Shown piece after piece: positions 1-64,000 of a stretch of 64,000 nucleotides of DNA. The stretch is taken from NCBI GenBank assembly GCA_002711995.1, contig PASN01000014.1:372001-436000 (forward strand), given 5' to 3'. Positions within the stretch are counted from its first letter, which is position 1. Each line of letters starts with the position of its first letter. The notes beneath the pieces were generated by a model that saw only the letters and a list, made by a program, of their open reading frames with translations, had not been told where the DNA came from and ran no database searches. The position numbers and the translations under genes are program-made. This DNA is from Halobacteriovoraceae bacterium (lineage in GTDB: Bacteria; Bdellovibrionota; Bacteriovoracia; Bacteriovoracales; Bacteriovoracaceae).

Positions 1-130
1 AAATTATTAATTTTTAGACCATAATTTCTTCCAGTCTTGTGTGCGGTGTGTTGACGCCGTTAAAGTTATACATGGCCTTGACATCGGAGCAATCGTTTGA
101 CTCTCGCGAGGCATTGGCCGAAGATTTGGA

Positions 131-2311
131 ATGATGGAGTTTATTAATCCTTCTTATTTGGTGGCCCTCTGTTTTCTTTTAGGCGCACTCTGCTTGTGGC
201 TAAATAAGGTTTCTTTTAGGTTGAGTGGTTTCGCGGCCATCTCGGGTTCTTTTGCAGTTTTGTTAGGCCAATTTGCTTTAAAGGGAGTAGGCTCCCTATC
301 TTACCTTTTTGCCCTCATGTGTTCGACGATTGGCCTTTTGGTAGTTGGCTATAGCTGGGCCTATTTTAAAAAGGAGCCGGATCGATTTGGCCAATTTTCA
401 TTGTTCTTATTTGCGTTTTTTGGCTCAATGCTTGGCCTACTCTACTCAAAGGACCTCATAAATCTTTTTATATATTGGGAAATGACAAGTCTTACATCAT
501 TCTTATTGGTGGGATTTAAAAATGGTTCCAATAAGGCCAGGGAAGCTGCAAGGACAGCTCTCATAATAACTGGGGGTGGAGGTCTGTGTTTGCTGGCAGG
601 CCTTATACTTCTAGGGATTGAGAATGGTACTTATGAAATTGCCAAGTTGACATCGGGAAGCACCCCCGCGGCAATTCTTGTCTTGCTTGGCATCTTTACT
701 AAGTCTGCGCAATTTCCTTTTCATTTTTGGCTTCCCAAGGCGATGAAAGCGCCAACTCCGGCAAGCGCGTTTCTTCACTCCGCCGCAATGGTAAAGGCAG
801 GCCCCTACCTTATAATTTTACTTACTCCAATTTTTTGGACTAATGAATTATGGAGTATAGGGCTAAAGAGCATCGGTCTCATAAGCGGTCTGGTGGGTGG
901 TTATATGGCGATCACCAAAAGAGACCTCAAGGCCATTCTTGCGGGGTTAACTATTAGCGCCTTGGGCATTATGTGTGTAATGGGCTCGGTTTACAATCAT
1001 GCGGCCTTAAAAGCATTTCTTGTATTTCTTATGGCCCATTCGCTATACAAGTCCATTCTCTTTATGGGGGCGGGTATTCTTGATAAGCAATTTGGAGACC
1101 GGGATATTTTTAGGCTTTCAGGGGCATTGAGAGAATATAAACCTCTGCTTGTTATATTTGTAATTGGTCTCGGTTCAATGATAGGACTTATTCCTTTTAT
1201 GGGGTTTGTGGCAAAGGAGCTGGTGCTAAAAAGCATAGAGGGGCACTGGCTACTTTTCCCTGTCTGTCTTGTATTTCTCTTTTATGGGGTTGCGGCAATA
1301 AGAATTCTTTACCCTTTAATTTCTAAAAAACCGAAGAAGGTCGTTAAGAAACTTAAGTTTTCCTTTTATTGCGCTCCAATTATTGGCGCTGCAACGACAT
1401 TGATTTTTGGTATTTTACCAGGATTTCTTAATAAGCTTGTCGAGGACAGTTTAGGTGAAGTTGGAGTGGCGCAAAAGGTTGATCTACATTTATGGCACGG
1501 CCTTACTACTGCCTTCATTTTATCTGTTGCAATTATATTATGCTCTCTTTTGATTTCATGGTTTATGGCCCTTAAAAAATATCCAGAACAAAGTGGGGTT
1601 AGTGAAACACTTTATGATGCGTTTTGGCGAAATGTAAGAGCATACTCAGGCAAGACTGTAAGCGCATGGCACCGCTCAGGAACAAGTCTTTATCTTTATA
1701 TCTTCTTCGGATTCGCGCTTCTTCTTGTGGGTGGTATGTTTTTCACCTATTGGCGTCCAGTCGTTCCAAACGTAACTCAGGCACCCACATATTATGAATG
1801 GTCCACTGGCCTTCTTGTCGCTGGCGGAGCAATTCTCGCCTTAATGGCCAAAAATATTTTTATCGGAGTCGTGGGATTGGCCCTGAGTGGTTACGGCATG
1901 GCATTGTTGTTTATAATGTTTAGCTCTCCAGACCTAGCTTTAACCCAATTTCTTGTGGAAACGATGACCGTAATTTTAGTGTGCTTCATTTTTATTCGTT
2001 TTCCCACAAAGGTTCCTCGAAGAGGGACTAAACGAACACTCGTAAACTTAGCTGTGTCTTTAGGGGTTGGGGCGTTGTCTATTGGCATTATGTGGAAGGT
2101 GCTTTCGTATCCTTTTTCATCTGCAGCGGCAGAGTATTATTTAAAAAATGCGTATGAATTAGGCCATGGCAAAAACGTTGTTAATGTGGCCATTGTTGAC
2201 TTTAGGTCCTTTGACACTTTGGGCGAGGCCTTTGTTGTGTTTTTGGCAGGTGTGGGGGTCGCAAGCTTGTTCAGACTTATGCCAGGCTACAACAAGTACA
2301 GAGGTAAGTAG
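131..2311 (+). CDS. mnhA: Mrp/Mnh Na+/H+ antiporter subunit A
   Basis: Largest subunit of the multisubunit Mrp cation/proton antiporter, a polytopic inner-membrane protein related to the NuoL/NuoM proton-pumping subunits of complex I. The 726-residue product has many membrane helices. The conserved acidic helix NLFIYWEMTSLTSFLL (Glu117) and the proton-path helix with KSAQFPFHFWLPKAM followed by APTPASAFLHSAAMVKAG are visible. The last 200 or so residues form the MrpA-type C-terminal extension (SSPDLALTQFLVETMTVILV). An in-frame TGA at 98-100 limits upstream extension. The start is ATGATG with a weak GGA ahead, so residue 1 or 2 may be the true start. It is the first gene of a seven-gene operon; mnhB follows the stop codon directly. 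Confidence 0.95.
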   Translation: MMEFINPSYLVALCFLLGALCLWLNKVSFRLSGFAAISGSFAVLLGQFALKGVGSLSYLFALMCSTIGLLVVGYSWAYFKKEPDRFGQFSLFLFAFFGSMLGLLYSKDLINLFIYWEMTSLTSFLLVGFKNGSNKAREAARTALIITGGGGLCLLAGLILLGIENGTYEIAKLTSGSTPAAILVLLGIFTKSAQFPFHFWLPKAMKAPTPASAFLHSAAMVKAGPYLIILLTPIFWTNELWSIGLKSIGLISGLVGGYMAITKRDLKAILAGLTISALGIMCVMGSVYNHAALKAFLVFLMAHSLYKSILFMGAGILDKQFGDRDIFRLSGALREYKPLLVIFVIGLGSMIGLIPFMGFVAKELVLKSIEGHWLLFPVCLVFLFYGVAAIRILYPLISKKPKKVVKKLKFSFYCAPIIGAATTLIFGILPGFLNKLVEDSLGEVGVAQKVDLHLWHGLTTAFILSVAIILCSLLISWFMALKKYPEQSGVSETLYDAFWRNVRAYSGKTVSAWHRSGTSLYLYIFFGFALLLVGGMFFTYWRPVVPNVTQAPTYYEWSTGLLVAGGAILALMAKNIFIGVVGLALSGYGMALLFIMFSSPDLALTQFLVETMTVILVCFIFIRFPTKVPRRGTKRTLVNLAVSLGVGALSIGIMWKVLSYPFSSAAAEYYLKNAYELGHGKNVVNVAIVDFRSFDTLGEAFVVFLAGVGVASLFRLMPGYNKYRGK

Positions 2312-2716
2312 ATGGGAACATTAATTATTAAGGTAGCCTCAAAGTATTTAATAGCGATTATTCTATTGTACTCACTATTTATGTTCTTTAGAGGTCACAA
2401 CTATCCTGGAGGTGGATTCATTGGGGGACTCGCTGCCGCCACCGCGTGGTCTATGTATGGCATCGTGTATAAGGCCTCAGGTATTATTCAAGAAAGGCTT
2501 GAACCTTCAAAAATAAGCGCTTTTGGACTATTGGTCATTTTAATATCAGGTGTTGTGGGCCTTGGGTCTCATACTTTTTTCAAAGGGGTTTGGTTTAAGG
2601 TTGGCCCAGTGAAACTTGGCACTCCACTTCTTTTTGACGCCGGTGTTTATCTAGTTGTTTTTGGAGCGGTGGTGAATATCGTTTCATACTTTGAGGAGTC
2701 TTTTAAATGGAAGTAA
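2312..2716 (+). CDS. mnhB: Mrp/Mnh antiporter subunit B
   Basis: Small membrane subunit of the Mrp antiporter, 134 residues with four predicted helices. The family signature GHNYPGGGFIGGL follows the first helix. The ATG comes directly after the mnhA stop codon and the ribosome binding site (AGAGGT) lies in the end of mnhA, implying translational coupling. The last codons overlap the start of mnhC by 10 bases. The short length is normal for a stand-alone MnhB. Confidence 0.95.
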   Translation: MGTLIIKVASKYLIAIILLYSLFMFFRGHNYPGGGFIGGLAAATAWSMYGIVYKASGIIQERLEPSKISAFGLLVILISGVVGLGSHTFFKGVWFKVGPVKLGTPLLFDAGVYLVVFGAVVNIVSYFEESFKWK

Positions 2717-3048
2717 TGCTAACTTTAGTGTCAGGAATCCTCTTCGCTTGTGGTGTGTTCTGCCTTTTAGATGGCCATTTTATAAAGGTGGTCTTTGGCT
2801 CAATTATTTTATCCAACGCTGTAAACTTACTTTTCTTTGCTATGGGGAGAGTTGATAGAGATACACCTGCGTTCATTGGAAGGGGAGAGGTGCTTCAGGC
2901 CGCAAATCCTCTTTCTTCAGCGGCCGTCCTTACCTCCATAGTGATCGGCTTTTCCCTTACCGCCTTCATCATTGCGTTAATGTTTCGAGCGCACGAACAA
3001 TTAAGTTCTTTGGAAGTTAATGAGGTTGTTAAGGAGGAATCTAAGTGA
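2707..3048 (+). CDS. mnhC: Mrp/Mnh antiporter subunit C
   Basis: NuoK-like membrane subunit of 113 residues with three predicted helices. Family features are GSIILSNAVNLLFFAMG in helix 2 and the loop NPLSSAAVLTSIVIGFSLTA leading into helix 3. A GAGGAG ribosome binding site 7 bases upstream fixes the ATG, which lies inside the end of mnhB. The stop overlaps the mnhD start as GTGA. In complex I the homologous NuoK sits between the antiporter-like subunits, and MnhC is expected to link MnhA and MnhD in the same way. Confidence 0.95.
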   Translation: MEVMLTLVSGILFACGVFCLLDGHFIKVVFGSIILSNAVNLLFFAMGRVDRDTPAFIGRGEVLQAANPLSSAAVLTSIVIGFSLTAFIIALMFRAHEQLSSLEVNEVVKEESK

Positions 3049-4532
3049 GTGTTCTTTGCGCAATTCCTCTTTTTCTTTCTCTTTGCATGAGCGTTTTGGC
3101 GTTTTTGCTCAAAGGGGACAAGAGGTTTGAAAAAATAGGACTTCTTGGGTTTGCAGGACTTGTTGTTTCCTCTGGAGCATTATTGTATTACAGTGCCATG
3201 AATGGCCTGCTAATTTTAGAAATTGGCGGCTGGCGAATGCCCTATGGGATCTCCATGCAAGTGGATGTTTTTAGCGCGACAATAAACTTCTTTATTTCCA
3301 TACTTGGGCTGTGCGCTTATATGTTTTCGTTGGATGAAATAAAAGAAAAGAGATCTCGAGCTGGCTACTACAGCGCGATGTTTACCCTTTTCGCTGGCGC
3401 CAATGGGGTATTGCTGACTGGTGACCTCTTTAATATGTATGTGTGGGTTGAGGTTCTGGTCGTTTCATCTTTTCTACTTCTTTCGATGGGGCAGAATAAA
3501 AAACAAATAAAGGGGGCGCTGCCTTATGTTCTTTTAAATTTTTTAGGCTCTATGTTTATCTTATCCTCCATTGGCCTAATCTATGGGCTTACAGGGGCAT
3601 TAAACTTTGCTCAGATTTCTCTTTTGATGGACGGGCTCGGGATTGGGCCTAGCGCCACGTTTGGAGCTTTATTCTTAGCGGGGTTTGGAATTAAATGCGC
3701 CATATTCCCACTCTTTTTTTGGTTGCCTGAATCTTACCACCGGCCACCTGCCGCTGTGAGCGCATTTTTTGCTGGAGTGGTGACCAAGGTGGGAGTTTGC
3801 GCCCTTTTTAAAGTTTACGGGTTGCTGTTTTATAAGCATATGGAAGTCTTCCAAGGGGCCTTGATCTGGATTGGTGTCTTTACAATGGTGAGTGGAGTTA
3901 TAGGCGCCGTTGCTTTGTATGATGTGAGAAGGGTGTTGTCATATCATATCATCTCACAGATAGGTTATATGATTTTTGGTTTAGGATTGTTTGGGGCCAA
4001 GGCATGGGCAGCATCCATTTTTTTTATTGTTCATAATATACTTGCGAAGTCCAACCTCTTCTTTATTGGGGCTGAAATGAACCGCCTAGGCGGAAGCTAC
4101 AATCTTCAAAAAACTAGGGGACTCTACAACTTCTATCCTCTTATATCTTTGCTGTTTTTTATAAGTGCCTTTTCTCTTACTGGCATCCCTCCATTTTCCG
4201 GTTTTTGGGGAAAACTTGGACTGGTGGAGGCCGGGTTTGAAGCTAATGAATATTTAGCAAGTTCCTTTGCGCTTTTAGTTGGCCTTCTTACGACATATTC
4301 CATGGTTAAAATCTGGATCCTAGGATTTTGGGAAACACCCAAATCCGAAAAGTGTCGAGGGCCTAAAAACAAATATCAGATGAAAAGGATCGTTCCAATT
4401 TTTATACTAAGCATGTTGAGTCTGTATATTGGTCTATGGCCTGAGATGTTGCTGTCCCTTTCAAAGCAAGGATCTGAACAACTTCTTCGTCCTAAGCTCT
4501 ATCAAGAACAAATTCTCGGAGGTGTCCGATGA
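3045..4532 (+). CDS. mnhD: Mrp/Mnh antiporter subunit D
   Basis: NuoM/NuoN-like antiporter subunit of 495 residues. The helix NMYVWVEVLVVSSFLLLS carries the conserved Glu of the proton path, and IKCAIFPLFFWLPESYHRPPA is the typical proton-channel segment with a conserved Lys. It starts at GTG, overlapping mnhC as GTGA, with AAGGAGG upstream. The stop overlaps the mnhE start as ATGA. Length and motifs are those of an intact group 1 MrpD, the second core subunit along with MnhA. Confidence 0.95.
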   Translation: MSVLCAIPLFLSLCMSVLAFLLKGDKRFEKIGLLGFAGLVVSSGALLYYSAMNGLLILEIGGWRMPYGISMQVDVFSATINFFISILGLCAYMFSLDEIKEKRSRAGYYSAMFTLFAGANGVLLTGDLFNMYVWVEVLVVSSFLLLSMGQNKKQIKGALPYVLLNFLGSMFILSSIGLIYGLTGALNFAQISLLMDGLGIGPSATFGALFLAGFGIKCAIFPLFFWLPESYHRPPAAVSAFFAGVVTKVGVCALFKVYGLLFYKHMEVFQGALIWIGVFTMVSGVIGAVALYDVRRVLSYHIISQIGYMIFGLGLFGAKAWAASIFFIVHNILAKSNLFFIGAEMNRLGGSYNLQKTRGLYNFYPLISLLFFISAFSLTGIPPFSGFWGKLGLVEAGFEANEYLASSFALLVGLLTTYSMVKIWILGFWETPKSEKCRGPKNKYQMKRIVPIFILSMLSLYIGLWPEMLLSLSKQGSEQLLRPKLYQEQILGGVR

Positions 4533-5008
4533 ATCATTTGGCATGGAACTTTACTCTGGCCTTTTTTTGGATGTGTCTATGGGGCAGGATGTCCGTTTCA
4601 GGTTTTCTTACTGGTTTTGTGGCCGGTTATTTTGTCTTATATTTTACAAAAAGCACCTTGGGTGAAAAACACTATTTTAAAAAAACATACTTATGGGCAA
4701 AGTTTATTATTTTCTTTATTAAAGAGTTTTTTCTTTCCGCTATGAAGGTTGCCTACGATATTCTGACTCCCACCCATCATATGAGGCCTGGGATATTAAA
4801 AATTCCTTTAGAGCTCAAAAAAGACAGTGAGATTCAGTTTTTTTCAAGCGTCGTAACGCTAACCCCAGGGACATTAAGTCTAGATATTTCCGAGGACAAA
4901 AAAAGCATGTACGTTCACTTCATGTATGTTGACTATGAAAACTTGGAGGATTTTAGACTTTCATTAAATCGCAAATTCGAAAGAAAAATAAAGGAGCTCT
5001 TCGCGTGA
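4529..5008 (+). CDS. mnhE: Mrp/Mnh antiporter subunit E
   Basis: MnhE, 159 residues: two or three N-terminal membrane helices followed by a cytoplasmic domain. The segment TPTHHMRPGILKIPLELKK and then VVTLTPGTLSLDISED is the diagnostic part of the family (the TPGTLS motif). A CGGAGG ribosome binding site lies inside the end of mnhD, and the start overlaps the mnhD stop as ATGA. The stop overlaps the mnhF GTG start as GTGA. No separate promoter is evident. Confidence 0.94.
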   Translation: MNHLAWNFTLAFFWMCLWGRMSVSGFLTGFVAGYFVLYFTKSTLGEKHYFKKTYLWAKFIIFFIKEFFLSAMKVAYDILTPTHHMRPGILKIPLELKKDSEIQFFSSVVTLTPGTLSLDISEDKKSMYVHFMYVDYENLEDFRLSLNRKFERKIKELFA

Positions 5009-5295
5009 GGCAAGTCATGGAGATATGTTTTCAGATAAGCTTTGTTTCTTTAACAATTGCGTTGGCACTATCAAGCTATAGAGCGTTCAAAGGCCCAAGG
5101 CTTCCTAATAGGGTTTTAGGCCTTAATCTTATGTCCACAGTGCTCGCTTCTTTTGCAATAGTGCTGGCCTGTTATCATTATCAATCCTTATATATAGATT
5201 TGTCTGTAACTGTTGCCTTAATTGAATTTCTGGCAACAGTTGCTTTTGCCAGATACATTAAATACCAGGGCAAGGAGGTTTCAAATGTTACTTGA
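5005..5295 (+). CDS. mnhF: Mrp/Mnh antiporter subunit F
   Basis: MnhF, 96 residues with three predicted helices. The typical features are FKGPRLPNRVLGLNLMS and the third helix LSVTVALIEFLATVAFARYI, containing the conserved acidic residue. It begins at GTG overlapping the mnhE stop. In-frame ATG at residue 5 is an alternative start. Its last codons overlap the mnhG start by 11 bases, keeping the operon coupled. Confidence 0.94.
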   Translation: MRQVMEICFQISFVSLTIALALSSYRAFKGPRLPNRVLGLNLMSTVLASFAIVLACYHYQSLYIDLSVTVALIEFLATVAFARYIKYQGKEVSNVT

Positions 5296-5623
5296 GACCA
5301 TAGGCGCTGTCTTTATCGCAAGTGGAAGTTTGTTTGTGTTGGTTGCCTCTATTGGACTTGTTAGATTGCCTGATCTTCTTACTCGCATGCACGCTTTAAC
5401 AAAGGCCGGGACACTTGGATTTGGTTTAGTCTTTCTAGGGGCCGGGGTTTATTTTTGGAGCCTTGGAGTATTCACTAAAATAGTCATTGGGATTGCATTT
5501 ATTTCTCTATCTGCCCCGGTTGGGGCGCATGCCATAGCCAGAAGCGCTTACTTTGTGAACATAAAGCTATGGTCGGCGACATTGCTTGACGAACTTCAAA
5601 GCAAGAGAGAAGACATGGATTAA
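5285..5623 (+). CDS. mnhG: Mrp/Mnh antiporter subunit G
   Basis: MnhG, 112 residues with three helices. Family motifs are GLVRLPDLLTRMHALTKAGTLG and the third helix ending SLSAPVGAHAIARSAY. The ATG at 5285 is chosen over an upstream in-frame start at 5222 because AAGGAGG lies 6 bases ahead of it and the homologous region begins there. The gene closes the seven-subunit operon, which is complete for the A-G layout with separate A and B genes. The complex usually supports sodium and pH homeostasis, fitting a marine lifestyle. Confidence 0.94.
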   Translation: MLLETIGAVFIASGSLFVLVASIGLVRLPDLLTRMHALTKAGTLGFGLVFLGAGVYFWSLGVFTKIVIGIAFISLSAPVGAHAIARSAYFVNIKLWSATLLDELQSKREDMD

Positions 5624-5679
5624 ACAAAGGCCGTACTGGTGTGAACCTTGCATCTAGATAATGTTCAAGGAGGAATCAT

Positions 5680-6198
5680 ATGGTCACACAAACCAAATCA
5701 GTTTACGGTAGAGCTTTTGCCTACGGAGTGCTTGGCGCTTTTATAATGACAGTGCTGCTTGTTCTCATGCGTTGGAGTGGACTTACTCAGTTTAATATTT
5801 CAATGTTTTTAGGGAGCATGCTTACACTTGAGTTTAACCCATCCACCTGGGTTGCTGGATTTATTTGGCATCTTTTGAACGGCGGTATTTTTGGATTAAT
5901 TTATGCGGCCATTTTTAAGGGAATTGGCAGCGCCAGTTCAGGGAGGGGAACAATGCTCGGATTTGTGCATTGGCTTGTTTTTTCAGCAGTGCTTGCTTTT
6001 TCGGCGGATATTCATCCTCTGATACCCAGTGAGCTTCCTGAGCCTGGTTTTTTTGCGATAAACTATGGAGCGATAACGGCCGTAGGGACGTTGGCCTTGC
6101 ACCTTGTGTTTGGCTATGTGATTGGAAATTCTCTTGAGGGAGTGATTGCCAGAAATAGAAAAATTAAGCGCAGCTACACTAGAAAAAGCTACGCTTAA
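5680..6198 (+). CDS. hypothetical four-helix membrane protein
   Basis: Unrecognised 172-residue membrane protein. About four hydrophobic segments can be drawn (residues 12-30, 55-80, 90-108 and 125-150), and the C-terminus is strongly basic (RNRKIKRSYTRKSYA), so it probably faces the cytoplasm. A strong AAGGAGG ribosome binding site is 7 bases upstream. It sits 56 bases behind mnhG on the same strand and could be read with the antiporter operon, but no functional link is visible. A hairpin follows its stop. Confidence 0.75.
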   Translation: MVTQTKSVYGRAFAYGVLGAFIMTVLLVLMRWSGLTQFNISMFLGSMLTLEFNPSTWVAGFIWHLLNGGIFGLIYAAIFKGIGSASSGRGTMLGFVHWLVFSAVLAFSADIHPLIPSELPEPGFFAINYGAITAVGTLALHLVFGYVIGNSLEGVIARNRKIKRSYTRKSYA

Positions 6199-6205
6199 AA
6201 ATATG

Positions 6206-6223
6206 GGGCCTTGAAGAAGGCCC
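6206..6223. terminator. hairpin between convergent genes
   Basis: A perfect 7-bp stem, GGGCCTT/AAGGCCC, with a GAAG loop lies between the stops of the membrane protein gene and the convergent cyclase gene. On the minus strand it is followed shortly by five T residues, so it best suits the cyclase transcript, but it may act both ways. Confidence 0.7.
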
Positions 6224-6230
6224 ACTAATA

Positions 6231-8435
6231 TTACTTTGTCGTCATTGTGGTAATTGTGTGATCTTCGCCATCTTGAGGAGGGTTTTCAATCCAGTGTTTG
6301 CAAGTATCAATCATTCTTAGGGTTGATTTATCCTCAGGGTGAGACTCTTTAATCATTTCAAACAGTGCCAGAGCGTTGTCAAAATCCTTCTCTAAAAACC
6401 TTTGGTAGGCAAGTTTAAATTGAGCAAGAGCGTCCTGGTCTTTCATGAATGGATGGTAGGAGTAGAGGACTTCGTAGACACCAACTGGCTCAGTTTTGCC
6501 TTTTACTCGCACATTGTCTATGCGTCTTGTTTCGAATCTATTCTTCTCCATCCTGTCATGTGTGAATTCTGATATTAGAATTTGAGCTCCATAATGCTTG
6601 CATAGAGATTCAAGTCTAGCTCCCAAATTCATGGTATCGCCTAGGGCGGTATAAGCAAAAATTTGATCACTACCCATGTTTCCAACTGAACATTCTCCGG
6701 AGTTAAGTCCAAGTCCAATTTTAAATTCTGGCAGTCCCTTTTGACTGAGTATTTTGTTTACTTCTGGAAGGGCCTCGAGCATTTTTACCGCTGCATCCAC
6801 GGATTGAGTTACGTGGTCTCCAATATCTAGTGGAGCTCCCCAGAAAGCAACAATGGCGTCACCAATATATTTATCCAAAGTGCCATTTGTCTCAAAAACA
6901 ATATCTGTCATTTTTCCCATGTATAGATTTAGGGCATACGCCAGGTCCGCTGGACTTAGCTGTTCACTAATAGAGGTGAAGTCCCTAACATCTGAAAATA
7001 GACATGTTATATCTCTTTTTTCACCCCCAACTTTAAGTTTGTCAGGGTGCTCAAGCATATCGTTTACAATCGCCGGAGCAACGTATCGGCTAAATGCGCC
7101 TTTGATTTGTTTCTTCTCAGTACTGGCGGCGTCGAAGTTTAAAAAAGTAATCCACGAGTAGGTCATGGTGAGTGCTGCGAGTGTGAAAAATAGTTTTAAC
7201 TCATAGCCTTCTGGCAAATAAAACTGATAGTCGATGAAAAGGATGGTCGCTGAAATTACCACAAGACTTGCAACATCCAAAATGGCGTTGTTGAAATACA
7301 TCACCACCAGGAGTAACAAAAGTCCTATTCCCAGCATGTAAAAAGAGATGATAATGGACTGGTCCAAAGGCGCGTAGAAGTGATTGTTCATTAGCATGTG
7401 CAAAACATTCATGTGCGCAAGAACTCCCGGCATTTTCGCGTCAATGGGAGAGTTCCTAAAGTCGTGCGCCCCTGTGGCGGTTGATCCAATAAAGGCAATT
7501 TTGTCTTTGAACATATTTTTAAGTTTTTCGTCGTTTGGATCTGCGTTTATGACTTTATGTAGTGAAATGTCCTCAAACATGTATTCGTTTCCAAACCAGC
7601 GCACCTTGCTCTCGCCACGGTTGTTGATAAAGATTTTTTTATCCCCAACGTTTAAGGTGCCAGTGCCTTGTCCATTTATTTCAAGCTTTACTGGTGAGTC
7701 CTTTAGCACCTCGAAGGCCCTAAGCCCCAGGGATGGAAAGTAAAGCATGTCTATGTTTGCCACCATCTGGTAATGTCTAAAGACACCATCAGAGTCTTCA
7801 AGCATGTTGATGTATGCTAAATCAACGCCAGTGTTGAGCAATTTTTTAATTGGGTAGGTGTTGCTTTCAACATACCTTTGTTCAAGGCCAAATTCTCCCG
7901 CTTGTTGGGAGTCGAGCATGAAGCTAAACAAGTCTTCGGGCACTTCTTCAAACACAGCTGTTTGTGTGTGGCTTTGAGTTGTGTATGGCATTATTACTCT
8001 GTTGCCCTCCACCGATTGAAAGTCATTTATGGCCTGAGCAAACATGTCGTCAGGACTTTGCTCAGCGCAGGCCCTTGAAGGTTCTGGGAAGAAAACGTCA
8101 AATGCCACGACCCTAGTTCCAAAGGCCTGTAGGTTGTTCAGCATCTTTACCCAGTTTTCTCTTGGTATTGGCCAGCTGTTGATTTTTTGTAGAGACTCAT
8201 CGTCAACTCTGATCAAAATAATGTCTTTGTTCTTTTTGTCAGGATCCATCTCCATGATCTTCATCATTCGAAAATCATAAAACTTGTTCTCAAGCGACGA
8301 AGCGTAGGAGACGAGCTCTTGCGCCTCGTAGTTTGTCACATCCCGGGCGACAAAACTTAGAAGGATGCTGGCCGCGCAAAACGCAACTATTAAAACTATT
8401 CCAATGCCCTTGGTGAAGCGGCCTAGAAACTTCAT
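6231..8435 (-). CDS. CHASE2-domain class III adenylate/guanylate cyclase
   Basis: Membrane receptor-type nucleotide cyclase of 734 residues. One N-terminal helix (about residues 9-31) precedes a large extracytoplasmic CHASE2 sensor domain (IILIRVDDESLQKINSWP, then VVAFDVFFPEPS). Three closely spaced helices (about 355-430) follow, then a class III cyclase domain. The catalytic domain has both metal-binding Asp motifs (FSDVRDFTS and DKYIGDAIVAFWGAP), a Lys in DKYIGD expected at the purine-selecting position, and the transition-state Asn and Arg in GDTMNLGARLE, so it should be active, probably on ATP. About 80 C-terminal residues look helical and TPR-like. AAGGAG precedes the ATG. hemF is divergent. 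Confidence 0.9.
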   Translation of the reverse strand: MKFLGRFTKGIGIVLIVAFCAASILLSFVARDVTNYEAQELVSYASSLENKFYDFRMMKIMEMDPDKKNKDIILIRVDDESLQKINSWPIPRENWVKMLNNLQAFGTRVVAFDVFFPEPSRACAEQSPDDMFAQAINDFQSVEGNRVIMPYTTQSHTQTAVFEEVPEDLFSFMLDSQQAGEFGLEQRYVESNTYPIKKLLNTGVDLAYINMLEDSDGVFRHYQMVANIDMLYFPSLGLRAFEVLKDSPVKLEINGQGTGTLNVGDKKIFINNRGESKVRWFGNEYMFEDISLHKVINADPNDEKLKNMFKDKIAFIGSTATGAHDFRNSPIDAKMPGVLAHMNVLHMLMNNHFYAPLDQSIIISFYMLGIGLLLLLVVMYFNNAILDVASLVVISATILFIDYQFYLPEGYELKLFFTLAALTMTYSWITFLNFDAASTEKKQIKGAFSRYVAPAIVNDMLEHPDKLKVGGEKRDITCLFSDVRDFTSISEQLSPADLAYALNLYMGKMTDIVFETNGTLDKYIGDAIVAFWGAPLDIGDHVTQSVDAAVKMLEALPEVNKILSQKGLPEFKIGLGLNSGECSVGNMGSDQIFAYTALGDTMNLGARLESLCKHYGAQILISEFTHDRMEKNRFETRRIDNVRVKGKTEPVGVYEVLYSYHPFMKDQDALAQFKLAYQRFLEKDFDNALALFEMIKESHPEDKSTLRMIDTCKHWIENPPQDGEDHTITTMTTK

Positions 8436-8525
8436 AACACTCCTTGAATATTACTGGTCTAAACGGTATCTTTTTTTGTAATATCGGCGTTTTAAGACAC
8501 TTTATTTAAAAATTTGGAAGTTTTT

Positions 8526-9413
8526 ATGTTGGAGCAAAAAAAGCAAGAATTCTCAGAACACGTTAAGGCCCTGCAGGATCAAATCTGTGATCAAATGAGA
8601 GCAATGGATCCTAACATTGAGCTTAATGAAGATATATGGCATAGAAGTGATTTTAAGGGCGATCCAGGCGGGGGAGGAATAACTCGCGCCTTTCAAGGTG
8701 AGGTCTTTGAAAATGCTGGAGTGAACACTTCAGAAATTTATGGATCTATTAATCCAGATTTTGCTAAAAAGCTTAAAGGGGACTCGGATCAATTGTGGGC
8801 CGCCGGCATCTCGCTAATATTGCATCCAAGGAATCCAAGAGTGCCTACAGTTCACGCCAATTTTAGGATGATCCAACAAGGAGAATCGTTTTGGTTTGGT
8901 GGCGGAGCGGACCTTACGCCTTATTATCCCTATGAGGAAGACTTTAAATACTTTCATGGAGTATGGAAGCAAGCTTGTGGCGATGACTATGAATGGATGA
9001 AAAAAGAGTGCGATGAATACTTTGTTAATCACCATAGAAACAAAGAAATGAGAGGAATTGGCGGTATCTTTTTCGATCATTACAATAAAGGCGACCTTGA
9101 GCAAGACTTCATCATGGTTAAAGGCCTATCTGAGAAATTTATCGAATCCTACTTTCCCATAGCAAAAAAGCGTGTAAACGAAGAATTCACACCCGAAGAT
9201 GAAGATTTTCAACTACATAGAAGAGGTCGGTACGTGGAATTTAACCTTCTTCATGATAGAGGCACCTTATTTGGTCTTAAAACCAATGGTAGAACCGACT
9301 CAATCCTCATATCCCTTCCAGGAAGGTGCAAATTTACCTATAGATACAGTCCAAAGGAGGGAGGCCCACACGCCCAGATGATGGACTACTACCATCCTAA
9401 AGACTGGGCATGA
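8526..9413 (+). CDS. hemF: oxygen-dependent coproporphyrinogen III oxidase
   Basis: HemF converts coproporphyrinogen III to protoporphyrinogen IX using oxygen, in the cytoplasm, as part of haem synthesis. The 295-residue length is close to the usual 300 or so. Family motifs run in order: GGGGITRAFQGEVFENAGVN, HPRNPRVPTVHANFR, FGGGADLTPYYPYEEDFKYF, RGIGGIFFDHYN and RGRYVEFNLLHDRGTLFGL. The ATG at 8526 is preferred over an upstream TTG at 8514 because GGAAG lies 5 bases ahead of it. It is divergent from the cyclase gene. The haem made here would feed the cytochrome c maturation proteins encoded near 38.6-41.7 kb. Confidence 0.96.
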   Translation: MLEQKKQEFSEHVKALQDQICDQMRAMDPNIELNEDIWHRSDFKGDPGGGGITRAFQGEVFENAGVNTSEIYGSINPDFAKKLKGDSDQLWAAGISLILHPRNPRVPTVHANFRMIQQGESFWFGGGADLTPYYPYEEDFKYFHGVWKQACGDDYEWMKKECDEYFVNHHRNKEMRGIGGIFFDHYNKGDLEQDFIMVKGLSEKFIESYFPIAKKRVNEEFTPEDEDFQLHRRGRYVEFNLLHDRGTLFGLKTNGRTDSILISLPGRCKFTYRYSPKEGGPHAQMMDYYHPKDWA

Positions 9414-9492
9414 AAATAATGCACGCTGCATTGCGTTAATGACTTAAGCATGGGATTGTCCGCTCCTATTTTAAATAAGAAAAGGAGCTTTC

Positions 9493-10923
9493 ATGCGAAT
9501 TTTACACCTCATTACCTTGGTCGCCCTATCTGTAGGGCCTGCATTTTCTGAGGTTCCTGAAGGAACCAATATGATAACACCTAAGGAGTACTCGAAGTTT
9601 GAAAACTTGCGGGTAGAGTTCACTGAAAGAGTATATAACCCGGCCGAGGGGGAGAACACACCATGGGTTGTAGGCCCCGCAAAAGTATTATCTTTTCCCC
9701 TCACCAAGCTCCAATATGAAGTTGCTCAATTCGGTACATCTCTTTTAACGGAGAGTGTGAGAAGGTCTCCAATACATAACGCGTTAGGGACATATGAAGA
9801 GGCCAAGAAAACTTTAATGCTTCTTAAAAACGGACTTTTTGATTTAGTTAGAGGAATTTTTAATCCCAAAAACGCAGCGGCGTTAGATGGTCTTTTAGGT
9901 ATTGGAAGCGGGGTTTTGAACACTGCCAACATAGCCGGTGGAGCAGTAAAGACTGTTGGTTCAGTTGTGGGCTATCCGGTTTATAGAATACTAGGCGGTG
10001 AAGCGAGTGAGCACCACTCTTTACCAGGAAAGAGGGCAGCAATTGTTCAAGTAAACACTGGTGCCTTTCCGTTTGATTACTTTTTAGATCCCTATGGAGA
10101 CCAGATTGTAAGACACCACCTAAACGGTGTAGTTGATTATTACTGCATTAGTTCTCTAGTTGAGGGTGATGGTGTGGATGATTGTATTGATAAAATTCCT
10201 CATGACGTAGAGTATGTTGATTTTGTGGCTCTTACTCACAGTGGTGGAAGTCACAGTAATGAAAGTGCTGCAGATTATGCCATTACTAAGGGCTTTAAAC
10301 CAGGCCTTATGGTGAGTATTGGGTGTTATGACCAAGATGTAGATATGACTGAATATGCCAATACTATGGGACAAGAAGGTCTTTCATGGGGTGTTCACTA
10401 TTACTTGAGCAGTGCCATTGCAAAGAGACTTAGAGGTATCCCAATGAACCAGGCCTCACAAGAGGCGTTCATCGAAAACCTTCCAATCAACTTTGTAAAT
10501 CCTGTATCCATTTTAGGACAAATTGGCGTTGGTGTGATGGGTGATTCCATTATGGGATCTTACCCGCGAGTTAGAAACGAAGATGATAGCAAAGCAAAAG
10601 CGATTATTGCTGACAAAGTTAGGGTTGCGAATAACTTTAGGGTTATGAAATATGCCAAGCCATTTAATGAAGGCAGAATAAGTGTGAATGAATTTGGAAA
10701 GTTAATGGATGCATTTAATGTGGATAAATCAGTTGTACTTGCTGAAATGGATAGCTTGAAAAATAATAGCCGTTCACTTAGAAGAGATACGGAGTTTCTA
10801 GAGCTTATTGACAATTTTGAACGCACTCAGATGCCTAGAAAAGTAAAGTATAGGGCCAGAAGGTTGGGTCCAGTGCGAAGCGTGGCCGACAGGTGGATTA
10901 CAAAGACTAAATATGTTTTATAG
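9493..10923 (+). CDS. secreted protein, possible caspase-like fold
   Basis: I do not recognise a named family. The 476-residue product has a signal peptide (residues 1-19, ending AFS) and is therefore exported. A glycine-rich stretch lies near residues 131-165. Residues 180-330 contain the two elements VDFVALTHSGGSHSN (His249) and GLMVSIGCYDQD (Cys278). Each comes at the end of a hydrophobic strand, as in the His/Cys dyad of clan CD (caspase-like) cysteine peptidases. The C-terminal 150 residues are charged and basic. A good AAGGAG ribosome binding site and a strong terminator frame it as a single-gene transcript. The peptidase idea is an inference only. Confidence 0.75.
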   Translation: MRILHLITLVALSVGPAFSEVPEGTNMITPKEYSKFENLRVEFTERVYNPAEGENTPWVVGPAKVLSFPLTKLQYEVAQFGTSLLTESVRRSPIHNALGTYEEAKKTLMLLKNGLFDLVRGIFNPKNAAALDGLLGIGSGVLNTANIAGGAVKTVGSVVGYPVYRILGGEASEHHSLPGKRAAIVQVNTGAFPFDYFLDPYGDQIVRHHLNGVVDYYCISSLVEGDGVDDCIDKIPHDVEYVDFVALTHSGGSHSNESAADYAITKGFKPGLMVSIGCYDQDVDMTEYANTMGQEGLSWGVHYYLSSAIAKRLRGIPMNQASQEAFIENLPINFVNPVSILGQIGVGVMGDSIMGSYPRVRNEDDSKAKAIIADKVRVANNFRVMKYAKPFNEGRISVNEFGKLMDAFNVDKSVVLAEMDSLKNNSRSLRRDTEFLELIDNFERTQMPRKVKYRARRLGPVRSVADRWITKTKYVL

Positions 10924-10926
10924 TGG

Positions 10927-10953
10927 AAAAAGGGCCTGTTTTAGGCCCTTTTT
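10927..10953 (+). terminator. rho-independent terminator
   Basis: An 11-bp stem (AAAAAGGGCCT/AGGCCCTTTTT) with a GTTTT loop continues into a run of seven T residues directly behind the secreted protein gene. The A-rich 5' arm means it could also terminate in reverse. Confidence 0.92.
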
Positions 10954-11189
10954 TTATTCAATTTCACTTGCATCAGAAACGATATAAGGGTAATAATGGT
11001 CTCAGGGACCAAGTAGGGTCTTAGATATTGATATTTTTTTGGTCTTCAGCTCTGTCTTATTTCCACAAAATTTCATGAACTAATTTATAAAACATCCATC
11101 GCTGCGATATAGCGTTGGGAATGTTACTGTAAGAATTTGACCTAATGTTAAACCTCTTAAGTAGCACCAAATGCCTTTAGGAGGGCCAT

Positions 11190-11477
11190 ATGGGAAAGAA
11201 AATTTATGTTGGCAACTTGCCTTACTCTGTTACTAACGATTCACTAAGCGCTCACTTCGCTAACTTTGGAACTGTTGAATCAGCTAAAGTTATCATCGAC
11301 AGAGACACTGACAGAAGCAAAGGTTTTGGTTTTGTTGAAATGTCTACTGAAGACGAAGCTGCTGAAGCTATCTCATCTCTTGACGGAGCTGAGCTTGAAG
11401 GTCGTCAGCTAAGAGTAAACGAAGCTAAGCCACAAGCACCTCGTGAAAACAGAGGCGGTTACGGTAACCGTTACTAA
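11190..11477 (+). CDS. RRM-type RNA-binding protein
   Basis: Small single-RRM protein of 95 residues, of the glycine-tailed type found in cyanobacteria and some proteobacteria. RNP2 is KIYVGNL (residues 4-10) and RNP1 is KGFGFVEM (about 45-52), both with the aromatic residues used to stack on RNA. The C-terminus is a short Arg/Gly/Tyr tail. Codon use is more uniform than in neighbours, suggesting high expression. AGGAGG precedes the start. These proteins usually bind single-stranded RNA and are often cold-induced, but induction here is unproven. It is flanked by 266 bp without genes upstream and a strong terminator downstream. Confidence 0.93.
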   Translation: MGKKIYVGNLPYSVTNDSLSAHFANFGTVESAKVIIDRDTDRSKGFGFVEMSTEDEAAEAISSLDGAELEGRQLRVNEAKPQAPRENRGGYGNRY

Positions 11478-11491
11478 TTTCAAAATCATTG

Positions 11492-11513
11492 TCGCGAGGG
11501 CCTACCCTCGCGA
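11492..11513 (+). terminator. rho-independent terminator
   Basis: A perfect 9-bp stem, TCGCGAGGG/CCCTCGCGA, with a CCTA loop is followed by TGTTTTCTCTC. It lies 14 bases after the RRM gene stop. Confidence 0.88.
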
Positions 11514-11620
11514 TGTTTTCTCTCAATCTTCTACTATTAAAATTTGCTAACCTTTTGAATTTCCAATAATTTTAAACGGTCTTTAAGCTCTTGTTATTTG
11601 AGTAATTTCCAAATTATTAA

Positions 11621-11647
11621 TTAAGTTTGCGCCAATCTTGACGAAAA
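11621..11647 (+). promoter_or_regulatory. sigma-28 (FliA)-like promoter
   Basis: TTAAGTTT, an 11-base spacer and GACGAAAA match the flagellar sigma factor consensus TAAAGTTT-N11-GCCGATAA at 13 of 16 positions. The predicted start site is about 25 bases before the ATG of the first GNAT-PilZ gene. The paralogous gene has a matching element in the same place. Confidence 0.5.
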
Positions 11648-11678
11648 TAGTGCGAAAAACCATCAAGGGATATCTGAT

Positions 11679-12941
11679 ATGGCCAGGCCGAGTCTAAGGT
11701 TCAAAAAAACTATTAAAGAAGCTGCATTTAAAAGTGTGTTTGGTTTGTTTCCAAAAGAATTCGTCTTGGGTCGTCTTTTCGATCTAGAAGAGATCTTAAG
11801 GTATGTTTCATCCAGCGAAATTGTATTTAAACTTGCCAGAACTCCAGAGGAGCACGAAGCTGCCGCAAGGCTTACTTACGAGGCCTATATTGCCCAAAAG
11901 ATGATGCCCGAAAATCACCTTAATAAAAGAATAAGTAAATATAATTTATCCCCGGGAACATTTACTGTTATAGCAGTTAAGAGAGGAGAATCTCCAGTCG
12001 AGGATGAGGTTGTGGCCACAGTTTCTTTAATCAACGATTCAGGACTTGGACTGCCCTCAGATAGTATCGCTGACCTCTCTTCTAAAAGGCGTGGCAATGT
12101 GGTGGCCGAAGTGGGCTCCCTTTGTGTCAAAAAAGAATTTAGAAGCAGCAAAGGAAAGATTCTTATTCCTATGATGAAGTACTTGGCGATGGTGGCAAAT
12201 CAGCTCAATGTGGACACTTTTATATGTACGGTTCATCCCCAGGCCACAAGTTTCTACGAAGTCTTATTTGACGCCAAATACCTGCCACAAAAGCATTCCA
12301 GCTATGTATGTGGCACAAACGAGCTGCCCGCAAAAGTCATGAGTATAAATTGCGACTTTTTAAGCCTGGGCAAACTTGCAAAAGACAAGTCTTCACCCGC
12401 TTTAAGAAGGCAAGTCTGTGAATACTATGTCACACAATCGGAAGAGCCTTACTTTATTGTTGAAGATTTTAGGCTGAAGGTTAGGGAGGATGTAAGCTTC
12501 GACAGGGATTATGGCAAAGTTCTTATGAAAGAGTATTTGGAGCTTGGTGGAGAGTTAAGTGATGAGGACTATAGGGTTTTAACCAGTATGCTTCGTGACA
12601 TGACAGTCTGTGCAGATGAGGTATTTAGAAAAAGAGTTAAAGAGCATAGGGTTCTCACGGCCTTTTTAACAACAATAAACATAAAAGGCATTGGACATGT
12701 TACTTGTAGAACAATTGACTCAAGTTTTAGCGGCCTAAAGCTTAGTGTAGAACGAGTGTTTTCTGAAAAAGAACTGGAGATGTTTATTACCTACGCTCCC
12801 GGAATGAGTGTTCATCTTAAGGGACAAGTCATGTGGCAGAGACAATACGTCGTAGGCATCAAAATTGAGGGTGGCCAGCTTGATCTTTGGAAGCAAGTAA
12901 TTGGAAAGGCCTTAAGAGAAGATCAAACTATTGCCGCCTAA
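11679..12941 (+). CDS. GNAT acyltransferase-PilZ fusion protein (copy 1)
   Basis: Cytoplasmic 420-residue protein. Residues 45-225 resemble the N-acyl amino acid synthase (FeeM-like) branch of GNAT acyltransferases. Recognisable parts are RLTYEAYIAQKMMPENHL, a strand ATVSLINDSGLGLPSD, the core strand VAEVGSLCVKKEFRSSKGK and TVHPQATSFYEVLF. The C-terminal 100 or so residues look like a PilZ domain with the D-x-S-x-x-G motif in TIDSSFSGLKL. The upstream arginine motif needed for c-di-GMP is not clearly present. AAGGGA lies 8 bases before the ATG. It is followed after 211 bp by a close paralogue of nearly the same length. The substrate is unknown. Confidence 0.7.
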   Translation: MARPSLRFKKTIKEAAFKSVFGLFPKEFVLGRLFDLEEILRYVSSSEIVFKLARTPEEHEAAARLTYEAYIAQKMMPENHLNKRISKYNLSPGTFTVIAVKRGESPVEDEVVATVSLINDSGLGLPSDSIADLSSKRRGNVVAEVGSLCVKKEFRSSKGKILIPMMKYLAMVANQLNVDTFICTVHPQATSFYEVLFDAKYLPQKHSSYVCGTNELPAKVMSINCDFLSLGKLAKDKSSPALRRQVCEYYVTQSEEPYFIVEDFRLKVREDVSFDRDYGKVLMKEYLELGGELSDEDYRVLTSMLRDMTVCADEVFRKRVKEHRVLTAFLTTINIKGIGHVTCRTIDSSFSGLKLSVERVFSEKELEMFITYAPGMSVHLKGQVMWQRQYVVGIKIEGGQLDLWKQVIGKALREDQTIAA

Positions 12942-13098
12942 TTATGCTTAACCTTTCTCATAGCGTATATACCAATCCTGTTCTTGCCGGAATAAACTTC
13001 TTAAATATCTTTAATTTGGAAAACTTAATTAAAAAGCGATAAACTCCATAGCTTGAGTCTCCAAGCTTATGAAACTTAAGTAATTTTGAAGTTAAGTC

Positions 13099-13125
13099 TA
13101 AATAAAACGGAATACTTGACGATAA
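13099..13125 (+). promoter_or_regulatory. sigma-28 (FliA)-like promoter
   Basis: TAAA, a 15-base spacer and GACGATAA match the core sigma-28 layout TAAA-N15-GCCGATAA with one mismatch. The predicted start is about 20 bases upstream of the second GNAT-PilZ ATG. Both paralogues share CTTGACGA at the -10 region. Confidence 0.55.
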
Positions 13126-13152
13126 GAGTCTAGCATCTGGAAGGAGTTTGTT

Positions 13153-14430
13153 ATGGTGAAAAAGCGTTCAAGTATTAAGAAAACAGTTAAAGAAGCGGCA
13201 TTTAAGAGCGTATTTGGATTACTGCCACGAGACTTTGTTATGGGTCGTCTTTTTGATCTAGAAGACATCCTAAGATATGTCTCTACCAGTGGGATTATTT
13301 TTAAGCTTGCTAGGACTCCTGAAGAGTATGATGCTGCCGCAAAGCTAACATATGAGGCCTACCTTGCTCAGAAAATGATGCCTGAAAATCATCTTAAAAA
13401 AAGAATAAGTAAATACAATTTATCACCTGGAACCTTCACCATCATCGCTGTTAAACAAGGCCTGAAGTCCAGTGAGGACGAGGTTATTGCCACGGTGTCT
13501 TTAATAAATGACTCTGGCCTTGGACTTCCATCAGATGAGATTGCCGACCTATCTTCTAAAAGAAAAGGAAATGTGATCGCCGAGGTAGGGTCTCTTTGTG
13601 TTAAAAAAGGATTTAGAAACACTCGAGGCAAGATTCTTCTGCCTCTCATGAAGTTTCTAGCAATGGTGGCCAACCAATTAAACATCGATACTTTTATATG
13701 CACTGTGCACCCGCAGGCCGCAAGCTTCTACAAGGTCCTTTTTAACGCAAAAAGAATGCCGCAAAAGAGATCAAGTTATATGTGTGGCACCAATGAGTTG
13801 CCGGCATGCGTGATGAGTATTGCGTGTGACTATACCGATATGGCGGTATTGGTAAATGATCAAAAATCACCAGCAATCAGAAGGCAAGTGTTGGACTATT
13901 ACCGGACTGATAGCCAAGAGCCATATTATATTGTTGAAGATTTTGGACTCAAAGTTCGAGAGGATATCAGCTTTGACAGAGAGTATGCAAAGACACTCAT
14001 GAAGGAGTATTTAGAACTTGGGGGGGAGTTGTGCGATGAAGATTATCGAGTGCTCACAAGCATGCTAAGAGACATGACTGTTTGTGAAGACGAAGTCTTT
14101 AGGGCAAGAGTCAAAGAGCACCGAGTTTTAACTTCTTTTAGAACAACGATCAATATAAAAAGCTTGGGACATATTACTTGCAAAACAATTGATTCAAGTT
14201 TCAGCGGTCTGCGGCTTAGTGTTGAAAAGGTTTTTGCGGAGAAAGAAGTCGAAATGTTTATCACCTACGCCCCTGGCAAAAGTCTTTATCTAAAAGGCAA
14301 AATCATGTGGCAGAGGCAATATATTGTGGGTGTTCTAATTGAATCAGGCGATGTGGGATTGTGGAGGGAAGTGATAGGCAAGGCGCTCGGTCAAGGACAG
14401 CAAGCGCCAGTCGAAAAGATTTCGGCCTAA
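13153..14430 (+). CDS. GNAT acyltransferase-PilZ fusion protein (copy 2)
   Basis: Paralogue of the preceding gene, 425 residues, alignable along its whole length with long identical runs such as RTPEE and DSSFSGL. It has the same GNAT-like half (LTYEAYLAQKMMPENHLKK, IAEVGSLCVKK) and the same C-terminal PilZ-like half (TIDSSFSGLRLSVEK, IMWQRQYIVGVLIE). AAGGAG lies 7 bases before the ATG. The two genes have separate promoters, which suggests a tandem duplication that kept its control region. The stop codon overlaps that of the convergent nfu gene by 4 bases, with no terminator between them. Confidence 0.7.
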   Translation: MVKKRSSIKKTVKEAAFKSVFGLLPRDFVMGRLFDLEDILRYVSTSGIIFKLARTPEEYDAAAKLTYEAYLAQKMMPENHLKKRISKYNLSPGTFTIIAVKQGLKSSEDEVIATVSLINDSGLGLPSDEIADLSSKRKGNVIAEVGSLCVKKGFRNTRGKILLPLMKFLAMVANQLNIDTFICTVHPQAASFYKVLFNAKRMPQKRSSYMCGTNELPACVMSIACDYTDMAVLVNDQKSPAIRRQVLDYYRTDSQEPYYIVEDFGLKVREDISFDREYAKTLMKEYLELGGELCDEDYRVLTSMLRDMTVCEDEVFRARVKEHRVLTSFRTTINIKSLGHITCKTIDSSFSGLRLSVEKVFAEKEVEMFITYAPGKSLYLKGKIMWQRQYIVGVLIESGDVGLWREVIGKALGQGQQAPVEKISA

Positions 14431-14999
14431 TCCATAGCTTGAGCTGACTCTTCTGGAGCGATGTAAACTTCAATCTCTGGGTCGTATTCGTCCCGAAGGA
14501 TTGCTCTGATCGCTTCCAGTGTGCCAGTTGTGGAGCTAGGACAAGTTCCACAGGCCCCCTGATATTTCACTATCAAAACATTGTCGCTATAACTTACAAC
14601 GGCCAAGTCGCCGCCATCTCCTTGAAGCCCTGGACGTATTCTTCTATCCAAGATTTCTTCAATTTGAAGCATCTCGGCCGGAAGATTTTTTCTTCTTTCT
14701 TTCTCTGGATCGTGATCCTGAAATTCTGGGTTGTGATCATCAATCATATTTTCAATAGTTGTGGAGATACTTGGCTCCAAATTGTCCCATGGCTCAAAAG
14801 AGAACTTGGAAACCGTGATAACATTTTGAAAAAAGTGAATTTGATCAACACCTCTTAGGTCAAACAACGCCGCCGCAAGCGGAACATCCTTTGCTTGGTG
14901 AGGGTTTTTAAAAGAGGTTTTTCCCTCTTTCTTTACATCAATGTCCAAGATGAACTTGAGCGCGTTTGGGTTTGGTGTTGGTTGTACAGATATGTTCAT
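14427..14999 (-). CDS. nfuA: Nfu-type iron-sulfur carrier protein
   Basis: Iron-sulfur cluster carrier of 190 residues. It has an N-terminal Nfu_N domain (MNISVQPTPNPNALKFILD) and a C-terminal NifU domain whose cluster-binding motif is GACGTCPSSTTGTLEAI (Cys-x-x-Cys). It would take clusters built on SufBCD and pass them to target enzymes. The ATG at 14999 is chosen over the longer frame because GAGGAAA precedes it, homology begins there, and the earlier start would run into sufS. It is the last gene of the suf operon, 13 bases behind sufS, and may replace the missing A-type carrier. Confidence 0.92.
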   Translation of the reverse strand: MNISVQPTPNPNALKFILDIDVKKEGKTSFKNPHQAKDVPLAAALFDLRGVDQIHFFQNVITVSKFSFEPWDNLEPSISTTIENMIDDHNPEFQDHDPEKERRKNLPAEMLQIEEILDRRIRPGLQGDGGDLAVVSYSDNVLIVKYQGACGTCPSSTTGTLEAIRAILRDEYDPEIEVYIAPEESAQAMD

Positions 15000-15012
15000 A
15001 GTTTCCTCTATA

Positions 15013-16230
15013 TTAACTAAATAGTTCCACAATTTTTTTAAGTGCCATTACAAGCTTGTCCACGTCTTCTCGAGTGTTGTAAATCGATAGAGAGGCCCTT
15101 GCAGTTGCAGGCACGTTCATTCTTTTCATTAAAGGCTGGGCACAGTGGTGTCCAGTTCTAAGCGCTAGGTGATACTTATTGGCCAAAGTCGCTATATCGT
15201 GAGGGTGAAGATCTTTAAGCACAAAAGAGATCACACTTGCTTTGTTCTTGGCGGTTCCAATAATTCTAAGTCCTGGAACTTCCAGCATTCTTTCAGTGGC
15301 GTAATTTAAAAGGCCATCTTCGTATTCCTTGATACTACCAAGTCCAAGTTCATTGATGTAATCAACTGCTGCCCCAAGTCCAATGACGCCTGCAATGTTT
15401 GGAGTGCCGGCCTCAAACTTGTGAGGAAGCACATTGTATGTTGTCTTTTCAAGAGTAACCTGGTCAATCATGTCTCCGCCAGACTGATAAGGAGGCATCT
15501 TGTTTAAGAGCTCTTCTTTTCCATATAAAACGCCTGTCCCTGTAGGGCCAAACATTTTATGTCCTGAGAAGGCCATAAAGTCACAATCAAGGTCTTGAAC
15601 GTCCACCTTTAGATGGGACAATGCTTGGCAAGCGTCTATTGCACAAACGGCGCCAACAGAGTGCGCTTTGGAGACGATCTCCTTTACAGGATTTATTGTT
15701 CCAAGAGCATTGGATACATAAACAATGCTTACTATTTTGGTTTTTTCGCTTAGAAGCTTGTCAAACTCTTCCATGACCAAGTCGCCATTCTTATCAACGG
15801 GCACGGCCTTAAGAGTTGCTCCAGTTTTTTCACAAGCTATTTGCCATGGAACTATGTTTGAGTGATGTTCCATCTCGGAAATTAAAATCTCATCACCTGG
15901 TTTTAAAAATGCTTCAGCATAAGAAGAGGCAACAAGGTTTAGCGCTTCAGTAGCGCCTTTAGTGAAGATTATCTCCTCACGTTTCTTTGTGTTGATAAAC
16001 TCTTGAAGCTTATCCCTGGTTGACTCAAATCTGTTTGTGGAAACTTCGCTTAAGGTGTGAATGCCCCTGTGCACGTTTGAGCACTCGGCAAGGTAGTAGT
16101 TGTTTACAGCGTCTACAACTTGCTTTGGCTTTAGGGTTGTCGCCGCACTGTCAAAGTAAGTTATGACATTCCCCTCAAATGGGTTAGAGCATTGACAAAA
16201 GTCTTCGCGAATTTTTTCTATATTTAGCAA
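15013..16230 (-). CDS. sufS: SufS cysteine desulfurase
   Basis: Group II cysteine desulfurase, PLP-dependent, which moves sulfur from cysteine to the SUF scaffold. The 405-residue length is typical. The PLP Lys lies in FSGHKMFGPTGTGVLYG and the catalytic Cys in LRTGHHCAQPLM. EMEHHSNIVPWQ and DACQALSHLKVDVQ are further family motifs. It starts at TTG with GGTGGAG upstream, 4 bases after the sufD stop. No SufE or SufU sulfur-transfer partner is encoded beside it, so one must lie elsewhere or be dispensable. Confidence 0.95.
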   Translation of the reverse strand: MLNIEKIREDFCQCSNPFEGNVITYFDSAATTLKPKQVVDAVNNYYLAECSNVHRGIHTLSEVSTNRFESTRDKLQEFINTKKREEIIFTKGATEALNLVASSYAEAFLKPGDEILISEMEHHSNIVPWQIACEKTGATLKAVPVDKNGDLVMEEFDKLLSEKTKIVSIVYVSNALGTINPVKEIVSKAHSVGAVCAIDACQALSHLKVDVQDLDCDFMAFSGHKMFGPTGTGVLYGKEELLNKMPPYQSGGDMIDQVTLEKTTYNVLPHKFEAGTPNIAGVIGLGAAVDYINELGLGSIKEYEDGLLNYATERMLEVPGLRIIGTAKNKASVISFVLKDLHPHDIATLANKYHLALRTGHHCAQPLMKRMNVPATARASLSIYNTREDVDKLVMALKKIVELFS

Positions 16231-16234
16231 AATA

Positions 16235-17446
16235 CTACTCCACCTTTAGGTTTTTAAAGTTTTTCTTTAAAACTTGCTGAGCGTATTCCCGCGCAGTCTT
16301 ATTTTTAATTTTTAATACAACGTCATAAGCAAATGCTTGCGCCAGAAGCTTCTGAGCTCTTTCCCGAGGAACACCTCTAGACTCAAAGTAGAAAAGTTCT
16401 TCGTCACTCATCTGACCTGTTGTTGAGCCATGAGCGCATTTTACATCGTCAGCGTAAATTTCAAGCTGTGGCCTTGAGTGTGCGTGGGCACCCTTGCTTA
16501 AGAGCAAGTTTTTATTAAGTTGGTCGGAGTTGATTAACTGCGCATCTTTTTCTACACGAATAAGGCCAGTAAATATCCCATGAGACTTGTCATTCATAAT
16601 CCCTTTATACAACTGAGAGGATTCAGTGTGAGGACGGTTGTGATGAATAAAGCTGTTTGTGTCGCTTTGTTGAGTGTCTCCAAGAACGTACAATCCATGG
16701 GCCGCGCAATTGGCGCCTTCACCGTCAAGCCTAATGCTTATATTGTTTCTGGAAAGTTTAGCTCCAGCATCCACTGTAAAGCTCTCAAACTGGCCATCTC
16801 TTTTAACCAATGCTCTGGTGTTTTGGACTTGAACTGACTGCTCTCCAAGCTCTTGTGTTTTTATGAAGCTTAGTCTTGCGTTGTTCTCAACCAAAAAGCT
16901 TACCGCATTGTTGATGAAAGACTCAGCGGTGTCTTCAGAGGTGTGGGATTCAATTATAGTTGTCTCGCTGTTTGCCTTGGCAAGAACGTGAAGGTGCGCG
17001 CTGGAGTGTTTTGCGTGTTCACTGGTATAAAAATTGTGAATTAAAACAGGTTTCTCCTGAACACCTTCCAGTGTTAACAGATATTGGTTTTGCGTCTGTG
17101 ACTCAACTAAGTGAAAAACTGACTCATTTGCAAGAAGCTCTTTTAGCTCATGCTTTAAGCTTGTGAGTTCAGTCGCGCCGGATTGAACTTCCAAGTCGGA
17201 TTGAGCTGGTAAAAAAGCTCCATTAACAAAAAAGATATGATTGAAGTTTTCATCTTTTTCGATGGCGTTTAAATCAGCCTTTTGCTGCTTGGAAAGATCG
17301 AACTCTTGCCAAAACCTCTCAAGGTTTGTGTACTTCCAAAGCTCATTCTTTTTAGTGGGAAGCCCTTTTTGTAAAAACAGTCCAAGATTCTCTTTGGAAG
17401 ACTCAAGTGTGGAAAAATCTTTTTCTACTTGTTCGGTTATACTCAT
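16235..17446 (-). CDS. sufD: SufD subunit of the SufBCD scaffold
   Basis: SufD, 403 residues, a right-handed beta-helix protein that pairs with SufB. Recognisable C-terminal motifs are KGIMNDKSHGIFTGLIRVEK, QLNKNLLLSKGAHAHSRPQL and KCAHGSTTGQMSDEELFYF, including the Cys-Ala-His conserved in SufD. The N-terminal 170 residues are divergent, as usual. The start overlaps the sufC stop as ATGA. It acts in the cytoplasm with SufB and the SufC ATPase. Confidence 0.94.
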   Translation of the reverse strand: MSITEQVEKDFSTLESSKENLGLFLQKGLPTKKNELWKYTNLERFWQEFDLSKQQKADLNAIEKDENFNHIFFVNGAFLPAQSDLEVQSGATELTSLKHELKELLANESVFHLVESQTQNQYLLTLEGVQEKPVLIHNFYTSEHAKHSSAHLHVLAKANSETTIIESHTSEDTAESFINNAVSFLVENNARLSFIKTQELGEQSVQVQNTRALVKRDGQFESFTVDAGAKLSRNNISIRLDGEGANCAAHGLYVLGDTQQSDTNSFIHHNRPHTESSQLYKGIMNDKSHGIFTGLIRVEKDAQLINSDQLNKNLLLSKGAHAHSRPQLEIYADDVKCAHGSTTGQMSDEELFYFESRGVPRERAQKLLAQAFAYDVVLKIKNKTAREYAQQVLKKNFKNLKVE

Positions 17447-18213
17447 TGTTTGCTTTCCTCTATTAACCAGTCGTAGCCTTTCTTTTCAAGCTCAAGCGCC
17501 AACTCTTTTCCGCCCGACTTTATGATCTTGCCTTTGTAAAGAACGTGTACAAAGTCTGGTTGGATGTAATCAAGAAGTCTTTGATAGTGAGTGACCAGTA
17601 CAAAAGCGTTGAACTTGCTCTTCATTGAATTCACACCGTCAGCTACAGTTTTTAAGGCGTCGATATCCAGGCCAGAATCAGTCTCGTCTAAAAGAGCAAG
17701 TCTTGGGTTCATGATAAGCATTTGAAGAATCTCATTTTTCTTCTTCTCACCGCCAGAAAAACCCTCATTAACCGCTCTGTCTAAAAACTCTTCGCTCATG
17801 TTGAGTGCGGGAAGTTTAGTTTTTACAAAATCTCTAAACTCTTCTTCCCCCATAAGCTCAGCGCCTTGGTGTTCACATAGAGCGTTGAAGGACTCGCGCA
17901 TAAAGCCGATGTTAGTTACACCTGGAACCTCAATAGGGTACTGGAATCCAAGAAAGATTCCGTCTCTTGCTCTTTCATATGCTTCAAGTTCAGAGATGTC
18001 CTGCATTTTGCCATTGATGTTAAATTCAAGCTCTCCTGAAGTCAGCTCATAATCAGGGTGGCCTGCGATGACTTTTGAAAGGGTTGATTTTCCTGAACCG
18101 TTAGGGCCCATGATTGCATGGATTTCGCCTGGTTTAACCTCAAGGTTAATTCCCTTAAGGATTTCATTCCCTTCAACTTCTGCTTTAAGATTTCCTACTT
18201 TTAATAAGCTCAT
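17443..18213 (-). CDS. sufC: SufC ATPase of the SufBCD complex
   Basis: ABC-type ATPase of 256 residues driving conformational change in SufBCD. Walker A is GPNGSGKST, the signature region is FSGGEKKKNEILQML (the SufC-specific form), and Walker B is LALLDETDSGLDIDAL, followed by the switch His in VLVTHYQRLL. It overlaps sufD by 4 bases and lies 14 bases behind sufB. No membrane partner is expected, since SufC is a soluble relative of transporter ATPases. Confidence 0.96.
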   Translation of the reverse strand: MSLLKVGNLKAEVEGNEILKGINLEVKPGEIHAIMGPNGSGKSTLSKVIAGHPDYELTSGELEFNINGKMQDISELEAYERARDGIFLGFQYPIEVPGVTNIGFMRESFNALCEHQGAELMGEEEFRDFVKTKLPALNMSEEFLDRAVNEGFSGGEKKKNEILQMLIMNPRLALLDETDSGLDIDALKTVADGVNSMKSKFNAFVLVTHYQRLLDYIQPDFVHVLYKGKIIKSGGKELALELEKKGYDWLIEESKQ

Positions 18214-18227
18214 TATATAATTCCTTT

Positions 18228-19661
18228 TTATCCTACTGAATTTTCTAATTTCATTTCGATCAATTTCACCGCCTCAACAGAAAACTCCAGTGGGAGAGTC
18301 TTAAAGACGTCTTTGCAAAAACCATTAACAATCAAAGAGATTGCCTTTTCAGGATCCACACCACGAGACTGAAGGTAGAAAAGCTGATCAGCGCTGATCT
18401 TTGAAGTACTCGCTTCATGTTCAACTGTGGCCGTAGGGTTTTTCACATCTATGTATGGAAATGTGTTCGCCGCACACTTATCTCCAATCAACATTGAGTC
18501 ACATTGAGAGTAGTTTCTTGCATTCTTTGCGGAAGGCATGATCTTTACAAGGCCTCTATATACGTTCTCGGATTGCTCTGCGCTGATCCCTTTGGAGATG
18601 ATCGTTGATTTTGTGTTTTTCCCAATATGGACCATCTTAGTCCCTGTGTCCGCTTGCATCATGTGGTTTGTAAGCGCTACCGAGTAGAAAGCGCCTTCTG
18701 AGTTATCGCCTTGAAGAATGCAGCTTGGGTACTTCCAAGTGATGGCGGAACCAGCTTCAACTTGTGTCCAGGAAATCTTGGAGTTAACACATTTGCAGAT
18801 ACCTCTTTTGGTAACAAAGTTGAAGATCCCGCCTTTGCCTTCCTTGTCGCCTGCGTACCAGTTCTGCACAGTTGAATACTTAACTTCAGCATTGTCTAGA
18901 GCGACGATTTCAACGATGGCCGCGTGAAGTTGATTTTCATCTCTTTGGGGGGCCGTGCAACCTTCTAGGTAGTTAACGTAAGAGTCGTCGTCCGCAACAA
19001 TAAGTGTTCTTTCGAATTGTCCTGTTTCTTTAGCGTTAATTCTAAAGTAAGTGGACAAGTCCATAGGGCATGTAACGCCTTTTGGAATGTAAACAAAAGA
19101 GCCGTCAGAAAAAACCGCAGCGTTCAAAGCGGCATAGAAGTTATCTGTAGGCGGAACTACTGAACCAAGGTATTTCTTAACTAGTTCAGGGTGCTTTTCA
19201 ACTGCCTCGCTAATTGAGCAAAAGATAACTCCCGCTTTCTCTAGGTCTTCTTTCCAAGTTGTTCCAAGAGATACTGAGTCAAAAACTGCGTCAACTGCAA
19301 CACCTGAGATTCTCTTTTGCTCTTGAAGTGGAATACCAAGCTTTTCAAAAGTTTCAAGAAGCTCTGGATCAAGCTCATCTAGAGACTTTGGAGCTTCTTT
19401 AGTGCCCTTAGGGCTCGCGTAATAGTACAAATCCTCGAAGTCAATCTCAGGAATTGTGCTGTATTGCCAGGTTGGATGTTCCATTTCCTTCCAGATTTTG
19501 AAGGCCTTAAGTCTGTAGTCTAAAAGCCACTCTGGCTCGTTTTTCTTTTTGGAGATAAGCCTTACAATATCTTCATTAAGGCCTTTGGGAAATTCCTCTC
19601 TTTCGATATTGGTCTCAAAGCCCCATTTGTATTCTTCTTTAATCTTCGTTTCAAAGCTCAT
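18228..19661 (-). CDS. sufB: SufB scaffold subunit
   Basis: SufB, 477 residues, the main scaffold for iron-sulfur cluster assembly. Diagnostic stretches are [58 protein letters not shown] and the C-terminal [20 protein letters not shown]. The ATG at 19661 is preferred over a start 24 bases earlier because AAGGAAAC lies upstream and the protein begins there in the family. The start lies inside the end of the regulator gene (11-base overlap), so translation of the two is likely coupled. Confidence 0.95.
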
Positions 19662-20106
19662 GTTGAGTTTCCTTGCGCATAACACGCGCGCTTAAGTCTA
19701 TTGAGTTATCTTCAAGTAATAGTTCCTTTACGCTAAGGTCGCGAAAAAAAACGTTTAAATATTGATCAAGTTTTTTGATTGGACCAGAAATATTGCATGA
19801 TCCGAGCAGGGAGCATTTAACTGTCTCACAATCTATAGAGAGGCTCTTTCCTTCAATCATTTCCGCAAGATCCATGTAGCTAACATTTGAGAGATCACAG
19901 CTTAGGTAGTAGCCGCCTTTGACGCCTTTGACTGACTCGAGCATCTTAGCAGAATTCATTAGCTGCATTACTTTGGCCGTGGTGTCAAAAGGGGTGTGGA
20001 ACTTATCGCTTATCTCTCTTGCGGTTGTAAGCTCATCTTTGCCTTTTTCCAGCATGAGTTTTAACGCAATGAGAGCATATTCCACTTTTTTGTTAATTTT
20101 TAACAT
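19651..20106 (-). CDS. Rrf2-family iron-sulfur regulator of the suf operon
   Basis: Winged-helix regulator of the Rrf2 family (IscR/SufR type), 151 residues. The N-terminal helix-turn-helix covers [19 protein letters not shown] to about residue 60. Three cysteines in the order C-x4-C-x5-C ([13 protein letters not shown], about residues 93-104) match the cluster-binding region of IscR-like proteins, where C-x5-C-x5-C is usual. As first gene of the suf operon it probably senses cluster supply and represses its own promoter. A palindrome just upstream of its start is a candidate operator. Its last codons overlap sufB. Confidence 0.92.
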
Positions 20107-20126
20107 CTTGGAGCGCCTCTCAATAA

Positions 20127-20149
20127 AATAGGTTAAAATAACCCTTATT
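20127..20149 (-). promoter_or_regulatory. candidate Rrf2 operator upstream of suf operon
   Basis: GGTTAAAATAACC (20131-20143) is a perfect inverted repeat with 5-bp arms, extended imperfectly by flanking AATA/CTTATT. It sits about 25 bases before the regulator ATG. On the minus strand a TTGAAA (20186-20191) and a TAAAAT (20153-20158) lie further upstream and may be promoter parts. Autoregulation through this site is inferred from the usual behaviour of the family. Confidence 0.45.
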
Positions 20150-20338
20150 TTGATTTTACTACTAAATACCTAAAATGACCTTAAATTTCAACAGATAAAG
20201 CGTTGTTTGGAGTGGAATTTGTGAAAGTACTTGTAGCGTAATCCTGGGGATAATACAAATTTTAAATATTTAGTTCGTCTTCATTTTTTGATACCCATGT
20301 AGGTCTGTTAAAATTACCTTAATATTTAAGGAGTTGTT

Positions 20339-21010
20339 TTGGTAGAATATAGAAACGCAACCTCACATCGAGAAATCTCAAACATTTTATCCACTTCCTC
20401 AAAGAGTGACGAGAATATCGTTTGGCAGAATGTGGGTGATGTTCGCCATGTCTTTAGTGTCTTAAGCTACCAGTATGATCAAACCAAGATGAAAATTGAG
20501 GTCCAGGAAGCTAAGGACTTTCAGCCTGTGGCCGGAATACCCATCTATGGAAAACTTTCATTTAAACAGAGTGTATTTAAAACAGATATTCTCGAAGTGG
20601 GAGAAGGCCTTGTACAAATCAAACGCCCAGAGTTATTGAAGGCAGTGGAGCTTAGAGGTGGGCCAAGATTTAAGTTTTCTAAAAACCAGGATAAGAGGGT
20701 AAAGCTTATATTTGGTTCAAGAGATACGGCGTTCACCACTATATCTGTTAAAACCGAAGACATATCCATTAAAGGCCTTGGGGTTCAAATTGAGATTCAC
20801 GACAATAGCCTGGACTATGTGGGCAAGCAGATCATGTTGGGGGCCTTAGGTGGAATACCGCTTGCGGAGCCTATAGAGTGCGAGCTAATGTATACTAAAC
20901 GCTATAAGGGAGTTGTGAACAACGAAGTAGTGGAAAGGGCCAGACTTGGCCTGAGACTCAAAGAGCAGCTTTCATCAGAAGAACTTGATTCTTTCGTCAA
21001 ATCTGAATAG
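20339..21010 (+). CDS. PilZ-like domain protein
   Basis: Cytoplasmic 223-residue protein without a clear full-length match. The layout suggests a YcgR-like pair of small beta-barrel domains. The first (residues 45-100) ends PELLKAVELRGGPRFKF, where YcgR proteins have their arginine motif. The second contains VKTEDISIKGLGVQI (D-x-S-x-x-G of PilZ) and ends with ARLGLRLKEQLSSEEL. It starts at TTG, 5 bases after AAGGAG, and no in-frame ATG is available for another 50 codons. It stands alone between the suf regulator and a terminator. Binding of c-di-GMP is uncertain because the RxxxR motif is not clear. Confidence 0.6.
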   Translation: MVEYRNATSHREISNILSTSSKSDENIVWQNVGDVRHVFSVLSYQYDQTKMKIEVQEAKDFQPVAGIPIYGKLSFKQSVFKTDILEVGEGLVQIKRPELLKAVELRGGPRFKFSKNQDKRVKLIFGSRDTAFTTISVKTEDISIKGLGVQIEIHDNSLDYVGKQIMLGALGGIPLAEPIECELMYTKRYKGVVNNEVVERARLGLRLKEQLSSEELDSFVKSE

Positions 21011-21049
21011 TTAAATTATCTTTTTTATTCTTAATGTTATTTTTACCAG

Positions 21050-21073
21050 GCGCAAATTTATTTTGCGCTTTTT
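21050..21073 (+). terminator. rho-independent terminator
   Basis: GCGCAAA/TTTGCGC, a 7-bp stem with a TTTAT loop, is followed by TTTTTCTTTT. It closes the PilZ-like gene and shows that the following gene cannot start upstream of here. Confidence 0.9.
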
Positions 21074-21139
21074 CTTTTAGTGTCAAAATTGGCGACAATG
21101 CCAGATCATTTAAAACAGCATGTTACATAGATTTTATTG

Positions 21140-21155
21140 TGGCACGGTATGTGCA
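21140..21155 (+). promoter_or_regulatory. sigma-54-like -24/-12 promoter
   Basis: TGGCACG, four bases, then GTGCA matches the sigma-54 consensus TGGCACG-N4-TTGCA with one mismatch. The invariant GG (21141-21142) and GC (21153-21154) have the required 10-base gap. Transcription would start near 21166, 36 bases before the first gene of the secreted protein cluster. No enhancer-binding protein gene is nearby. Confidence 0.5.
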
Positions 21156-21201
21156 ACTAAAAAACTCAAGAAAGTTAAAACATTTTTTGGGAGAAGAGAT
21201 T

Positions 21202-21879
21202 ATGAAATCGCTAATGACATCAGCACTGAGTTTTGGGCTACTACTAGGATCATTCAACAGCGCAGTTGCTTCTGAATGTATTGATCTATATGAGTCCAAA
21301 GTTAAAAAGGCATCCAACCTTTTACAAGATGATACGAAAATCGCAAATGGCGTTTTGATAGGAGGAAGTGCAGTCGGTGGACTTATCGCCACAATCGCTG
21401 GCGCGCCTTATGTCGCGGCATATCTTGGAGGCTCCGCTGTCTTTAATCTAGCAAAATATGGATTGGATTCAGGCTCTGCAGAGGAAGAATACAATAAAAA
21501 TTACAACTTGCTCGCCATTATAGATGAAAGACAAGATGGACATAAAGACATGAAGGCCCTTCTTGAGGCAGCTGTGGGAGTGAATGGAGAGTGTAGGCCA
21601 AGATTTGAAGATACTCTTTTATCCTTAAAACAAAACATCTGTACACAGTTTACTAAAGAGAAAAGAACTCTAAGAAAAGATGCCGAAGATGTTTATGAAA
21701 GCAAAGGAAGGTACTGGAGAAGAGTTGTTGATGAGACTCCAGAGCTAGACGTTGTTGTAAATCACATTGTAGACCAATCCCAATGTCATGAAGGTGATGT
21801 TAACGGTTCAGAGATTATTCAAGACAACGCTATTGAAGACTCTAAAGAAGACCAAGGCACAAAAACAATCCAATCTTAA
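21202..21879 (+). CDS. secreted cysteine-containing protein (tandem family, member 1)
   Basis: Unrecognised exported protein of 225 residues. A signal peptide (MKSLMTSALSFGLLLGSFNS) precedes Cys in ECIDLYESKVKKASNLL. A glycine/alanine-rich hydrophobic segment at about residues 48-85 may be a membrane helix or hairpin. It is followed by a conserved helical region with GHKDMKALLEAAVGVNGECRPRFED and a C-terminal pair of Cys. The acidic tail is low-complexity. It shares Cys positions and the ECRPRFED motif with the next two genes. The ATG at 21202 is chosen because GAGAAGAG and a signal peptide mark it and the longer frame crosses a terminator. Confidence 0.75.
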   Translation: MKSLMTSALSFGLLLGSFNSAVASECIDLYESKVKKASNLLQDDTKIANGVLIGGSAVGGLIATIAGAPYVAAYLGGSAVFNLAKYGLDSGSAEEEYNKNYNLLAIIDERQDGHKDMKALLEAAVGVNGECRPRFEDTLLSLKQNICTQFTKEKRTLRKDAEDVYESKGRYWRRVVDETPELDVVVNHIVDQSQCHEGDVNGSEIIQDNAIEDSKEDQGTKTIQS

Positions 21880-21888
21880 TAAGCAATA

Positions 21889-21908
21889 AGGCCTCCAACA
21901 GGAGGCCT
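21889..21908 (+). terminator. hairpin after secreted family member 1
   Basis: Perfect 8-bp stem AGGCCTCC/GGAGGCCT with an AACA loop, 10 bases after the stop. It has no T run, so termination may be partial. Confidence 0.6.
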
Positions 21909-22047
21909 CTACCTATAAATCCACCAAATCAAAAAGTCTGCATAACACCCTCAAATCTTTAAGAGCATTTTTATTCCCAGTTTTTCATCTAAAGAATTTC
22001 TTAATAAAGCCGAGTAGTTTGAACAGGTACTGATTCTTTGAGGTTTT

Positions 22048-22671
22048 ATGAAGATTTTAAAATTTATAATCATGTTTTCCATTTCTTTCTCTTTAAATGC
22101 TAAAGAGCTTACATGTTTGGATAAGTATAAAAATAAGCTTGAAGACATTAAAATGGTGCTAGGTGAAGAATATCAATCCAAGCAGAGGCAGGCGTCTTAT
22201 AGCCTAATGGTGGGAGGCCTGGCCTTCCCGGTGTTAGGTATGCCATTTATTGGACTTGCTGTTGCTGGTTCTGGAGCGGCAATGCCAGTTAAGAGAGATA
22301 AAGAGCATGTGGAAGCACAAAAGCAAAGACGTCTAATAAATACTCTCATGGATATGATTGACCCAAATAGGGAAGGGCATGCATCTATGAAGGATTTAGT
22401 TGCATCCACAGCTGAAGTGGATGAGGCATGCAGGCCTAGGTTTGAAGATGTCTACTCTGGGCTAAAGAGCAATATATGCAACACTTTCAAAGAAGAGAGC
22501 TTGTTTGGATCGGAAATAATTGAAGCTCCCAAGTTTAATAGGCTTGTGGCACATATTAAAGAAGAGTCCCAATGCCTAGGTGCCAATGTGAATGATTCAA
22601 ATTCAAGAAAAGAAATAGAAAACAATTCCCAAGAGGCAGACAACTTTGGAATTAGAGCGATGCCTAACTAG
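22048..22671 (+). CDS. secreted cysteine-containing protein (tandem family, member 2)
   Basis: Second member of the local family, 207 residues. It has a signal peptide (residues 1-18, ending LNA), the early Cys motif LTCLDKYKNKLEDIK, and a glycine-rich hydrophobic stretch (VGGLAFPVLGMPFIGLAVAG). The family core RRLINTLMDMIDPNREGHAS follows, then DEACRPRFEDVYSGLKSNIC, and the tail has SQCLGANVNDSN. GAGG lies 6 bases before the ATG. No enzymatic motif is seen. The five or so conserved cysteines suggest disulfides formed after export. Confidence 0.75.
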   Translation: MKILKFIIMFSISFSLNAKELTCLDKYKNKLEDIKMVLGEEYQSKQRQASYSLMVGGLAFPVLGMPFIGLAVAGSGAAMPVKRDKEHVEAQKQRRLINTLMDMIDPNREGHASMKDLVASTAEVDEACRPRFEDVYSGLKSNICNTFKEESLFGSEIIEAPKFNRLVAHIKEESQCLGANVNDSNSRKEIENNSQEADNFGIRAMPN

Positions 22672-22758
22672 TTGCAATTTATACTTGTTTGAATATAAAG
22701 CTAAAGAAGATATCCCGATCAAAGAAGACAGGTAAGAAAACTCATTTTGCGAGGTCCC

Positions 22759-23355
22759 ATGAAACTTTTTACACTCCCAATTATTGCTTCTCTACTTATA
22801 AGCATAGGAGCAAATGCTGCTACCGATTGTATTGCATTTTATGAGTACGAGCTTAAAAAGACCGCTAATTTTCTTGAAGGAGATAAGGAGTTTTGGCCGG
22901 AACCATCCTATTATCCTCACGATCTGATTGGGTTTGCCATTGAAGACTCGGAATTTTTCTCACATAGAAAAAAACCAACTAATTATAAAAACTTGGAACT
23001 CAAGAAACGAAGACTTATTAATACCCTTTTAAAAGTAATCGATAAAGATCGAGAGGGGCATTCAGAAATGAAAAAGGACATTGAGACTTTAGTTGGGGTG
23101 AATGAAGAATGTAGACCGCGCTTTGAGGATGCTTTTTCTAAGCTTAAAGTTAGGGTATGCAATCATTACTTAGCTTCAGGGCCTGAAGGAATTGCTGTAT
23201 ATGATGTGCCGTTGTTTAATTTTATCGTAAACTTATTAAGGAGTGATTCAAATTGCATTGAAACTGATGTAAATGATTCAAGGTTGGGCAAAGAACCTGG
23301 TGTTAGTTCTCCTGTTGAGGGGAACAAGACAGGAGAGAAGGCTCATTCTAATTAA
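22759..23355 (+). CDS. secreted cysteine-containing protein (tandem family, member 3)
   Basis: Third member of the family, 198 residues. It has a signal peptide (MKLFTLPIIASLLISIGANA) and the motif DCIAFYEYELKKTANFLEG. Unlike the other two it lacks the glycine-rich hydrophobic segment, having a charged stretch there instead. The core KRRLINTLLKVIDKDREGHS, then EECRPRFEDAFSKLKVRVC, and the C-terminal NCIETDVNDSR are kept. The ATG at 22759 with GAGG close upstream is chosen over a TTG four codons earlier. The gene ends at a terminator. The function is unknown. Confidence 0.74.
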   Translation: MKLFTLPIIASLLISIGANAATDCIAFYEYELKKTANFLEGDKEFWPEPSYYPHDLIGFAIEDSEFFSHRKKPTNYKNLELKKRRLINTLLKVIDKDREGHSEMKKDIETLVGVNEECRPRFEDAFSKLKVRVCNHYLASGPEGIAVYDVPLFNFIVNLLRSDSNCIETDVNDSRLGKEPGVSSPVEGNKTGEKAHSN

Positions 23356-23416
23356 ACGCAATCTTTTCAAGTGGCCTTTTGTTTATAGCTCCACAAGCTT
23401 AAGGTGTTTATTAGTG

Positions 23417-23446
23417 AAGAGTGTTTAGGCGATGAACACTCTTTTT
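23417..23446 (+). terminator. rho-independent terminator
   Basis: AAGAGTGTT/AACACTCTT, a 9-bp stem with a 9-base loop, is followed by TTT. It ends the three-member secreted protein cluster. Confidence 0.7.
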
Positions 23447-23478
23447 GATTGTCACAGTTTGCGTTAAAAGGGGCAGGA

Positions 23479-24303
23479 TTGACGAGATTCATTTTACTCT
23501 CAGTATTAATTGGAAGTGCTTCTGCAACAGAGCTAAAACAACACTTCCAAGAAAGAGCATTTGACGGGTTTATGGATTCTCCCCCGCGAAAATTTAGTGT
23601 GCAAAACATATCTCCCGAATTTAAAAGCAAAATTAACTTTCCAAAGAATAAAGCCATAGAAGCTTGTAAGTCAGCTGAAGAGCTTTCCAAACCAGAGTCT
23701 ACGGTAACTAACTACACATTGTTATGTGTATTTATAAGGGCGAAATCCTTTCTGAGAAAACGTACTATTAAGAGTGAAGAGGATCATCTTGAATGCTTAA
23801 ATAAAGGCTATGCGCGCTTGGAGTTTGACACACGGGCACTGGCCTATTCAAAAGATCAAGAGCAAGCGTGCGTCAACGAGCAGTCTAGAGAGCTCATTAA
23901 GATCTTTAAAAATGATGAGCTAAACGCACTTCTGAAAAACACGGGAATAAAAAAGACCAAAATAAACTTGAAAAGCTATAGCGAGTTAAGTTTAAAGGCT
24001 AGGGTAAAGCCTTATTACGGGTTGGAGGTTGGTGAAGAGTTGGTGATCATACCGGCCTTGTTAAATAAAAGATGTTCAATTGTTACAAGTAATCAGATAG
24101 CTCAGCACTTGAGAGACTATCGTCAAAGAGTTTATCCTTTAGGCAAAGGGATTAATGAAGTTCAAAGCTTAAGTGATGGCCCACAGGACGAGTTAGAAAA
24201 AAAGAGTTGTGCCCATTTGGTTCAAATAAATGAAAAAACAGGCCAATCCAAGTTAACAGGTTCTAGCGAACTTAAAGCGACTTCAACAGCTGATAGTAAT
24301 TAA
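23479..24303 (+). CDS. hypothetical secreted protein
   Basis: Unrecognised exported protein of 274 residues. A TTG at 23479 with AAAAGGGG upstream gives a compact signal peptide (MTRFILLSVLIGSASA) and is preferred over an earlier TTG at 23449 that lies beside a terminator. The mature part is charged and mostly helical and has about seven cysteines. A mixed strand segment (ARVKPYYGLEVGEELVIIPALL) lies in the middle and the tail is Ser/Thr-rich. It is not an obvious member of the preceding family. It converges on argS with 14 bases between stops. Confidence 0.65.
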   Translation: MTRFILLSVLIGSASATELKQHFQERAFDGFMDSPPRKFSVQNISPEFKSKINFPKNKAIEACKSAEELSKPESTVTNYTLLCVFIRAKSFLRKRTIKSEEDHLECLNKGYARLEFDTRALAYSKDQEQACVNEQSRELIKIFKNDELNALLKNTGIKKTKINLKSYSELSLKARVKPYYGLEVGEELVIIPALLNKRCSIVTSNQIAQHLRDYRQRVYPLGKGINEVQSLSDGPQDELEKKSCAHLVQINEKTGQSKLTGSSELKATSTADSN

Positions 24304-24317
24304 AATCTCATTCGTAA

Positions 24318-26072
24318 TTACATACGGTTTGGAGCTTCAACTCCAAGAAGGGCCAAACCTTTTTTAAGAGTTTCCGCACATGCTATTGATAGATCTCTTC
24401 TAGCTCCAACAAGTCCCGGCTCTCCAGCTTTTGCCACAGGGCAGTTTGCATAGAACTGATTAAAGGCCTTGGCAAGGTCATATAGATAATTGCAAATAAG
24501 GCTTGTTTTGTAGTTTTTAAGAGCATTTTCCACAACATCGTTAAATTGATTGATAAGCATCATTGCCTGCTTTTCAAATGGGTCAACTAGCAGTGAATAG
24601 TCTGCCTCAACATCATCATTTAGCTTAGAAAGCATGGACTGGATACGTGCGTAAACATACTGGATGTATGGGCCGGATTCACCTTCAAGCTTAAGCCACT
24701 CGTCCATGTCAAAGACGATTTTCTTATTTGGATCAATTCGATTCATCCCAAATTTAATGGCGCCTGAGGCGATCATGTTGGCAGTGTTGTCGATTTCTTC
24801 TTGAGTCCATTCACCTTTGTACTTTTCAAGGTAAGTGTTTTCAATCTTTGCCACCATCTGATCAATCAATGACTGGATTGGAACAATATTGCCCTTTCTA
24901 GAGCTCATCGCTCCATCTGGTAGCTCGACCATTTCATATTGAAGGTGGTAGCAGTCTTTCGCTTTCTCAAAGCCCATTTTCTCAAGGGTTTTAAATACTT
25001 GCTTGAAGTGAAGAGCTTGTCTGTTATCCACAACATATACGCTGTGATCAACGTGCTGGTCCTCAAACTTTCTACGAGCGAGCTCCAGGTCTTTGGTGGC
25101 ATACAGGCCTGTTCCATCGCTTTTTAGCAAAAGACAGAAACCAAGTTTGTCTTCGGAAAGGTCGATTCCAATTGCGCCATCGTCTTTAACAAAAAGACCC
25201 TTTTCATAGTACTTTTTGACAAGTTCCACACTTGAAGAGTCAACATCGGATTCCCAGTACCAAGTGTCAAAGCCAACCTTGGCCCAGTCGTAAACTTCTT
25301 GCATAAGCTCAACGGACCAGTCTTTAGTTTCTTTCCAAAGGTCATAGTAGTGACCTTCGCCTTTTTCAATTTGCTTAAGAATCTCTGTAAGCTCTTTTCT
25401 ATTTTCTTCCTCTTGTGGGGTGCCTTTTTGCTCCTCAAGAAGGTTGTTGCCTTTAGTGTAAAGACTTCCAAGCCATGCGCCTTTTCTTTCTTTTGGGGGT
25501 TGAGAGTCGTTATGCTTGGTGTAGTACCAGAGACACTTTGCCACGTGTGTTCCCACATCTCCTGGGAAAGTGGTGGAAATTGTCTCAACGCCCGCATAGC
25601 GATAGATCTTAATAAGGGCGTCACCCAAGCACAGGTTTCTCATGTGGCCTACGTGCATCTCTTTATGGGTGTTAGGTTGAGAGAATTCGACAATGGTCTT
25701 AGGCGCGTTTTCAACAATGTTTTGGTTGAAAAATTCTTCTGACTTAATCTTTGGAAAAGCGTCTTTAAATAGGGCAGAGGCGTTTACGAAAAAGTTTAGA
25801 TATGGGCCTTGTGCCTGCGCTTTTTCAATAAATGAGTTTGTTCCAAGTGCTTCGTGAAGCTTTTTACTGATTTCAACCGGGGAGCTTTTTAATTGCTTGG
25901 CAAATGAAAAACATGGAAAGGCCAGGTCGCCAGCTTTTGGATTGGGTGTTGGGCCAATCATATTGTAGATGCTCTCTACAGTTGCATCACTTTCAGCGAA
26001 AGTGTTTTGAAGTGCTTCGAATATGGTCTGGGCAACTGATTTCTTTAATTGATTGTGTAAACTAAACTGCAT
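24318..26072 (-). CDS. argS: arginyl-tRNA synthetase
   Basis: Class I aminoacyl-tRNA synthetase charging tRNA-Arg, 584 residues, a normal length. The N-terminal Arg-specific domain precedes the HIGH-like motif in NTHKEMHVGHMRNLCLGD. The KMSKS region is replaced by MSSRKGNIVPIQSLID, as is common in bacterial ArgS. The C-terminal anticodon-binding DALR domain ends LALLGVEAPNRM. The ATG at 26072, with GGAGC upstream, is chosen over one five codons earlier. It is a single gene, divergent from a small secreted protein gene. Confidence 0.97.
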   Translation of the reverse strand: MQFSLHNQLKKSVAQTIFEALQNTFAESDATVESIYNMIGPTPNPKAGDLAFPCFSFAKQLKSSPVEISKKLHEALGTNSFIEKAQAQGPYLNFFVNASALFKDAFPKIKSEEFFNQNIVENAPKTIVEFSQPNTHKEMHVGHMRNLCLGDALIKIYRYAGVETISTTFPGDVGTHVAKCLWYYTKHNDSQPPKERKGAWLGSLYTKGNNLLEEQKGTPQEEENRKELTEILKQIEKGEGHYYDLWKETKDWSVELMQEVYDWAKVGFDTWYWESDVDSSSVELVKKYYEKGLFVKDDGAIGIDLSEDKLGFCLLLKSDGTGLYATKDLELARRKFEDQHVDHSVYVVDNRQALHFKQVFKTLEKMGFEKAKDCYHLQYEMVELPDGAMSSRKGNIVPIQSLIDQMVAKIENTYLEKYKGEWTQEEIDNTANMIASGAIKFGMNRIDPNKKIVFDMDEWLKLEGESGPYIQYVYARIQSMLSKLNDDVEADYSLLVDPFEKQAMMLINQFNDVVENALKNYKTSLICNYLYDLAKAFNQFYANCPVAKAGEPGLVGARRDLSIACAETLKKGLALLGVEAPNRM

Positions 26073-26150
26073 ATTTGCTCCGCTCAAGGAATATCTTTAA
26101 AACTCGATAAGTCATGTATATATAGCGCGTTTTCAACAAGTTGGGAATCA

Positions 26151-26534
26151 ATGTTTAAACTCTTTGGGATGTTTATATTAATCAGTATCGCTTCTGGATC
26201 CTCACAAGAGGCCCAGGAGGAGGCAGTGGATTTTACCACCCTGGACTCTAGGATCGATGCCACTTATCAAAGAGGGCCTTATTTAATTTATGACTGCGTG
26301 GAGATGCGTTGGATATGCACCGGAAGAGCTGAGTTTGATGTCTGCGCCGAGAGAAGAGACACTTCTCTTGCCATGAAAGACAATGAGCTTGGATGTGCTC
26401 CATTTACCAATTTTAGATCACGAAAAAAATGCCACAAGAAACAACTAGAGATGATCAATAGAGCGTCATTCCCAAGGTTTTGTTTTCACCCGGAATATAA
26501 AGAGAGAAATAAAGATTTCTGGCAATCTAAATAG
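26151..26534 (+). CDS. small secreted cysteine-rich protein
   Basis: Unrecognised 127-residue protein with a plausible signal peptide (residues 1-17). The mature part has seven or so cysteines (DCVEMRWICTGRAEFDVC is the densest stretch) and a basic C-terminal half, pointing to a disulfide-stabilised exported protein. The ribosome binding site is weak. Its last 8 bases overlap the end of the convergent GNAT gene. Confidence 0.6.
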   Translation: MFKLFGMFILISIASGSSQEAQEEAVDFTTLDSRIDATYQRGPYLIYDCVEMRWICTGRAEFDVCAERRDTSLAMKDNELGCAPFTNFRSRKKCHKKQLEMINRASFPRFCFHPEYKERNKDFWQSK

Positions 26535-26964
26535 TCTTCACCATTAAATAGTGCGGACCCACGTCTGGAATCTCGAAGATATCACTCTTTTTCTCAAAGC
26601 CCACTTTCTCATAAAAGCCAGTGGCCAGCGCGCGAGCATTGCACCATACCAGATTGACGTGATTATTTCTGATTATGGGAAATGCTGTTTGCAAAAGGGC
26701 CTGTGAGAGACCTTTTCTTTGGTGCTCAGGAAGAGTGGCCATGCCTCGCAATTGATATTGATGTTGCTCTTCAATGATTGAAGGGTGAGACCTGAGGTAA
26801 AAAGACGCTACACTTGCCAAGTTTCCATCGATGTATGCTCCAAGGTGAAAGCTAAGCTCGTCGTCGTCACCTTCAAAATAACAGGTCTCTATTGGCCTTC
26901 CAGGTCTGAGCATTTGGTGTCTGATTGAATATGTGTCTTTATAGTGTATTTGTTTAACATCCAT
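26527..26964 (-). CDS. GNAT family N-acetyltransferase
   Basis: Acetyl-CoA-dependent N-acetyltransferase of 145 residues. The acetyl-CoA pyrophosphate loop is LRGMATLPEHQRKGLSQALL (the Q/R-x-x-G-x-G/A type signal), followed by NLVWCNARALATGFYEKVGF, a typical GNAT C-terminal half. The substrate cannot be read from sequence. No clear Shine-Dalgarno precedes the ATG. It has its own stretch between two secreted protein genes. Confidence 0.85.
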   Translation of the reverse strand: MDVKQIHYKDTYSIRHQMLRPGRPIETCYFEGDDDELSFHLGAYIDGNLASVASFYLRSHPSIIEEQHQYQLRGMATLPEHQRKGLSQALLQTAFPIIRNNHVNLVWCNARALATGFYEKVGFEKKSDIFEIPDVGPHYLMVKTI

Positions 26965-27029
26965 GGTCAGACCAATATACTTGAAAGCTGGTAAAAGAAA
27001 AGAAACTTCGCGGCAACGGAAGATATGTC

Positions 27030-27635
27030 CTAAAACTGAGTTTTCCGGATTAGTGTTTCCGCACCTTTTTTGGAAAGGGTTTCCGCAAAGATTTTTATTA
27101 CTGTGTCAGGATAGTTGGTCTTAGGGCCCTTCCATTTGGAGCTAGCATAAATTAAGCAGCGATTTTTTTTCTCAGCAATCGTAAACTGCCCCTTGAGGCC
27201 TTTGAACATGCCTGTTGGGAAAAAAAAGGGATAAACTCCCTGTTTTGTAGGCCTATCCATAATGATGTGTATAATCATTGGGTTAGGTAGGAGAGTGTGA
27301 TCTGCGGTAAGGGTGAATAGCCTTGCCTTTTCGTTGTAGGTGGAGGTTTCCACAAAGCCCATCCAGTCTTTGTATTTCTCCAGCATGGATAGCTTTCTGA
27401 GCACCACGGAGCACTTTTTATTGTGCCATCCTGCAGCTTTCAAGTCGAAGGCCTGCTGTTTCTTGTTAGAGGTTACGTCAACATCGGATAGCACTTCGCC
27501 TTCAACTAATTCTTGTTTAGCCGACGGGGTTAAATTCCATTTATCTTTGAAAAATTTGTCCAACTCAGTACTCCCTGCCTGTGCGGCAAGGCCTTGAAAG
27601 ATAACAGATAAAAGTAAGCAAATAAAAATTCTCAT
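27030..27635 (-). CDS. hypothetical secreted protein, possible SRPBCC-like fold
   Basis: Exported protein of 201 residues with a signal peptide (MRIFICLLLSVIFQGLAAQA). The mature part has a pattern of alternating strands ending in a long helix (DTVIKIFAETLSKKGAETLI), as in START/SRPBCC lipid-binding folds, and the motif GVYPFFFPTGMFKGLKG in the middle. Two cysteines may pair. The fold is a guess from secondary-structure pattern only. It is divergent from the topoisomerase operon. Confidence 0.6.
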   Translation of the reverse strand: MRIFICLLLSVIFQGLAAQAGSTELDKFFKDKWNLTPSAKQELVEGEVLSDVDVTSNKKQQAFDLKAAGWHNKKCSVVLRKLSMLEKYKDWMGFVETSTYNEKARLFTLTADHTLLPNPMIIHIIMDRPTKQGVYPFFFPTGMFKGLKGQFTIAEKKNRCLIYASSKWKGPKTNYPDTVIKIFAETLSKKGAETLIRKTQF

Positions 27636-27749
27636 TGCAGATATTATGATCGTTCGATAAGTTTAACGCAACTAGACTTTTCTAAGTATTTGATAGTACT
27701 TATCCTGTATCTAAAAAAATATTAATATTAAGTAAAGGAAGACTTAAAT

Positions 27750-29903
27750 ATGGCAATTAAGCAAGTTAGTCGGGCCAAAAAGGTCAAAGAGGCCGAAATT
27801 GAAGCAAAAGATCAGAGGTGGCACTGTAGGAATAGGGTTACGCTGGTTTTTGGCTCAAATGACGTCGAAGAACTTGATACATATACCTACACTGAAGACT
27901 CACTAGAATTTAAAACTGTTGAGTTTCACCAGGCCAAATCCAAGGCAATCGAAGAAATTCTTGATAACTGTATTGATGAATTTTACAGAGGGCATGTCAC
28001 TGAAGTTAAAACCACTTTAAAGGATGATGGAAAAACCGTCATCATAGAGGATAACGGAATTGGCTTCCCTCCAAATAAAGCTCCTATGGTTTACACCGAG
28101 TTTAGAACAGGATCCAAATTTAAAGACCAAGAGGTGGATTCAAAAGGCTTTTTGTTCAGAACATTGGGACAAAACGGACTGGGAGCTGCTGCCACATGTC
28201 TTACAAGTGACCTATTTAAAGTAACTATAAAGCACCACAACTCTAAGAAAGAGCAAACTTACACTTTTGAAGATGGGGCCTTAAAGACTAAAAAATCAAG
28301 GCCTAAACCATTTAAAGGGCATTCTGGTGTAAAAATTGAGCTTCTTCTGGCCAAGGAAGTTTACAAAGACAATACAATCAATGCTGAGCTTTTAAGAAAG
28401 AGAATTATCGACCTTGCGTATAACAACCCGGGACTAAAGTTTACTTTCAATGGAGAGTCTTTTGTATTCAAAAAAGGCCTTTACGAGCTTGCTGAGCGTA
28501 TGGGTGGAGATTTGGCACAGCTTCTAGGTGAGGACAAATTCATATATGAAGGCGTGAACATTAAGAAAAAGAAATATAAGGCCCTTATCGATATGAACGT
28601 TTCTTTGGTTCTTAATAAAAGAAGCGAAGAGCGTGAAAAGTTCATTTCTTTTGTGAACTCGACGCCTACATATGATGGTGGCTTCCACCATGACAGGGTT
28701 AAAAGGCTTTTCATTAACCACATTAAAGAAAAGCTTGAAAGACAGGCCAAAAAAGAAAAGGTTACATTGGTTGACAATGATATCTTGGCCGGAGTGGCCT
28801 TCGTAATTGGTGTAATTATGCCAAACCCAAGGTTTGAGTCTCAAACCAAAAGAAAGCTTGTGCGAGACAAAGATTTAGATAAGGCCTTTGAAGACTTCAT
28901 GGGCAAGCACATGCCTAAGTTTATTAGAAAGAATAAAGAGTTTCTTGAAGTAATTATTGAGCGAGCTAAGGCAAGACAGCGTTTCAGCGCTTTAAAAGAG
29001 GCCAGTAAAAAAGGTAAAAAGCAGAAGAAGCAAAGAGTTGAAAAGCTTCTGGACGCCAACGAGAGAAAAAATAGGGATCGTTGTACACTCTTCATTTGTG
29101 AAGGCGACTCTGCAATTGGTGGCCTGAGGTCTGCTAGAAACAAACTATACCAAGGTGGAATTGCACTTAAGGGTAAGCCTATGAACGTTACTCAGGCGAC
29201 CATTAAGGACGTTCTAAACAATCAAGAGTTTTCAGACATTATGTCTAGTATAGGGCTTGTTATTGGTCAAAGGGCCGATGAAACGCCACTTAGATATAAT
29301 AAGATCGTTTTTCTTTCTGACTCAGACGTTGATGGTGGACACATTAACACACTTTTAACGAACTTTTTCTTTAGCTTTTGGCCTGAGTTGTTTGAAATGG
29401 GAGCTGTTCAATTTGCAAAAGCTCCGCTATTTGAAGTGATCACTGATAAAGGCCCTATCTATGCAGAGTCCAACGGTGAGCTTGAGAGTGTTAAGAACAG
29501 AAAAGACATCAAGATTAAAGAGATTCAAAGAAACAAGGGTCTTGGTGAGATGAGTCCTGAGGCGTTTAAGTATGTTCTTAGCAGGGAAGAGTACACTAAG
29601 ATCACCACTGACAATATTGAAGACGCAAAAGATATGCTTCATACTTGTTTTGGAAAGGACACGCAGCTTAGAAAAGATCTTTTACTGGATGAAGAAGAGT
29701 TCACTCCAGATCCAGATGCAATTCTCAAGGCCAAAAAGATGCCTAGCTCTGTTCAGGACGCTGTAAGAAATATGGCCTCTGGCAAAAAGGCGAAAAAGAA
29801 AATATCTAAAAAAACGGCGAAGACTGGCAAGAAAACAGCTAAAAAAGCGACAAAGAAAGTTACTAAAAAAGCGGCCAAGAAAAAAGCAAGCAAGAAGAAA
29901 TAG
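27750..29903 (+). CDS. type IIA DNA topoisomerase, ATPase/Toprim subunit (GyrB/ParE-like, divergent)
   Basis: 717-residue subunit. The GHKL ATPase has EEILDNCIDEF (Glu69, Asn73), EDNGIGFPPNKAP (100-112) and GQNGLGAAATC (140-150). The Toprim domain has EGDSAIGGLRSARNK (Glu451), SDSDVDGGHINTLL (523-536) and QRNKGLGEMSPE. These depart from the standard EGDSAGGSAKQGR and ADADVDGAHI of bacterial GyrB/ParE. The last 40 residues are a Lys/Ala/Thr tail like histone H1 or AlgP repeats. It strand-separates and passes DNA with the partner encoded 11 bases downstream. AAGGAAG precedes the ATG. Whether it is topoisomerase IV or a third enzyme cannot be decided here. Confidence 0.9.
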   Translation: MAIKQVSRAKKVKEAEIEAKDQRWHCRNRVTLVFGSNDVEELDTYTYTEDSLEFKTVEFHQAKSKAIEEILDNCIDEFYRGHVTEVKTTLKDDGKTVIIEDNGIGFPPNKAPMVYTEFRTGSKFKDQEVDSKGFLFRTLGQNGLGAAATCLTSDLFKVTIKHHNSKKEQTYTFEDGALKTKKSRPKPFKGHSGVKIELLLAKEVYKDNTINAELLRKRIIDLAYNNPGLKFTFNGESFVFKKGLYELAERMGGDLAQLLGEDKFIYEGVNIKKKKYKALIDMNVSLVLNKRSEEREKFISFVNSTPTYDGGFHHDRVKRLFINHIKEKLERQAKKEKVTLVDNDILAGVAFVIGVIMPNPRFESQTKRKLVRDKDLDKAFEDFMGKHMPKFIRKNKEFLEVIIERAKARQRFSALKEASKKGKKQKKQRVEKLLDANERKNRDRCTLFICEGDSAIGGLRSARNKLYQGGIALKGKPMNVTQATIKDVLNNQEFSDIMSSIGLVIGQRADETPLRYNKIVFLSDSDVDGGHINTLLTNFFFSFWPELFEMGAVQFAKAPLFEVITDKGPIYAESNGELESVKNRKDIKIKEIQRNKGLGEMSPEAFKYVLSREEYTKITTDNIEDAKDMLHTCFGKDTQLRKDLLLDEEEFTPDPDAILKAKKMPSSVQDAVRNMASGKKAKKKISKKTAKTGKKTAKKATKKVTKKAAKKKASKKK

Positions 29904-29914
29904 GATAAAGATTT

Positions 29915-31348
29915 ATGGAAGAACAATACTATCACTCACTGGATGCGGTGCCTTTGGCAAATATTGTCAAAGATGAATATAGAACTTATCAAATATACAC
30001 TCTTATGGATCGGGCCATTCCTTATCTTCAAGATGGATTAAAGCCTAGTCAAAGGCGTATCCTTTACACTTTGTTTAAGAATCAAGGCAAAGGCCTGATG
30101 AAGGTTTCTTCTCTTACTGGCCTTGTGCTCACACTGCACCCCCATGGGCCAGCATCTGTGGAGAGTTCGATTGTTAACCTTGCTCAGGACTATACCTTCT
30201 CCAACAACTACCCACTTATAGATAAGAAGGGATATTTTGGCGAGAGAATGGAGACCCAGGCAGCGGCCGCAAGATATATTGAATGTAAGCTTGGTGAAGT
30301 AGCCAAACTTTTACTTTTCGATGACATGAACCAAGTGGATATGGTTCCCAATTATGATGAAAAAGTAATGGAGCCAGTAGGTCTTTTGCCAAAACTTCCA
30401 ATTATGCTTCTAAACGGAGCTGAGGGGATTGGTACTGGTTTCTCTTCTGTAATTCCTAGTTTTAATCATAAAGACATCATTAAGAGTATGGTGCAATTCA
30501 TTCAAACTGGGAAAGCGAGAAAGGTTAAGCCTTGGGTTCGAAACTACAATGAGAAAGTTGAAGTTGATAAAAGAGGCAGAATTCTTTTCCCAATGGGATT
30601 CAAAAAGATTGGCGACAAGATCTTTATTACAGAACTTCCTCGTGGATATGACGCTCAAAAGATATATAAGTTTTTAAATAAGCATATTGAAAATGACTTT
30701 ATTAAAGATTATATCGACTCAAGTGTTGATAATGAAATTATGATTGAACTTGTCTTTAAGCGTGGACAACAGGCCACACTTGAAGAGGTAGAGAAAGAAA
30801 TGGCGACAGTTTCTTCGCTAGTGCCAAACTACACCTTGATCTCAGAGAGGGGTGTAAAGGTTCTTGATCAGGCCGAGGAGATCATTGAGATCTTTACCGC
30901 ACAAAGACTTGTTGTGGTTAAGAGAAGGTATGAACTACTAATAGCGGACGCTAAGGAAAGACTCAATAAAAACAATGAGATCATTCGATTCATCAAAGAG
31001 CGCCACTATGCTCAAGCTGAAAAGAAGGCGAACAGGAAGGCCTTTGTTGAATACTTGGATAAAAAGAAGTTTCACTACTCAGATTATCTTGCAGATATGG
31101 CCATCTATAGAATGACCAAAGAAGAAGTGGAAAAACGTCAACTGATGATCAAAGACGACAAGGCCAAAATTAAAGAATACGAGAAAATCTTTAAAAGCCC
31201 TGCCATGATCAAGAAAAAGCTTATTCAGGAACTGGAAGAAACCGGTGCCAAGCTTGATGAGATCATGAAAAAGAAGGAAAAGGCCAAGCAACAGGTTCAT
31301 AAGAAGCTAGCGAAGGCCACTAAAAAGAAAACAAAAAAGAGAAAGTAA
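29915..31348 (+). CDS. type IIA DNA topoisomerase, DNA-cleavage subunit (GyrA/ParC-like, short)
   Basis: 477-residue partner of the preceding gene. DGLKPSQRRILYTL is the typical N-terminal motif, LHPHGPASVESSIVNLAQ the winged-helix segment, and the catalytic Tyr121 lies in AAAARYIECKL. The gate reads RYI, as in phage T4 and eukaryotic enzymes, rather than the RYTE of GyrA/ParC. The usual C-terminal beta-pinwheel of 250-350 residues is missing. In its place is a coiled coil and a lysine-rich end (KKLAKATKKKTKKRK), so DNA wrapping as in gyrase is unlikely. The gene lies 11 bases after its partner and ends at a hairpin. Confidence 0.9.
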   Translation: MEEQYYHSLDAVPLANIVKDEYRTYQIYTLMDRAIPYLQDGLKPSQRRILYTLFKNQGKGLMKVSSLTGLVLTLHPHGPASVESSIVNLAQDYTFSNNYPLIDKKGYFGERMETQAAAARYIECKLGEVAKLLLFDDMNQVDMVPNYDEKVMEPVGLLPKLPIMLLNGAEGIGTGFSSVIPSFNHKDIIKSMVQFIQTGKARKVKPWVRNYNEKVEVDKRGRILFPMGFKKIGDKIFITELPRGYDAQKIYKFLNKHIENDFIKDYIDSSVDNEIMIELVFKRGQQATLEEVEKEMATVSSLVPNYTLISERGVKVLDQAEEIIEIFTAQRLVVVKRRYELLIADAKERLNKNNEIIRFIKERHYAQAEKKANRKAFVEYLDKKKFHYSDYLADMAIYRMTKEEVEKRQLMIKDDKAKIKEYEKIFKSPAMIKKKLIQELEETGAKLDEIMKKKEKAKQQVHKKLAKATKKKTKKRK

Positions 31349-31357
31349 ATCCTAAAT

Positions 31358-31384
31358 AGGCGTCCTTCTATTTGAAGGGCGCCT
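31358..31384 (+). terminator. hairpin after topoisomerase operon
   Basis: AGGCGTCCTTC/GAAGGGCGCCT forms an 11-bp stem with one T-G pair and a TATTT loop, 10 bases after the stop. There is no T run. Confidence 0.7.
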
Positions 31385-31500
31385 CTCCAATCACATCCTA
31401 ATTCTTACAAATTTAGTTGGCGTTGAAAGAAAAATGAACTTTTCGAGTGGCCCATTATTCATGTTTAAGGCTAAAATTACTAGAACTGGTAGGATGTAGT

Positions 31501-32301
31501 ATGCTTTTTAGAAACGAGTTAAAATTCCTTAAGAGATTGGTCGTTAAAGTCGGCAGCAATGTCATCACGAATACTGATGGCAGTTATGACCTTCCAAAGC
31601 TTGAAGGACTTGTTAAAGATATTTATGAGTTAAGAAGCGCTGGAGTTGAAGTTCTTCTAGTTAGTTCTGGGGCAGTGAATGTAGGGAGACCTTTTTTGCG
31701 CCAAAATCCAAAAGAAAGTATTGAGTACAGGCAAGCGGCAAGTTCTATTGGCCAGCCTAAGCTTATGCAAAAATATTGTGAGCTTTTTCATGCAAGTGGA
31801 ATTTCCTGCTCTCAAGTTCTTCTCACTCATGATGACTTTAAAAGCTCCACACGTAGAGTAAATGCCATCAACACTATTGAAGTGCTATTTGACAATAATA
31901 TCGTTCCTATACTCAATGAAAACGATACCGTGTCTTATGAAGAGATTGCCTTGGGAGATAATGACCAACTGGCCTCCAAGGCGGCAATAATGCTTAAGGC
32001 CCAAGCGTTGCTCATTATTACTAGCACTGACGGACTTTACGACAAACATCCTGGAAATCCAGAGGCGAAGTTTATCAAAGAGGGGAGTTTGGGACACAAC
32101 CTCTCTAGCTTTGAAATGGACCAAATTGACCCAGTGGGAACGGGAGGAATGCAAAGCAAGGTCGAGGCCATGCTTGAAGCGACTCGCTATGGCATTACCG
32201 GTATTATCTCATCAAAAGATTTGGTTCCAATGATTCTGACACCATTATCTGAAGAACGCGGGACATTGTTCACTCCATCCAAGACTGAAGTGCCTTCTTA
32301 A
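31501..32301 (+). CDS. proB: glutamate 5-kinase, PUA-less
   Basis: First enzyme of proline synthesis, phosphorylating glutamate. The 266-residue product is an amino acid kinase domain: RLVVKVGSNVITNTDG, LLVSSGAVNVGRPFL, PILNENDTVSYEEIALGDND and the nucleotide-site GTGGMQSKVEAM. The C-terminal PUA domain of the E. coli enzyme (367 residues) is absent, so feedback control may differ. The ATG at 31501 with AGGATG upstream is preferred over a GTG 18 codons earlier. ProA and ProC are not in the window. Confidence 0.93.
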   Translation: MLFRNELKFLKRLVVKVGSNVITNTDGSYDLPKLEGLVKDIYELRSAGVEVLLVSSGAVNVGRPFLRQNPKESIEYRQAASSIGQPKLMQKYCELFHASGISCSQVLLTHDDFKSSTRRVNAINTIEVLFDNNIVPILNENDTVSYEEIALGDNDQLASKAAIMLKAQALLIITSTDGLYDKHPGNPEAKFIKEGSLGHNLSSFEMDQIDPVGTGGMQSKVEAMLEATRYGITGIISSKDLVPMILTPLSEERGTLFTPSKTEVPS

Positions 32302-32368
32302 GTGTTTCTTTAATGGAAAGAGTTGTCTAGGCCATGTAAAGTTCCTGTGAACTTACATTGGGTGGCGC

Positions 32369-32884
32369 GTGCGAAGTATCTTCCTTTATTTAACTTTAAT
32401 AATTGCGATGTCCTGTTTTGAAGACACCAGCAGAGTCATAGTGGACGGAGTCCTCGAGCCTCCTCACGTTAAAGAAGAAACGGCCAAGGTGGGTGTTGAC
32501 GGGGTCGATGTCAACAAGAATGGAGTCCGAGACGACCTTGAACGTTTTATCAATAGGAAGTTTTCCGGCAAAGAAAATATAAGCAAGCGAAAACTTTGGA
32601 AGCTTCATGCAAAAGCGATAAGAGCATTTATCCTGTCTAAAAACCAAGATGAGATTGAAAACGGGCACTTTATGAGAATGGCCGTGGATGAATGCCTTGA
32701 AAGAGAATATAAAGAGTCTAAAGAGGTTATGCTTGGCTTTCAAAAAGAGCTTTTCGTGAAATCGATTAATACGTTTGAAAGGATTAAAGCGTTTGTAAAA
32801 GTTGATAAAGTCCCCATAAAGCCAACCAGTGAAGAATTGGATTTACGGATATGTGAATCCAATCTAGAAGAACAGCTCATATAA
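32369..32884 (+). CDS. hypothetical lipoprotein with Ca2+-loop-like motif
   Basis: 171-residue exported protein, unrecognised. The N-terminus MRSIFLYLTLIIAMSC ends at a Cys that could be lipidated, though the lipobox (AMSC) is imperfect. Residues 42-58 (GVDVNKNGVRDDLERFI) resemble the Asp/Asn-rich calcium loops of thrombospondin type 3 and dockerin repeats. The rest is charged and helical with two more cysteines. It starts at GTG. It is the only gene between proB and a 180-bp gap. Confidence 0.6.
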   Translation: MRSIFLYLTLIIAMSCFEDTSRVIVDGVLEPPHVKEETAKVGVDGVDVNKNGVRDDLERFINRKFSGKENISKRKLWKLHAKAIRAFILSKNQDEIENGHFMRMAVDECLEREYKESKEVMLGFQKELFVKSINTFERIKAFVKVDKVPIKPTSEELDLRICESNLEEQLI

Positions 32885-33065
32885 AATCACACATTTCCGT
32901 TTAAGGTTTAGACCTAATTAGAAAGCATTATTACTGAATTTTAAGTAGTTCAGTCCTATGTGTCATAAAACTAACAGGGTATGTAAATTTAAGCGATAGT
33001 GAACAAACGGCACTACAATTGTGTGAAAATATCCCTATAAACTGATTTGAAATAGGGAGAAAAAA

Positions 33066-33479
33066 ATGAAACTTTTGATGATGGGAATGATGCTTTTAAT
33101 GTCTAACCTTGTCTATGCAGGGGAAACTGTTTTAGATCCCAAACGCTTAAAAGTCGAATGTGAGTCCTCAGTCAAAGAGAAATTTGGCTATGACACAAAC
33201 TATTATGGCTGCTTTCTTTACTTTGATGGTGATCTTAAAATCTTAGGAGAACATGTTAAAAGCAGAAAACATGTGTATGGAACATCAAGAAGCGCAACGA
33301 TTCTAAATCAAATGATTATGAAAGCGAGAACAGAAAACAAAGACTTTGTTATTAAAGATAAGGCAAATGGCAATCCACCAAATTTGAGTAAATGGTTGAA
33401 TGGCGAAGGAAAAATGCGGATTGGTAACCGATGGGTTGATTACGATGTGGCGGTGCCGCTTTATTTTGAAATTCGATAA
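33066..33479 (+). CDS. small secreted protein
   Basis: Unrecognised 137-residue exported protein. The signal peptide is methionine-rich (MKLLMMGMMLLMSNLVYA), and AGGGAG lies 7 bases ahead of the ATG. The mature part has two cysteines, a basic centre and a likely beta-rich end (NRWVDYDVAVPLYFEIR). It is followed by a bidirectional terminator. No function is suggested. Confidence 0.65.
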   Translation: MKLLMMGMMLLMSNLVYAGETVLDPKRLKVECESSVKEKFGYDTNYYGCFLYFDGDLKILGEHVKSRKHVYGTSRSATILNQMIMKARTENKDFVIKDKANGNPPNLSKWLNGEGKMRIGNRWVDYDVAVPLYFEIR

Positions 33480-33495
33480 ATAGATTTTAGAAAAA

Positions 33496-33519
33496 AAAAG
33501 GCCACTTATGTGGCCTTTT
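33496..33519. terminator. bidirectional rho-independent terminator
   Basis: AAAAGGCCAC/GTGGCCTTTT, a 10-bp stem with a TTAT loop, lies between convergent genes. A run of nine A residues on one side gives the minus-strand transcript a T run. Confidence 0.9.
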
Positions 33520-33522
33520 AAT

Positions 33523-33741
33523 TTATTCGTGACTTTCTTTTTTTTCTTCTTTTACCTTGACCTCAATCTCAGGGTTTTCAAGGTGCTCTTTTTCAGCTTT
33601 TTCTTTTTCTTGATTTGGCTCTCTTTGCTGCTCATGGTTTTGAAGGACTCTTTGAAAATCCACCATTCTTTCACCGGCCACGGCCTGAGCGCTGAAGAGA
33701 ACAAAAAACATTGCAATTAAAACTTTAAATTTTCTAGACAT
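33523..33741 (-). CDS. small secreted highly charged protein
   Basis: 72-residue product with a signal peptide (residues 1-22, ending AVA) and a mature part of about 50 residues that is almost all Glu, Lys and Gln and likely a single helix. GGAG 7 bases upstream lies inside the end of the protease gene, and the gap is only 3 bases, so the two are co-translated. It could be a propeptide-like inhibitor, chaperone or partner of that protease. This is inferred from position only. Confidence 0.65.
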   Translation of the reverse strand: MSRKFKVLIAMFFVLFSAQAVAGERMVDFQRVLQNHEQQREPNQEKEKAEKEHLENPEIEVKVKEEKKESHE

Positions 33742-33744
33742 AAG

Positions 33745-34536
33745 TTACTCCAATACTTTTATTTTACGCTTTTCACTACCATCGGCCATAACTTGGTATT
33801 GTATGACCACTTTTTCCTCATTGACTTTATCGGAATATTCCTGACTATCTTGAGGAGAAATTGTGCGCCCCGCCAAGCTTCTGTAATTACTGCCTGAGCG
33901 TTGAATACCGTATTTGTTCTCTATGTTCTGAATGTCTCTTTCTTTTGGAGACCTGTTGTCAGTGTATCTTGTAATAGACTCATACATGACTGAATCATTT
34001 GTTGAGTTTCCATCATGATAAAGACCTAGAAGATGTCCCATTTCATGAAGAATTATAGTTTGAAGATCGTATCCCCAAGTGTGATCGGTGGTAAAACTGT
34101 AGTTTTGGTAGTTCACCAAAATGTCTGCATGAAGAATTTGGATATATCCGCTCTTTCTTACACCTATAACTTGAGTAACCGCTAGGGCAGTCTGAGGCAA
34201 CTCATCCGGCCAGCTGTATAGCTTGTATACCCCTATGACACCATCTTCGTACTCGCTAAGGGAGCTGTTCTTTTCAGAAACGGTGTAATTAGGGTCCATG
34301 AAGTCAACTACGCCATTTACAGAGTTGCTCCATTCATTGGCCATATCCCTTATGGCCTGCCCTTCAGAAGAGTCAAAGGAGTCAGATATGTTAATTCTTA
34401 AAGGGAATACAGACGAGCTCCACTTAGAAGGAAGGTCTTGTCCCGGATTGGCGTTTGATCTAGAAGAAAATGCAGTCTCTTGTGGTTGTTGGCAACCTGC
34501 TGCAGCTAAAATTAATGCGAAAATTACTGTTTTCAA
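33745..34536 (-). CDS. matrixin-type (M10-like) metalloprotease lipoprotein
   Basis: Exported zinc protease of 263 residues. The signal peptide ends in a lipobox (LAAAGC), so the protein should be anchored to the envelope. The metzincin zinc site HEMGHLLGLYH (His164, Glu165, His168, His174) is complete and is followed at 9 residues by a Met-turn (SVMYESITRY). The fold starts with a strand FPLRINISDSF typical of matrixins. No long propeptide with a cysteine switch is seen. It starts at TTG with AAAGG upstream. It forms an operon with the small charged protein gene downstream. Confidence 0.88.
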   Translation of the reverse strand: MKTVIFALILAAAGCQQPQETAFSSRSNANPGQDLPSKWSSSVFPLRINISDSFDSSEGQAIRDMANEWSNSVNGVVDFMDPNYTVSEKNSSLSEYEDGVIGVYKLYSWPDELPQTALAVTQVIGVRKSGYIQILHADILVNYQNYSFTTDHTWGYDLQTIILHEMGHLLGLYHDGNSTNDSVMYESITRYTDNRSPKERDIQNIENKYGIQRSGSNYRSLAGRTISPQDSQEYSDKVNEEKVVIQYQVMADGSEKRKIKVLE

Positions 34537-34627
34537 ATCCCAAGCCTTTTTAAATGATTAACAACAATCATTTCCAGACTTATCGGCTCGGGAATTAACA
34601 AACTTGAGTGTTTTGGTGTGGGGAATT

Positions 34628-34649
34628 AAGGGGAGTGTTTCATCCCCTT
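34628..34649 (-). terminator. hairpin downstream of transaldolase gene
   Basis: AAGGGG/CCCCTT, a 6-bp stem with a 10-base loop just past the transaldolase stop. It lacks a T run, so it is a weak candidate. Confidence 0.4.
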
Positions 34650-34653
34650 GAAA

Positions 34654-35298
34654 TTACTTAAGTGATTTTTCGTGATCGGCTAAGAATTTTTCAAGTCCAA
34701 TCTTAGTCAGTGGGTGATGAAATAGCTGCTCGAGCACCTTGAATGGAACTGTGGCAACATCTGAGGCCATAATCGCACTTGCTTTTACGTGGTCAGAATG
34801 ACGAATTGAAGCGGCCAAAATCTTTGTTTCAAAAGCAAAATTGTCAAATATCTCTCTGATTTCACCAATTAACTGCATACCTGTCTGCCCAATGTCATCC
34901 AGTCTACCGATAAATGGGGAAACATAAGTTGCTCCATTCTTAGCTGCCAATAATGCTTGGTTGGCACTGAAGATTAAAGTTACATTGGTTTTAATTCCAT
35001 CTTTAGACAGTTGGTTACATGCAATCATGCCATCTTTAGTCATAGGAAGCTTAATAACAACATTCTTGTGAATCTTTGCAAGTTCATATGCCTCTTCCAG
35101 CATTCCTTTTGAGTCTGTAGAGATTACTTCAGCACTTATTGGGCCATCCACTATTTCGGATATATTTTTAATAAGGGTTTTCTGATCAATTCCAGCTTTT
35201 GCCACAAGGGAAGGGTTAGTTGTAACACCATCCACAATTCCCCATGAGTAAGCGGTCTTAATTTCTTCAAGATCACCTGTGTCGATAAAAAATTCCAT
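34654..35298 (-). CDS. tal: transaldolase, short MipB/TalC type
   Basis: Class I aldolase of 214 residues, the short form shared by microbial transaldolases and fructose-6-phosphate aldolase. Motifs are [34 protein letters not shown], the Schiff-base Lys in [14 protein letters not shown] and the C-terminal half [11 protein letters not shown]. It would act in the non-oxidative pentose phosphate pathway in the cytoplasm. AAAAGGAG lies 7 bases before the ATG. Family members of this size include both activities, so transaldolase is the likely but not certain role. Confidence 0.93.
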
Positions 35299-35337
35299 TA
35301 TTTGCTCCTTTTAAAACTTTGCCCCATAATAAAAGTA

Positions 35338-36120
35338 ATGAATTACCTTTGTCACATATTTTTAATCTTTTTGGTTGCATCCAATTCCTGGGGAAATCCG
35401 AACTTTCCAGACCTTCCAGATAAGGGACTCACTGGGCCTGACAACAACAAGTTTATGGATCCTCGCGTTGGCTATGATGAGTTTATGGGCAGGGTAACAG
35501 ATAGAGACAAGGCCGGAAGAGTTCTTAAAATTCATGTGGAGAACAACAATACAAAATTCTTTAAGGCCGGAGACACCGTATTCTTTCGGGTCAATAGACA
35601 TGAAAGCGAATTTCCTTGCAGAGCAAATGTTAAAGGTGTGGAAGAGAATTATTTCACAATCTATGTAACTGAGCTTACGACTTGTTGGAAAGAAGGAGAG
35701 TACTTTCGTAGAGGTCATCAATTAAACTTTCAATCCAAAAAGCTCGCGCAGCGGGTGTTTGAGGCCAGCAAGTACAGAGAGAACCTCCTATTGAGAAAGC
35801 AGGGCTTTTTAAAGCAACTTTCAAATATAAATCATTTTCTTTGGACCTACGAGCAGCAAAAAATGAAGACTGCCGCCAAATATGACGAACAAATCAATGA
35901 ACTTCAAAAGAGAAAGCAACTTGCAGTTGATGGCCTACTGCAAAAGAAGCAGGAAAGTGTGCTTTTACAGGCCGAACTTATGAAGAAGCTTACCCAGCTT
36001 GATGAATCCCTTGATCATTATAAAGTGGAAAGAGGTGAATATCTTGTAGATCGCTGGAACATGGACCACAACTTAGGCATCGATTTTCCTCAGCGTCCAC
36101 CTAAGCTGAAACAACCTTAA
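35338..36120 (+). CDS. hypothetical secreted protein with coiled coil
   Basis: Unrecognised exported protein of 260 residues. The ATG at 35338 begins a signal peptide (to about SWG at residue 19). An earlier start would give a long pre-signal. Residues 40-130 look like a beta-rich domain (GRVLKIHVENNNTKFFKAGD). From about 150 to 235 it is a long charged helix likely to form a coiled coil (YDEQINELQKRKQLAVDGLL). The ribosome binding site is weak. It is divergent from the transaldolase gene. Confidence 0.65.
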   Translation: MNYLCHIFLIFLVASNSWGNPNFPDLPDKGLTGPDNNKFMDPRVGYDEFMGRVTDRDKAGRVLKIHVENNNTKFFKAGDTVFFRVNRHESEFPCRANVKGVEENYFTIYVTELTTCWKEGEYFRRGHQLNFQSKKLAQRVFEASKYRENLLLRKQGFLKQLSNINHFLWTYEQQKMKTAAKYDEQINELQKRKQLAVDGLLQKKQESVLLQAELMKKLTQLDESLDHYKVERGEYLVDRWNMDHNLGIDFPQRPPKLKQP

Positions 36121-36244
36121 TCCGTACTGTTTTACTCGGTCGCCCTCTTAATTACTTACATTAATAATATCTAGGTTTTAAATCGTAATTATTGTCCTAT
36201 TATTTATAACAATAATGTGAATACTCACGGATTTGGAGGTTGTT

Positions 36245-37453
36245 ATGCTAAGGACATGGATTGTTCTGCCCTTTATGTTATTTTCCCTTTGTGCGCTGGC
36301 CGCGCCGGAAGGTCTAAGTAAAAGATTTGAATTTAAGCGCTCTGACGATGGAAGACTTGAAAGCGTGAGAATGAAGTTTGTTACTAAGAACTTTTCTATC
36401 GCTCCCTATATTAAGCAAATAAAAGAAGACATTAAGTCTGAAATTAAAAGAATGAGATCAAAGTCTCTTTACGGAAGTGAATTGGACGAGTTCCTGGCCC
36501 AATTAGAGAGTGAGCGTCCATTTGACAAAAATGCGAGTGAAAATGTTGGGGTTATAAGAGATGCCATTGAAAACCTTCCAAACATAAGAGTGGATGATTC
36601 TTTTGAAGCTGTTTTGTCCCAAGGTGTTTTGAAAAAGTTTGAGTGGGATCTAAAAGAAGCTCTTAAAATGTTGGATTTGGCCATCGTTGCCTATCCTAAC
36701 GACGCAAGATTCTTCTACAGAAAAAACGTTACCTACCAAGTGGTGACTAAAGCGCTTGAGTTTGCCAAGAAGAGATTCGACAGCGTTCCACTTCTTAACC
36801 TTGCCTCATTTGTGATTGTTCAAGTTCACGACATGGTGCTTGAGCAGAGAACTTTTCACCAAAACATGTTGTTGCACTATATCCAAAACTTCAAAGCAGA
36901 TGAGCTAGGACTTAGTAAAGAGGAAGTGGACATGATTCTATCTTCTATTTACGAGTCTAGAATTAGCGCTATGAACCTGCCTGAATCAAATGCTGCTGCA
37001 AGCAACTGGACAAGGTATGGAGTAAACAAGTTCTTTACTGTGCTAAGAAGCTGCAACACTAAAATTAGAAGAACTTCCAGAAAATACGACTCTGTAAATG
37101 AGAGATACAACTTTGCATTCGTAGAGGTTGTGGAAGAAGGAAATAGAGTTGTTAAAAACCTTCTTAACAACGGACATTCATTCTCTTCAAAGGCCTCCAC
37201 TGCCTATGACTACTCAAACCCTAACAAGGTGAGAAGATTTAGAGCTCTTTTAAATCTTGGCGAGCTAGGGCTTGGATTTCTTCCAATTCCAGGTTGGATC
37301 AAATCAAACGTGGAAAGCTTTATTGAGTCTTTCTATGTTGAGCAAAGACTCACTGAAGGCGCTCTTGTTGGATATTTTGAGTCTAATGGCGATATGAAAA
37401 TGGCCAAGAAGATCACTAACCAGATGAGCAACCCTTATCTAATTTTTAACTAA
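36245..37453 (+). CDS. hypothetical secreted helical protein
   Basis: 402-residue exported protein, not recognised. The signal peptide (MLRTWIVLPFMLFSLCALA) follows GGAGG 5 bases upstream, which fixes the ATG at 36245. The mature protein is mostly helical and charged, with one Cys (SCNTKIRR). A moderately hydrophobic glycine-rich stretch lies near the end (LGELGLGFLPIPGWIKS). It is followed by a terminator, so it is a single-gene unit. Confidence 0.68.
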   Translation: MLRTWIVLPFMLFSLCALAAPEGLSKRFEFKRSDDGRLESVRMKFVTKNFSIAPYIKQIKEDIKSEIKRMRSKSLYGSELDEFLAQLESERPFDKNASENVGVIRDAIENLPNIRVDDSFEAVLSQGVLKKFEWDLKEALKMLDLAIVAYPNDARFFYRKNVTYQVVTKALEFAKKRFDSVPLLNLASFVIVQVHDMVLEQRTFHQNMLLHYIQNFKADELGLSKEEVDMILSSIYESRISAMNLPESNAAASNWTRYGVNKFFTVLRSCNTKIRRTSRKYDSVNERYNFAFVEVVEEGNRVVKNLLNNGHSFSSKASTAYDYSNPNKVRRFRALLNLGELGLGFLPIPGWIKSNVESFIESFYVEQRLTEGALVGYFESNGDMKMAKKITNQMSNPYLIFN

Positions 37454-37466
37454 TCAAAGTCTAATA

Positions 37467-37489
37467 ACGTGGGGTCTTGCGCCCCGCGT
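37467..37489 (+). terminator. hairpin terminator
   Basis: ACGTGGGG/CCCCGCGT, an 8-bp GC-rich stem with one T-G pair and a 7-base loop, 14 bases after the secreted protein stop. The downstream gene must start after it. Confidence 0.65.
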
Positions 37490-37557
37490 GTCCACTTTAC
37501 AACCCAACATGCAGTCTTCAAAATTATACTTGGAATTTTTTTTCTAAGGAGAAGTTT

Positions 37558-38325
37558 ATGAAGGTGTTAATTGCGGTCTGCGCATTGGCGATGACCTCCA
37601 CAGTATTAGCGGAAACCAGGAAGGTCATTCAAAACTTCTATTTGGTTTCGGAGAAAATGTGGGCGGTTGAAGGACGCTTCTCATCAGAAAGCGGCACTGA
37701 GGACCTATCAAACGGCAACGAAATAGATGTGGACAATAAAGTCTTAAACGGCAAAGTTTTTCACGGCAACTATGGAAAGGTGCTTAACTTAGGTGGTGAG
37801 TTCAACTTCATTGATGCCGAGGGAGACGCAGATGGTGTCGGAGACCTTGAGTTCTTTGCGAGAGGCCGTCTTGAGTCATATCTATATGAGTTTCGTTATT
37901 TCTTCTCTCATGACGACAAGGAAACTGACAATGCCGTTTCTGGTGGAAATCACTTTTGGCTAAAGGCCGGAGTTTTTAAATATGGCTGGGGCTTTTTAGC
38001 AACATTTCAACCGGAGTACGACGCGGATGTGGCAAACTCCGACGATGTAAATGTCGGGCAACAGACTATTTTAGAAGGATTTTATGAGCACTTGACCGCC
38101 GATGACAACACGTTGGCCTTGGCCATTGGCTCGCATCACTTCAATAGAGGTGATCTTGACGATGATGACATTACTGAGGGGTTCTGGAGAGCTTATGCCA
38201 CCTTTCCTTTTGGAGGGTATGACTGGATATGAGAGTATAAACACACCACTTTGATCAATGACTCGGATGATGTGGATGACAGAAAGCGCTCAGAAATTAG
38301 CTTTGCTGTAAGGACTAGCTTCTAA
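37558..38325 (+). pseudogene. beta-barrel-like exported protein gene broken by an in-frame TGA
   Basis: The reading frame codes for 224 residues from ATG 37558 (AAGGAG upstream; signal peptide MKVLIAVCALAMTSTVLA) to a TGA at 38230-38232. It then continues in the same frame for 30 coherent codons to TAA at 38323. The protein has alternating aromatic strands and Asp-rich loops, as in an outer-membrane beta barrel. The part after the TGA ends SEISFAVRTSF, an amphipathic strand with a terminal Phe as BamA-recognised barrels have. The TGA follows ATA and would be TGG (Trp) by one base change. It is either a recent nonsense mutation, a readthrough site or a sequencing error. Confidence 0.75.
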
Positions 38326-38601
38326 CTAGTTTTTATCAATAGCGTTTTGGTTTAAGATTTCTCGTATTTCTTCCTGGTGAACCTTGGCCATATCCACGCA
38401 CTGGGTGAAAACGCTTTTATTTAATTCTGGTGCAAACTCGTTTTTGGAGTCCACACAACCTTTTAGATAGCTGCTTCTTGCAAGGTCTAGGACTGTCTGA
38501 GTGGTTATATTCCCATCGTTGACCTCATCCACAATAGAACGAGGTCTGGTTGAGCAGGAAACAAGTCCTAGGAGAAGAAAACTAACTATTAACTTGCACA
38601 C
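38326..38601 (-). CDS. small lipoprotein
   Basis: 91-residue lipoprotein with a good lipobox (LLLGLVSC, Cys16). The mature part is helical with two cysteines (KGCVDSKNEF and FTQCVDMAK). It starts at GTG, overlapping the end of the ccsA-like gene by 20 bases, so it is the third gene of that operon. A link to cytochrome c maturation is possible from position alone. The stop codon directly abuts the TAA of the convergent broken barrel gene. Confidence 0.7.
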   Translation of the reverse strand: MCKLIVSFLLLGLVSCSTRPRSIVDEVNDGNITTQTVLDLARSSYLKGCVDSKNEFAPELNKSVFTQCVDMAKVHQEEIREILNQNAIDKN

Positions 38602-40081
38602 TTTTAAGGCCCTTTAGTGAAACTCCACAAATGATCAGAATAATTGTTTGAACCATGAAGAAAGTACCAAGGAAAATGGCGCCACCCTCGCTGAACCCGT
38701 AAGAGTGAAGGCCTGTAGCTAAAATGTAGTTAACTCCAAACCATGCCATCATAACAGTCATAAAACCCGCTGCCGTAAGAATGACAAAGCGGTGAGTGTT
38801 GACCCAGTTGGTGTATTTCCCGTGAAGTACTGCCATATAGAATAACAATACAATTAAAGACCAGGTCTCTTTTGGATCCCAGCCCCAAAATCTTCCCCAA
38901 GAGTAGTCGGCCCAAACACCGCCAAGGATTATACCTGCGGCAAGTAAAACAACACCAACCTTTACGCTTGTTCCAATAAGCTGCTCATAGTATCTGTAGT
39001 CAGCCTTGGATAGCTTTCCTAGTTTATTTTTAACCAAAACAATATTGGCCAATATCCAGCTTAATGCCAAAGCGGCATAGCTGAGAATAATGGTTGTAAC
39101 GTGGGTGCTAAGCCAGAAATTGTCTCTTAGAACTGGAACTAGTGGGGAGATGCTTGGATCAAGCATATTGTTTGCAAACTTCATCATGAAAAGACAAAGC
39201 ACATTGTAACCAAGCCCGGCCAAAAGAAAGATTTTGTCTCTTTTAAAGATCATGACTATCAAGGCAATCACTAAGGCACCAAAGCCAGAAAACATTACAG
39301 TTTCGTACATGTTTGTAATTGGGGCCCGACCTGAGATTAAAACTCTCATGGTCATGCCGGCAATCTCAATTAGGATGGTAAAAATGCCAAAAAAGACACC
39401 TACCTTCGGTGATTTAAGAAGAACTGTAGCGAATATCCCAATAAGGGCCAAAAGCATGGCCACATCAAAAATATGACTCTTTACGTAGGTGAGTTCCATT
39501 AGGTAGTTATCACCTTCAAGCTCAATATATTTTTCTTTTTTATTTTTGAAGAAGTTCTTTATATCTGTTTTGTCTTTGGCCACGTCAGCAAGTCCGTGCC
39601 ATAGCGCCTTATTTTCAGCAAAAATAGGCACAGTCCAGGACTGGCCATTCTTAATCAGCTCGTAATTGTTTATTCGTGCCCAAACCTTATTCAGCTCTTT
39701 TTTAAGAGGGGAGGTTCTTTTGGTTTTCATTATTTGGGCCCTGATGAGCTCTTTATAATTCATGGCCTTTGATGATGGGATGAAGTTCGAGTTTTCATCC
39801 ATATCCATCAACTTTTTGGCCTCAATATGCTCTACCTTTATAGGAAGTTCAAAAGACTCACTTAGGCCTATTGAGCTTAATGAGAGCTTACAGAATGTTT
39901 CCAAGGAGCTCATGCCTTCAAATTTAGACTTTCCTGTAATGAATTTAATGGTCTCATTTGCATGGACTAGTAGAGGTTTTACTCTGCCGGCTGCTTGAAC
40001 TGGAAGGGATTCAAAGTCTTGGGTGCATACGTTTGCGGCTATGGATGTGCTGAAAAGCACAAGGATTATAATTCTAAGCAT
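38582..40081 (-). CDS. ccsA: CcsA/ResC cytochrome c assembly protein
   Basis: System II cytochrome c maturation protein that carries haem across the membrane and works with ResB. The 499-residue product has a signal sequence and a periplasmic region of about 190 residues, then eight or so helices. The haem-handling WWD motif is WADYSWGRFWGWDPKETWSL, flanked by conserved His in WLSTHVTTIILSYAAL, AVLHGKYTNW and ATGLHSYGF. Its ATG overlaps the resB stop as TAATG. The extra N-terminal periplasmic domain is longer than in minimal CcsA proteins. Confidence 0.92.
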   Translation of the reverse strand: MLRIIILVLFSTSIAANVCTQDFESLPVQAAGRVKPLLVHANETIKFITGKSKFEGMSSLETFCKLSLSSIGLSESFELPIKVEHIEAKKLMDMDENSNFIPSSKAMNYKELIRAQIMKTKRTSPLKKELNKVWARINNYELIKNGQSWTVPIFAENKALWHGLADVAKDKTDIKNFFKNKKEKYIELEGDNYLMELTYVKSHIFDVAMLLALIGIFATVLLKSPKVGVFFGIFTILIEIAGMTMRVLISGRAPITNMYETVMFSGFGALVIALIVMIFKRDKIFLLAGLGYNVLCLFMMKFANNMLDPSISPLVPVLRDNFWLSTHVTTIILSYAALALSWILANIVLVKNKLGKLSKADYRYYEQLIGTSVKVGVVLLAAGIILGGVWADYSWGRFWGWDPKETWSLIVLLFYMAVLHGKYTNWVNTHRFVILTAAGFMTVMMAWFGVNYILATGLHSYGFSEGGAIFLGTFFMVQTIILIICGVSLKGLKSVQVNS

Positions 40082-41748
40082 TAGCTTTTCTCCGATTGAG
40101 ATTCAATTGTGGATTCTTTTTCAAAAAACTTTCTTTTCTTTCTTCTTCTAAGGGCAAAGTGCCAGGTGCTCCCAAATACGAGCAGGATAGAGCCTAGGTA
40201 CTTAATTGGCCTGCCTGGGTCATAATTAACGCTAAATGCGCTACCGTACTCATTAGGTCCAACCTGGAAATAAGAAGACTGATAGAATGTAAAATCGTCA
40301 TACTTCAAAGGGTTGTTCATGAATACATGGTGGCTAGAAGCTGGCGTATTGGTTCTACCGTCAAGTAGAGACACAAAGCTTTCATAGCTTGCAGGATCAT
40401 TTGTGCCTGGGTTTTTATCCATTTTAAAGCGATCCAAAGTGATTTGGTAAGGAAGCTTTATTTCTCTACTTTTAATCTGAAATCTAACTTGTTTGTCACC
40501 ATTGGATAGAGCCAAAGGCTGATCACTTCTAACCCAATAGTCCTGGCCGTAAAAGTTGATCAAAACCGCTTTTATCCCACCCTCAATAATTTCGCCTTGA
40601 TCTTGAACTGGTCTTGAATAAGAAGGTACCTGGGCAGGATAAGCATTAGGTCTAAAAGAGTCCAGGGTAAGCTTAAAGTTCATCCACGGCAGCGAAACTG
40701 GTCTTTTGTCTGTGAATTCTCTGCCTAGCCAGCCCTTTCTTTTGTGAAAGAAAACAGTCTTATCCCCAAATAGAAAGAGATTAGGCTTTTTTTCAAATAA
40801 CTTCTTGCTGAAAACACGAAATGGGGTGTCCTGCCTTTTAGTAAGGTCATCATTAAGTGGCAGAGGGGAGAAGTCCGGAAAGAACTTCAGGTATTCTCCC
40901 TTGTGGGGGATAATCATGAATAAGTTATTGGTGGGAGTCTTCTTAATCTCATAGTTTTCTGACTCCGCAGTGTAGCAAATGTCTTCTTCCGTGTTCCAAA
41001 CAATAAAGCCTGATTCAGTTTTTTGCGTAAAACATGAGTAAAGTGTCTCAGGCATAAAATGAACACTTAATGGCCCAAGTTTCTGCATCGACTGGAAGTC
41101 ACTCTCAGGGTGCAGACTCATGATCATCTGCTCGGCCACATTTTCATTATAGATTGTGTAAACAGCTGAAGAAGCAGGAGTTCCTTGGGATGGCCTCCAC
41201 ACGGTGTTTAATTTGGAAAAAGGGAGGTACTTCTTTATCTGAAGCCCAGGCTCCTCATAGTTCATTTCATTTTCGAAGGCACCGTCCGGCAAGGTAAAGA
41301 TTTTCACTTCTCCATTGGGGTACCCAACCACAAATTGATCCTCTTGAACTCTAACGGTGTTTGATGGCTCTTTAGGCATTAGCTCCAACATTCCATCCAC
41401 ACCGGTGACATATGTTAAAAAGGACCCCGCAAAAAGAATAAGCAGACCAGCATGGAGAGTATAAAAGCCATAAAGCATCTTTTTGGCAGGGAGCCTGTTA
41501 AGAGTGGCAACTAGAATGCTTATAAACATGAAAAGCTGAAGTCCCATGAACCACCAGGACTTATACACGAGCTTGTTGGCAAATTCTCTGCCGTGATAGC
41601 TCTCCATAAATGTTCCATAGACAAGAGCGATCGCAAAAACCAATATTATGACAACTGCAAACTTCATCGAGCCTAGCGTGGATTCTAGTTTTTTATAGGC
41701 CTTGCCCAATGAAGTCAGGGGATTATTTAGTAAATTTAAGTTTTTCAT
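40081..41748 (-). CDS. resB: ResB-like cytochrome c biogenesis protein
   Basis: Partner of CcsA in system II cytochrome c maturation, 555 residues. Three N-terminal helices cover residues 30-125 (MKFAVVIILVFAIALVYGTF, SWWFMGLQLFMFISILVATL, FYTLHAGLLILFAGSFLTYV). A large periplasmic domain follows and a last helix near residue 530 (YLGSILLVFGSTWHFALRR). The C-terminal region has the ResB pattern YESFVSLLDG and HHVFMNNPLKYDDFTFYQSS. The start may be ATG 41748 or GTG 41766. Neither has a good ribosome binding site, and an inverted repeat spans the region. Confidence 0.88.
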   Translation of the reverse strand: MKNLNLLNNPLTSLGKAYKKLESTLGSMKFAVVIILVFAIALVYGTFMESYHGREFANKLVYKSWWFMGLQLFMFISILVATLNRLPAKKMLYGFYTLHAGLLILFAGSFLTYVTGVDGMLELMPKEPSNTVRVQEDQFVVGYPNGEVKIFTLPDGAFENEMNYEEPGLQIKKYLPFSKLNTVWRPSQGTPASSAVYTIYNENVAEQMIMSLHPESDFQSMQKLGPLSVHFMPETLYSCFTQKTESGFIVWNTEEDICYTAESENYEIKKTPTNNLFMIIPHKGEYLKFFPDFSPLPLNDDLTKRQDTPFRVFSKKLFEKKPNLFLFGDKTVFFHKRKGWLGREFTDKRPVSLPWMNFKLTLDSFRPNAYPAQVPSYSRPVQDQGEIIEGGIKAVLINFYGQDYWVRSDQPLALSNGDKQVRFQIKSREIKLPYQITLDRFKMDKNPGTNDPASYESFVSLLDGRTNTPASSHHVFMNNPLKYDDFTFYQSSYFQVGPNEYGSAFSVNYDPGRPIKYLGSILLVFGSTWHFALRRRKKRKFFEKESTIESQSEKS

Positions 41749-41769
41749 GTGGGGTAAAATTCCCACATG
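41746..41769 (-). repeat. inverted repeat over the resB start
   Basis: CATGTGGG and CCCACATG form perfect 8-bp arms with an 8-base loop (41754-41761). The ATG of resB lies in one arm and the alternative GTG in the other. In RNA this would hide the start region; in DNA it could be a protein site. Confidence 0.6.
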
Positions 41770-42177
41770 AGGTGCCCTTTTGCAATGATTTGGCTCACTT
41801 TTGGAAATAAAAAGAAGCCGTAATTTGGCCCCTGAAGACTCTTTGTTTAAGCTGCGGATATTCCTTGTGGTTGTTAGTTTTGTATTTAGTCGGTTTAATA
41901 AAACGAAACCTTTTTCTTAGGGATTGATCTTTCGTAAAGGTAGTTGCAATCGCATAAAGGAACTTTTTATCTCATGTCTTTTTACTATGTTTCTTCACTC
42001 AAAAACTCTAAAGAAGGTTTCCTTCACAACTGCATTTATCATGCTCGATTGACACTCATTATGCAGGGTTGAATAGGAGTATTTCCCTCTACAAAATTTA
42101 GGCCTGACTGGTAATGGCAAATATTGTTTGATTTCATTACCCGATAACATTACAATGTCATATAACAAAGGATCTCG
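41770..42177. other. 408-bp gap without a clear gene
   Basis: AT-rich region between divergent resB and the GNAT-like gene. It holds a good promoter at its right end, a TTGACA at 42049-42054 without a good partner, and a 32-codon ORF (41974-42072) preceded at too great a distance by AAAGGA. A minus-strand frame at 41995-42225 overlaps the next gene and looks like a shadow. No tRNA, terminator or known RNA motif was seen. Confidence 0.5.
42128..42156 (+). promoter_or_regulatory. sigma-70-type promoter
   Basis: TTGATT, a 17-base spacer and TACAAT, with the ATG 21 bases beyond the -10 box and AAAGGA between. The leader would be only about 15 bases. Confidence 0.55.
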
Positions 42178-42636
42178 ATGACTCCAGCTCAATACTTGGA
42201 ATTCAAAAAAAGCGAAAGCAATCAAGAAATTAAAGACATCTTCAACTTCAACGCGAAAGCATTTGCAGACTCGCCTGATTTAAACTGGTCAGAAGAAAAC
42301 ATCAAAAAAGAAATCAAAGAGGGGTGGAAACTCTACTCTGTGAATTACGATGATGACATTGTTGCGGCTTTGTTTATCAAGATGGATGACGGCACTCTTT
42401 TGACTAAGAACACTCCTATTAAGCTCATTTACCAAGGCAATGGCTTCTCACATAAAATTAAAGATTTTTATGAGCAAGTCGCTAAGGAAAATAACCTAAA
42501 GAAGATTATCAACTATTGTCCCTCAGACAACTTTAGAATGATCTCTTTAAACGAAGGCCATGACTATATAAAAACGGGGAAAACTCATGGCCCTGAGAAT
42601 GACATCCTTGAATGGGAAAAAAATTTAGATAATTGA
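42178..42636 (+). CDS. GNAT-like acetyltransferase fold protein
   Basis: 152-residue cytoplasmic protein. The pattern of strands and helices, with VAALFIKMDDGTLLTKNTP in the middle, a glycine turn IYQGNGFSHKIKDFYEQVA followed by a helix, and SLNEGHDYIKTGK near the end, fits a GNAT fold. The acetyl-CoA loop is only loosely conserved. It ends 31 bases before the histone-like gene on the same strand, with which it may be cotranscribed. Substrate unknown. Confidence 0.6.
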   Translation: MTPAQYLEFKKSESNQEIKDIFNFNAKAFADSPDLNWSEENIKKEIKEGWKLYSVNYDDDIVAALFIKMDDGTLLTKNTPIKLIYQGNGFSHKIKDFYEQVAKENNLKKIINYCPSDNFRMISLNEGHDYIKTGKTHGPENDILEWEKNLDN

Positions 42637-42667
42637 TATCGGCTAATTCATCTACTGGGAGGAAAAC

Positions 42668-43411
42668 ATGGCCAAGAAAAAAGCAACAAAAAAGAAAGCC
42701 ACTAAAAAGGCTGCAAAGAAGAAGGTGGCAAAGAAAGCCACCAAGAAAAAGGCTACAAAAAAGAAAGCGACTAAAAAGAAGGTTGCAAAAAAAGCTACAA
42801 AGAAAAAAGTAGCTAAAAAAGCAACTAAGAAGAAGGCCGCTAAGAAAAAAGTAGCGAAGAAGGCAACAAAGAAAAAAGTAGCGAAGAAGGCAACAAAGAA
42901 GAAAGCGGCTAAGAAAGCCACAAAAAAGAAGGCTACTAAGAAAAAGGCAGCTAAAAAGGCTACGAAAAAGAAAGTAGCTAAGAAGGCGACCAAGAAAAAA
43001 GCAGCTAAAAAGGCCACTAAAAAGAAGGCTACAAAGAAAAAAGCTGCAAAAAAGGCTACGAAAAAGAAAGTAGCTAAGAAGGCACCTAAGAAAAAAGTAG
43101 CTAAAAAAGCAACAAAGAAGAAAGTTGCAAAAAAGGCCACTAAGAAAAAAGCAGCCAAAAGAAAGCCTAATGCGGCATTCATGAAGGAGCTTACACCTTC
43201 AGCTGAGCTTGCGGAGATCGTGGGAAGCAAGCCATTGCCAAGAACACAAGTGGTAAAAAAGCTTTGGGAATACATTAAGAAGCATGACCTTCAAGATCCA
43301 AAGAATAAGAGAAACATCAATGCAGACGCTAAACTGAAGCCAGTTTTTGGGGGAAAGGGCACTGTGAGCATGTTCGAAATGACTAAACTTGTTTCTAAGC
43401 ACCTAAGCTAA
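42668..43411 (+). CDS. histone H1-like protein with C-terminal SWIB domain
   Basis: 247 residues in two parts. Residues 1-165 are almost only Lys, Ala, Thr and Val in repeats of the type KKATKKK and KKVAKKA, as in histone H1 tails and AlgP, and should bind and compact DNA. Residues 170-247 form a SWIB/MDM2 domain (LTPSAELAEIVGSKPLPRTQ, KKLWEYIKKHDLQDPKNKR, FEMTKLVSKHLS). This combination is best known from chlamydiae and some other bacteria. GGGAGG precedes the ATG. Similar lysine-rich tails occur on both topoisomerase subunits encoded at 27.7-31.3 kb. It ends at a terminator. Confidence 0.9.
   Translation: MAKKKATKKKATKKAAKKKVAKKATKKKATKKKATKKKVAKKATKKKVAKKATKKKAAKKKVAKKATKKKVAKKATKKKAAKKATKKKATKKKAAKKATKKKVAKKATKKKAAKKATKKKATKKKAAKKATKKKVAKKAPKKKVAKKATKKKVAKKATKKKAAKRKPNAAFMKELTPSAELAEIVGSKPLPRTQVVKKLWEYIKKHDLQDPKNKRNINADAKLKPVFGGKGTVSMFEMTKLVSKHLS
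42671..43162 (+). repeat. in-frame lysine/alanine-coding repeats
   Basis: Tandem degenerate units of 12-21 bases coding KKATKK, KKVAKK and KKAAKK fill the first two thirds of the gene. The codons for each unit vary (AAA/AAG, GCA/GCC/GCT), so protein sequence rather than DNA is conserved. Such tracts change length readily. Confidence 0.8.
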
Positions 43412-43419
43412 AAAGTTTT

Positions 43420-43445
43420 CAGGGTGCCTGTAATTAGGCGCCCTG
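43420..43445. terminator. hairpin between convergent genes
   Basis: CAGGGTGCCT/AGGCGCCCTG, a 10-bp stem with one T-G pair and a GTAATT loop, lies between the histone-like gene and the convergent secreted protein gene. Confidence 0.75.
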
Positions 43446-43446
43446 A

Positions 43447-44553
43447 TTATATCTCTTTCCAAGAATTCATAATCTTTTCGTATTTTTTAAGCACTGGCCC
43501 TGGGCTGGAATTTACTATTTTTGCCAGTTTAAAGTAATTATGGCAGCTAGGGGTGGGATTACCCTTAGGAAAGGTGTCTTCCGCACCAAGCCACTTGAGA
43601 CATTGAGCTGTGTAATAATCAAGGAACTCAGGGAAGTTAATTGCAATCTGCTTGGATATAACCAATGCCTTCTTTTTGTCATTGATTGCAAAAACCTTGT
43701 CTGGCAATGTGTTTAGCTCTTTAAACTCCCCAAGTAGTTTTTCTCTGAGCTGATGATCCGCCCCGAGCTTTTTGATGGCCTTGAAGCCTAGCTCCCAACT
43801 CTTGCTCGTAAGTTCTCCGGCATTTAAGATCTTTACTAAATGGTATTGAGATTTCTGATCTTCATTTAAGGCGTCCAGCTCCATAAGGATCTTATAAGCA
43901 AAAGTGAGTGGAAGTTCCTCCCTAAGCTTTTTAACAAACACCTTCAGGCAGTCAGGATGCAGTTCAGATTTAAGAGAGCTATTGGTCAAGAGTCTCTCTT
44001 TAATTAAATCGTAAGCAGGAGTTTTGTGGCAATAGAATTCACCAAATTCACTGATAGTCATAGGCCTTGCTAGATCCCAAATAGGCTTCGAGTGTCCAGA
44101 GCTTTCCTTGAATAAAATTTCAGCTAATTCAATGCCAAACTCTTTGCTTTGAAACTCTTTAAAGTATTCCTGAGCGGAATTTAGGCACATGGAATATTCC
44201 GCTTTAGACTTCAAACAAATCTTTGTTGCTTGGATTAGAACCTTATTTCTTTTTTTTATGTAAAACTCATCGTTCGCCAGCACTTCCCACTTAGATATCT
44301 CTTTGACTCTAGCTAAATGTTTTTGGTTAATGGACGATGAGGCCAGCAGGGAGTCGAGGTAGTTGTCCGCCATGGAAACGGTTATTTTTTTCCAAGGAGA
44401 CCCTCTAAGACTTGGTCTTATATCTTTTGCATGTTCAAAGAACTCCACAAAGTTTGAAGTGCCCTCTAAAGCTTCAAGGTCCTGCATGGTGTAGGGCGTG
44501 GCATTGGCGCTTAAAGCGGTCAAAATGAATATCAAAAATGAGTGTAAAAGCAT
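43447..44553 (-). CDS. hypothetical secreted helical protein
   Basis: Unrecognised exported protein of 368 residues. The ATG at 44553 with AGGGGG upstream begins a signal peptide (MLLHSFLIFILTALSANA). Longer frames would put 48 residues before it. The mature part is made of amphipathic helices of 30-40 residues that recall TPR- or HEAT-like solenoids (RVKEISKWEVLANDEFYIKK, LAEILFKESSGHSKPIWDLA), without a clear repeat consensus. It has about nine cysteines. It is divergent from putA. Confidence 0.65.
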   Translation of the reverse strand: MLLHSFLIFILTALSANATPYTMQDLEALEGTSNFVEFFEHAKDIRPSLRGSPWKKITVSMADNYLDSLLASSSINQKHLARVKEISKWEVLANDEFYIKKRNKVLIQATKICLKSKAEYSMCLNSAQEYFKEFQSKEFGIELAEILFKESSGHSKPIWDLARPMTISEFGEFYCHKTPAYDLIKERLLTNSSLKSELHPDCLKVFVKKLREELPLTFAYKILMELDALNEDQKSQYHLVKILNAGELTSKSWELGFKAIKKLGADHQLREKLLGEFKELNTLPDKVFAINDKKKALVISKQIAINFPEFLDYYTAQCLKWLGAEDTFPKGNPTPSCHNYFKLAKIVNSSPGPVLKKYEKIMNSWKEI

Positions 44554-44682
44554 GCAATCCCCCTTTTGAAGTGTAACCAGAGCGGTTTGGAGCGTCAAAT
44601 CATTAATGAAATCTGGTGGTTTTTGCTTTAAATAATTTCGCGCATGCTGTACAAACAAATAATAATGGAAGAGGTGAAATAT

Positions 44683-47600
44683 ATGAATAAAATCCACAGC
44701 TTAAAGAGTGCTACTAAAGAAATCTTGGGTCAGTCCTGGACCCTGACTTACTATGAAGAGTTTGAAGGTGTCCTTCAGCGAGATGAGTTTCTTAAACAAT
44801 TTGAGCATATTGTGGAATTAATCACGAAAGACGACACTAGCTCAAGCTTTAAGTGGACAATTGACGCTCTAAGTTTTCAGTTTCTAGTTGGTGTTTTTGC
44901 CAAAAACAAAGAAATTAAAATTGCCAGCAAGAACTTAAGCTATGAATTGGCCTTGATTGATTTTCACCAAAATGTGGGCAGACACAGAGAGGTTTCAGCA
45001 ATTAAGAAGCACGCTGAGTCAATTGCAAGTATTCCACTGGAAAGAAGTCCAATGGTAATTGATGTCATCACTAGAGAAGACAAACTTCCAGATTTTTCGG
45101 AAAAAGAATTTCACCAAATCAACGACCTTACAATGGAAAGAACCAAGGCCTTGATGGACAAGGTCTCCACCTATAAACAAAGCTGGTTTGAGAAAATGAG
45201 CGACACAGGCCTTGACCTGACCGCCAATTACATGCTCATTAGGATCCATCTGCTAAAGTTTTTAGCAATTTTGCCATGCTTGGATCACGATAAAAACGGA
45301 ACAGAGATTAAAAGAATATGGCTTGAGACGCTTCGTCGCCTCATTGAAGATTCAAACCTTGCTGAGGAAAAGAAACTTAAAGGACAAAAGCGCGCGCTTC
45401 CTAAAGTTTATCTCTATATGGCCAATGCAGGTCTTCAGATATCTAAGCATACTCCTCCTTCAATATTGGCATGGTGCATACGAAAGGGTGTTTCCCTGCT
45501 TGCGACAAGGTTTATTGCAGGGGAATCCATTGAAAAGGCAAACAGCTCACTTTCATCTCTTTTAAAAAGTGGAAGGGATGCGACCCTAGATCAGCTTGGC
45601 GAGCTTGTTGTTTCGAATAAGGAAGCCGATCAATATATGAATGGGGTCCTAGAAGTAATTAATGGATTTAATCGCCATGTGAAAAAAGGCTCTAGAAACG
45701 GCGCTGGAATCAACAGGGCCCACGTAAGTGTTAAGGTCTCAGCGCTTTGCAACGATTTAAAACCGCAGTCATTTGACTACAGTTATAAGAATATTGCTCC
45801 AAGGCTAAAAAGAATCTTGCTTGAAGGAAAGAAAGAGGAAGTATTCATCAATATAGATGCGGAACACTACCACTACCGTGACATTATATTTAAGGTTTAT
45901 AGAAAAGTACTTCTGGACACTCCAGAGCTTCATGACTACGCCGACACTGGTATTGTAGTGCAAGCTTACCTAAGAGATGGTTATAAGCATTTTCAAGAGG
46001 TGGTTGAGCTTGCAAGAGAGCGTGGGCTAGTAATGCCTATTAGACTTGTTAAGGGTGCTTACTGGGATGCTGAAACGATTGAGGCCGACGCCTTAAACTT
46101 TGAAGCTCCTGAGTTTTTAAATAAAGAGGAAACGGATATTCACTTCCGTCAGATTGTTTATAAGTCTCTTGAACATGGAAAAGAGATTCAGCTGGCCGTG
46201 GCCTCACACAATATTCAAGATCACTGCTTTGCTGAGATTTTGAGAGAGCAAAAATTCCCAGATGCTCCAGTAATCGAGCACCAATGTCTTCACATGACCT
46301 ATGAGGCACTTAGTGTGGCCCTTTCCAAGATGGGAATGCCAACCAGAAACTATATCCCAATTGGAAATCTTTTAGTTGGAATGGCCTACCTTGTAAGAAG
46401 AATTATGGAAAACAGCTCTCAAGTCGGGGTTTTAACCATAATGCGCTCTCACAACAAGGCCATTACCGTTAAAAATCCAATGGAGCTTCTTGAGGATAAA
46501 AAGGCAAATAGAGAGTTAATTTTCGACTCTGGTCTAAAGCATATCTCTAGAGAGTTTAAAAATGTTTGGCCTATTAGAACCTATCTTGAGCACGAGCTTT
46601 CTCCATTGATCGCTGAGATTGAAAAGGCGAAGGCCGCTCTGAAAAAAGTCTCAGAAAGCTCTGACGACGAACTGGTGTCACTGTGTGGCTCTGACCCTCA
46701 GTTCGAGGTGGGAAGAGTTAAGAAGGATACACCGGAAGAGGTAAATAAAAAGATCGACCAGCTCTTTGAGAACTTCAATTCCGACAACGATTGGAAAGAC
46801 AATAAACGAACAGATCGCTTTAGCGCTCTGTTAAAGCTAGCTGACCTTCTTTTAATCCATAGACACAGACTAACAGCACTCATAATGGTTGAGGCAGGTA
46901 AAACGATAGACGAGGCCGTGGCCGATGTGGATGAGGCCATAGATTTCATCAACTTCTATGTAAGAGAAGAAATCAATCTTCTTAAAACCCACCCAGGATA
47001 CATGGCAAAAGGCGTTTTTGGCGTTATTGCCCCTTGGAACTTCCCATTGGCCATCCCTGTCGGCATGACCTGCGCTGGACTTGTTTCAGGTAACTCCGTA
47101 ATACTCAAACCTGCTGAGCAGACACCAATAATCGTTTCTGAGTTCGAAAAACTTGCTAGAGAAGCGGGAATTGATGAAAGCGTATTTGTAGTTTCCAATG
47201 GTGAAGGCGATGTAGGAAAAGCGATTGTTGATCATGAGCTTGTTAATGGCGTTGTCTTTACTGGTTCCAAGCCTGTTGGCGTTGGCATTTATCATAAGAT
47301 GCAAGAGAAGCTTACTAGTTCAAAATATCCATTCCTTCCGATCGGGAAAACCGTCATTACTGAAATGGGGGGTAAAAACGCAATTATCGTCACAAACAAC
47401 TGTGAGCTTGATGAGACTGTCAGCGGCGTGCTTTATGCCGCCTTTGCTCACGCAGGACAGAAATGTTCCGCTGCCAGCCGTATTCTAGTGGATAGAGAAA
47501 TCAAGGACGCATTTCTTGAGAGATTCATCCAAGGTGTAAGAGACATTCCAGCAGGCTCATCATTGGATCTTGCAACTACTGTGAACCCGCTCATATCCAA

Positions 47601-48807
47601 AGAAGACCAAGATAGAGTTAGAGCTGCAGTACAAAAATCTAGACAGGACGTTGAAAAACAAGGTGGAAGCGTTCTTATCGACAGGTCTCAGGAGGATCTG
47701 GCAGGCTTTACTGTGGGACCTGCGGTATTTGAGGCCACCAAAGAGCAGGCCTTTGATCCAAGTTCATTTGCTTGTAAAGAAATCTTTGGGCCTGTAGTTC
47801 ATGTGATTCCATATGATTCCTTGGATGAAGCGGTTGAGATCTTCAACGCCACTGAATATGCTCTTACGGGAGGTATCTTCTGCCAGTCTCAAGACGATAT
47901 CGATGAGATCACTCCAAGACTGCTTGCTGGAAACTTGTATATAAACAGGCCAAACACTGGCGCAAGAGTGGCAATTGAGCCATTTGGAGGCTTTAAAATG
48001 TCTGGAACCGGGCCTAAGGCCGGTAGCGCTGGTTACTTGCTTCCATTCCATAGACTAGAAAAGATGCAAATTAAAGAGGTTCACCCAATTAATGTTTCAA
48101 GTTCTTTGCCATACTCAATGGTTAGAGTATCCAAAATTGCTTGGGAAAACAGAGAAGCAAAGGTTGCAGAGTACCTCAGAACGGTTATCAATAGGTACGA
48201 GATTTACTTCTCAAGCATTGATGAGAGAGGCAAAGATGTTCTATCATCTCTTATCGAATACGTTGAAGATGGCAAGACCAAGCTTGAAACAAGAGAGTTT
48301 CCTAATCGCTATATTCCAGGACAAATCAACTACGACAAAAGAAACCTCCAGCTTGGAACTGGTTTAATGATTATTGGCGAAGACAAGATCGACCTTGAAC
48401 ACTTTGTTACGGTGCTGTTTAACCTTGTTATTGGGAATGGTGTTAATATCATTTGCGCCAATGAAGAAGGATATGAGGCCTGGTCACAAATTGTAAACCT
48501 TGCATATATAGCAGGTGTCTCTCCGTTCAATATTAGTTGTGTGAAGATGGATAAAGAAAGAATTGAGGAAGTTCTTACTACAGAGGACTATGACTTTCTA
48601 TATCTTGATGGGCAGATTGAGCATAGAGAAGAGTTCAGAAAGGCCGCGCTGGAAACGAAGGCAGAGGTTGGGCTAAAGAGAATCTACATTTCAGGTGAGT
48701 GGGAAGACTTAAATGACTTTGACCAGTTCATCTACAGATTCACTCTACCACGTTCTTTTGCGATCAATACAATGAGACATGGAGCCCCTCTAGAGCTTAC
48801 ACTCTAA
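44683..48807 (+). CDS. putA: bifunctional proline dehydrogenase/P5C dehydrogenase
   Basis: PutA-type enzyme of 1374 residues that oxidises proline to glutamate in two steps. The FAD-dependent PRODH barrel (about 150-560) has VSVKVSALCNDLKPQ, INIDAEHYHYRDI, RLVKGAYWDAETIEADAL and EHQCLHMTYEAL. The aldehyde dehydrogenase part (about 690-1150) has GVIAPWNFPLAIP, VVFTGSKPVGVGIY, TEMGGKNAIIV (catalytic Glu) and AGQKCSAASR (catalytic Cys). A further 220 residues resemble the C-terminal domain of type B PutA. No ribbon-helix-helix DNA-binding domain is present. The ATG at 44683 follows GAGGTG. It is divergent from the preceding gene. Confidence 0.95.
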   Translation: MNKIHSLKSATKEILGQSWTLTYYEEFEGVLQRDEFLKQFEHIVELITKDDTSSSFKWTIDALSFQFLVGVFAKNKEIKIASKNLSYELALIDFHQNVGRHREVSAIKKHAESIASIPLERSPMVIDVITREDKLPDFSEKEFHQINDLTMERTKALMDKVSTYKQSWFEKMSDTGLDLTANYMLIRIHLLKFLAILPCLDHDKNGTEIKRIWLETLRRLIEDSNLAEEKKLKGQKRALPKVYLYMANAGLQISKHTPPSILAWCIRKGVSLLATRFIAGESIEKANSSLSSLLKSGRDATLDQLGELVVSNKEADQYMNGVLEVINGFNRHVKKGSRNGAGINRAHVSVKVSALCNDLKPQSFDYSYKNIAPRLKRILLEGKKEEVFINIDAEHYHYRDIIFKVYRKVLLDTPELHDYADTGIVVQAYLRDGYKHFQEVVELARERGLVMPIRLVKGAYWDAETIEADALNFEAPEFLNKEETDIHFRQIVYKSLEHGKEIQLAVASHNIQDHCFAEILREQKFPDAPVIEHQCLHMTYEALSVALSKMGMPTRNYIPIGNLLVGMAYLVRRIMENSSQVGVLTIMRSHNKAITVKNPMELLEDKKANRELIFDSGLKHISREFKNVWPIRTYLEHELSPLIAEIEKAKAALKKVSESSDDELVSLCGSDPQFEVGRVKKDTPEEVNKKIDQLFENFNSDNDWKDNKRTDRFSALLKLADLLLIHRHRLTALIMVEAGKTIDEAVADVDEAIDFINFYVREEINLLKTHPGYMAKGVFGVIAPWNFPLAIPVGMTCAGLVSGNSVILKPAEQTPIIVSEFEKLAREAGIDESVFVVSNGEGDVGKAIVDHELVNGVVFTGSKPVGVGIYHKMQEKLTSSKYPFLPIGKTVITEMGGKNAIIVTNNCELDETVSGVLYAAFAHAGQKCSAASRILVDREIKDAFLERFIQGVRDIPAGSSLDLATTVNPLISKEDQDRVRAAVQKSRQDVEKQGGSVLIDRSQEDLAGFTVGPAVFEATKEQAFDPSSFACKEIFGPVVHVIPYDSLDEAVEIFNATEYALTGGIFCQSQDDIDEITPRLLAGNLYINRPNTGARVAIEPFGGFKMSGTGPKAGSAGYLLPFHRLEKMQIKEVHPINVSSSLPYSMVRVSKIAWENREAKVAEYLRTVINRYEIYFSSIDERGKDVLSSLIEYVEDGKTKLETREFPNRYIPGQINYDKRNLQLGTGLMIIGEDKIDLEHFVTVLFNLVIGNGVNIICANEEGYEAWSQIVNLAYIAGVSPFNISCVKMDKERIEEVLTTEDYDFLYLDGQIEHREEFRKAALETKAEVGLKRIYISGEWEDLNDFDQFIYRFTLPRSFAINTMRHGAPLELTL

Positions 48808-48888
48808 GGGGCAAATTGTGCCCTCTAAATAACTTAAGTTGTTTTTCTAAGCTTAATTTGAGAAACTTTGAGTAATTTGGAGGTGCAC

Positions 48889-49305
48889 ATGGAAGATCTT
48901 AGATCAATATTGTCATCCCATCATAACAAGTCCAAAGCTCACGCTACCAAGGAACCTGTTGAAGGCGCGAACGCCAGCGTTTCCGCCATACCTGATTTGT
49001 TTTTTGATGAGATTCTCATTCAATACAAGCTTACAAGAGTCGAAATCGTCTTATTAATGTATCTTTATCGCCAAACGTGGTGCAGGCCTAATCTTCATAA
49101 GAAGCATGGGATTTCACCAATGATTTCCCATAAGAATGCGGCTGAAACAATGGATATTTCCCTTGAGATTCTTCATCAGACGATGAGAAGGCTCGAATCT
49201 TTTGGGTTTATAGAGACGATTAGAGCAGGACAGTACTTCGTAAGAAAATATTTTACCGAAGATAATGATAAAAAGTACGGCCAAAGCTACGATAATTTCT
49301 TATAA
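48889..49305 (+). CDS. winged-helix DNA-binding protein
   Basis: 138-residue cytoplasmic protein. After about 30 disordered residues there is a winged-helix domain: DEILIQYKLTRVEIVLLMYL, SHKNAAETMDISLEILHQTM as the recognition-type region, and RRLESFGFIETIRAGQYFVR as the wing. It resembles MarR-like or replication-initiator domains but belongs to no family I can name. GGAGG 5 bases ahead fixes the ATG. It is 6 bases upstream of the trmK-like gene, so the two form an operon. Confidence 0.7.
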   Translation: MEDLRSILSSHHNKSKAHATKEPVEGANASVSAIPDLFFDEILIQYKLTRVEIVLLMYLYRQTWCRPNLHKKHGISPMISHKNAAETMDISLEILHQTMRRLESFGFIETIRAGQYFVRKYFTEDNDKKYGQSYDNFL

Positions 49306-49311
49306 AGAGGA

Positions 49312-49965
49312 ATGCGAAAACTTTCTAAAAGATTAAGCTCCATCCTGGACGCTGTTGAATTCCGTGAAACATTTTATGATGTATGTTGTGACCATGGGGA
49401 GCTAGGTATTGCGGCGGCCCAATCTTTACTAGCAAATCAAGTGATATTTATTGACCAAGTACCTTCCATAATGGAGAGTTTAGACCTTAAACTAAAAGCT
49501 ACGGATATTCCCTCCGCCGTTGGCGTAAAAACTTGGTGCCAAGACGCTTCTCAAAAAGAAATTTTTATAAAAAATTCTAATTTTGTCGTGGCCGGAATAG
49601 GGGAAAATACAGCAATTTCAATTCTTGAAAAAATCGACCTCTGCAATGATAGCGAAATCATTTTAAGTATTCATAGTGACAACTTTTTACTTAGGGAATA
49701 CCTAGTTGAGCGTGGACTGAAAACTACTTATGAAACTGTTTTTGAGGACAATAAAAAGTTGTATGAGTTAATTAAGGTTTCGAAGTCAAAGGGTGCGCCG
49801 ACCACAAAAGTTGGCAGTGCTATGTGGAGCCCGGAAAATCAAGCTTCGAAGCGCCTTCTTCTTAATAGAATTTCCCATTTAGAAACTAGGTTAAGTCACC
49901 GAAACGACAAAAACCTTAAATTTGTTCTTAATAGTTTAAAAGAAAAGCTCAAGCACTACAGTTAA
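49312..49965 (+). CDS. trmK: TrmK-like tRNA (adenine-N1) methyltransferase
   Basis: SAM-dependent methyltransferase of 217 residues matching the TrmK/COG2384 layout. It begins MRKLSKRLSSILDAVEF, then the SAM motif I as TFYDVCCDHGELGIAAAQS (usually DVGSDHAYL), and the family motif NFVVAGIGENTAISILEKI (usually IAGMGG). A C-terminal coiled helix follows. TrmK methylates A22 of tRNA. The motif I change to CCDHGEL and the loss of one Gly in the second motif leave some doubt about the target. GAGGA lies very close to the ATG. Confidence 0.78.
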   Translation: MRKLSKRLSSILDAVEFRETFYDVCCDHGELGIAAAQSLLANQVIFIDQVPSIMESLDLKLKATDIPSAVGVKTWCQDASQKEIFIKNSNFVVAGIGENTAISILEKIDLCNDSEIILSIHSDNFLLREYLVERGLKTTYETVFEDNKKLYELIKVSKSKGAPTTKVGSAMWSPENQASKRLLLNRISHLETRLSHRNDKNLKFVLNSLKEKLKHYS

Positions 49966-49993
49966 GAATTAGTTAAACCGATATAATGAGTAT

Positions 49994-51739
49994 ATGAATC
50001 AAGAACAGTTGGATGACGAACAAGCTAAAACCAAGAAAAAAGATGCCAAGCGTGTTTTTTACATTGGTGAGGACGATGGCTACTGGGAAGAACTGGTAGA
50101 AGGTCTAAAAAAGTACAAGCAGATCAACTTTGATTTTCAGCAATTCAATGAGAGAAAGCCAGAGCGAATCCAAGCACTCCTAAAGAAGATACAGGAAGAG
50201 AGGCCTAAGGTTGTTTATGTTGACCTAGAAAAAAACACCGATGCCATGATTCATATTCTTAGGGCTCAACTGAGAATGAACTCACCCTATGTTCCTTTTA
50301 TGGTTGCTCTTTCCACATACACCCAAGGTGAAGAGATGGTAAAGCAGGCGATCATGGCCGGCTGTAAATGTGTTCACATGAAGTCAGGGGAGTTTGACTC
50401 CATCATTTATGACACAATATGCATGTCTTTTCATGAGGCTTTGGAGCATCACGGTTTTGCAATGGCAAAATTGGATGATGAAATCAAAGCATATTTGCCT
50501 GCAAAGGTTTCTTTGGTTTCTCCTGAGGGCATAAAGGTGGAGTCAAATCACAGCGTAATTCTTGGAAACGACTACATTCTTAACACTCATTGGAGTAGAA
50601 CAGGTGTAATTGAGTCCAACAGAGTTTTTGTTTCTTCTCAAACAAGAGAGGATCTTTTTTATAACTTCACTTATGCTCAAGAGTTTGGCTTTGAGTTTAT
50701 TCCACCACTGGATCTTGAGGAAGGAACTGACCCTGAAGAAGCTGAAAAGCTCGCTCAGGAGCATGAAGAGAAGGGCTATGAAATTGAAGAGACCATGTAC
50801 AAGTGGATTTCTGACAATATTAAGCTTTCACGTCCAAAGAACTTAAAAGCATTAGTAATAGACAAGGAGCTAGGTTTATACAACAACCAGCCGCTAACAG
50901 ATAGTTATGACTTTGTTGTAAGGCTTCAACCGTATTTGGTAAAGCCCAAGGCCGAGCTGACACAGTTAAAGCCCCAAATGATTGCTTTCAACTTTGAGGA
51001 TTTGGCTCCTGAAGATATGGAGTCAAGCCAAGATGTAGCTCACATGTTTAATGAGATAAACACTCTAAAACATCTTATCAAAACGATTAAATCAATGACG
51101 GCGTATGAGCCTTTCATTGTGGCATTTAACACGACAATATCAACAGAGCGTCTAAAAGAGATTCTGGACTACAACCAAATCATAGGCCATAGCGTTCCGT
51201 TAAGCGCGGATATCTTGGTTAAGATGGGAAATATCCTCATACAGCGTTTAAATGAAAAAGTTGAGACTCCAATGGGTCAGATCATTTTAGACAAAAAGCT
51301 GCCTTGCACTTACGCGGAGTTAGAGACAACCATAAAAATTGTTGCTCTTTCAGAAAATGATGTTTACTTCAATCCAGAAGAGGAGCTTGAGATTGGAACG
51401 GTTTTCCGAATTGACCACCCTTCAAGTATCTACATAACTGTGGCAGAGCCACCAAAAAGACCTAAGGCCGACTCGCGTTGTTTTGGAATTGTTCACGGTG
51501 TGGGGGAGCTTGAGAAAAAAGAACTTAGAAGATTTGTTAACTCCGTTTTCTTTAGACCCAAAGAGGCCATTAAGGAAAAAGAAAAAGAGCATATTGAAAA
51601 GCTAAAAGAGCAGTTTCTAGAAAAGACTAAAGAGGAAGAAGAGGCAAAGCTTGAAGAGGCCAGACAAGCTGAAGAGCAAAAAGAAAGCGAGAACAGCCAG
51701 GAGAATGACGGGGAGAAAGAGCCTGTCAACGAAGAGTAA
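49994..51739 (+). CDS. tandem receiver-like domain protein
   Basis: Cytoplasmic 581-residue protein, not matched to a named family. Residues 18-150 look like a response-regulator receiver (RVFYIGEDDGYWEELVEGL, VVYVDLEKNTDAMIHILRA, VKQAIMAGCKCVHMKSGEF) with an Asp where phosphorylation would occur. Residues 165-250 may be a PilZ-like barrel. Residues 283-410 look like a second receiver without the acceptor Asp (MIAFNFEDLAPEDM), and residues 430-520 another barrel. The last 60 residues are Glu/Lys-rich coiled coil. TATAAT at 49982-49987 ends 7 bases before the ATG, so the transcript may be leaderless. It probably integrates signals. Confidence 0.6.
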   Translation: MNQEQLDDEQAKTKKKDAKRVFYIGEDDGYWEELVEGLKKYKQINFDFQQFNERKPERIQALLKKIQEERPKVVYVDLEKNTDAMIHILRAQLRMNSPYVPFMVALSTYTQGEEMVKQAIMAGCKCVHMKSGEFDSIIYDTICMSFHEALEHHGFAMAKLDDEIKAYLPAKVSLVSPEGIKVESNHSVILGNDYILNTHWSRTGVIESNRVFVSSQTREDLFYNFTYAQEFGFEFIPPLDLEEGTDPEEAEKLAQEHEEKGYEIEETMYKWISDNIKLSRPKNLKALVIDKELGLYNNQPLTDSYDFVVRLQPYLVKPKAELTQLKPQMIAFNFEDLAPEDMESSQDVAHMFNEINTLKHLIKTIKSMTAYEPFIVAFNTTISTERLKEILDYNQIIGHSVPLSADILVKMGNILIQRLNEKVETPMGQIILDKKLPCTYAELETTIKIVALSENDVYFNPEEELEIGTVFRIDHPSSIYITVAEPPKRPKADSRCFGIVHGVGELEKKELRRFVNSVFFRPKEAIKEKEKEHIEKLKEQFLEKTKEEEEAKLEEARQAEEQKESENSQENDGEKEPVNEE

Positions 51740-51786
51740 GGCCCCATGGGCTTTACAACAGGTCCTTTAAGAGCAATAATTTGCTC

Positions 51787-51951
51787 ATGTTGTTCAAAGT
51801 TTTGGCCTTGGCCGCAATAATTATTTTAGTAAGAAACACTTATAAAAGCTGGATCCTACTGCAAGGTCTTCAGAAGAAGGCGAATTCCAACAAAAAATCC
51901 AAATCAAAAGAAGACATAATTGACGCGGAATACACGGTAGTTGACGATTGA
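51787..51951 (+). CDS. small single-helix membrane protein
   Basis: 54-residue ORF. MLFKVLALAAIIILVRNTYK is one membrane helix, followed by a basic linker (KKANSNKKSKSKED) and the acidic end DIIDAEYTVVDD. That end is a pattern common on small membrane proteins of Gram-negative bacteria. The TGA overlaps the TTG start of the next gene as TTGA, which supports real translation. The ribosome binding site (AAGAG) is weak. Function unknown. Confidence 0.65.
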   Translation: MLFKVLALAAIIILVRNTYKSWILLQGLQKKANSNKKSKSKEDIIDAEYTVVDD

Positions 51952-52181
51952 ATCCAAAAAAATACCCGCTAGATTTAAATCTATATGACACTTACCTAAT
52001 AGATCACAGGTACAAGGCGTATGTGATTGAATTTGAATCTGTTGATGAGAATCAATGCGACGACTATGAAGCAACTTATGTGGAACAAGGGTATAAGGTA
52101 TTTCACGTCTCCATGGATAGGGACTCGAAAGGCCTTTTTAATTTAAAGTTAATTGTTGCTCAGTTGGGTTTTACTTTTTAA
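51948..52181 (+). CDS. small hypothetical protein
   Basis: 77-residue soluble protein (MNPKKYPLDLNLYDTYLIDH; acidic centre with ESVDENQCDDYEATYVEQG). It starts at TTG inside the stop of the preceding small ORF, so the two are translationally coupled, and ends at a terminator. No family is recognised. Confidence 0.6.
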   Translation: MNPKKYPLDLNLYDTYLIDHRYKAYVIEFESVDENQCDDYEATYVEQGYKVFHVSMDRDSKGLFNLKLIVAQLGFTF

Positions 52182-52185
52182 GACA

Positions 52186-52207
52186 AGGCCTTCTTTAAAG
52201 AAGGCCT
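52186..52207. terminator. bidirectional hairpin terminator
   Basis: A 22-base perfect palindrome with arms AGGCCTTCTTT/AAAGAAGGCCT, four bases after the stop of the small gene and 12 bases before the end of a convergent gene. Confidence 0.8.
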
Positions 52208-52219
52208 ACAATGTATAGA

Positions 52220-52750
52220 TTAAAGTATGTTTAAAGTCTCGCAAGACGGCACAGTTTCAACTAAATCACTCATGATTCTTTCTCTTACTTCTTGGCGAGA
52301 TTCTTCGATATAATCAAAAAACTTTACTCCGTAGCCTTCTTCGAACTTCTCTTCATATCCGCGAACAGTATAAAGAAGCGCAATCTTTTTATGAAATTTA
52401 AGTCTTTCTACACCACCTGTTGGAACAGTCTCCAAAGTCGCCTCTGGGTAGCCGTTAGGAGAAAGTCTGTTTGGCTCGTGAGGCACAAATTCAACTGTAA
52501 ACATCACAGATGAGTTGGATTGAAAGTTCCAACCCTTGGCCTCAAGCTGGTCTTGAAACTTATCTAGCTGCTCTTCACTCGAAACTTCTTTGATAAAATT
52601 GGACCCAAAAGAGATGTCACAAAAAGCACTTTTAATTATAGGAGCTCTATCATCAACCCCTTTTACTACCTTTGAGGGCCAAATATCATACCCAGTAGAT
52701 CCAAAAGCATTTAAACCAAAAAATAAGGCTGAAAAAAATAATGTTTTCAT
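52220..52750 (-). CDS. hypothetical secreted protein
   Basis: 176-residue exported protein, unrecognised. The signal peptide is MKTLFFSALFFGLNAFG. The mature part begins GYDIWPSKVVKGVDDRAP and appears beta-rich (VMFTVEFVPHEPNRLSPNGY, KIALLYTVRGYEEKFEEGYG) with two cysteines near its ends that may pair. AGGATGAAC precedes the ATG. It is convergent with the small gene pair. Confidence 0.65.
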   Translation of the reverse strand: MKTLFFSALFFGLNAFGSTGYDIWPSKVVKGVDDRAPIIKSAFCDISFGSNFIKEVSSEEQLDKFQDQLEAKGWNFQSNSSVMFTVEFVPHEPNRLSPNGYPEATLETVPTGGVERLKFHKKIALLYTVRGYEEKFEEGYGVKFFDYIEESRQEVRERIMSDLVETVPSCETLNIL

Positions 52751-52970
52751 AGTTCATCCTGTCGAGAATAAAGCTGCACAGCAGCAAGGTTTGAATACAA
52801 TTTATAGGAAATAGTGCTAAAAACAAGTAACCATGTATAAATTCCAATGATTTATTTGCCCTCAACGCTAAGAAGTGATCAATCTTTTTACATATAATCA
52901 TTACTGAATAATTTGGAAAATTTCCACCTGACCGTCCTGAAATGCAACAATGTGCTCAAGGAGGATTTTT

Positions 52971-53312
52971 ATGAGAAAAACAATTATCATGCTGGCCCTA
53001 ATAGCTTCAGGCCCAACCTTTGCTCTAGACTGTGAAGATCATGCTCAAAACCTTCTTATTGCAGCTTCTGAAACCCAGGTTGCAATGGACACTAAAGAAG
53101 AGTATCTAGCGGACATTTTTCAAAATTTAGAAGTGGCCAATTCACAGCTCGCCATTACACCTCCAAAAGATTCAAAGAAGGCATTTGAGACATTTACAGA
53201 TGTAATAGTAGAGGTGGAGCAAAGAAACCTTGATGAGCAAGAGCAAGTAAATAAGAAGATGTCACTACTTCAAAAAGGACTAAAGAGCTTAATCATCAAC
53301 TGCTTTAATTAA
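52971..53312 (+). CDS. small secreted helical protein
   Basis: 113-residue exported protein. AAGGAGG 6 bases upstream fixes the ATG, and the signal peptide is MRKTIIMLALIASGPTFA. The mature part starts LDCEDHAQNLLIAASE and is all-helical and acidic, ending with a Cys (LIINCFN), so the two cysteines may form one disulfide. No family is recognised. A hairpin follows. Confidence 0.68.
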   Translation: MRKTIIMLALIASGPTFALDCEDHAQNLLIAASETQVAMDTKEEYLADIFQNLEVANSQLAITPPKDSKKAFETFTDVIVEVEQRNLDEQEQVNKKMSLLQKGLKSLIINCFN

Positions 53313-53316
53313 AGAG

Positions 53317-53333
53317 AGGCCCATATAGGGCCT
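53317..53333. terminator. hairpin between convergent genes
   Basis: AGGCCC/GGGCCT with an ATATA loop, between the small secreted protein gene and the PAP2 gene. Confidence 0.65.
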
Positions 53334-53336
53334 GAA

Positions 53337-54044
53337 TTAGAAGCTTCTTGTATAGGAGAACATGCCTCCATCTTCATAGGGGGCGAACCCTACACTGCCT
53401 TTGGACTTCTTATTAAGGGCATTTAAACCATAGGCATAACTAATACCAAGTGTCGCACCAGCAATTACGTCGTGAAGATAGTGGGCGTCATCGTTCATTC
53501 TACTTGCGGCGACAATCGTCGCCAAAGCATACGCTGGAATTCCCCATTTTTTACCGTGCTCTATCCCAACAACCGCCGCAAAAGCGAAGGCATTTGATGT
53601 GTGTCCTGACGGAAAAGATCTTGTGTCACCACCAGAAGGCCTTTCTTCACCAACCACGCTTTTAAGTGTGTTGGTAGTAAGGGCAGTGAACAAGGTAGTT
53701 TCAAACATTAAATTTCTTCTTTCTCGATTTCTGCCTTTGTTTCTAAGGATGTGTGTAGCTGCTATATAGGCGAGATTGGGCACCATTTGTCCCATAGTGT
53801 CTCCAAAGTGAGCAAGGTTTCCCATAGGTCTATCTTCTGCCATGTCTTTTTGAAGAGGATTTCCGATGGTTTTTCTAGTGGTGTAGAAAAACGTAGTCAA
53901 AAGTGTACCTGTAAGTAGGGTCTTTCTAGAAGTTTCCCCGTAAAATGGGGCCACAAACTTCTTTAAAACATCTCCTGTGTCCGCAGAAGCAGAATTAAAG
54001 GGTAATAAGACGATAAAAAATAGGGTTAAATAAATTCTAATCAA
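53337..54044 (-). CDS. PAP2-family phosphatase, exported
   Basis: 235-residue PAP2 (phosphatidic acid phosphatase type 2) protein with a signal peptide (residues 1-21). The three catalytic motifs are complete: KSVVGEERP, FPSGHTS and SRMNDDAHYLHD. It would remove phosphate from lipid substrates such as undecaprenyl pyrophosphate, phosphatidic acid or lipid A at the periplasmic face. After the last motif come about 30 extra residues ending MFSYTRSF, an aromatic strand with a terminal Phe unlike the usual helical end. Some Gram-negative PAP2 proteins end in an outer-membrane barrel of this type, but here it is too short for one. Confidence 0.88.
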   Translation of the reverse strand: MIRIYLTLFFIVLLPFNSASADTGDVLKKFVAPFYGETSRKTLLTGTLLTTFFYTTRKTIGNPLQKDMAEDRPMGNLAHFGDTMGQMVPNLAYIAATHILRNKGRNRERRNLMFETTLFTALTTNTLKSVVGEERPSGGDTRSFPSGHTSNAFAFAAVVGIEHGKKWGIPAYALATIVAASRMNDDAHYLHDVIAGATLGISYAYGLNALNKKSKGSVGFAPYEDGGMFSYTRSF

Positions 54045-54130
54045 AATCTTTCTCCTTGATTTTGAAAAACTGTATAATAATTACAATGAAGATGGAACAC
54101 TGTGTTAAAAAATTTTAAAATTTTTTTTGT

Positions 54131-54505
54131 ATGAAGTTGCGTACTTATTTAGTCAGTCTACTTTTATTTTCTTCTCAATGTTTTGCACAGGACCACTGCA
54201 AATATCTGAGTGTAAAGCACGTTACCGAGCTCTTTGATGAGTTGGCGCAGTTTAAAGCGCAACACTCCACACCAGTGATTGATTACTACTGTGGTCCCTG
54301 CAATGACGACTATGTTAGACCAATTGTATTGGAGGAGCTTGAATACAAACCCCATCAAGTTAAAGGCTTTGCTTCTGTTCTCATCAATGGCAAGGCCTAT
54401 GATTTTGCCTATCTCTATTTAAAAGGCAAAAACCTAGGCCATAAGTACAACTGTAAAACAAGCGTCTCCTCAGAAACCTTGTTTGCGTCCCAGAACAAAG
54501 GCTAG
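54131..54505 (+). CDS. small secreted protein with a CGPC motif
   Basis: 124-residue exported protein with a signal peptide (MKLRTYLVSLLLFSSQCFA). The mature part has DYYCGPCNDDYVRP, the same Cys-Gly-Pro-Cys as the thioredoxin active site, but it lies near the centre of a short protein without the flanking thioredoxin strands. Two more cysteines are present (DHCKYL, KYNCKT). It could be a redox-active or metal-binding periplasmic protein. No Shine-Dalgarno is evident: the ATG follows a run of T. It is 41 bases upstream of the photolyase-like gene. Confidence 0.6.
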   Translation: MKLRTYLVSLLLFSSQCFAQDHCKYLSVKHVTELFDELAQFKAQHSTPVIDYYCGPCNDDYVRPIVLEELEYKPHQVKGFASVLINGKAYDFAYLYLKGKNLGHKYNCKTSVSSETLFASQNKG

Positions 54506-54546
54506 ACACATTGGCCTAAGGCGCCCAATTCACTTAAGCTTTTCCA

Positions 54547-56016
54547 ATGAATTTACAAATTGTTTTAGGCGACCAGCTATTCCCAAGAAGGTTTTACCAA
54601 GACGGCCCTGAGCACGTTTTTATGTGTGAGGACCATGAGCTTTGCACTCACTTTAAATATCACAAGCACAAGATCGTGTTCTTTTTGGCCTCGATGAGAC
54701 ACTACAAAGAAGAGCTTGAGGATCTGGGCAAAACAGTTCATTACCAACAGTTGGAAAGAGGACAAGGCTTCTTTAAAAGTCTTAAAAAGATCGTCAGGGA
54801 ATTGAAAGTCAAAAAAATGAAAGTCTTTGAGGTGGAAGATAAGTTCTTTTGGGACCAAATAAAAAACTTTTGCAAAGACAATGAACTCGAAATTGAAGTG
54901 GATCAAACGCCAATGTTTGTCACAAGCAGAAAAGAGTTCAACAACTATACAAAAGATGTAAAGAGACCATTTATGAAGACCTTCTACGAGAGAAAAAGAA
55001 GGGAGCTCGACATCTTAATGAACAAGGACGGAAAACCTAAGGGTGGGAAGTTCAGCTTTGATGAAAGCAATCGTAAAAAGATTCCTAAAAAAGAAAACGT
55101 ACCTCCCACAGAGTTTCCAGAGCGAAGCGATCATCACCTAGAGGCGGTAAAGAAGCTTGTTGATAGAAACTTTGCAGACCATCCCGGCAGCACGGACAAC
55201 TTCTGGCCAGCGGTTACAAGAAGACAAGCATTAGCTTGGTACAATAAATTCTTGGATGAAAGATTTGAAAAGTTTGGTGATTACCAAGACGCCTTAGACG
55301 AAAGAGATCCCTTTCTTTATCACGCAGTCATAAGTCCCTACGTTAATAACGGCTTTATTCCAGCTCAAGAGGTTATAGACAAAGCGCTGGAAGCTGAGGC
55401 CCCGATGAACAGCAAAGAAGGGTTTATTCGCCAGGTGTTGGGGTGGAGAGAGTTCATGAGAGGAATCTATCACCGCTACGGCGACAAGGAGTCGTCTGAG
55501 AATTTCTTTAACCATAAGAGAAAGCTCACTAAGGATTGGTATGAGGGAACCACAGGCATTGAACCTTTAGACTTGGCGATAAAAAAGGCGAACAAGTATG
55601 GGTATTGCCATCACATTGAAAGATTAATGGTTCTATCGAACCTCATGCTTTTGTGTGAAATTGATCCTAAAGAAGTTTATGCCTGGTTTATGGAAATGTT
55701 TGTGGACTCGGCAGATTGGGTTATGACTCCCAACGTGTATGGTATGGGCCAGTTTAGTGACGGTGGCATCTTTGCAACCAAACCTTATATTTCAGGCTCA
55801 AACTATATTCGAAAAATGGGACATTACTCCAAAGGGGATTGGTGCGATATCGTTGATGGACTGTATTGGAGATTTATTGAAAGAAAGCTAGACTTCTTTA
55901 AAGAGCAGCCAAGGATGAATGTAATGGTTAAGAACTTAGAAAAGATGGATAAAGAAAGAAAGGATAGAATTTTTAAGGCAGCGGCCTTGTTTCTCAAGGA
56001 AAAAACAACGACTTAG
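54547..56016 (+). CDS. photolyase-related protein (PhrB/FeS-BCP class) lacking the usual cluster cysteines
   Basis: 489-residue member of the bacterial (6-4) photolyase/cryptochrome class. Family features are MNLQIVLGDQLFPRR, GFIRQVLGWREFMRGIYHR, HHIERLMVLSNLMLLCEIDP, ADWVMTPNVYGMGQFSDGG and TKPYISGSNYIRKM. In Agrobacterium PhrB four Cys (350, 438, 441, 454) hold a [4Fe-4S] cluster. The aligned places here are Pro340, Ser428 and Asp431, at a constant offset of 10, with only Cys433 left for the fourth after a short deletion. The FAD core looks intact. It would use light to repair DNA or to sense. The ATG has no strong ribosome binding site. Confidence 0.88.
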   Translation: MNLQIVLGDQLFPRRFYQDGPEHVFMCEDHELCTHFKYHKHKIVFFLASMRHYKEELEDLGKTVHYQQLERGQGFFKSLKKIVRELKVKKMKVFEVEDKFFWDQIKNFCKDNELEIEVDQTPMFVTSRKEFNNYTKDVKRPFMKTFYERKRRELDILMNKDGKPKGGKFSFDESNRKKIPKKENVPPTEFPERSDHHLEAVKKLVDRNFADHPGSTDNFWPAVTRRQALAWYNKFLDERFEKFGDYQDALDERDPFLYHAVISPYVNNGFIPAQEVIDKALEAEAPMNSKEGFIRQVLGWREFMRGIYHRYGDKESSENFFNHKRKLTKDWYEGTTGIEPLDLAIKKANKYGYCHHIERLMVLSNLMLLCEIDPKEVYAWFMEMFVDSADWVMTPNVYGMGQFSDGGIFATKPYISGSNYIRKMGHYSKGDWCDIVDGLYWRFIERKLDFFKEQPRMNVMVKNLEKMDKERKDRIFKAAALFLKEKTTT

Positions 56017-56101
56017 CAAAGTTTGAAACCGGGAATCTTTTTCTTCACACCTGGACAGTGCTGCATGGCAGCGTTAAGTGTTCCTTACCAAGGAGCAGCT
56101 T

Positions 56102-56653
56102 ATGAATCTAACCAAGTTAATATTTACAGCTTTAATTATTTCATTAAACTCTTTCTCTAATGAAATACGCAATTGTTCATCATATCAAGAAAGTAGAATC
56201 AGAAGCGCTATCCAGGACAGCTATCTTTCAATGAACAAAATTATTGATGATATTGACCATACCTTTGAAACCCGATCAGAAGAACTTTCCAAACATGTCC
56301 TTAAAAAACTAGGAAAGGCTAAGTACATGCTTAAATGCGCTGAACTGAGAACGCACTTCCTGGATTTTGATTGCAATGAAGGATTGTCAGAGAGAGTGTT
56401 TATGCAGGTCTGGCCTGTGGTTGGCAATGAGGTAAAGGTTAACAAAAAGCACCTACCTAAAGCAAGTTATCGCTTTCTTGTGGGAACCGTAATACACGAG
56501 GCTACCCATAAATGTGGCACAAACGACGCTCACTACTTCTATCAAACAAAAACAAAGCCTCGCTCAAAGTGGTATTCGGAGTGGCACAATATCGCTTCCA
56601 CTTATGACTATTGGTCTATAAAGGGATTTTGCATTCCTCAGATAGACTGTTAG
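56102..56653 (+). CDS. secreted aspzincin (M35-like) metalloprotease
   Basis: 183-residue exported protein. AAGGAG 7 bases ahead marks the ATG and the signal peptide runs to about residue 19. The zinc site is VIHEATHKCGTNDAHYFY: His132, Glu133, His136, and Asp142 in GTND, matching the HExxH plus GTxDxxY layout of the deuterolysin/peptidyl-Lys family (M35). Six to seven cysteines suggest disulfides. It is shorter than fungal enzymes and lacks a long propeptide. Its stop overlaps that of convergent dbpA by 4 bases. Confidence 0.82.
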   Translation: MNLTKLIFTALIISLNSFSNEIRNCSSYQESRIRSAIQDSYLSMNKIIDDIDHTFETRSEELSKHVLKKLGKAKYMLKCAELRTHFLDFDCNEGLSERVFMQVWPVVGNEVKVNKKHLPKASYRFLVGTVIHEATHKCGTNDAHYFYQTKTKPRSKWYSEWHNIASTYDYWSIKGFCIPQIDC

Positions 56654-58026
56654 GCCAGTCCAACTTTAAACTTTCTATTTTTAATTTTTCCATTTGAGAG
56701 TTTGTTTACCGCTTGGTCGGCAAACTCTCTTTGGATTGCCACATAAGATAAAATATTTAAAACTGTGATTTTACCAATACTCTCTGGAGCAAGCTCAGCT
56801 TCGTGAACTAGGGCCCCAAGCAAATCTCCAGGACGAAGCTTGTTTTTCTTTCCCCCTCCAACATATATGGTCTTCATTGCAGGGGTTAACTCATAGGCCT
56901 TATTTGGCAGCTTAATCATATCCTTTAAAGGGATCTCAAACCCGTTCAATTCTTCAATTGCCTCAACCTTGTACATTTCTTTATCAATATACATCCCATA
57001 GGCCTTGCCGGATTCTCCAGCACGTCCAGTTCTTCCTATTCTATGTATGTATTGTTCAGGATCACTTGGGAGATCAAAGTTGATGACCGCATCAAGCTCT
57101 TTAATATCAAGTCCACGTGCCGCCACATCTGTGGCCACAAGCACACTCAAGCTTTTGTTGGCAAACTTAGTTAGAGTAACTGTTCTCTCATTTTGTTCAA
57201 GATCGCCGTGGATGGCCTGAGACACAACACCATTTTTATTTAGAAACTTCGCCACTTCATCGCTTATTTGTTTGGTTTTGCAAAAGACAATGCATCTTTC
57301 AGGATTCGCGTAACCAAGAATCTTTAAAAGCCCGTCAAACTTGTCTGGGTGTCCCTTTACCTTAAAGAGAATTTGTTCAATAGTTCCAGAGTCATGTCCT
57401 GTATCAACTCTTACGTCCACTGGTTCAACTAAAACGTCTTTTGAAAGTTTATCTATGTTTTCCGGGAAGGTTGCGGAGAACAAAAGAGACTGTCTCTTCT
57501 TAGGAATAAAAGAAGAGATGTTTATAATCTCAGTATGAAATCCCATCTCAAGCATTTTATCCGCTTCATCCAAAACAAAGCTGTTAATCTCCTTGGTATC
57601 TAGGGACTTTTCTCTCAAAAGTTTTAAAACTCTACCGGGTGTTCCCACTAGTATGTGAGCTCCATGCTCTAAAGACTTCTGTTGGTGGTACTTGGCGCTT
57701 CCTCCACACAGGGTAAGAACTCGGACGTTTGACATTGTTCTTGCAAGAGTTCTTATTTCTTTTGCCACCTGTTCCGCTAGTTCACGAGTAGGACATAGAA
57801 TTAAAGATTGAGGTCTCAAGAGACCAACATCCAATGTGTTTAATATTCCAAGACCGAAGGCCGCAGTTTTACCACTACCTGTCTTTGCTTGCGCTAACAC
57901 GTCTTTTCCTTCCAATACATAAGGCAAGGCCTCCGCCTGTACGGGAGTCATAGTCTTAAATTCTAAGTCTTCAAGGTTCTTAATTAATAGGGGATCTAGT
58001 TTTAGAGATGCAAATTCATTTTTCAT
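56650..58026 (-). CDS. dbpA: DbpA-type DEAD-box RNA helicase
   Basis: ATP-dependent RNA helicase of 458 residues acting in large-subunit ribosome assembly. Motifs in order are FKTMTPVQAEALP (Q motif), AKTGSGKT, PTRELA, TPGRV, VLDEADKM, SATFP, ATDVAARGLDI and HRIGRTGRAG. The C-terminal 75 residues form the DbpA RNA-binding domain (KLRPGDLLGALVHEAEL, SYVAIQREFADQAVNKL), which targets 23S rRNA hairpin 92 in E. coli. The region just upstream of the ATG reads CCCTCCTT, which is the anti-Shine-Dalgarno sense, so no normal ribosome binding site is present. Confidence 0.95.
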   Translation of the reverse strand: MKNEFASLKLDPLLIKNLEDLEFKTMTPVQAEALPYVLEGKDVLAQAKTGSGKTAAFGLGILNTLDVGLLRPQSLILCPTRELAEQVAKEIRTLARTMSNVRVLTLCGGSAKYHQQKSLEHGAHILVGTPGRVLKLLREKSLDTKEINSFVLDEADKMLEMGFHTEIINISSFIPKKRQSLLFSATFPENIDKLSKDVLVEPVDVRVDTGHDSGTIEQILFKVKGHPDKFDGLLKILGYANPERCIVFCKTKQISDEVAKFLNKNGVVSQAIHGDLEQNERTVTLTKFANKSLSVLVATDVAARGLDIKELDAVINFDLPSDPEQYIHRIGRTGRAGESGKAYGMYIDKEMYKVEAIEELNGFEIPLKDMIKLPNKAYELTPAMKTIYVGGGKKNKLRPGDLLGALVHEAELAPESIGKITVLNILSYVAIQREFADQAVNKLSNGKIKNRKFKVGLA

Positions 58027-58227
58027 AAGGAGGGATATACTACACTTTATTTATATAAGCGATAAACTCCTTAACAATGATTGGTTCGCCAATAATTTAT
58101 GCTGAATAAGGTTTATCCTGAACATTGAATTTGGTAATTTTTGCTCAAAACTACACACAATCAACAACTTAAGACCTTAATTTATGTTTAGTTGCACCAA
58201 ATTTGGCGCGCATTTAAGGTTAAGATA

Positions 58228-59919
58228 ATGTTAACAGTTTTAAAATTCCTCTGCATTTTTGGCCTCTTTTTTGGTTGCGGCAAGACCGGAATCGACTTGG
58301 AGCAGTTAGGTATTGGAGAAACTGTTCAAATTAAAGTTGGAAGCGCAACACCTTTGTCTGGTAATGAAAGCACCACATTCTCATTCGAGCTAGAATATGA
58401 AGGCACCGAGGATATAAACCTTACGGCCGAACACATTGACCAAGTCAACAGCACCATCACTTGCAGCACAATTACTATTATAAATGGCACCACTTCAAAC
58501 CCCACAGTGCAGCTGTCCAACTGCAATGGCAACGGAGCTGTGAGCATTGAAGTCAAACCAGGCTCTACCTCTTCCAATGAGGTTTTCGTTGAAGACTCCA
58601 ACCCAAGTGTCAGCGTCAACTCAACATTATCAGACTACTGGTCCTGGATTGCAGGCTCAGACCAGGTTGGCGAACAAGGAAGCTATGGACCTGTTGGTGT
58701 GTTTGGGTCTTCTTATCATCCAGGCGGAAGAAAATACGCTGTTGTCTGGAGCGATAACAATGGCGACATCTACCTATTTGGTGGTGATGGCTTTGATGGA
58801 CTTGGAGCAAGTGGAAGACTAAACGACTTGTGGAAGTATGATGCAGGGATTCAAAAGTGGGCGTTTCTAGGTGGCCCGCAAACTCGCAATGCCGGTGGAG
58901 ACTGGGGCACCAGGAAAGTTTCATCCCCATCCAACTGGCCGAGTGCCAGAGTCACACCCTCTTATACCCATGACGCTTCAGGAAACTTGTGGATGTATGG
59001 TGGAACAGGTAAGGATTCAGCAGACACTTATGGAAGGTTAGGTGATCTATGGAAATTTGATGTTTCCACACATGAATGGACTTGGGTTTCGGGTACAAAC
59101 TTTGCAGATATTGCTGCAACCAACGCTTCCGCTGGCCTTGGGGTTTATGATCCAGGAAACAGTCCAAACAGAAGGTACGCGGGATTTGCCTTTTTCAACA
59201 ACTCAACAAATGAATTCTACCTATTTGGCGGTTCGATAGCGGCCTGGTTTACTTGGCAGAACGATATGTGGAGCTACTCTGTATCTCTTGATCAGTGGGC
59301 AGACAGAGACAATTCCAGCTCAGGAAATGGCTCCTATGGGACCAGGGGAGTGGAAGCTCCCACCAACTGGCCAGGAGCTAGGCACTACGGAGCAGCGGCA
59401 GTAAATCCCGTAGACGGAAGCTTCTATGTTTTTGGCGGGGAAGGAAATGACGCCACAGGAGCTCAATGGGTCCTTTCAGATCTTTGGAAGTACAATCCTT
59501 CAAACGGACAATGGACTTGGCTTGCAGGCTCAGACACTCAGGGTGCGGCCGGGGTTTATGGGACCCAAGGTGTGGGAGACTCGGCAAATCACCCAGGTGG
59601 ACGTTTTGCTTTATACGGTGGATCCGCAGACTCCAATGGAGACTTCTGGGTTTACGGTGGCTACGGAAAAGACAGCTCAGGCTCCGGGGACGGAGGACTA
59701 GGAGATCTTTGGAAATATGACCACTCAAATCAACACTGGGTGTGGATGCATGGGAGCAACATTTTCAATCCCTCAACAGATCACGGCACAAAAAATGTTG
59801 GAGCAAGCTCAAACACTCCTGGTTCAAGTGATACACACACACTTTTCAATATAAACGACAAAACCTACCTATTCGCACCTGCAGGCAAGAGTCATTCCGT
59901 CTGGCATTTTACTGAATAA
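58228..59919 (+). CDS. lipoprotein with six-bladed kelch-like propeller
   Basis: 563-residue lipoprotein (FGLFFGC lipobox, Cys17). Residues 30-145 look like an Ig-like strand domain with Asn/Thr-rich repeats. From about 150 to the end are six repeats of 65-75 residues. Each has a YGTxGV...N.PGxR loop, a V/L-(Y/F)GG strand, a DLWKYD turn and a W-x-W strand (for example LGDLWKFDVSTHEWTW), typical of a kelch/galactose oxidase propeller. The last strand in the chain, SVWHFTE, probably closes the ring. It is likely surface-exposed and binding; no enzyme residues are seen. AAGG precedes the ATG at 58228. Confidence 0.85.
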   Translation: MLTVLKFLCIFGLFFGCGKTGIDLEQLGIGETVQIKVGSATPLSGNESTTFSFELEYEGTEDINLTAEHIDQVNSTITCSTITIINGTTSNPTVQLSNCNGNGAVSIEVKPGSTSSNEVFVEDSNPSVSVNSTLSDYWSWIAGSDQVGEQGSYGPVGVFGSSYHPGGRKYAVVWSDNNGDIYLFGGDGFDGLGASGRLNDLWKYDAGIQKWAFLGGPQTRNAGGDWGTRKVSSPSNWPSARVTPSYTHDASGNLWMYGGTGKDSADTYGRLGDLWKFDVSTHEWTWVSGTNFADIAATNASAGLGVYDPGNSPNRRYAGFAFFNNSTNEFYLFGGSIAAWFTWQNDMWSYSVSLDQWADRDNSSSGNGSYGTRGVEAPTNWPGARHYGAAAVNPVDGSFYVFGGEGNDATGAQWVLSDLWKYNPSNGQWTWLAGSDTQGAAGVYGTQGVGDSANHPGGRFALYGGSADSNGDFWVYGGYGKDSSGSGDGGLGDLWKYDHSNQHWVWMHGSNIFNPSTDHGTKNVGASSNTPGSSDTHTLFNINDKTYLFAPAGKSHSVWHFTE

Positions 59920-60010
59920 CACTCCGTGTAAAATCTTCATTTTTCATTGAAGCACCTCCATTATGTGTTAGAAGCACCACATCATAAATATACACAAATG
60001 GGGAACACCT

Positions 60011-60415
60011 ATGAAAAAATTAATTATCTCTCTATTTATTGCAAGTTCTATTGGTTCTAGTTTTGCTAACGATATCGGAAGATATGCAGGACCTACTACC
60101 GCGGCATCGCCAATTGTTATTACAACTTTTAATCCAGTGGCAGGTGTCATTTCAGCATCTTCCATAGCGTTCTCTATATTTTACGCCATGGGCGCAGTTC
60201 ACTACGAAGGGCTTAACAGCGACGCAATTGAAGTTCTTGCTGGTTCAATTGAGCTAGAAGACTCAGCTGCTTTATCAATGTTCAAAGAAGATATTCTTTC
60301 AAACAAAGTAGCAGTTGAATCAGAACTTCAAGCAAACGACATTGACCTCGCTGTTGAAGAATTAACTGACGAAGAGATTGCTCAACTAGCAATTGCATCA
60401 AGTGTTCATCAGTAA
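60011..60415 (+). CDS. small secreted protein (ANDIDL family, member 1)
   Basis: 134-residue exported protein, first of three tandem paralogues. It has a signal peptide MKKLIISLFIASSIGSSFA and a hydrophobic middle (SPIVITTFNPVAGVISASSI) that may be a membrane helix. The conserved acidic C-terminal half has YEGLNSDAIEVLAGSIELED, QANDIDLAVEELTDEEIAQL. No cysteines or catalytic residues are evident. The ribosome binding site is weak (GGGGAACACC). Function unknown. Confidence 0.72.
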   Translation: MKKLIISLFIASSIGSSFANDIGRYAGPTTAASPIVITTFNPVAGVISASSIAFSIFYAMGAVHYEGLNSDAIEVLAGSIELEDSAALSMFKEDILSNKVAVESELQANDIDLAVEELTDEEIAQLAIASSVHQ

Positions 60416-60433
60416 AAATAAAGGATTCAAAAA

Positions 60434-60850
60434 ATGAAAAAACTAATTACAACTTTTCTCCTAACTTGTTCTATCACTTCTAGCTTTGCCGTTAATTTTG
60501 ACGACGCAAAGGCCATTGGCTCGATGGTGTCCACTACGGCTTCCCCGGTAATCACTACTGTTAACCCAATTGCTGGGATACTTGTATACACCACCGGTCA
60601 TTATTTCTTCGCAGAAATGTTTGAAAATGCTCCTAGATATGAAGGCCTAGACAATGACGCTATTGAGGTTCTTGCCGGTTCAATTGGAGTTGAAGACTCT
60701 CTTTCTATGACAATGTTTAGAGAAGATATTCTTGAAAACAAAGAAGCAATTGAAGCTGAGTTTCAAGCAAACGACATTGATCTATCAGTTGAAGAATTAA
60801 CCGACGAAGAAATCGCTCAGCTAGCACTTTCCTCAACTGTTCAAGAATAA
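60434..60850 (+). CDS. small secreted protein (ANDIDL family, member 2)
   Basis: 138-residue paralogue 18 bases after member 1. The signal peptide is MKKLITTFLLTCSITSSFA. The hydrophobic part is SPVITTVNPIAGILVYTTGH, and the C-terminal half keeps YEGLDNDAIEVLAGSIGVED and QANDIDLSVEELTDEEIAQL. The N-terminal mature part (DDAKAIGSMVSTT) differs most. AAAGGA precedes the ATG. It lies in a three-gene operon without internal terminators. Confidence 0.72.
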   Translation: MKKLITTFLLTCSITSSFAVNFDDAKAIGSMVSTTASPVITTVNPIAGILVYTTGHYFFAEMFENAPRYEGLDNDAIEVLAGSIGVEDSLSMTMFREDILENKEAIEAEFQANDIDLSVEELTDEEIAQLALSSTVQE

Positions 60851-60870
60851 TAAAGAAAGGTTTAATCAGA

Positions 60871-61272
60871 ATGAAAAAACTGTTTATCTCATTGCTTGTA
60901 ACGTGCACTATCTCTTCGAGTCTTGCAGGAGATTTTAGGGAGTATGCAGTTACATCTGGTGCGGTATCGCCGATTGTCATTACAACTTTTCATCCAGTAG
61001 CAGGTGTCGTCTCTGCGTACTCTGTGTTGTATACAGCAATATTTGCTATACAGTCCTATAATTATGAGGGCCTTAGCAACGATTCGATTGAAGTTCTTGC
61101 AGGTTCGATTGAGCTGGAAGACTCAGCTGCTTTAACAATGTTAAAAGAAGACATTCTCGAAAACAAAGTAGCAATAGAAGCTGAACTTCAGGCAAACGAC
61201 ATTGACCTAACAGTAGAAGAGTTAACTGACGAAGAAATCGCTCAGTTGGCACTCGCTTCAAGTATTCAATAA
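60871..61272 (+). CDS. small secreted protein (ANDIDL family, member 3)
   Basis: 133-residue third paralogue, 20 bases after member 2. The signal peptide is MKKLFISLLVTCTISSSLA. It is closest to member 1 (SPIVITTFHPVAGVVSAYSV; SIELEDSAALTMLKEDILEN) and ends QANDIDLTVEELTDEEIAQL. AAAGG precedes the ATG and a terminator follows. The near-identical ends of all three products show that the C-terminal half is the conserved functional part. Confidence 0.72.
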   Translation: MKKLFISLLVTCTISSSLAGDFREYAVTSGAVSPIVITTFHPVAGVVSAYSVLYTAIFAIQSYNYEGLSNDSIEVLAGSIELEDSAALTMLKEDILENKVAIEAELQANDIDLTVEELTDEEIAQLALASSIQ

Positions 61273-61283
61273 TTAATTTAAAT

Positions 61284-61310
61284 AAACGCTCTCTAAAAAA
61301 GGGAGCGTTT
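61284..61310. terminator. rho-independent terminator
   Basis: AAACGCTCTC/GGGAGCGTTT, a 10-bp stem with one T-G pair and a TAAAAAA loop, then TATATAG. It lies between the third paralogue and a convergent small gene. Confidence 0.8.
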
Positions 61311-61324
61311 TATATAGTATTCTC

Positions 61325-61603
61325 TTAGCCTTTTCTAAGGTAACTTTCACTATCATAGAAGTAGTCCCCAGGACTTCTTAAATAACCCTCTTTATCGTAA
61401 AACATTTCCTTGGGTGCGCGATATACGCCTTCGTAGTCAAAATAATATTCACCAGGAAGCCTTAGAGTTCCTTGGCCGTCGTAAAAAGCATCTCCAGGTG
61501 CTCTATACTCTCCATTTGCATCATAGTAATGTTCAGAAGTAGAGTAGATTGCGAATGCCGAAATAGAGTTAAGAACCGTCAAAATAGCAATAAGCTTTTT
61601 CAT
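61325..61603 (-). CDS. small secreted protein of about 15-residue repeats
   Basis: 92-residue exported protein with a signal peptide (MKKLIAILTVLNSISAFA). The whole mature part is about five tandem copies of a 13-16-residue unit with the pattern Y-(Y/F)-D-x-x-G-x-(Y/L)-R-x-P-G-(D/E). Examples are YYDANGEYRAPGD, FYDGQGTLRLPGE and FYDKEGYLRSPGD. Regular aromatic and Arg positions suggest a repetitive beta structure, somewhat like MORN or YD-type repeats. The rc of the upstream bases gives GGAGAAATC before the ATG. Function unknown. Confidence 0.72.
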   Translation of the reverse strand: MKKLIAILTVLNSISAFAIYSTSEHYYDANGEYRAPGDAFYDGQGTLRLPGEYYFDYEGVYRAPKEMFYDKEGYLRSPGDYFYDSESYLRKG

Positions 61604-61830
61604 GATTTCTCCAGAGTTTATTGTTAATCCTTAAAATTTTCTCAGAATTCAGAACCCTACGATAGAGCTATTGTAAAAAGGACCAAGACTGGCAAAAACC
61701 TATACAAATTAAAAAAGAATGGAGTTGTGCACTTTTTAAACACCCCAAGTAAACTTTGCACCTCTTTACCAACCCGTACACTTAAGGGGTAGCCTAGAGA
61801 TGAATTTAGCATTATGCCTCTGGAGGAGAA

Positions 61831-62871
61831 TTGCGTTCTTATCTTGTATTAATTTGTATTCTAAATCTTTCCACAGCTGTATTTGCTGTTGATCTAGAAA
61901 CGTACTGCAAAGAAGCATTTAAACAAAGGTCCCAGTCAAAGGAAGCTGTCCTGAATGGCGGCTTTTACAAGGAAAGAAAGTCTTACGAGACATCAAGAAT
62001 TAAGTACAATAAAAGAAGGTATTTAGGCTGTAGATTTGACACTCCATGGATGAGTGACCTTTACAACCAACTCTGCACAGAGGGTATGGTTAATGAAAGC
62101 TACGACGTGAACAACCTTAATAATATCAAGCTCCCTGAGTTAATTTTGTTCTTTTTTGATGGAATGTCCGACTTTAATGCCAGCTTGGGCAAAGAAAATC
62201 TTAAGGCCGTAAACTTAGATGGCTCAGAGGGTAATGACTTAGGTGTTGGAAACGCAAACGGACAAAAGGCATTAAATCAATCTCTTGAAACGCTATCTAA
62301 GAATGTGCCTCGGTTGATGGAAAAGGTGGAGATCCACTATCACCCAGGATCTGGTCTTCATAGACGTGAAAACTATGACTCAGCGATGGCCTGCGCAGCA
62401 CATTCAAAAGATGCTATTGAAGTTCTGGAGGCAATAACTGGTAAAGAGAGACATATTAAATGGTCTTCAATTGGCTTTAGCAATGGTGGTTATCTGGCCA
62501 CTGAATTTCAAAATGAAGTAACAAAGAGTGGGATTGAAATAGACTTAGCGTTCTCCATTGATCCAGTGGTGCAGACTTTATATTACCCTTTTAAAATGTC
62601 AGACGAGTTTGTAGGTCAAAGAAATGGAAAAACAAAGCGGTTTATAAACTACTTCCAAGACTCTCACATCCTGCCGAACTCACCAATACAGATCCATCGT
62701 GGCAGGCCTGTAGAAAATGCGGATCGAAACATCAACTTAAGTAGTGCCGAGTACGCGGACTTGCTTGATAGTCCTTACGATGACCATGTTCAGATGCCCG
62801 AGTCTGAGATAGTTCGAAACGCGCTTACATGCGAGTTATCTGATTTATTAAACTTATCGGTCTGTAAGTAA
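61831..62871 (+). CDS. secreted alpha/beta hydrolase-like protein
   Basis: 346-residue exported protein with a signal peptide (residues 1-19). KLPELILFFFDGMSD is the first core strand, and the nucleophile elbow is SSIGFSNGGYLATEF (Ser217 in G-x-S-x-G). DLAFSIDPVVQTLYYP supplies a possible acid and SPYDDHVQMPESEI a possible catalytic His near residue 316. Six or more cysteines suggest disulfides. It starts at TTG with GGAGG 4 bases upstream. Substrate unknown; esterase or lipase activity is an inference. The stop is one base from the convergent recombinase gene. Confidence 0.75.
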   Translation: MRSYLVLICILNLSTAVFAVDLETYCKEAFKQRSQSKEAVLNGGFYKERKSYETSRIKYNKRRYLGCRFDTPWMSDLYNQLCTEGMVNESYDVNNLNNIKLPELILFFFDGMSDFNASLGKENLKAVNLDGSEGNDLGVGNANGQKALNQSLETLSKNVPRLMEKVEIHYHPGSGLHRRENYDSAMACAAHSKDAIEVLEAITGKERHIKWSSIGFSNGGYLATEFQNEVTKSGIEIDLAFSIDPVVQTLYYPFKMSDEFVGQRNGKTKRFINYFQDSHILPNSPIQIHRGRPVENADRNINLSSAEYADLLDSPYDDHVQMPESEIVRNALTCELSDLLNLSVCK

Positions 62872-62872
62872 A

Positions 62873-63793
62873 TCAGTATTCAATATAGGTTTGAGTGACC
62901 TTGGCATCTTTATGATTCAAGTAGTTTCTAACCATTAAAATGTCTTTGCTTTCAACATACATATTGGTTGCACATGCCTTTCTAAAGCTGTGGGGAGTTA
63001 AGTCGGAAGAAAGGCCAGCTCTCATAAGCATTCGTTTGATAAAGGCATACATTGCACGTGTGCTGACCTGCGCACCTGTCTTATTAGTGAATAAGTACTC
63101 GCTCTCAACGCTTGCCATACTTTTGTGCCTCTCCAAAAGATCAAAGATGGTTTCAAATTCTCGAATTTTTAGATAATGCCGCTCACCACCTTTTCGTATA
63201 AAGCTCAAAGACTTGGTCCGTTGAGAAAAATCGCTATACCTCAAACGGCATAACTCCTCGAGCCTTAGACCTCCAAAATAGAGCAGATACGCCACAAGTC
63301 TGTCTTTGACCTTATTTAGGTTTTTATCCAAGGAGTCCCAGTCCCGGTGATTTAAGAGCTTTGTATGCTCAATATCGCTGTCCTTCACCTTAATTGTGTG
63401 GATTTTGCTCTTTACAGGATTTCTTCCAAACGCTTTTGAGTTGTCCTCGTGAGATTGGATTAAATAGTCGTAGAAATTCTTAATACTCGAGAGGTGTCTT
63501 TTTTGGCTGTTCACACCCAAATTTAATGGATTTGGCACACTTTTGACCCGTCTGTACCACAGGAGTTTTCGCCAACCTTTTCTGGGCCTAGGGGAGCTAC
63601 CGCTCAGAAAGTCTTTATATGTCTCGATTGTCTTAGCGTTTGCACGGTTTAAATGCGAGCCATAGAAGTGTTCGTAAAAGTGAATGTATCTTTCTAAGTC
63701 ACTTCGATAGTTCTTAATTGTGTGTCCAGAGCGGTTTAGCTTCTCACAATTTCTTAGAAAACTATCCAGCCATTTCCTGTGTTTCTTGAACAA
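62873..63793 (-). CDS. tyrosine recombinase (Xer/phage integrase family)
   Basis: 306-residue site-specific recombinase. An N-terminal SAM-like core-binding domain (about 1-130, with TIKNYRSDLERYIHFYEHFY) precedes the catalytic domain. Catalytic residues are visible: Arg in LYFGGLRLEELCRL, a Lys in SFIRKGGERHYLKI, His-x-x-Arg in TPHSFRKACATNMY, His in YLNHKDAKVTQTYIEY, with the nucleophilic Tyr in the last few residues. The N-terminal domain has an insert rich in Arg/Trp (PRPRKGWRKLLWYRR) not usual in XerC/XerD. It starts at TTG behind AAAGGG. A Xer-like core site lies 70 bases upstream of its start. Confidence 0.92.
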   Translation of the reverse strand: MFKKHRKWLDSFLRNCEKLNRSGHTIKNYRSDLERYIHFYEHFYGSHLNRANAKTIETYKDFLSGSSPRPRKGWRKLLWYRRVKSVPNPLNLGVNSQKRHLSSIKNFYDYLIQSHEDNSKAFGRNPVKSKIHTIKVKDSDIEHTKLLNHRDWDSLDKNLNKVKDRLVAYLLYFGGLRLEELCRLRYSDFSQRTKSLSFIRKGGERHYLKIREFETIFDLLERHKSMASVESEYLFTNKTGAQVSTRAMYAFIKRMLMRAGLSSDLTPHSFRKACATNMYVESKDILMVRNYLNHKDAKVTQTYIEY

Positions 63794-63862
63794 GGCATAC
63801 CCTTTGCTTTTATTTGCAATTCAATCAATTTCGATACTTTTTGTTTAAAAAATACCCATTTT

Positions 63863-63890
63863 TATTCGTATAATTTATATTATACGTAAC
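63863..63890. other. Xer/dif-like recombination site
   Basis: An 11-6-11 site: left arm TATTCGTATAA, spacer TTTATA and right arm TTATACGTAAC. The arms are inverted copies at 8 of 11 positions, with CGTATAA/TTATACG perfect. It agrees with the E. coli dif core at 18 of 28 positions, including ATAA-T-TATATTAT. Its place beside a tyrosine recombinase gene supports a role as that enzyme's target. It could instead be a promoter palindrome. Confidence 0.5.
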
Positions 63891-64000
63891 AAATATGCAA
63901 TAAACACCTAAAAATACGTAAAATAGCTTTTACTTCGTTTTACTTTCTGTTTTTAGTGAAAAGAGTTAATATACATGTATAGGCAGCGCATCGTTAGATG
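63891..64000. other. AT-rich end region with half-site repeats
   Basis: Contains further half-site-like elements: TACGTAAAA (63915-63923), GTAAAA/TTTTAC as an inverted repeat (63918-63933), and CGTTTTAC shortly after. They may be accessory binding sites for the recombinase. An ATG at 63975 could begin a gene running off the window, but too little is visible to call it. Confidence 0.35.

Follow-up and report, generated by a model that had tools for sequence, protein, structure and literature searches.

A tyrosine recombinase gene and an adjacent dif-like site near the chromosome terminus in Bacteriovoracaceae

The recombinase gene and the site upstream of it

The window analyzed here is a stretch of 64,000 nucleotides of contig PASN01000014.1 (contig C14 of genome G000) from a Halobacteriovoraceae bacterium. 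It contains the gene of a tyrosine recombinase, W, and upstream of it a palindromic site, A (Table 1). W matches the Pfam families PF00589 (9.5e-26) and PF02899 (1.3e-8), its AF2 model has a pLDDT of 89 with Xer/integrase folds as the best PDB matches, and its catalytic residues are invariant over 28 orthologues. Judged from the R-K-HxxR-H-Y residues and the predicted fold, W is a catalytically complete tyrosine recombinase. It scored below the cut-offs of the XerC (TIGR02224, 105.5 vs. 335 bits), XerD (TIGR02225, 95.7 vs. 330 bits), XerS (NF003462, 58.8 vs. 267 bits) and archaeal XerA (NF040815, 118.5 vs. 220 bits) models. The basic insert described in the initial annotation is real (residues 64-92 approximately) and proved to be a length-variable, lower-confidence linker across the W family. 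The same annotation called the recombinase an orphan, which is only partly right, as G000 has seven tyrosine-recombinase loci.

Table 1. Features of the W-A locus (positions in the window)
Feature	Position	Strand	Basis
W recombinase, 306 aa, TTG start; R177, K201, H268/R271, H294, Y303 present	62873-63793	-	Pfam, orthologue alignment, AF2
AAAGGG, plausible ribosome binding site, 6 bp before the W TTG start	63800-63805	-	Sequence; kept in L014
Site A, dif-like 11-6-11, gene sense GTTACGTATAA-TATAAA-TTATACGAATA	63863-63890	-	Sequence and conservation
Site A, gene-proximal arm TTATACGAATA	63863-63873	-	TTAT(A) and G invariant or nearly so in logo
Site A, 6-bp spacer TATAAA (gene sense)	63874-63879	-	Commonest spacer in logo
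Site A, gene-distal arm GTTACGTATAA	63880-63890	-	C and TATAA invariant in logo
Imperfect palindrome with CGTAAAA-type repeats, doubtful significance	63912-63939	.	Genus-level conservation only

The dif-like site that had been proposed upstream of the recombinase start is present. The site has two inverted 11-bp arms and a 6-bp spacer, arranged as in dif (plus strand TATTCGTATAA-TTTATA-TTATACGTAAC), and 69 bp lie between its end and the TTG start of W. The arms match as dyads at 8 of 11 positions, and the inner CGTATAA/TTATACG is perfect. A search for the 28-base site, as suggested in the initial annotation, returned one exact match among the 23 contigs (3.70 Mb) of G000, located 7.5 kb short of the C14 end, and site A was also the only match in this genome to the perfect inner core CGNATAA-N6-TTATNCG. 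Site A thus resembles a dif site in being a 28-bp, intergenic, AT-rich inverted repeat in single copy. A search of Rfam returned no match. The CGTAAAA-type half-sites, taken at first for accessory sites, are real sequence and are retained in L014, from the sole congeneric genome with a W gene; they are unrecognisable at the W loci of other genera and were set aside as weak, with conservation at genus level only.

Two further features of this genome were recorded. The window carries three tandem paralogous small secreted-type proteins of 133-138 aa with a C-terminal motif in common (60011-61272), and a similar protein is found near a ribD-like gene on contig C22 (L008). Directly upstream of that ribD-like gene lies an XerC/D-like protein (L008:1096-2067) whose first catalytic Arg and HxxR His are replaced, and which we take to be an apparently catalytically dead Xer paralogue.

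Conservation and inheritance of the W-A pair

We scanned 46 named W loci, 519 kb in total, for A-type sites. These loci are mostly from the same genomes as the first 30 examined, so the counts from the two sets are not independent. Of the 46, at 36-82% protein identity, 36 have an A-type site (consensus NNTNCNTATAA-TATAAA-TTATANGNANN) whose distance upstream of W is 43-152 bp, and two more sites are further upstream. An order-1 Markov model predicts about 3 sites of this class per 519 kb and about 0.001 per 150 bp upstream of a gene; matches elsewhere in the loci were at this chance level. Conservation beside homologous recombinases, on which the initial annotation had made its reading depend, was therefore found. 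The logo of 35 sites gave CNTATAA-TATAAA-TTATANG, with C-N-TATAA and TTAT(A)-N-G invariant or nearly so; the 11-bp dyads are perfect in 9 of the 35, the spacer length is fixed at 6 bp, and TATAAA is the usual spacer. The DNA upstream of W otherwise shows no recognisable likeness across genera, and the palindrome recurs at the same place and in the same orientation. The core motif showed no excess over a reversed-pattern control in the 26 family genomes that lack W. Beyond W, a second and more degenerate dif-like site was seen in two congeneric genomes (G004 C1:1686164, L097; G050 C1:647471, L118), where W thus has a site on either side, the two differing in spacer, as in a pdif module.

Since site A contains TATAAT/TATAAA, overlaps a TATAAT box and usually lies close upstream of W, it might be an operator or promoter at which W represses its own gene without recombining, or at which another regulator binds. 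This is unlikely, because A is separated from W by 2.3 kb in G047 and 8 kb in G055 and lies on a different contig in G010, G020 and G026. Its persistence when displaced indicates a site in its own right and not just a promoter. The geometry and the inner ATAA/TTAT match dif, and the spacer length is fixed, which also argues against this reading. A purely promoter role was dropped on the displaced copies and on a sigma-70 scan that did not rise above shuffles. Site A could nevertheless double as the promoter or operator of W.

In a sample of 59 Bacteriovoracaceae genomes, 33 have a W orthologue, at 37-82% identity, and the named relatives among them belong to Bacteriovoracaceae, Halobacteriovorax and Bacteriovorax. 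The remaining 26, some of which are incomplete, yielded no W, which thus appears dispensable. Other families of the phylum gave no orthologues at comparable scores. This patchy distribution would suit the integration module, or the remaining scar, of a mobile element residing close to the terminus, as would the second dif-like site beyond W in G004. So would the identities between G000 and G004, which are higher for W (0.51) than for DnaA (0.46) even though W is the faster-evolving of the two in the close pair; this suggests some transfer. Against a mobile element stand the single copy of A in G000 without a flanking direct repeat, the acyltransferase-like gene conserved downstream of W in 29 of the 46 named loci, and the failure to find phage or conjugation genes conserved among the neighbours of W. 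The conserved neighbour marks W as a chromosomal resident, and we regard the mobile-element reading as very improbable. The boundary of an integrated element, one of the two possibilities raised in the initial annotation, was rejected as no second copy of A exists in G000; nor do site copies flank accessory DNA there, as they do in IMEX/pdif elements. Distances of W and of P/Q, the other Xer-like recombinases of the family, were uncorrelated in 13 genomes (Mantel r 0.13, p 0.26), whereas DnaA and W distances correlate at 0.75 in six genomes only, so that W may have been inherited vertically or horizontally. W evolves fast, and occasional transfer may have occurred.

The main dif and the position of site A near the terminus

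Canonical XerC and XerD are present in other families of the phylum. A count of their homologues, which the initial annotation had suggested for this genome, found no XerC/XerD equivalogs in the Bacteriovoracaceae (no match above about 190 bits vs. the 330-bit XerD cut-off); nearly every genome has instead one other Xer-like recombinase of type P or type Q, and G000 has type P. In the recombinase tree P and Q group together (86/99), and W forms its own clade (98/96) apart from them and from the canonical XerC/D of other families; one long-branch row, Can_L200, leaves the deep placement unsure, and XerH is absent from this tree.

Each type comes with a symmetric site at the terminus. P genomes have YGCACGATAA-GAAANA-TTATCGTGCR, seen in G022 as GCACGATAA-GAAACA-TTATCGTGC and subsequently as a single copy in most P genomes; no copy was found up to 40 kb from the P gene, the site being located near the terminus instead. 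Q genomes have an ACCCC-type dif, ACCCCNNATAA-N6-TTATNNGGGGT, which is a perfect palindrome in G004 (ACCCCATATAA-TTACCA-TTATATGGGGT). Many genomes of the family have the Q class with 0-2 mismatches, among them G013, G023, G035 and G057, which lack W. From this co-occurrence we infer that P and Q act at P-dif and Q-dif. The P site of G000, ATGCACGATAA-GAAACA-TTATCGCACAT (C19:401499-401526, L322), 4.1 kb from the end of contig C19, is the probable main dif of this genome. The arms of the main dif change between P and Q backgrounds, whereas those of A do not; site A is therefore assigned to W and not to P or Q. Separately, G054 carries the dif-like site TCCCCTCATAAGAGTCCTTATAGGGGGT twice in one orientation, at C10:37433 and, some 70 kb away, at C10:107434, an arrangement as expected for a dif-exploiting integrated element, and extra dif-like copies occur in G017, G035 and G046.

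In 12 genomes a single contig holds both site A and dif. The two are 5.3-32.9 kb apart in every case, and in 11 of the 12 the transcription of W leads away from dif. G004 is a complete chromosome of 3,435,933 bp with dnaA at 577, A at 1,687,272 and the Q dif 28 kb away at 1,715,533. Its local GC-skew maximum is at 1.731 Mb. Within G004 C1:1587001-1787000, GGGNGAGT/GGGNAGAG octamers show a strong strand polarity directed at the terminus and change strand close to the Q dif, with the switch at about 1.71-1.73 Mb; the switch bins were kept out of the motif choice. GGGNGAGT-like octamers are candidate FtsK-orienting (KOPS-like) motifs for the Bacteriovoracaceae. In G000 the link between A and dif spans a contig gap. 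GC skew is positive up to or close to the ends of C14 and C19 that bear A and P-dif, so these two contigs are expected to join head to head at the terminus. The end of C14, beside the terminus, has an ORF (L105:6029-7063) that is presumably an IS66-like transposase gene and may explain the assembly break. The nearness of W-A to dif could in part reflect general synteny of the region.

These positions bear on whether A is the main dif of the lineage, with W as the only dimer-resolving recombinase (a true XerH/difH-like system) and P/Q doing something else. We favored this at first, because A is conserved and W lies at 49% of the G004 chromosome. The single copy of A beside W near the terminus agrees with it, and in G022 the skew maximum lies closer to A (2 kb) than to P-dif (8 kb). 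In G004 and G028, however, the maximum is closer to the Q dif than to A, the polar octamers of G004 switch at the Q dif, and in G044, which is without W, the skew flips at P-dif. Moreover, 26 of the 59 family genomes lack W, yet P/Q and their dif sites are conserved whether W is present or not. The idea was dropped once the second palindrome, 28 kb off, was seen to lie near the skew and octamer switch and to be conserved without W. The role of a universal, family-wide site at the GC-skew switch is thus filled by another site, to which A lies close but only in genomes with W; A is probably not the main dif, and W as the sole resolvase is a quite improbable reading.

A putative second Xer module and its relation to known systems

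We consider it fairly probable, from sequence comparisons, that W and A make up an autonomous Xer-type module with a single recombinase, distinct from the main dif/Xer system that the chromosome also carries. The private single-recombinase system proposed in the initial annotation thus stands in part: the pair has the XerH/difH or XerS/difSL layout and the site is conserved near the terminus, but W is not the sole or main means of dimer resolution, because these genomes have a different conserved dif and another Xer. We lean slightly toward a broader picture in which the Bacteriovoracaceae have two independent single-recombinase Xer systems near the terminus, the family-wide P/Q, with a dif sequence that switched between clades, and W/A, 5-33 kb away and of nearly fixed polarity.

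Two W protomers would bind each A, one per arm, and two A sites would synapse; as A is in single copy, the partners would be sister chromosomes. Y303 would cleave at the spacer edges, and two strand exchanges would resolve or re-link the sisters near the terminus. A catalytically complete recombinase and a site with symmetric arms and a 6-bp spacer, present once per chromosome, point by analogy with XerH/difH, XerS/difSL and XerL/dif (PMC5357621, PMC9765430) to sister-chromosome crossing-over by W alone. The E. coli dif activity zone extends about 10 kb per side, with an FtsK capture zone of about 400 kb (PMC2680272). FtsK moving toward dif would by this analogy reach A, because A is so close to it, and the exchange would probably take place late in division, perhaps under FtsK, as for XerH/difH and XerS/difSL. 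The likeliest role, and the least certain step, would be auxiliary resolution or unlinking of sister termini after multi-copy filamentous growth. In the Bdellovibrio-type life cycle division follows such growth.

To our knowledge, dimer resolution in a chromosome relies on one Xer system (XerCD, XerS, XerH, XerA or XerL). A second conserved recombinase-site pair beside dif would raise the questions of why one is insufficient, how the exchanges avoid cancelling, and whether the second is needed for predatory filamentous growth. If P/Q and W/A both cross over between sisters, the cell must coordinate them, because two exchanges would rebuild the dimer. For the Bacteriovoracaceae, the analysis further yields predictions of dif sites, including the change of dif sequence at clade level, and of a single recombinase. 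Our literature search, which covered few subscription journals, returned nothing linking this family to a Xer, tyrosine-recombinase or dimer-resolution system.

Among known systems, XerCD/dif, as in Bdellovibrio bacteriovorus (TCTTCTGATAAGTTATATTATGTAACGG; PMC2731167), shares with A the 28-bp 11-6-11 layout and the inner ATAA/TTAT-type core, but it uses two recombinases and asymmetric arms, and the Bacteriovoracaceae are without XerC/XerD equivalogs. XerS/difSL of streptococci and lactococci (PMC5357621) likewise joins gene and site in one module; difSL, however, measures 31 bp around an 11-bp centre, against 28 bp and 6 bp for A, and W falls below the XerS cut-off. XerH/difH of Campylobacter and Helicobacter (PMC2731167, PMC5241119, PMC5357621) is, like W/A, a single recombinase with a near-symmetric site, usually beside the gene and near the terminus, and the site adjoins the gene in 36 of 46 W loci. 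XerH is the sole chromosomal Xer and has a TTGAAAA-type site, whereas W coexists with another Xer (type P in G000) and its dif, and the arms of A differ from the difH sequences of PMC2731167. By profile, W scores higher against XerD and archaeal XerA than against XerH. XerL/dif of Legionellales (PMC9765430) has, like W/A, a single recombinase outside the known Xer families and symmetric arms; XerL, compared with W by layout, is the main resolution system, unlike W, and it is the P/Q systems that resemble the XerL/dif layout.
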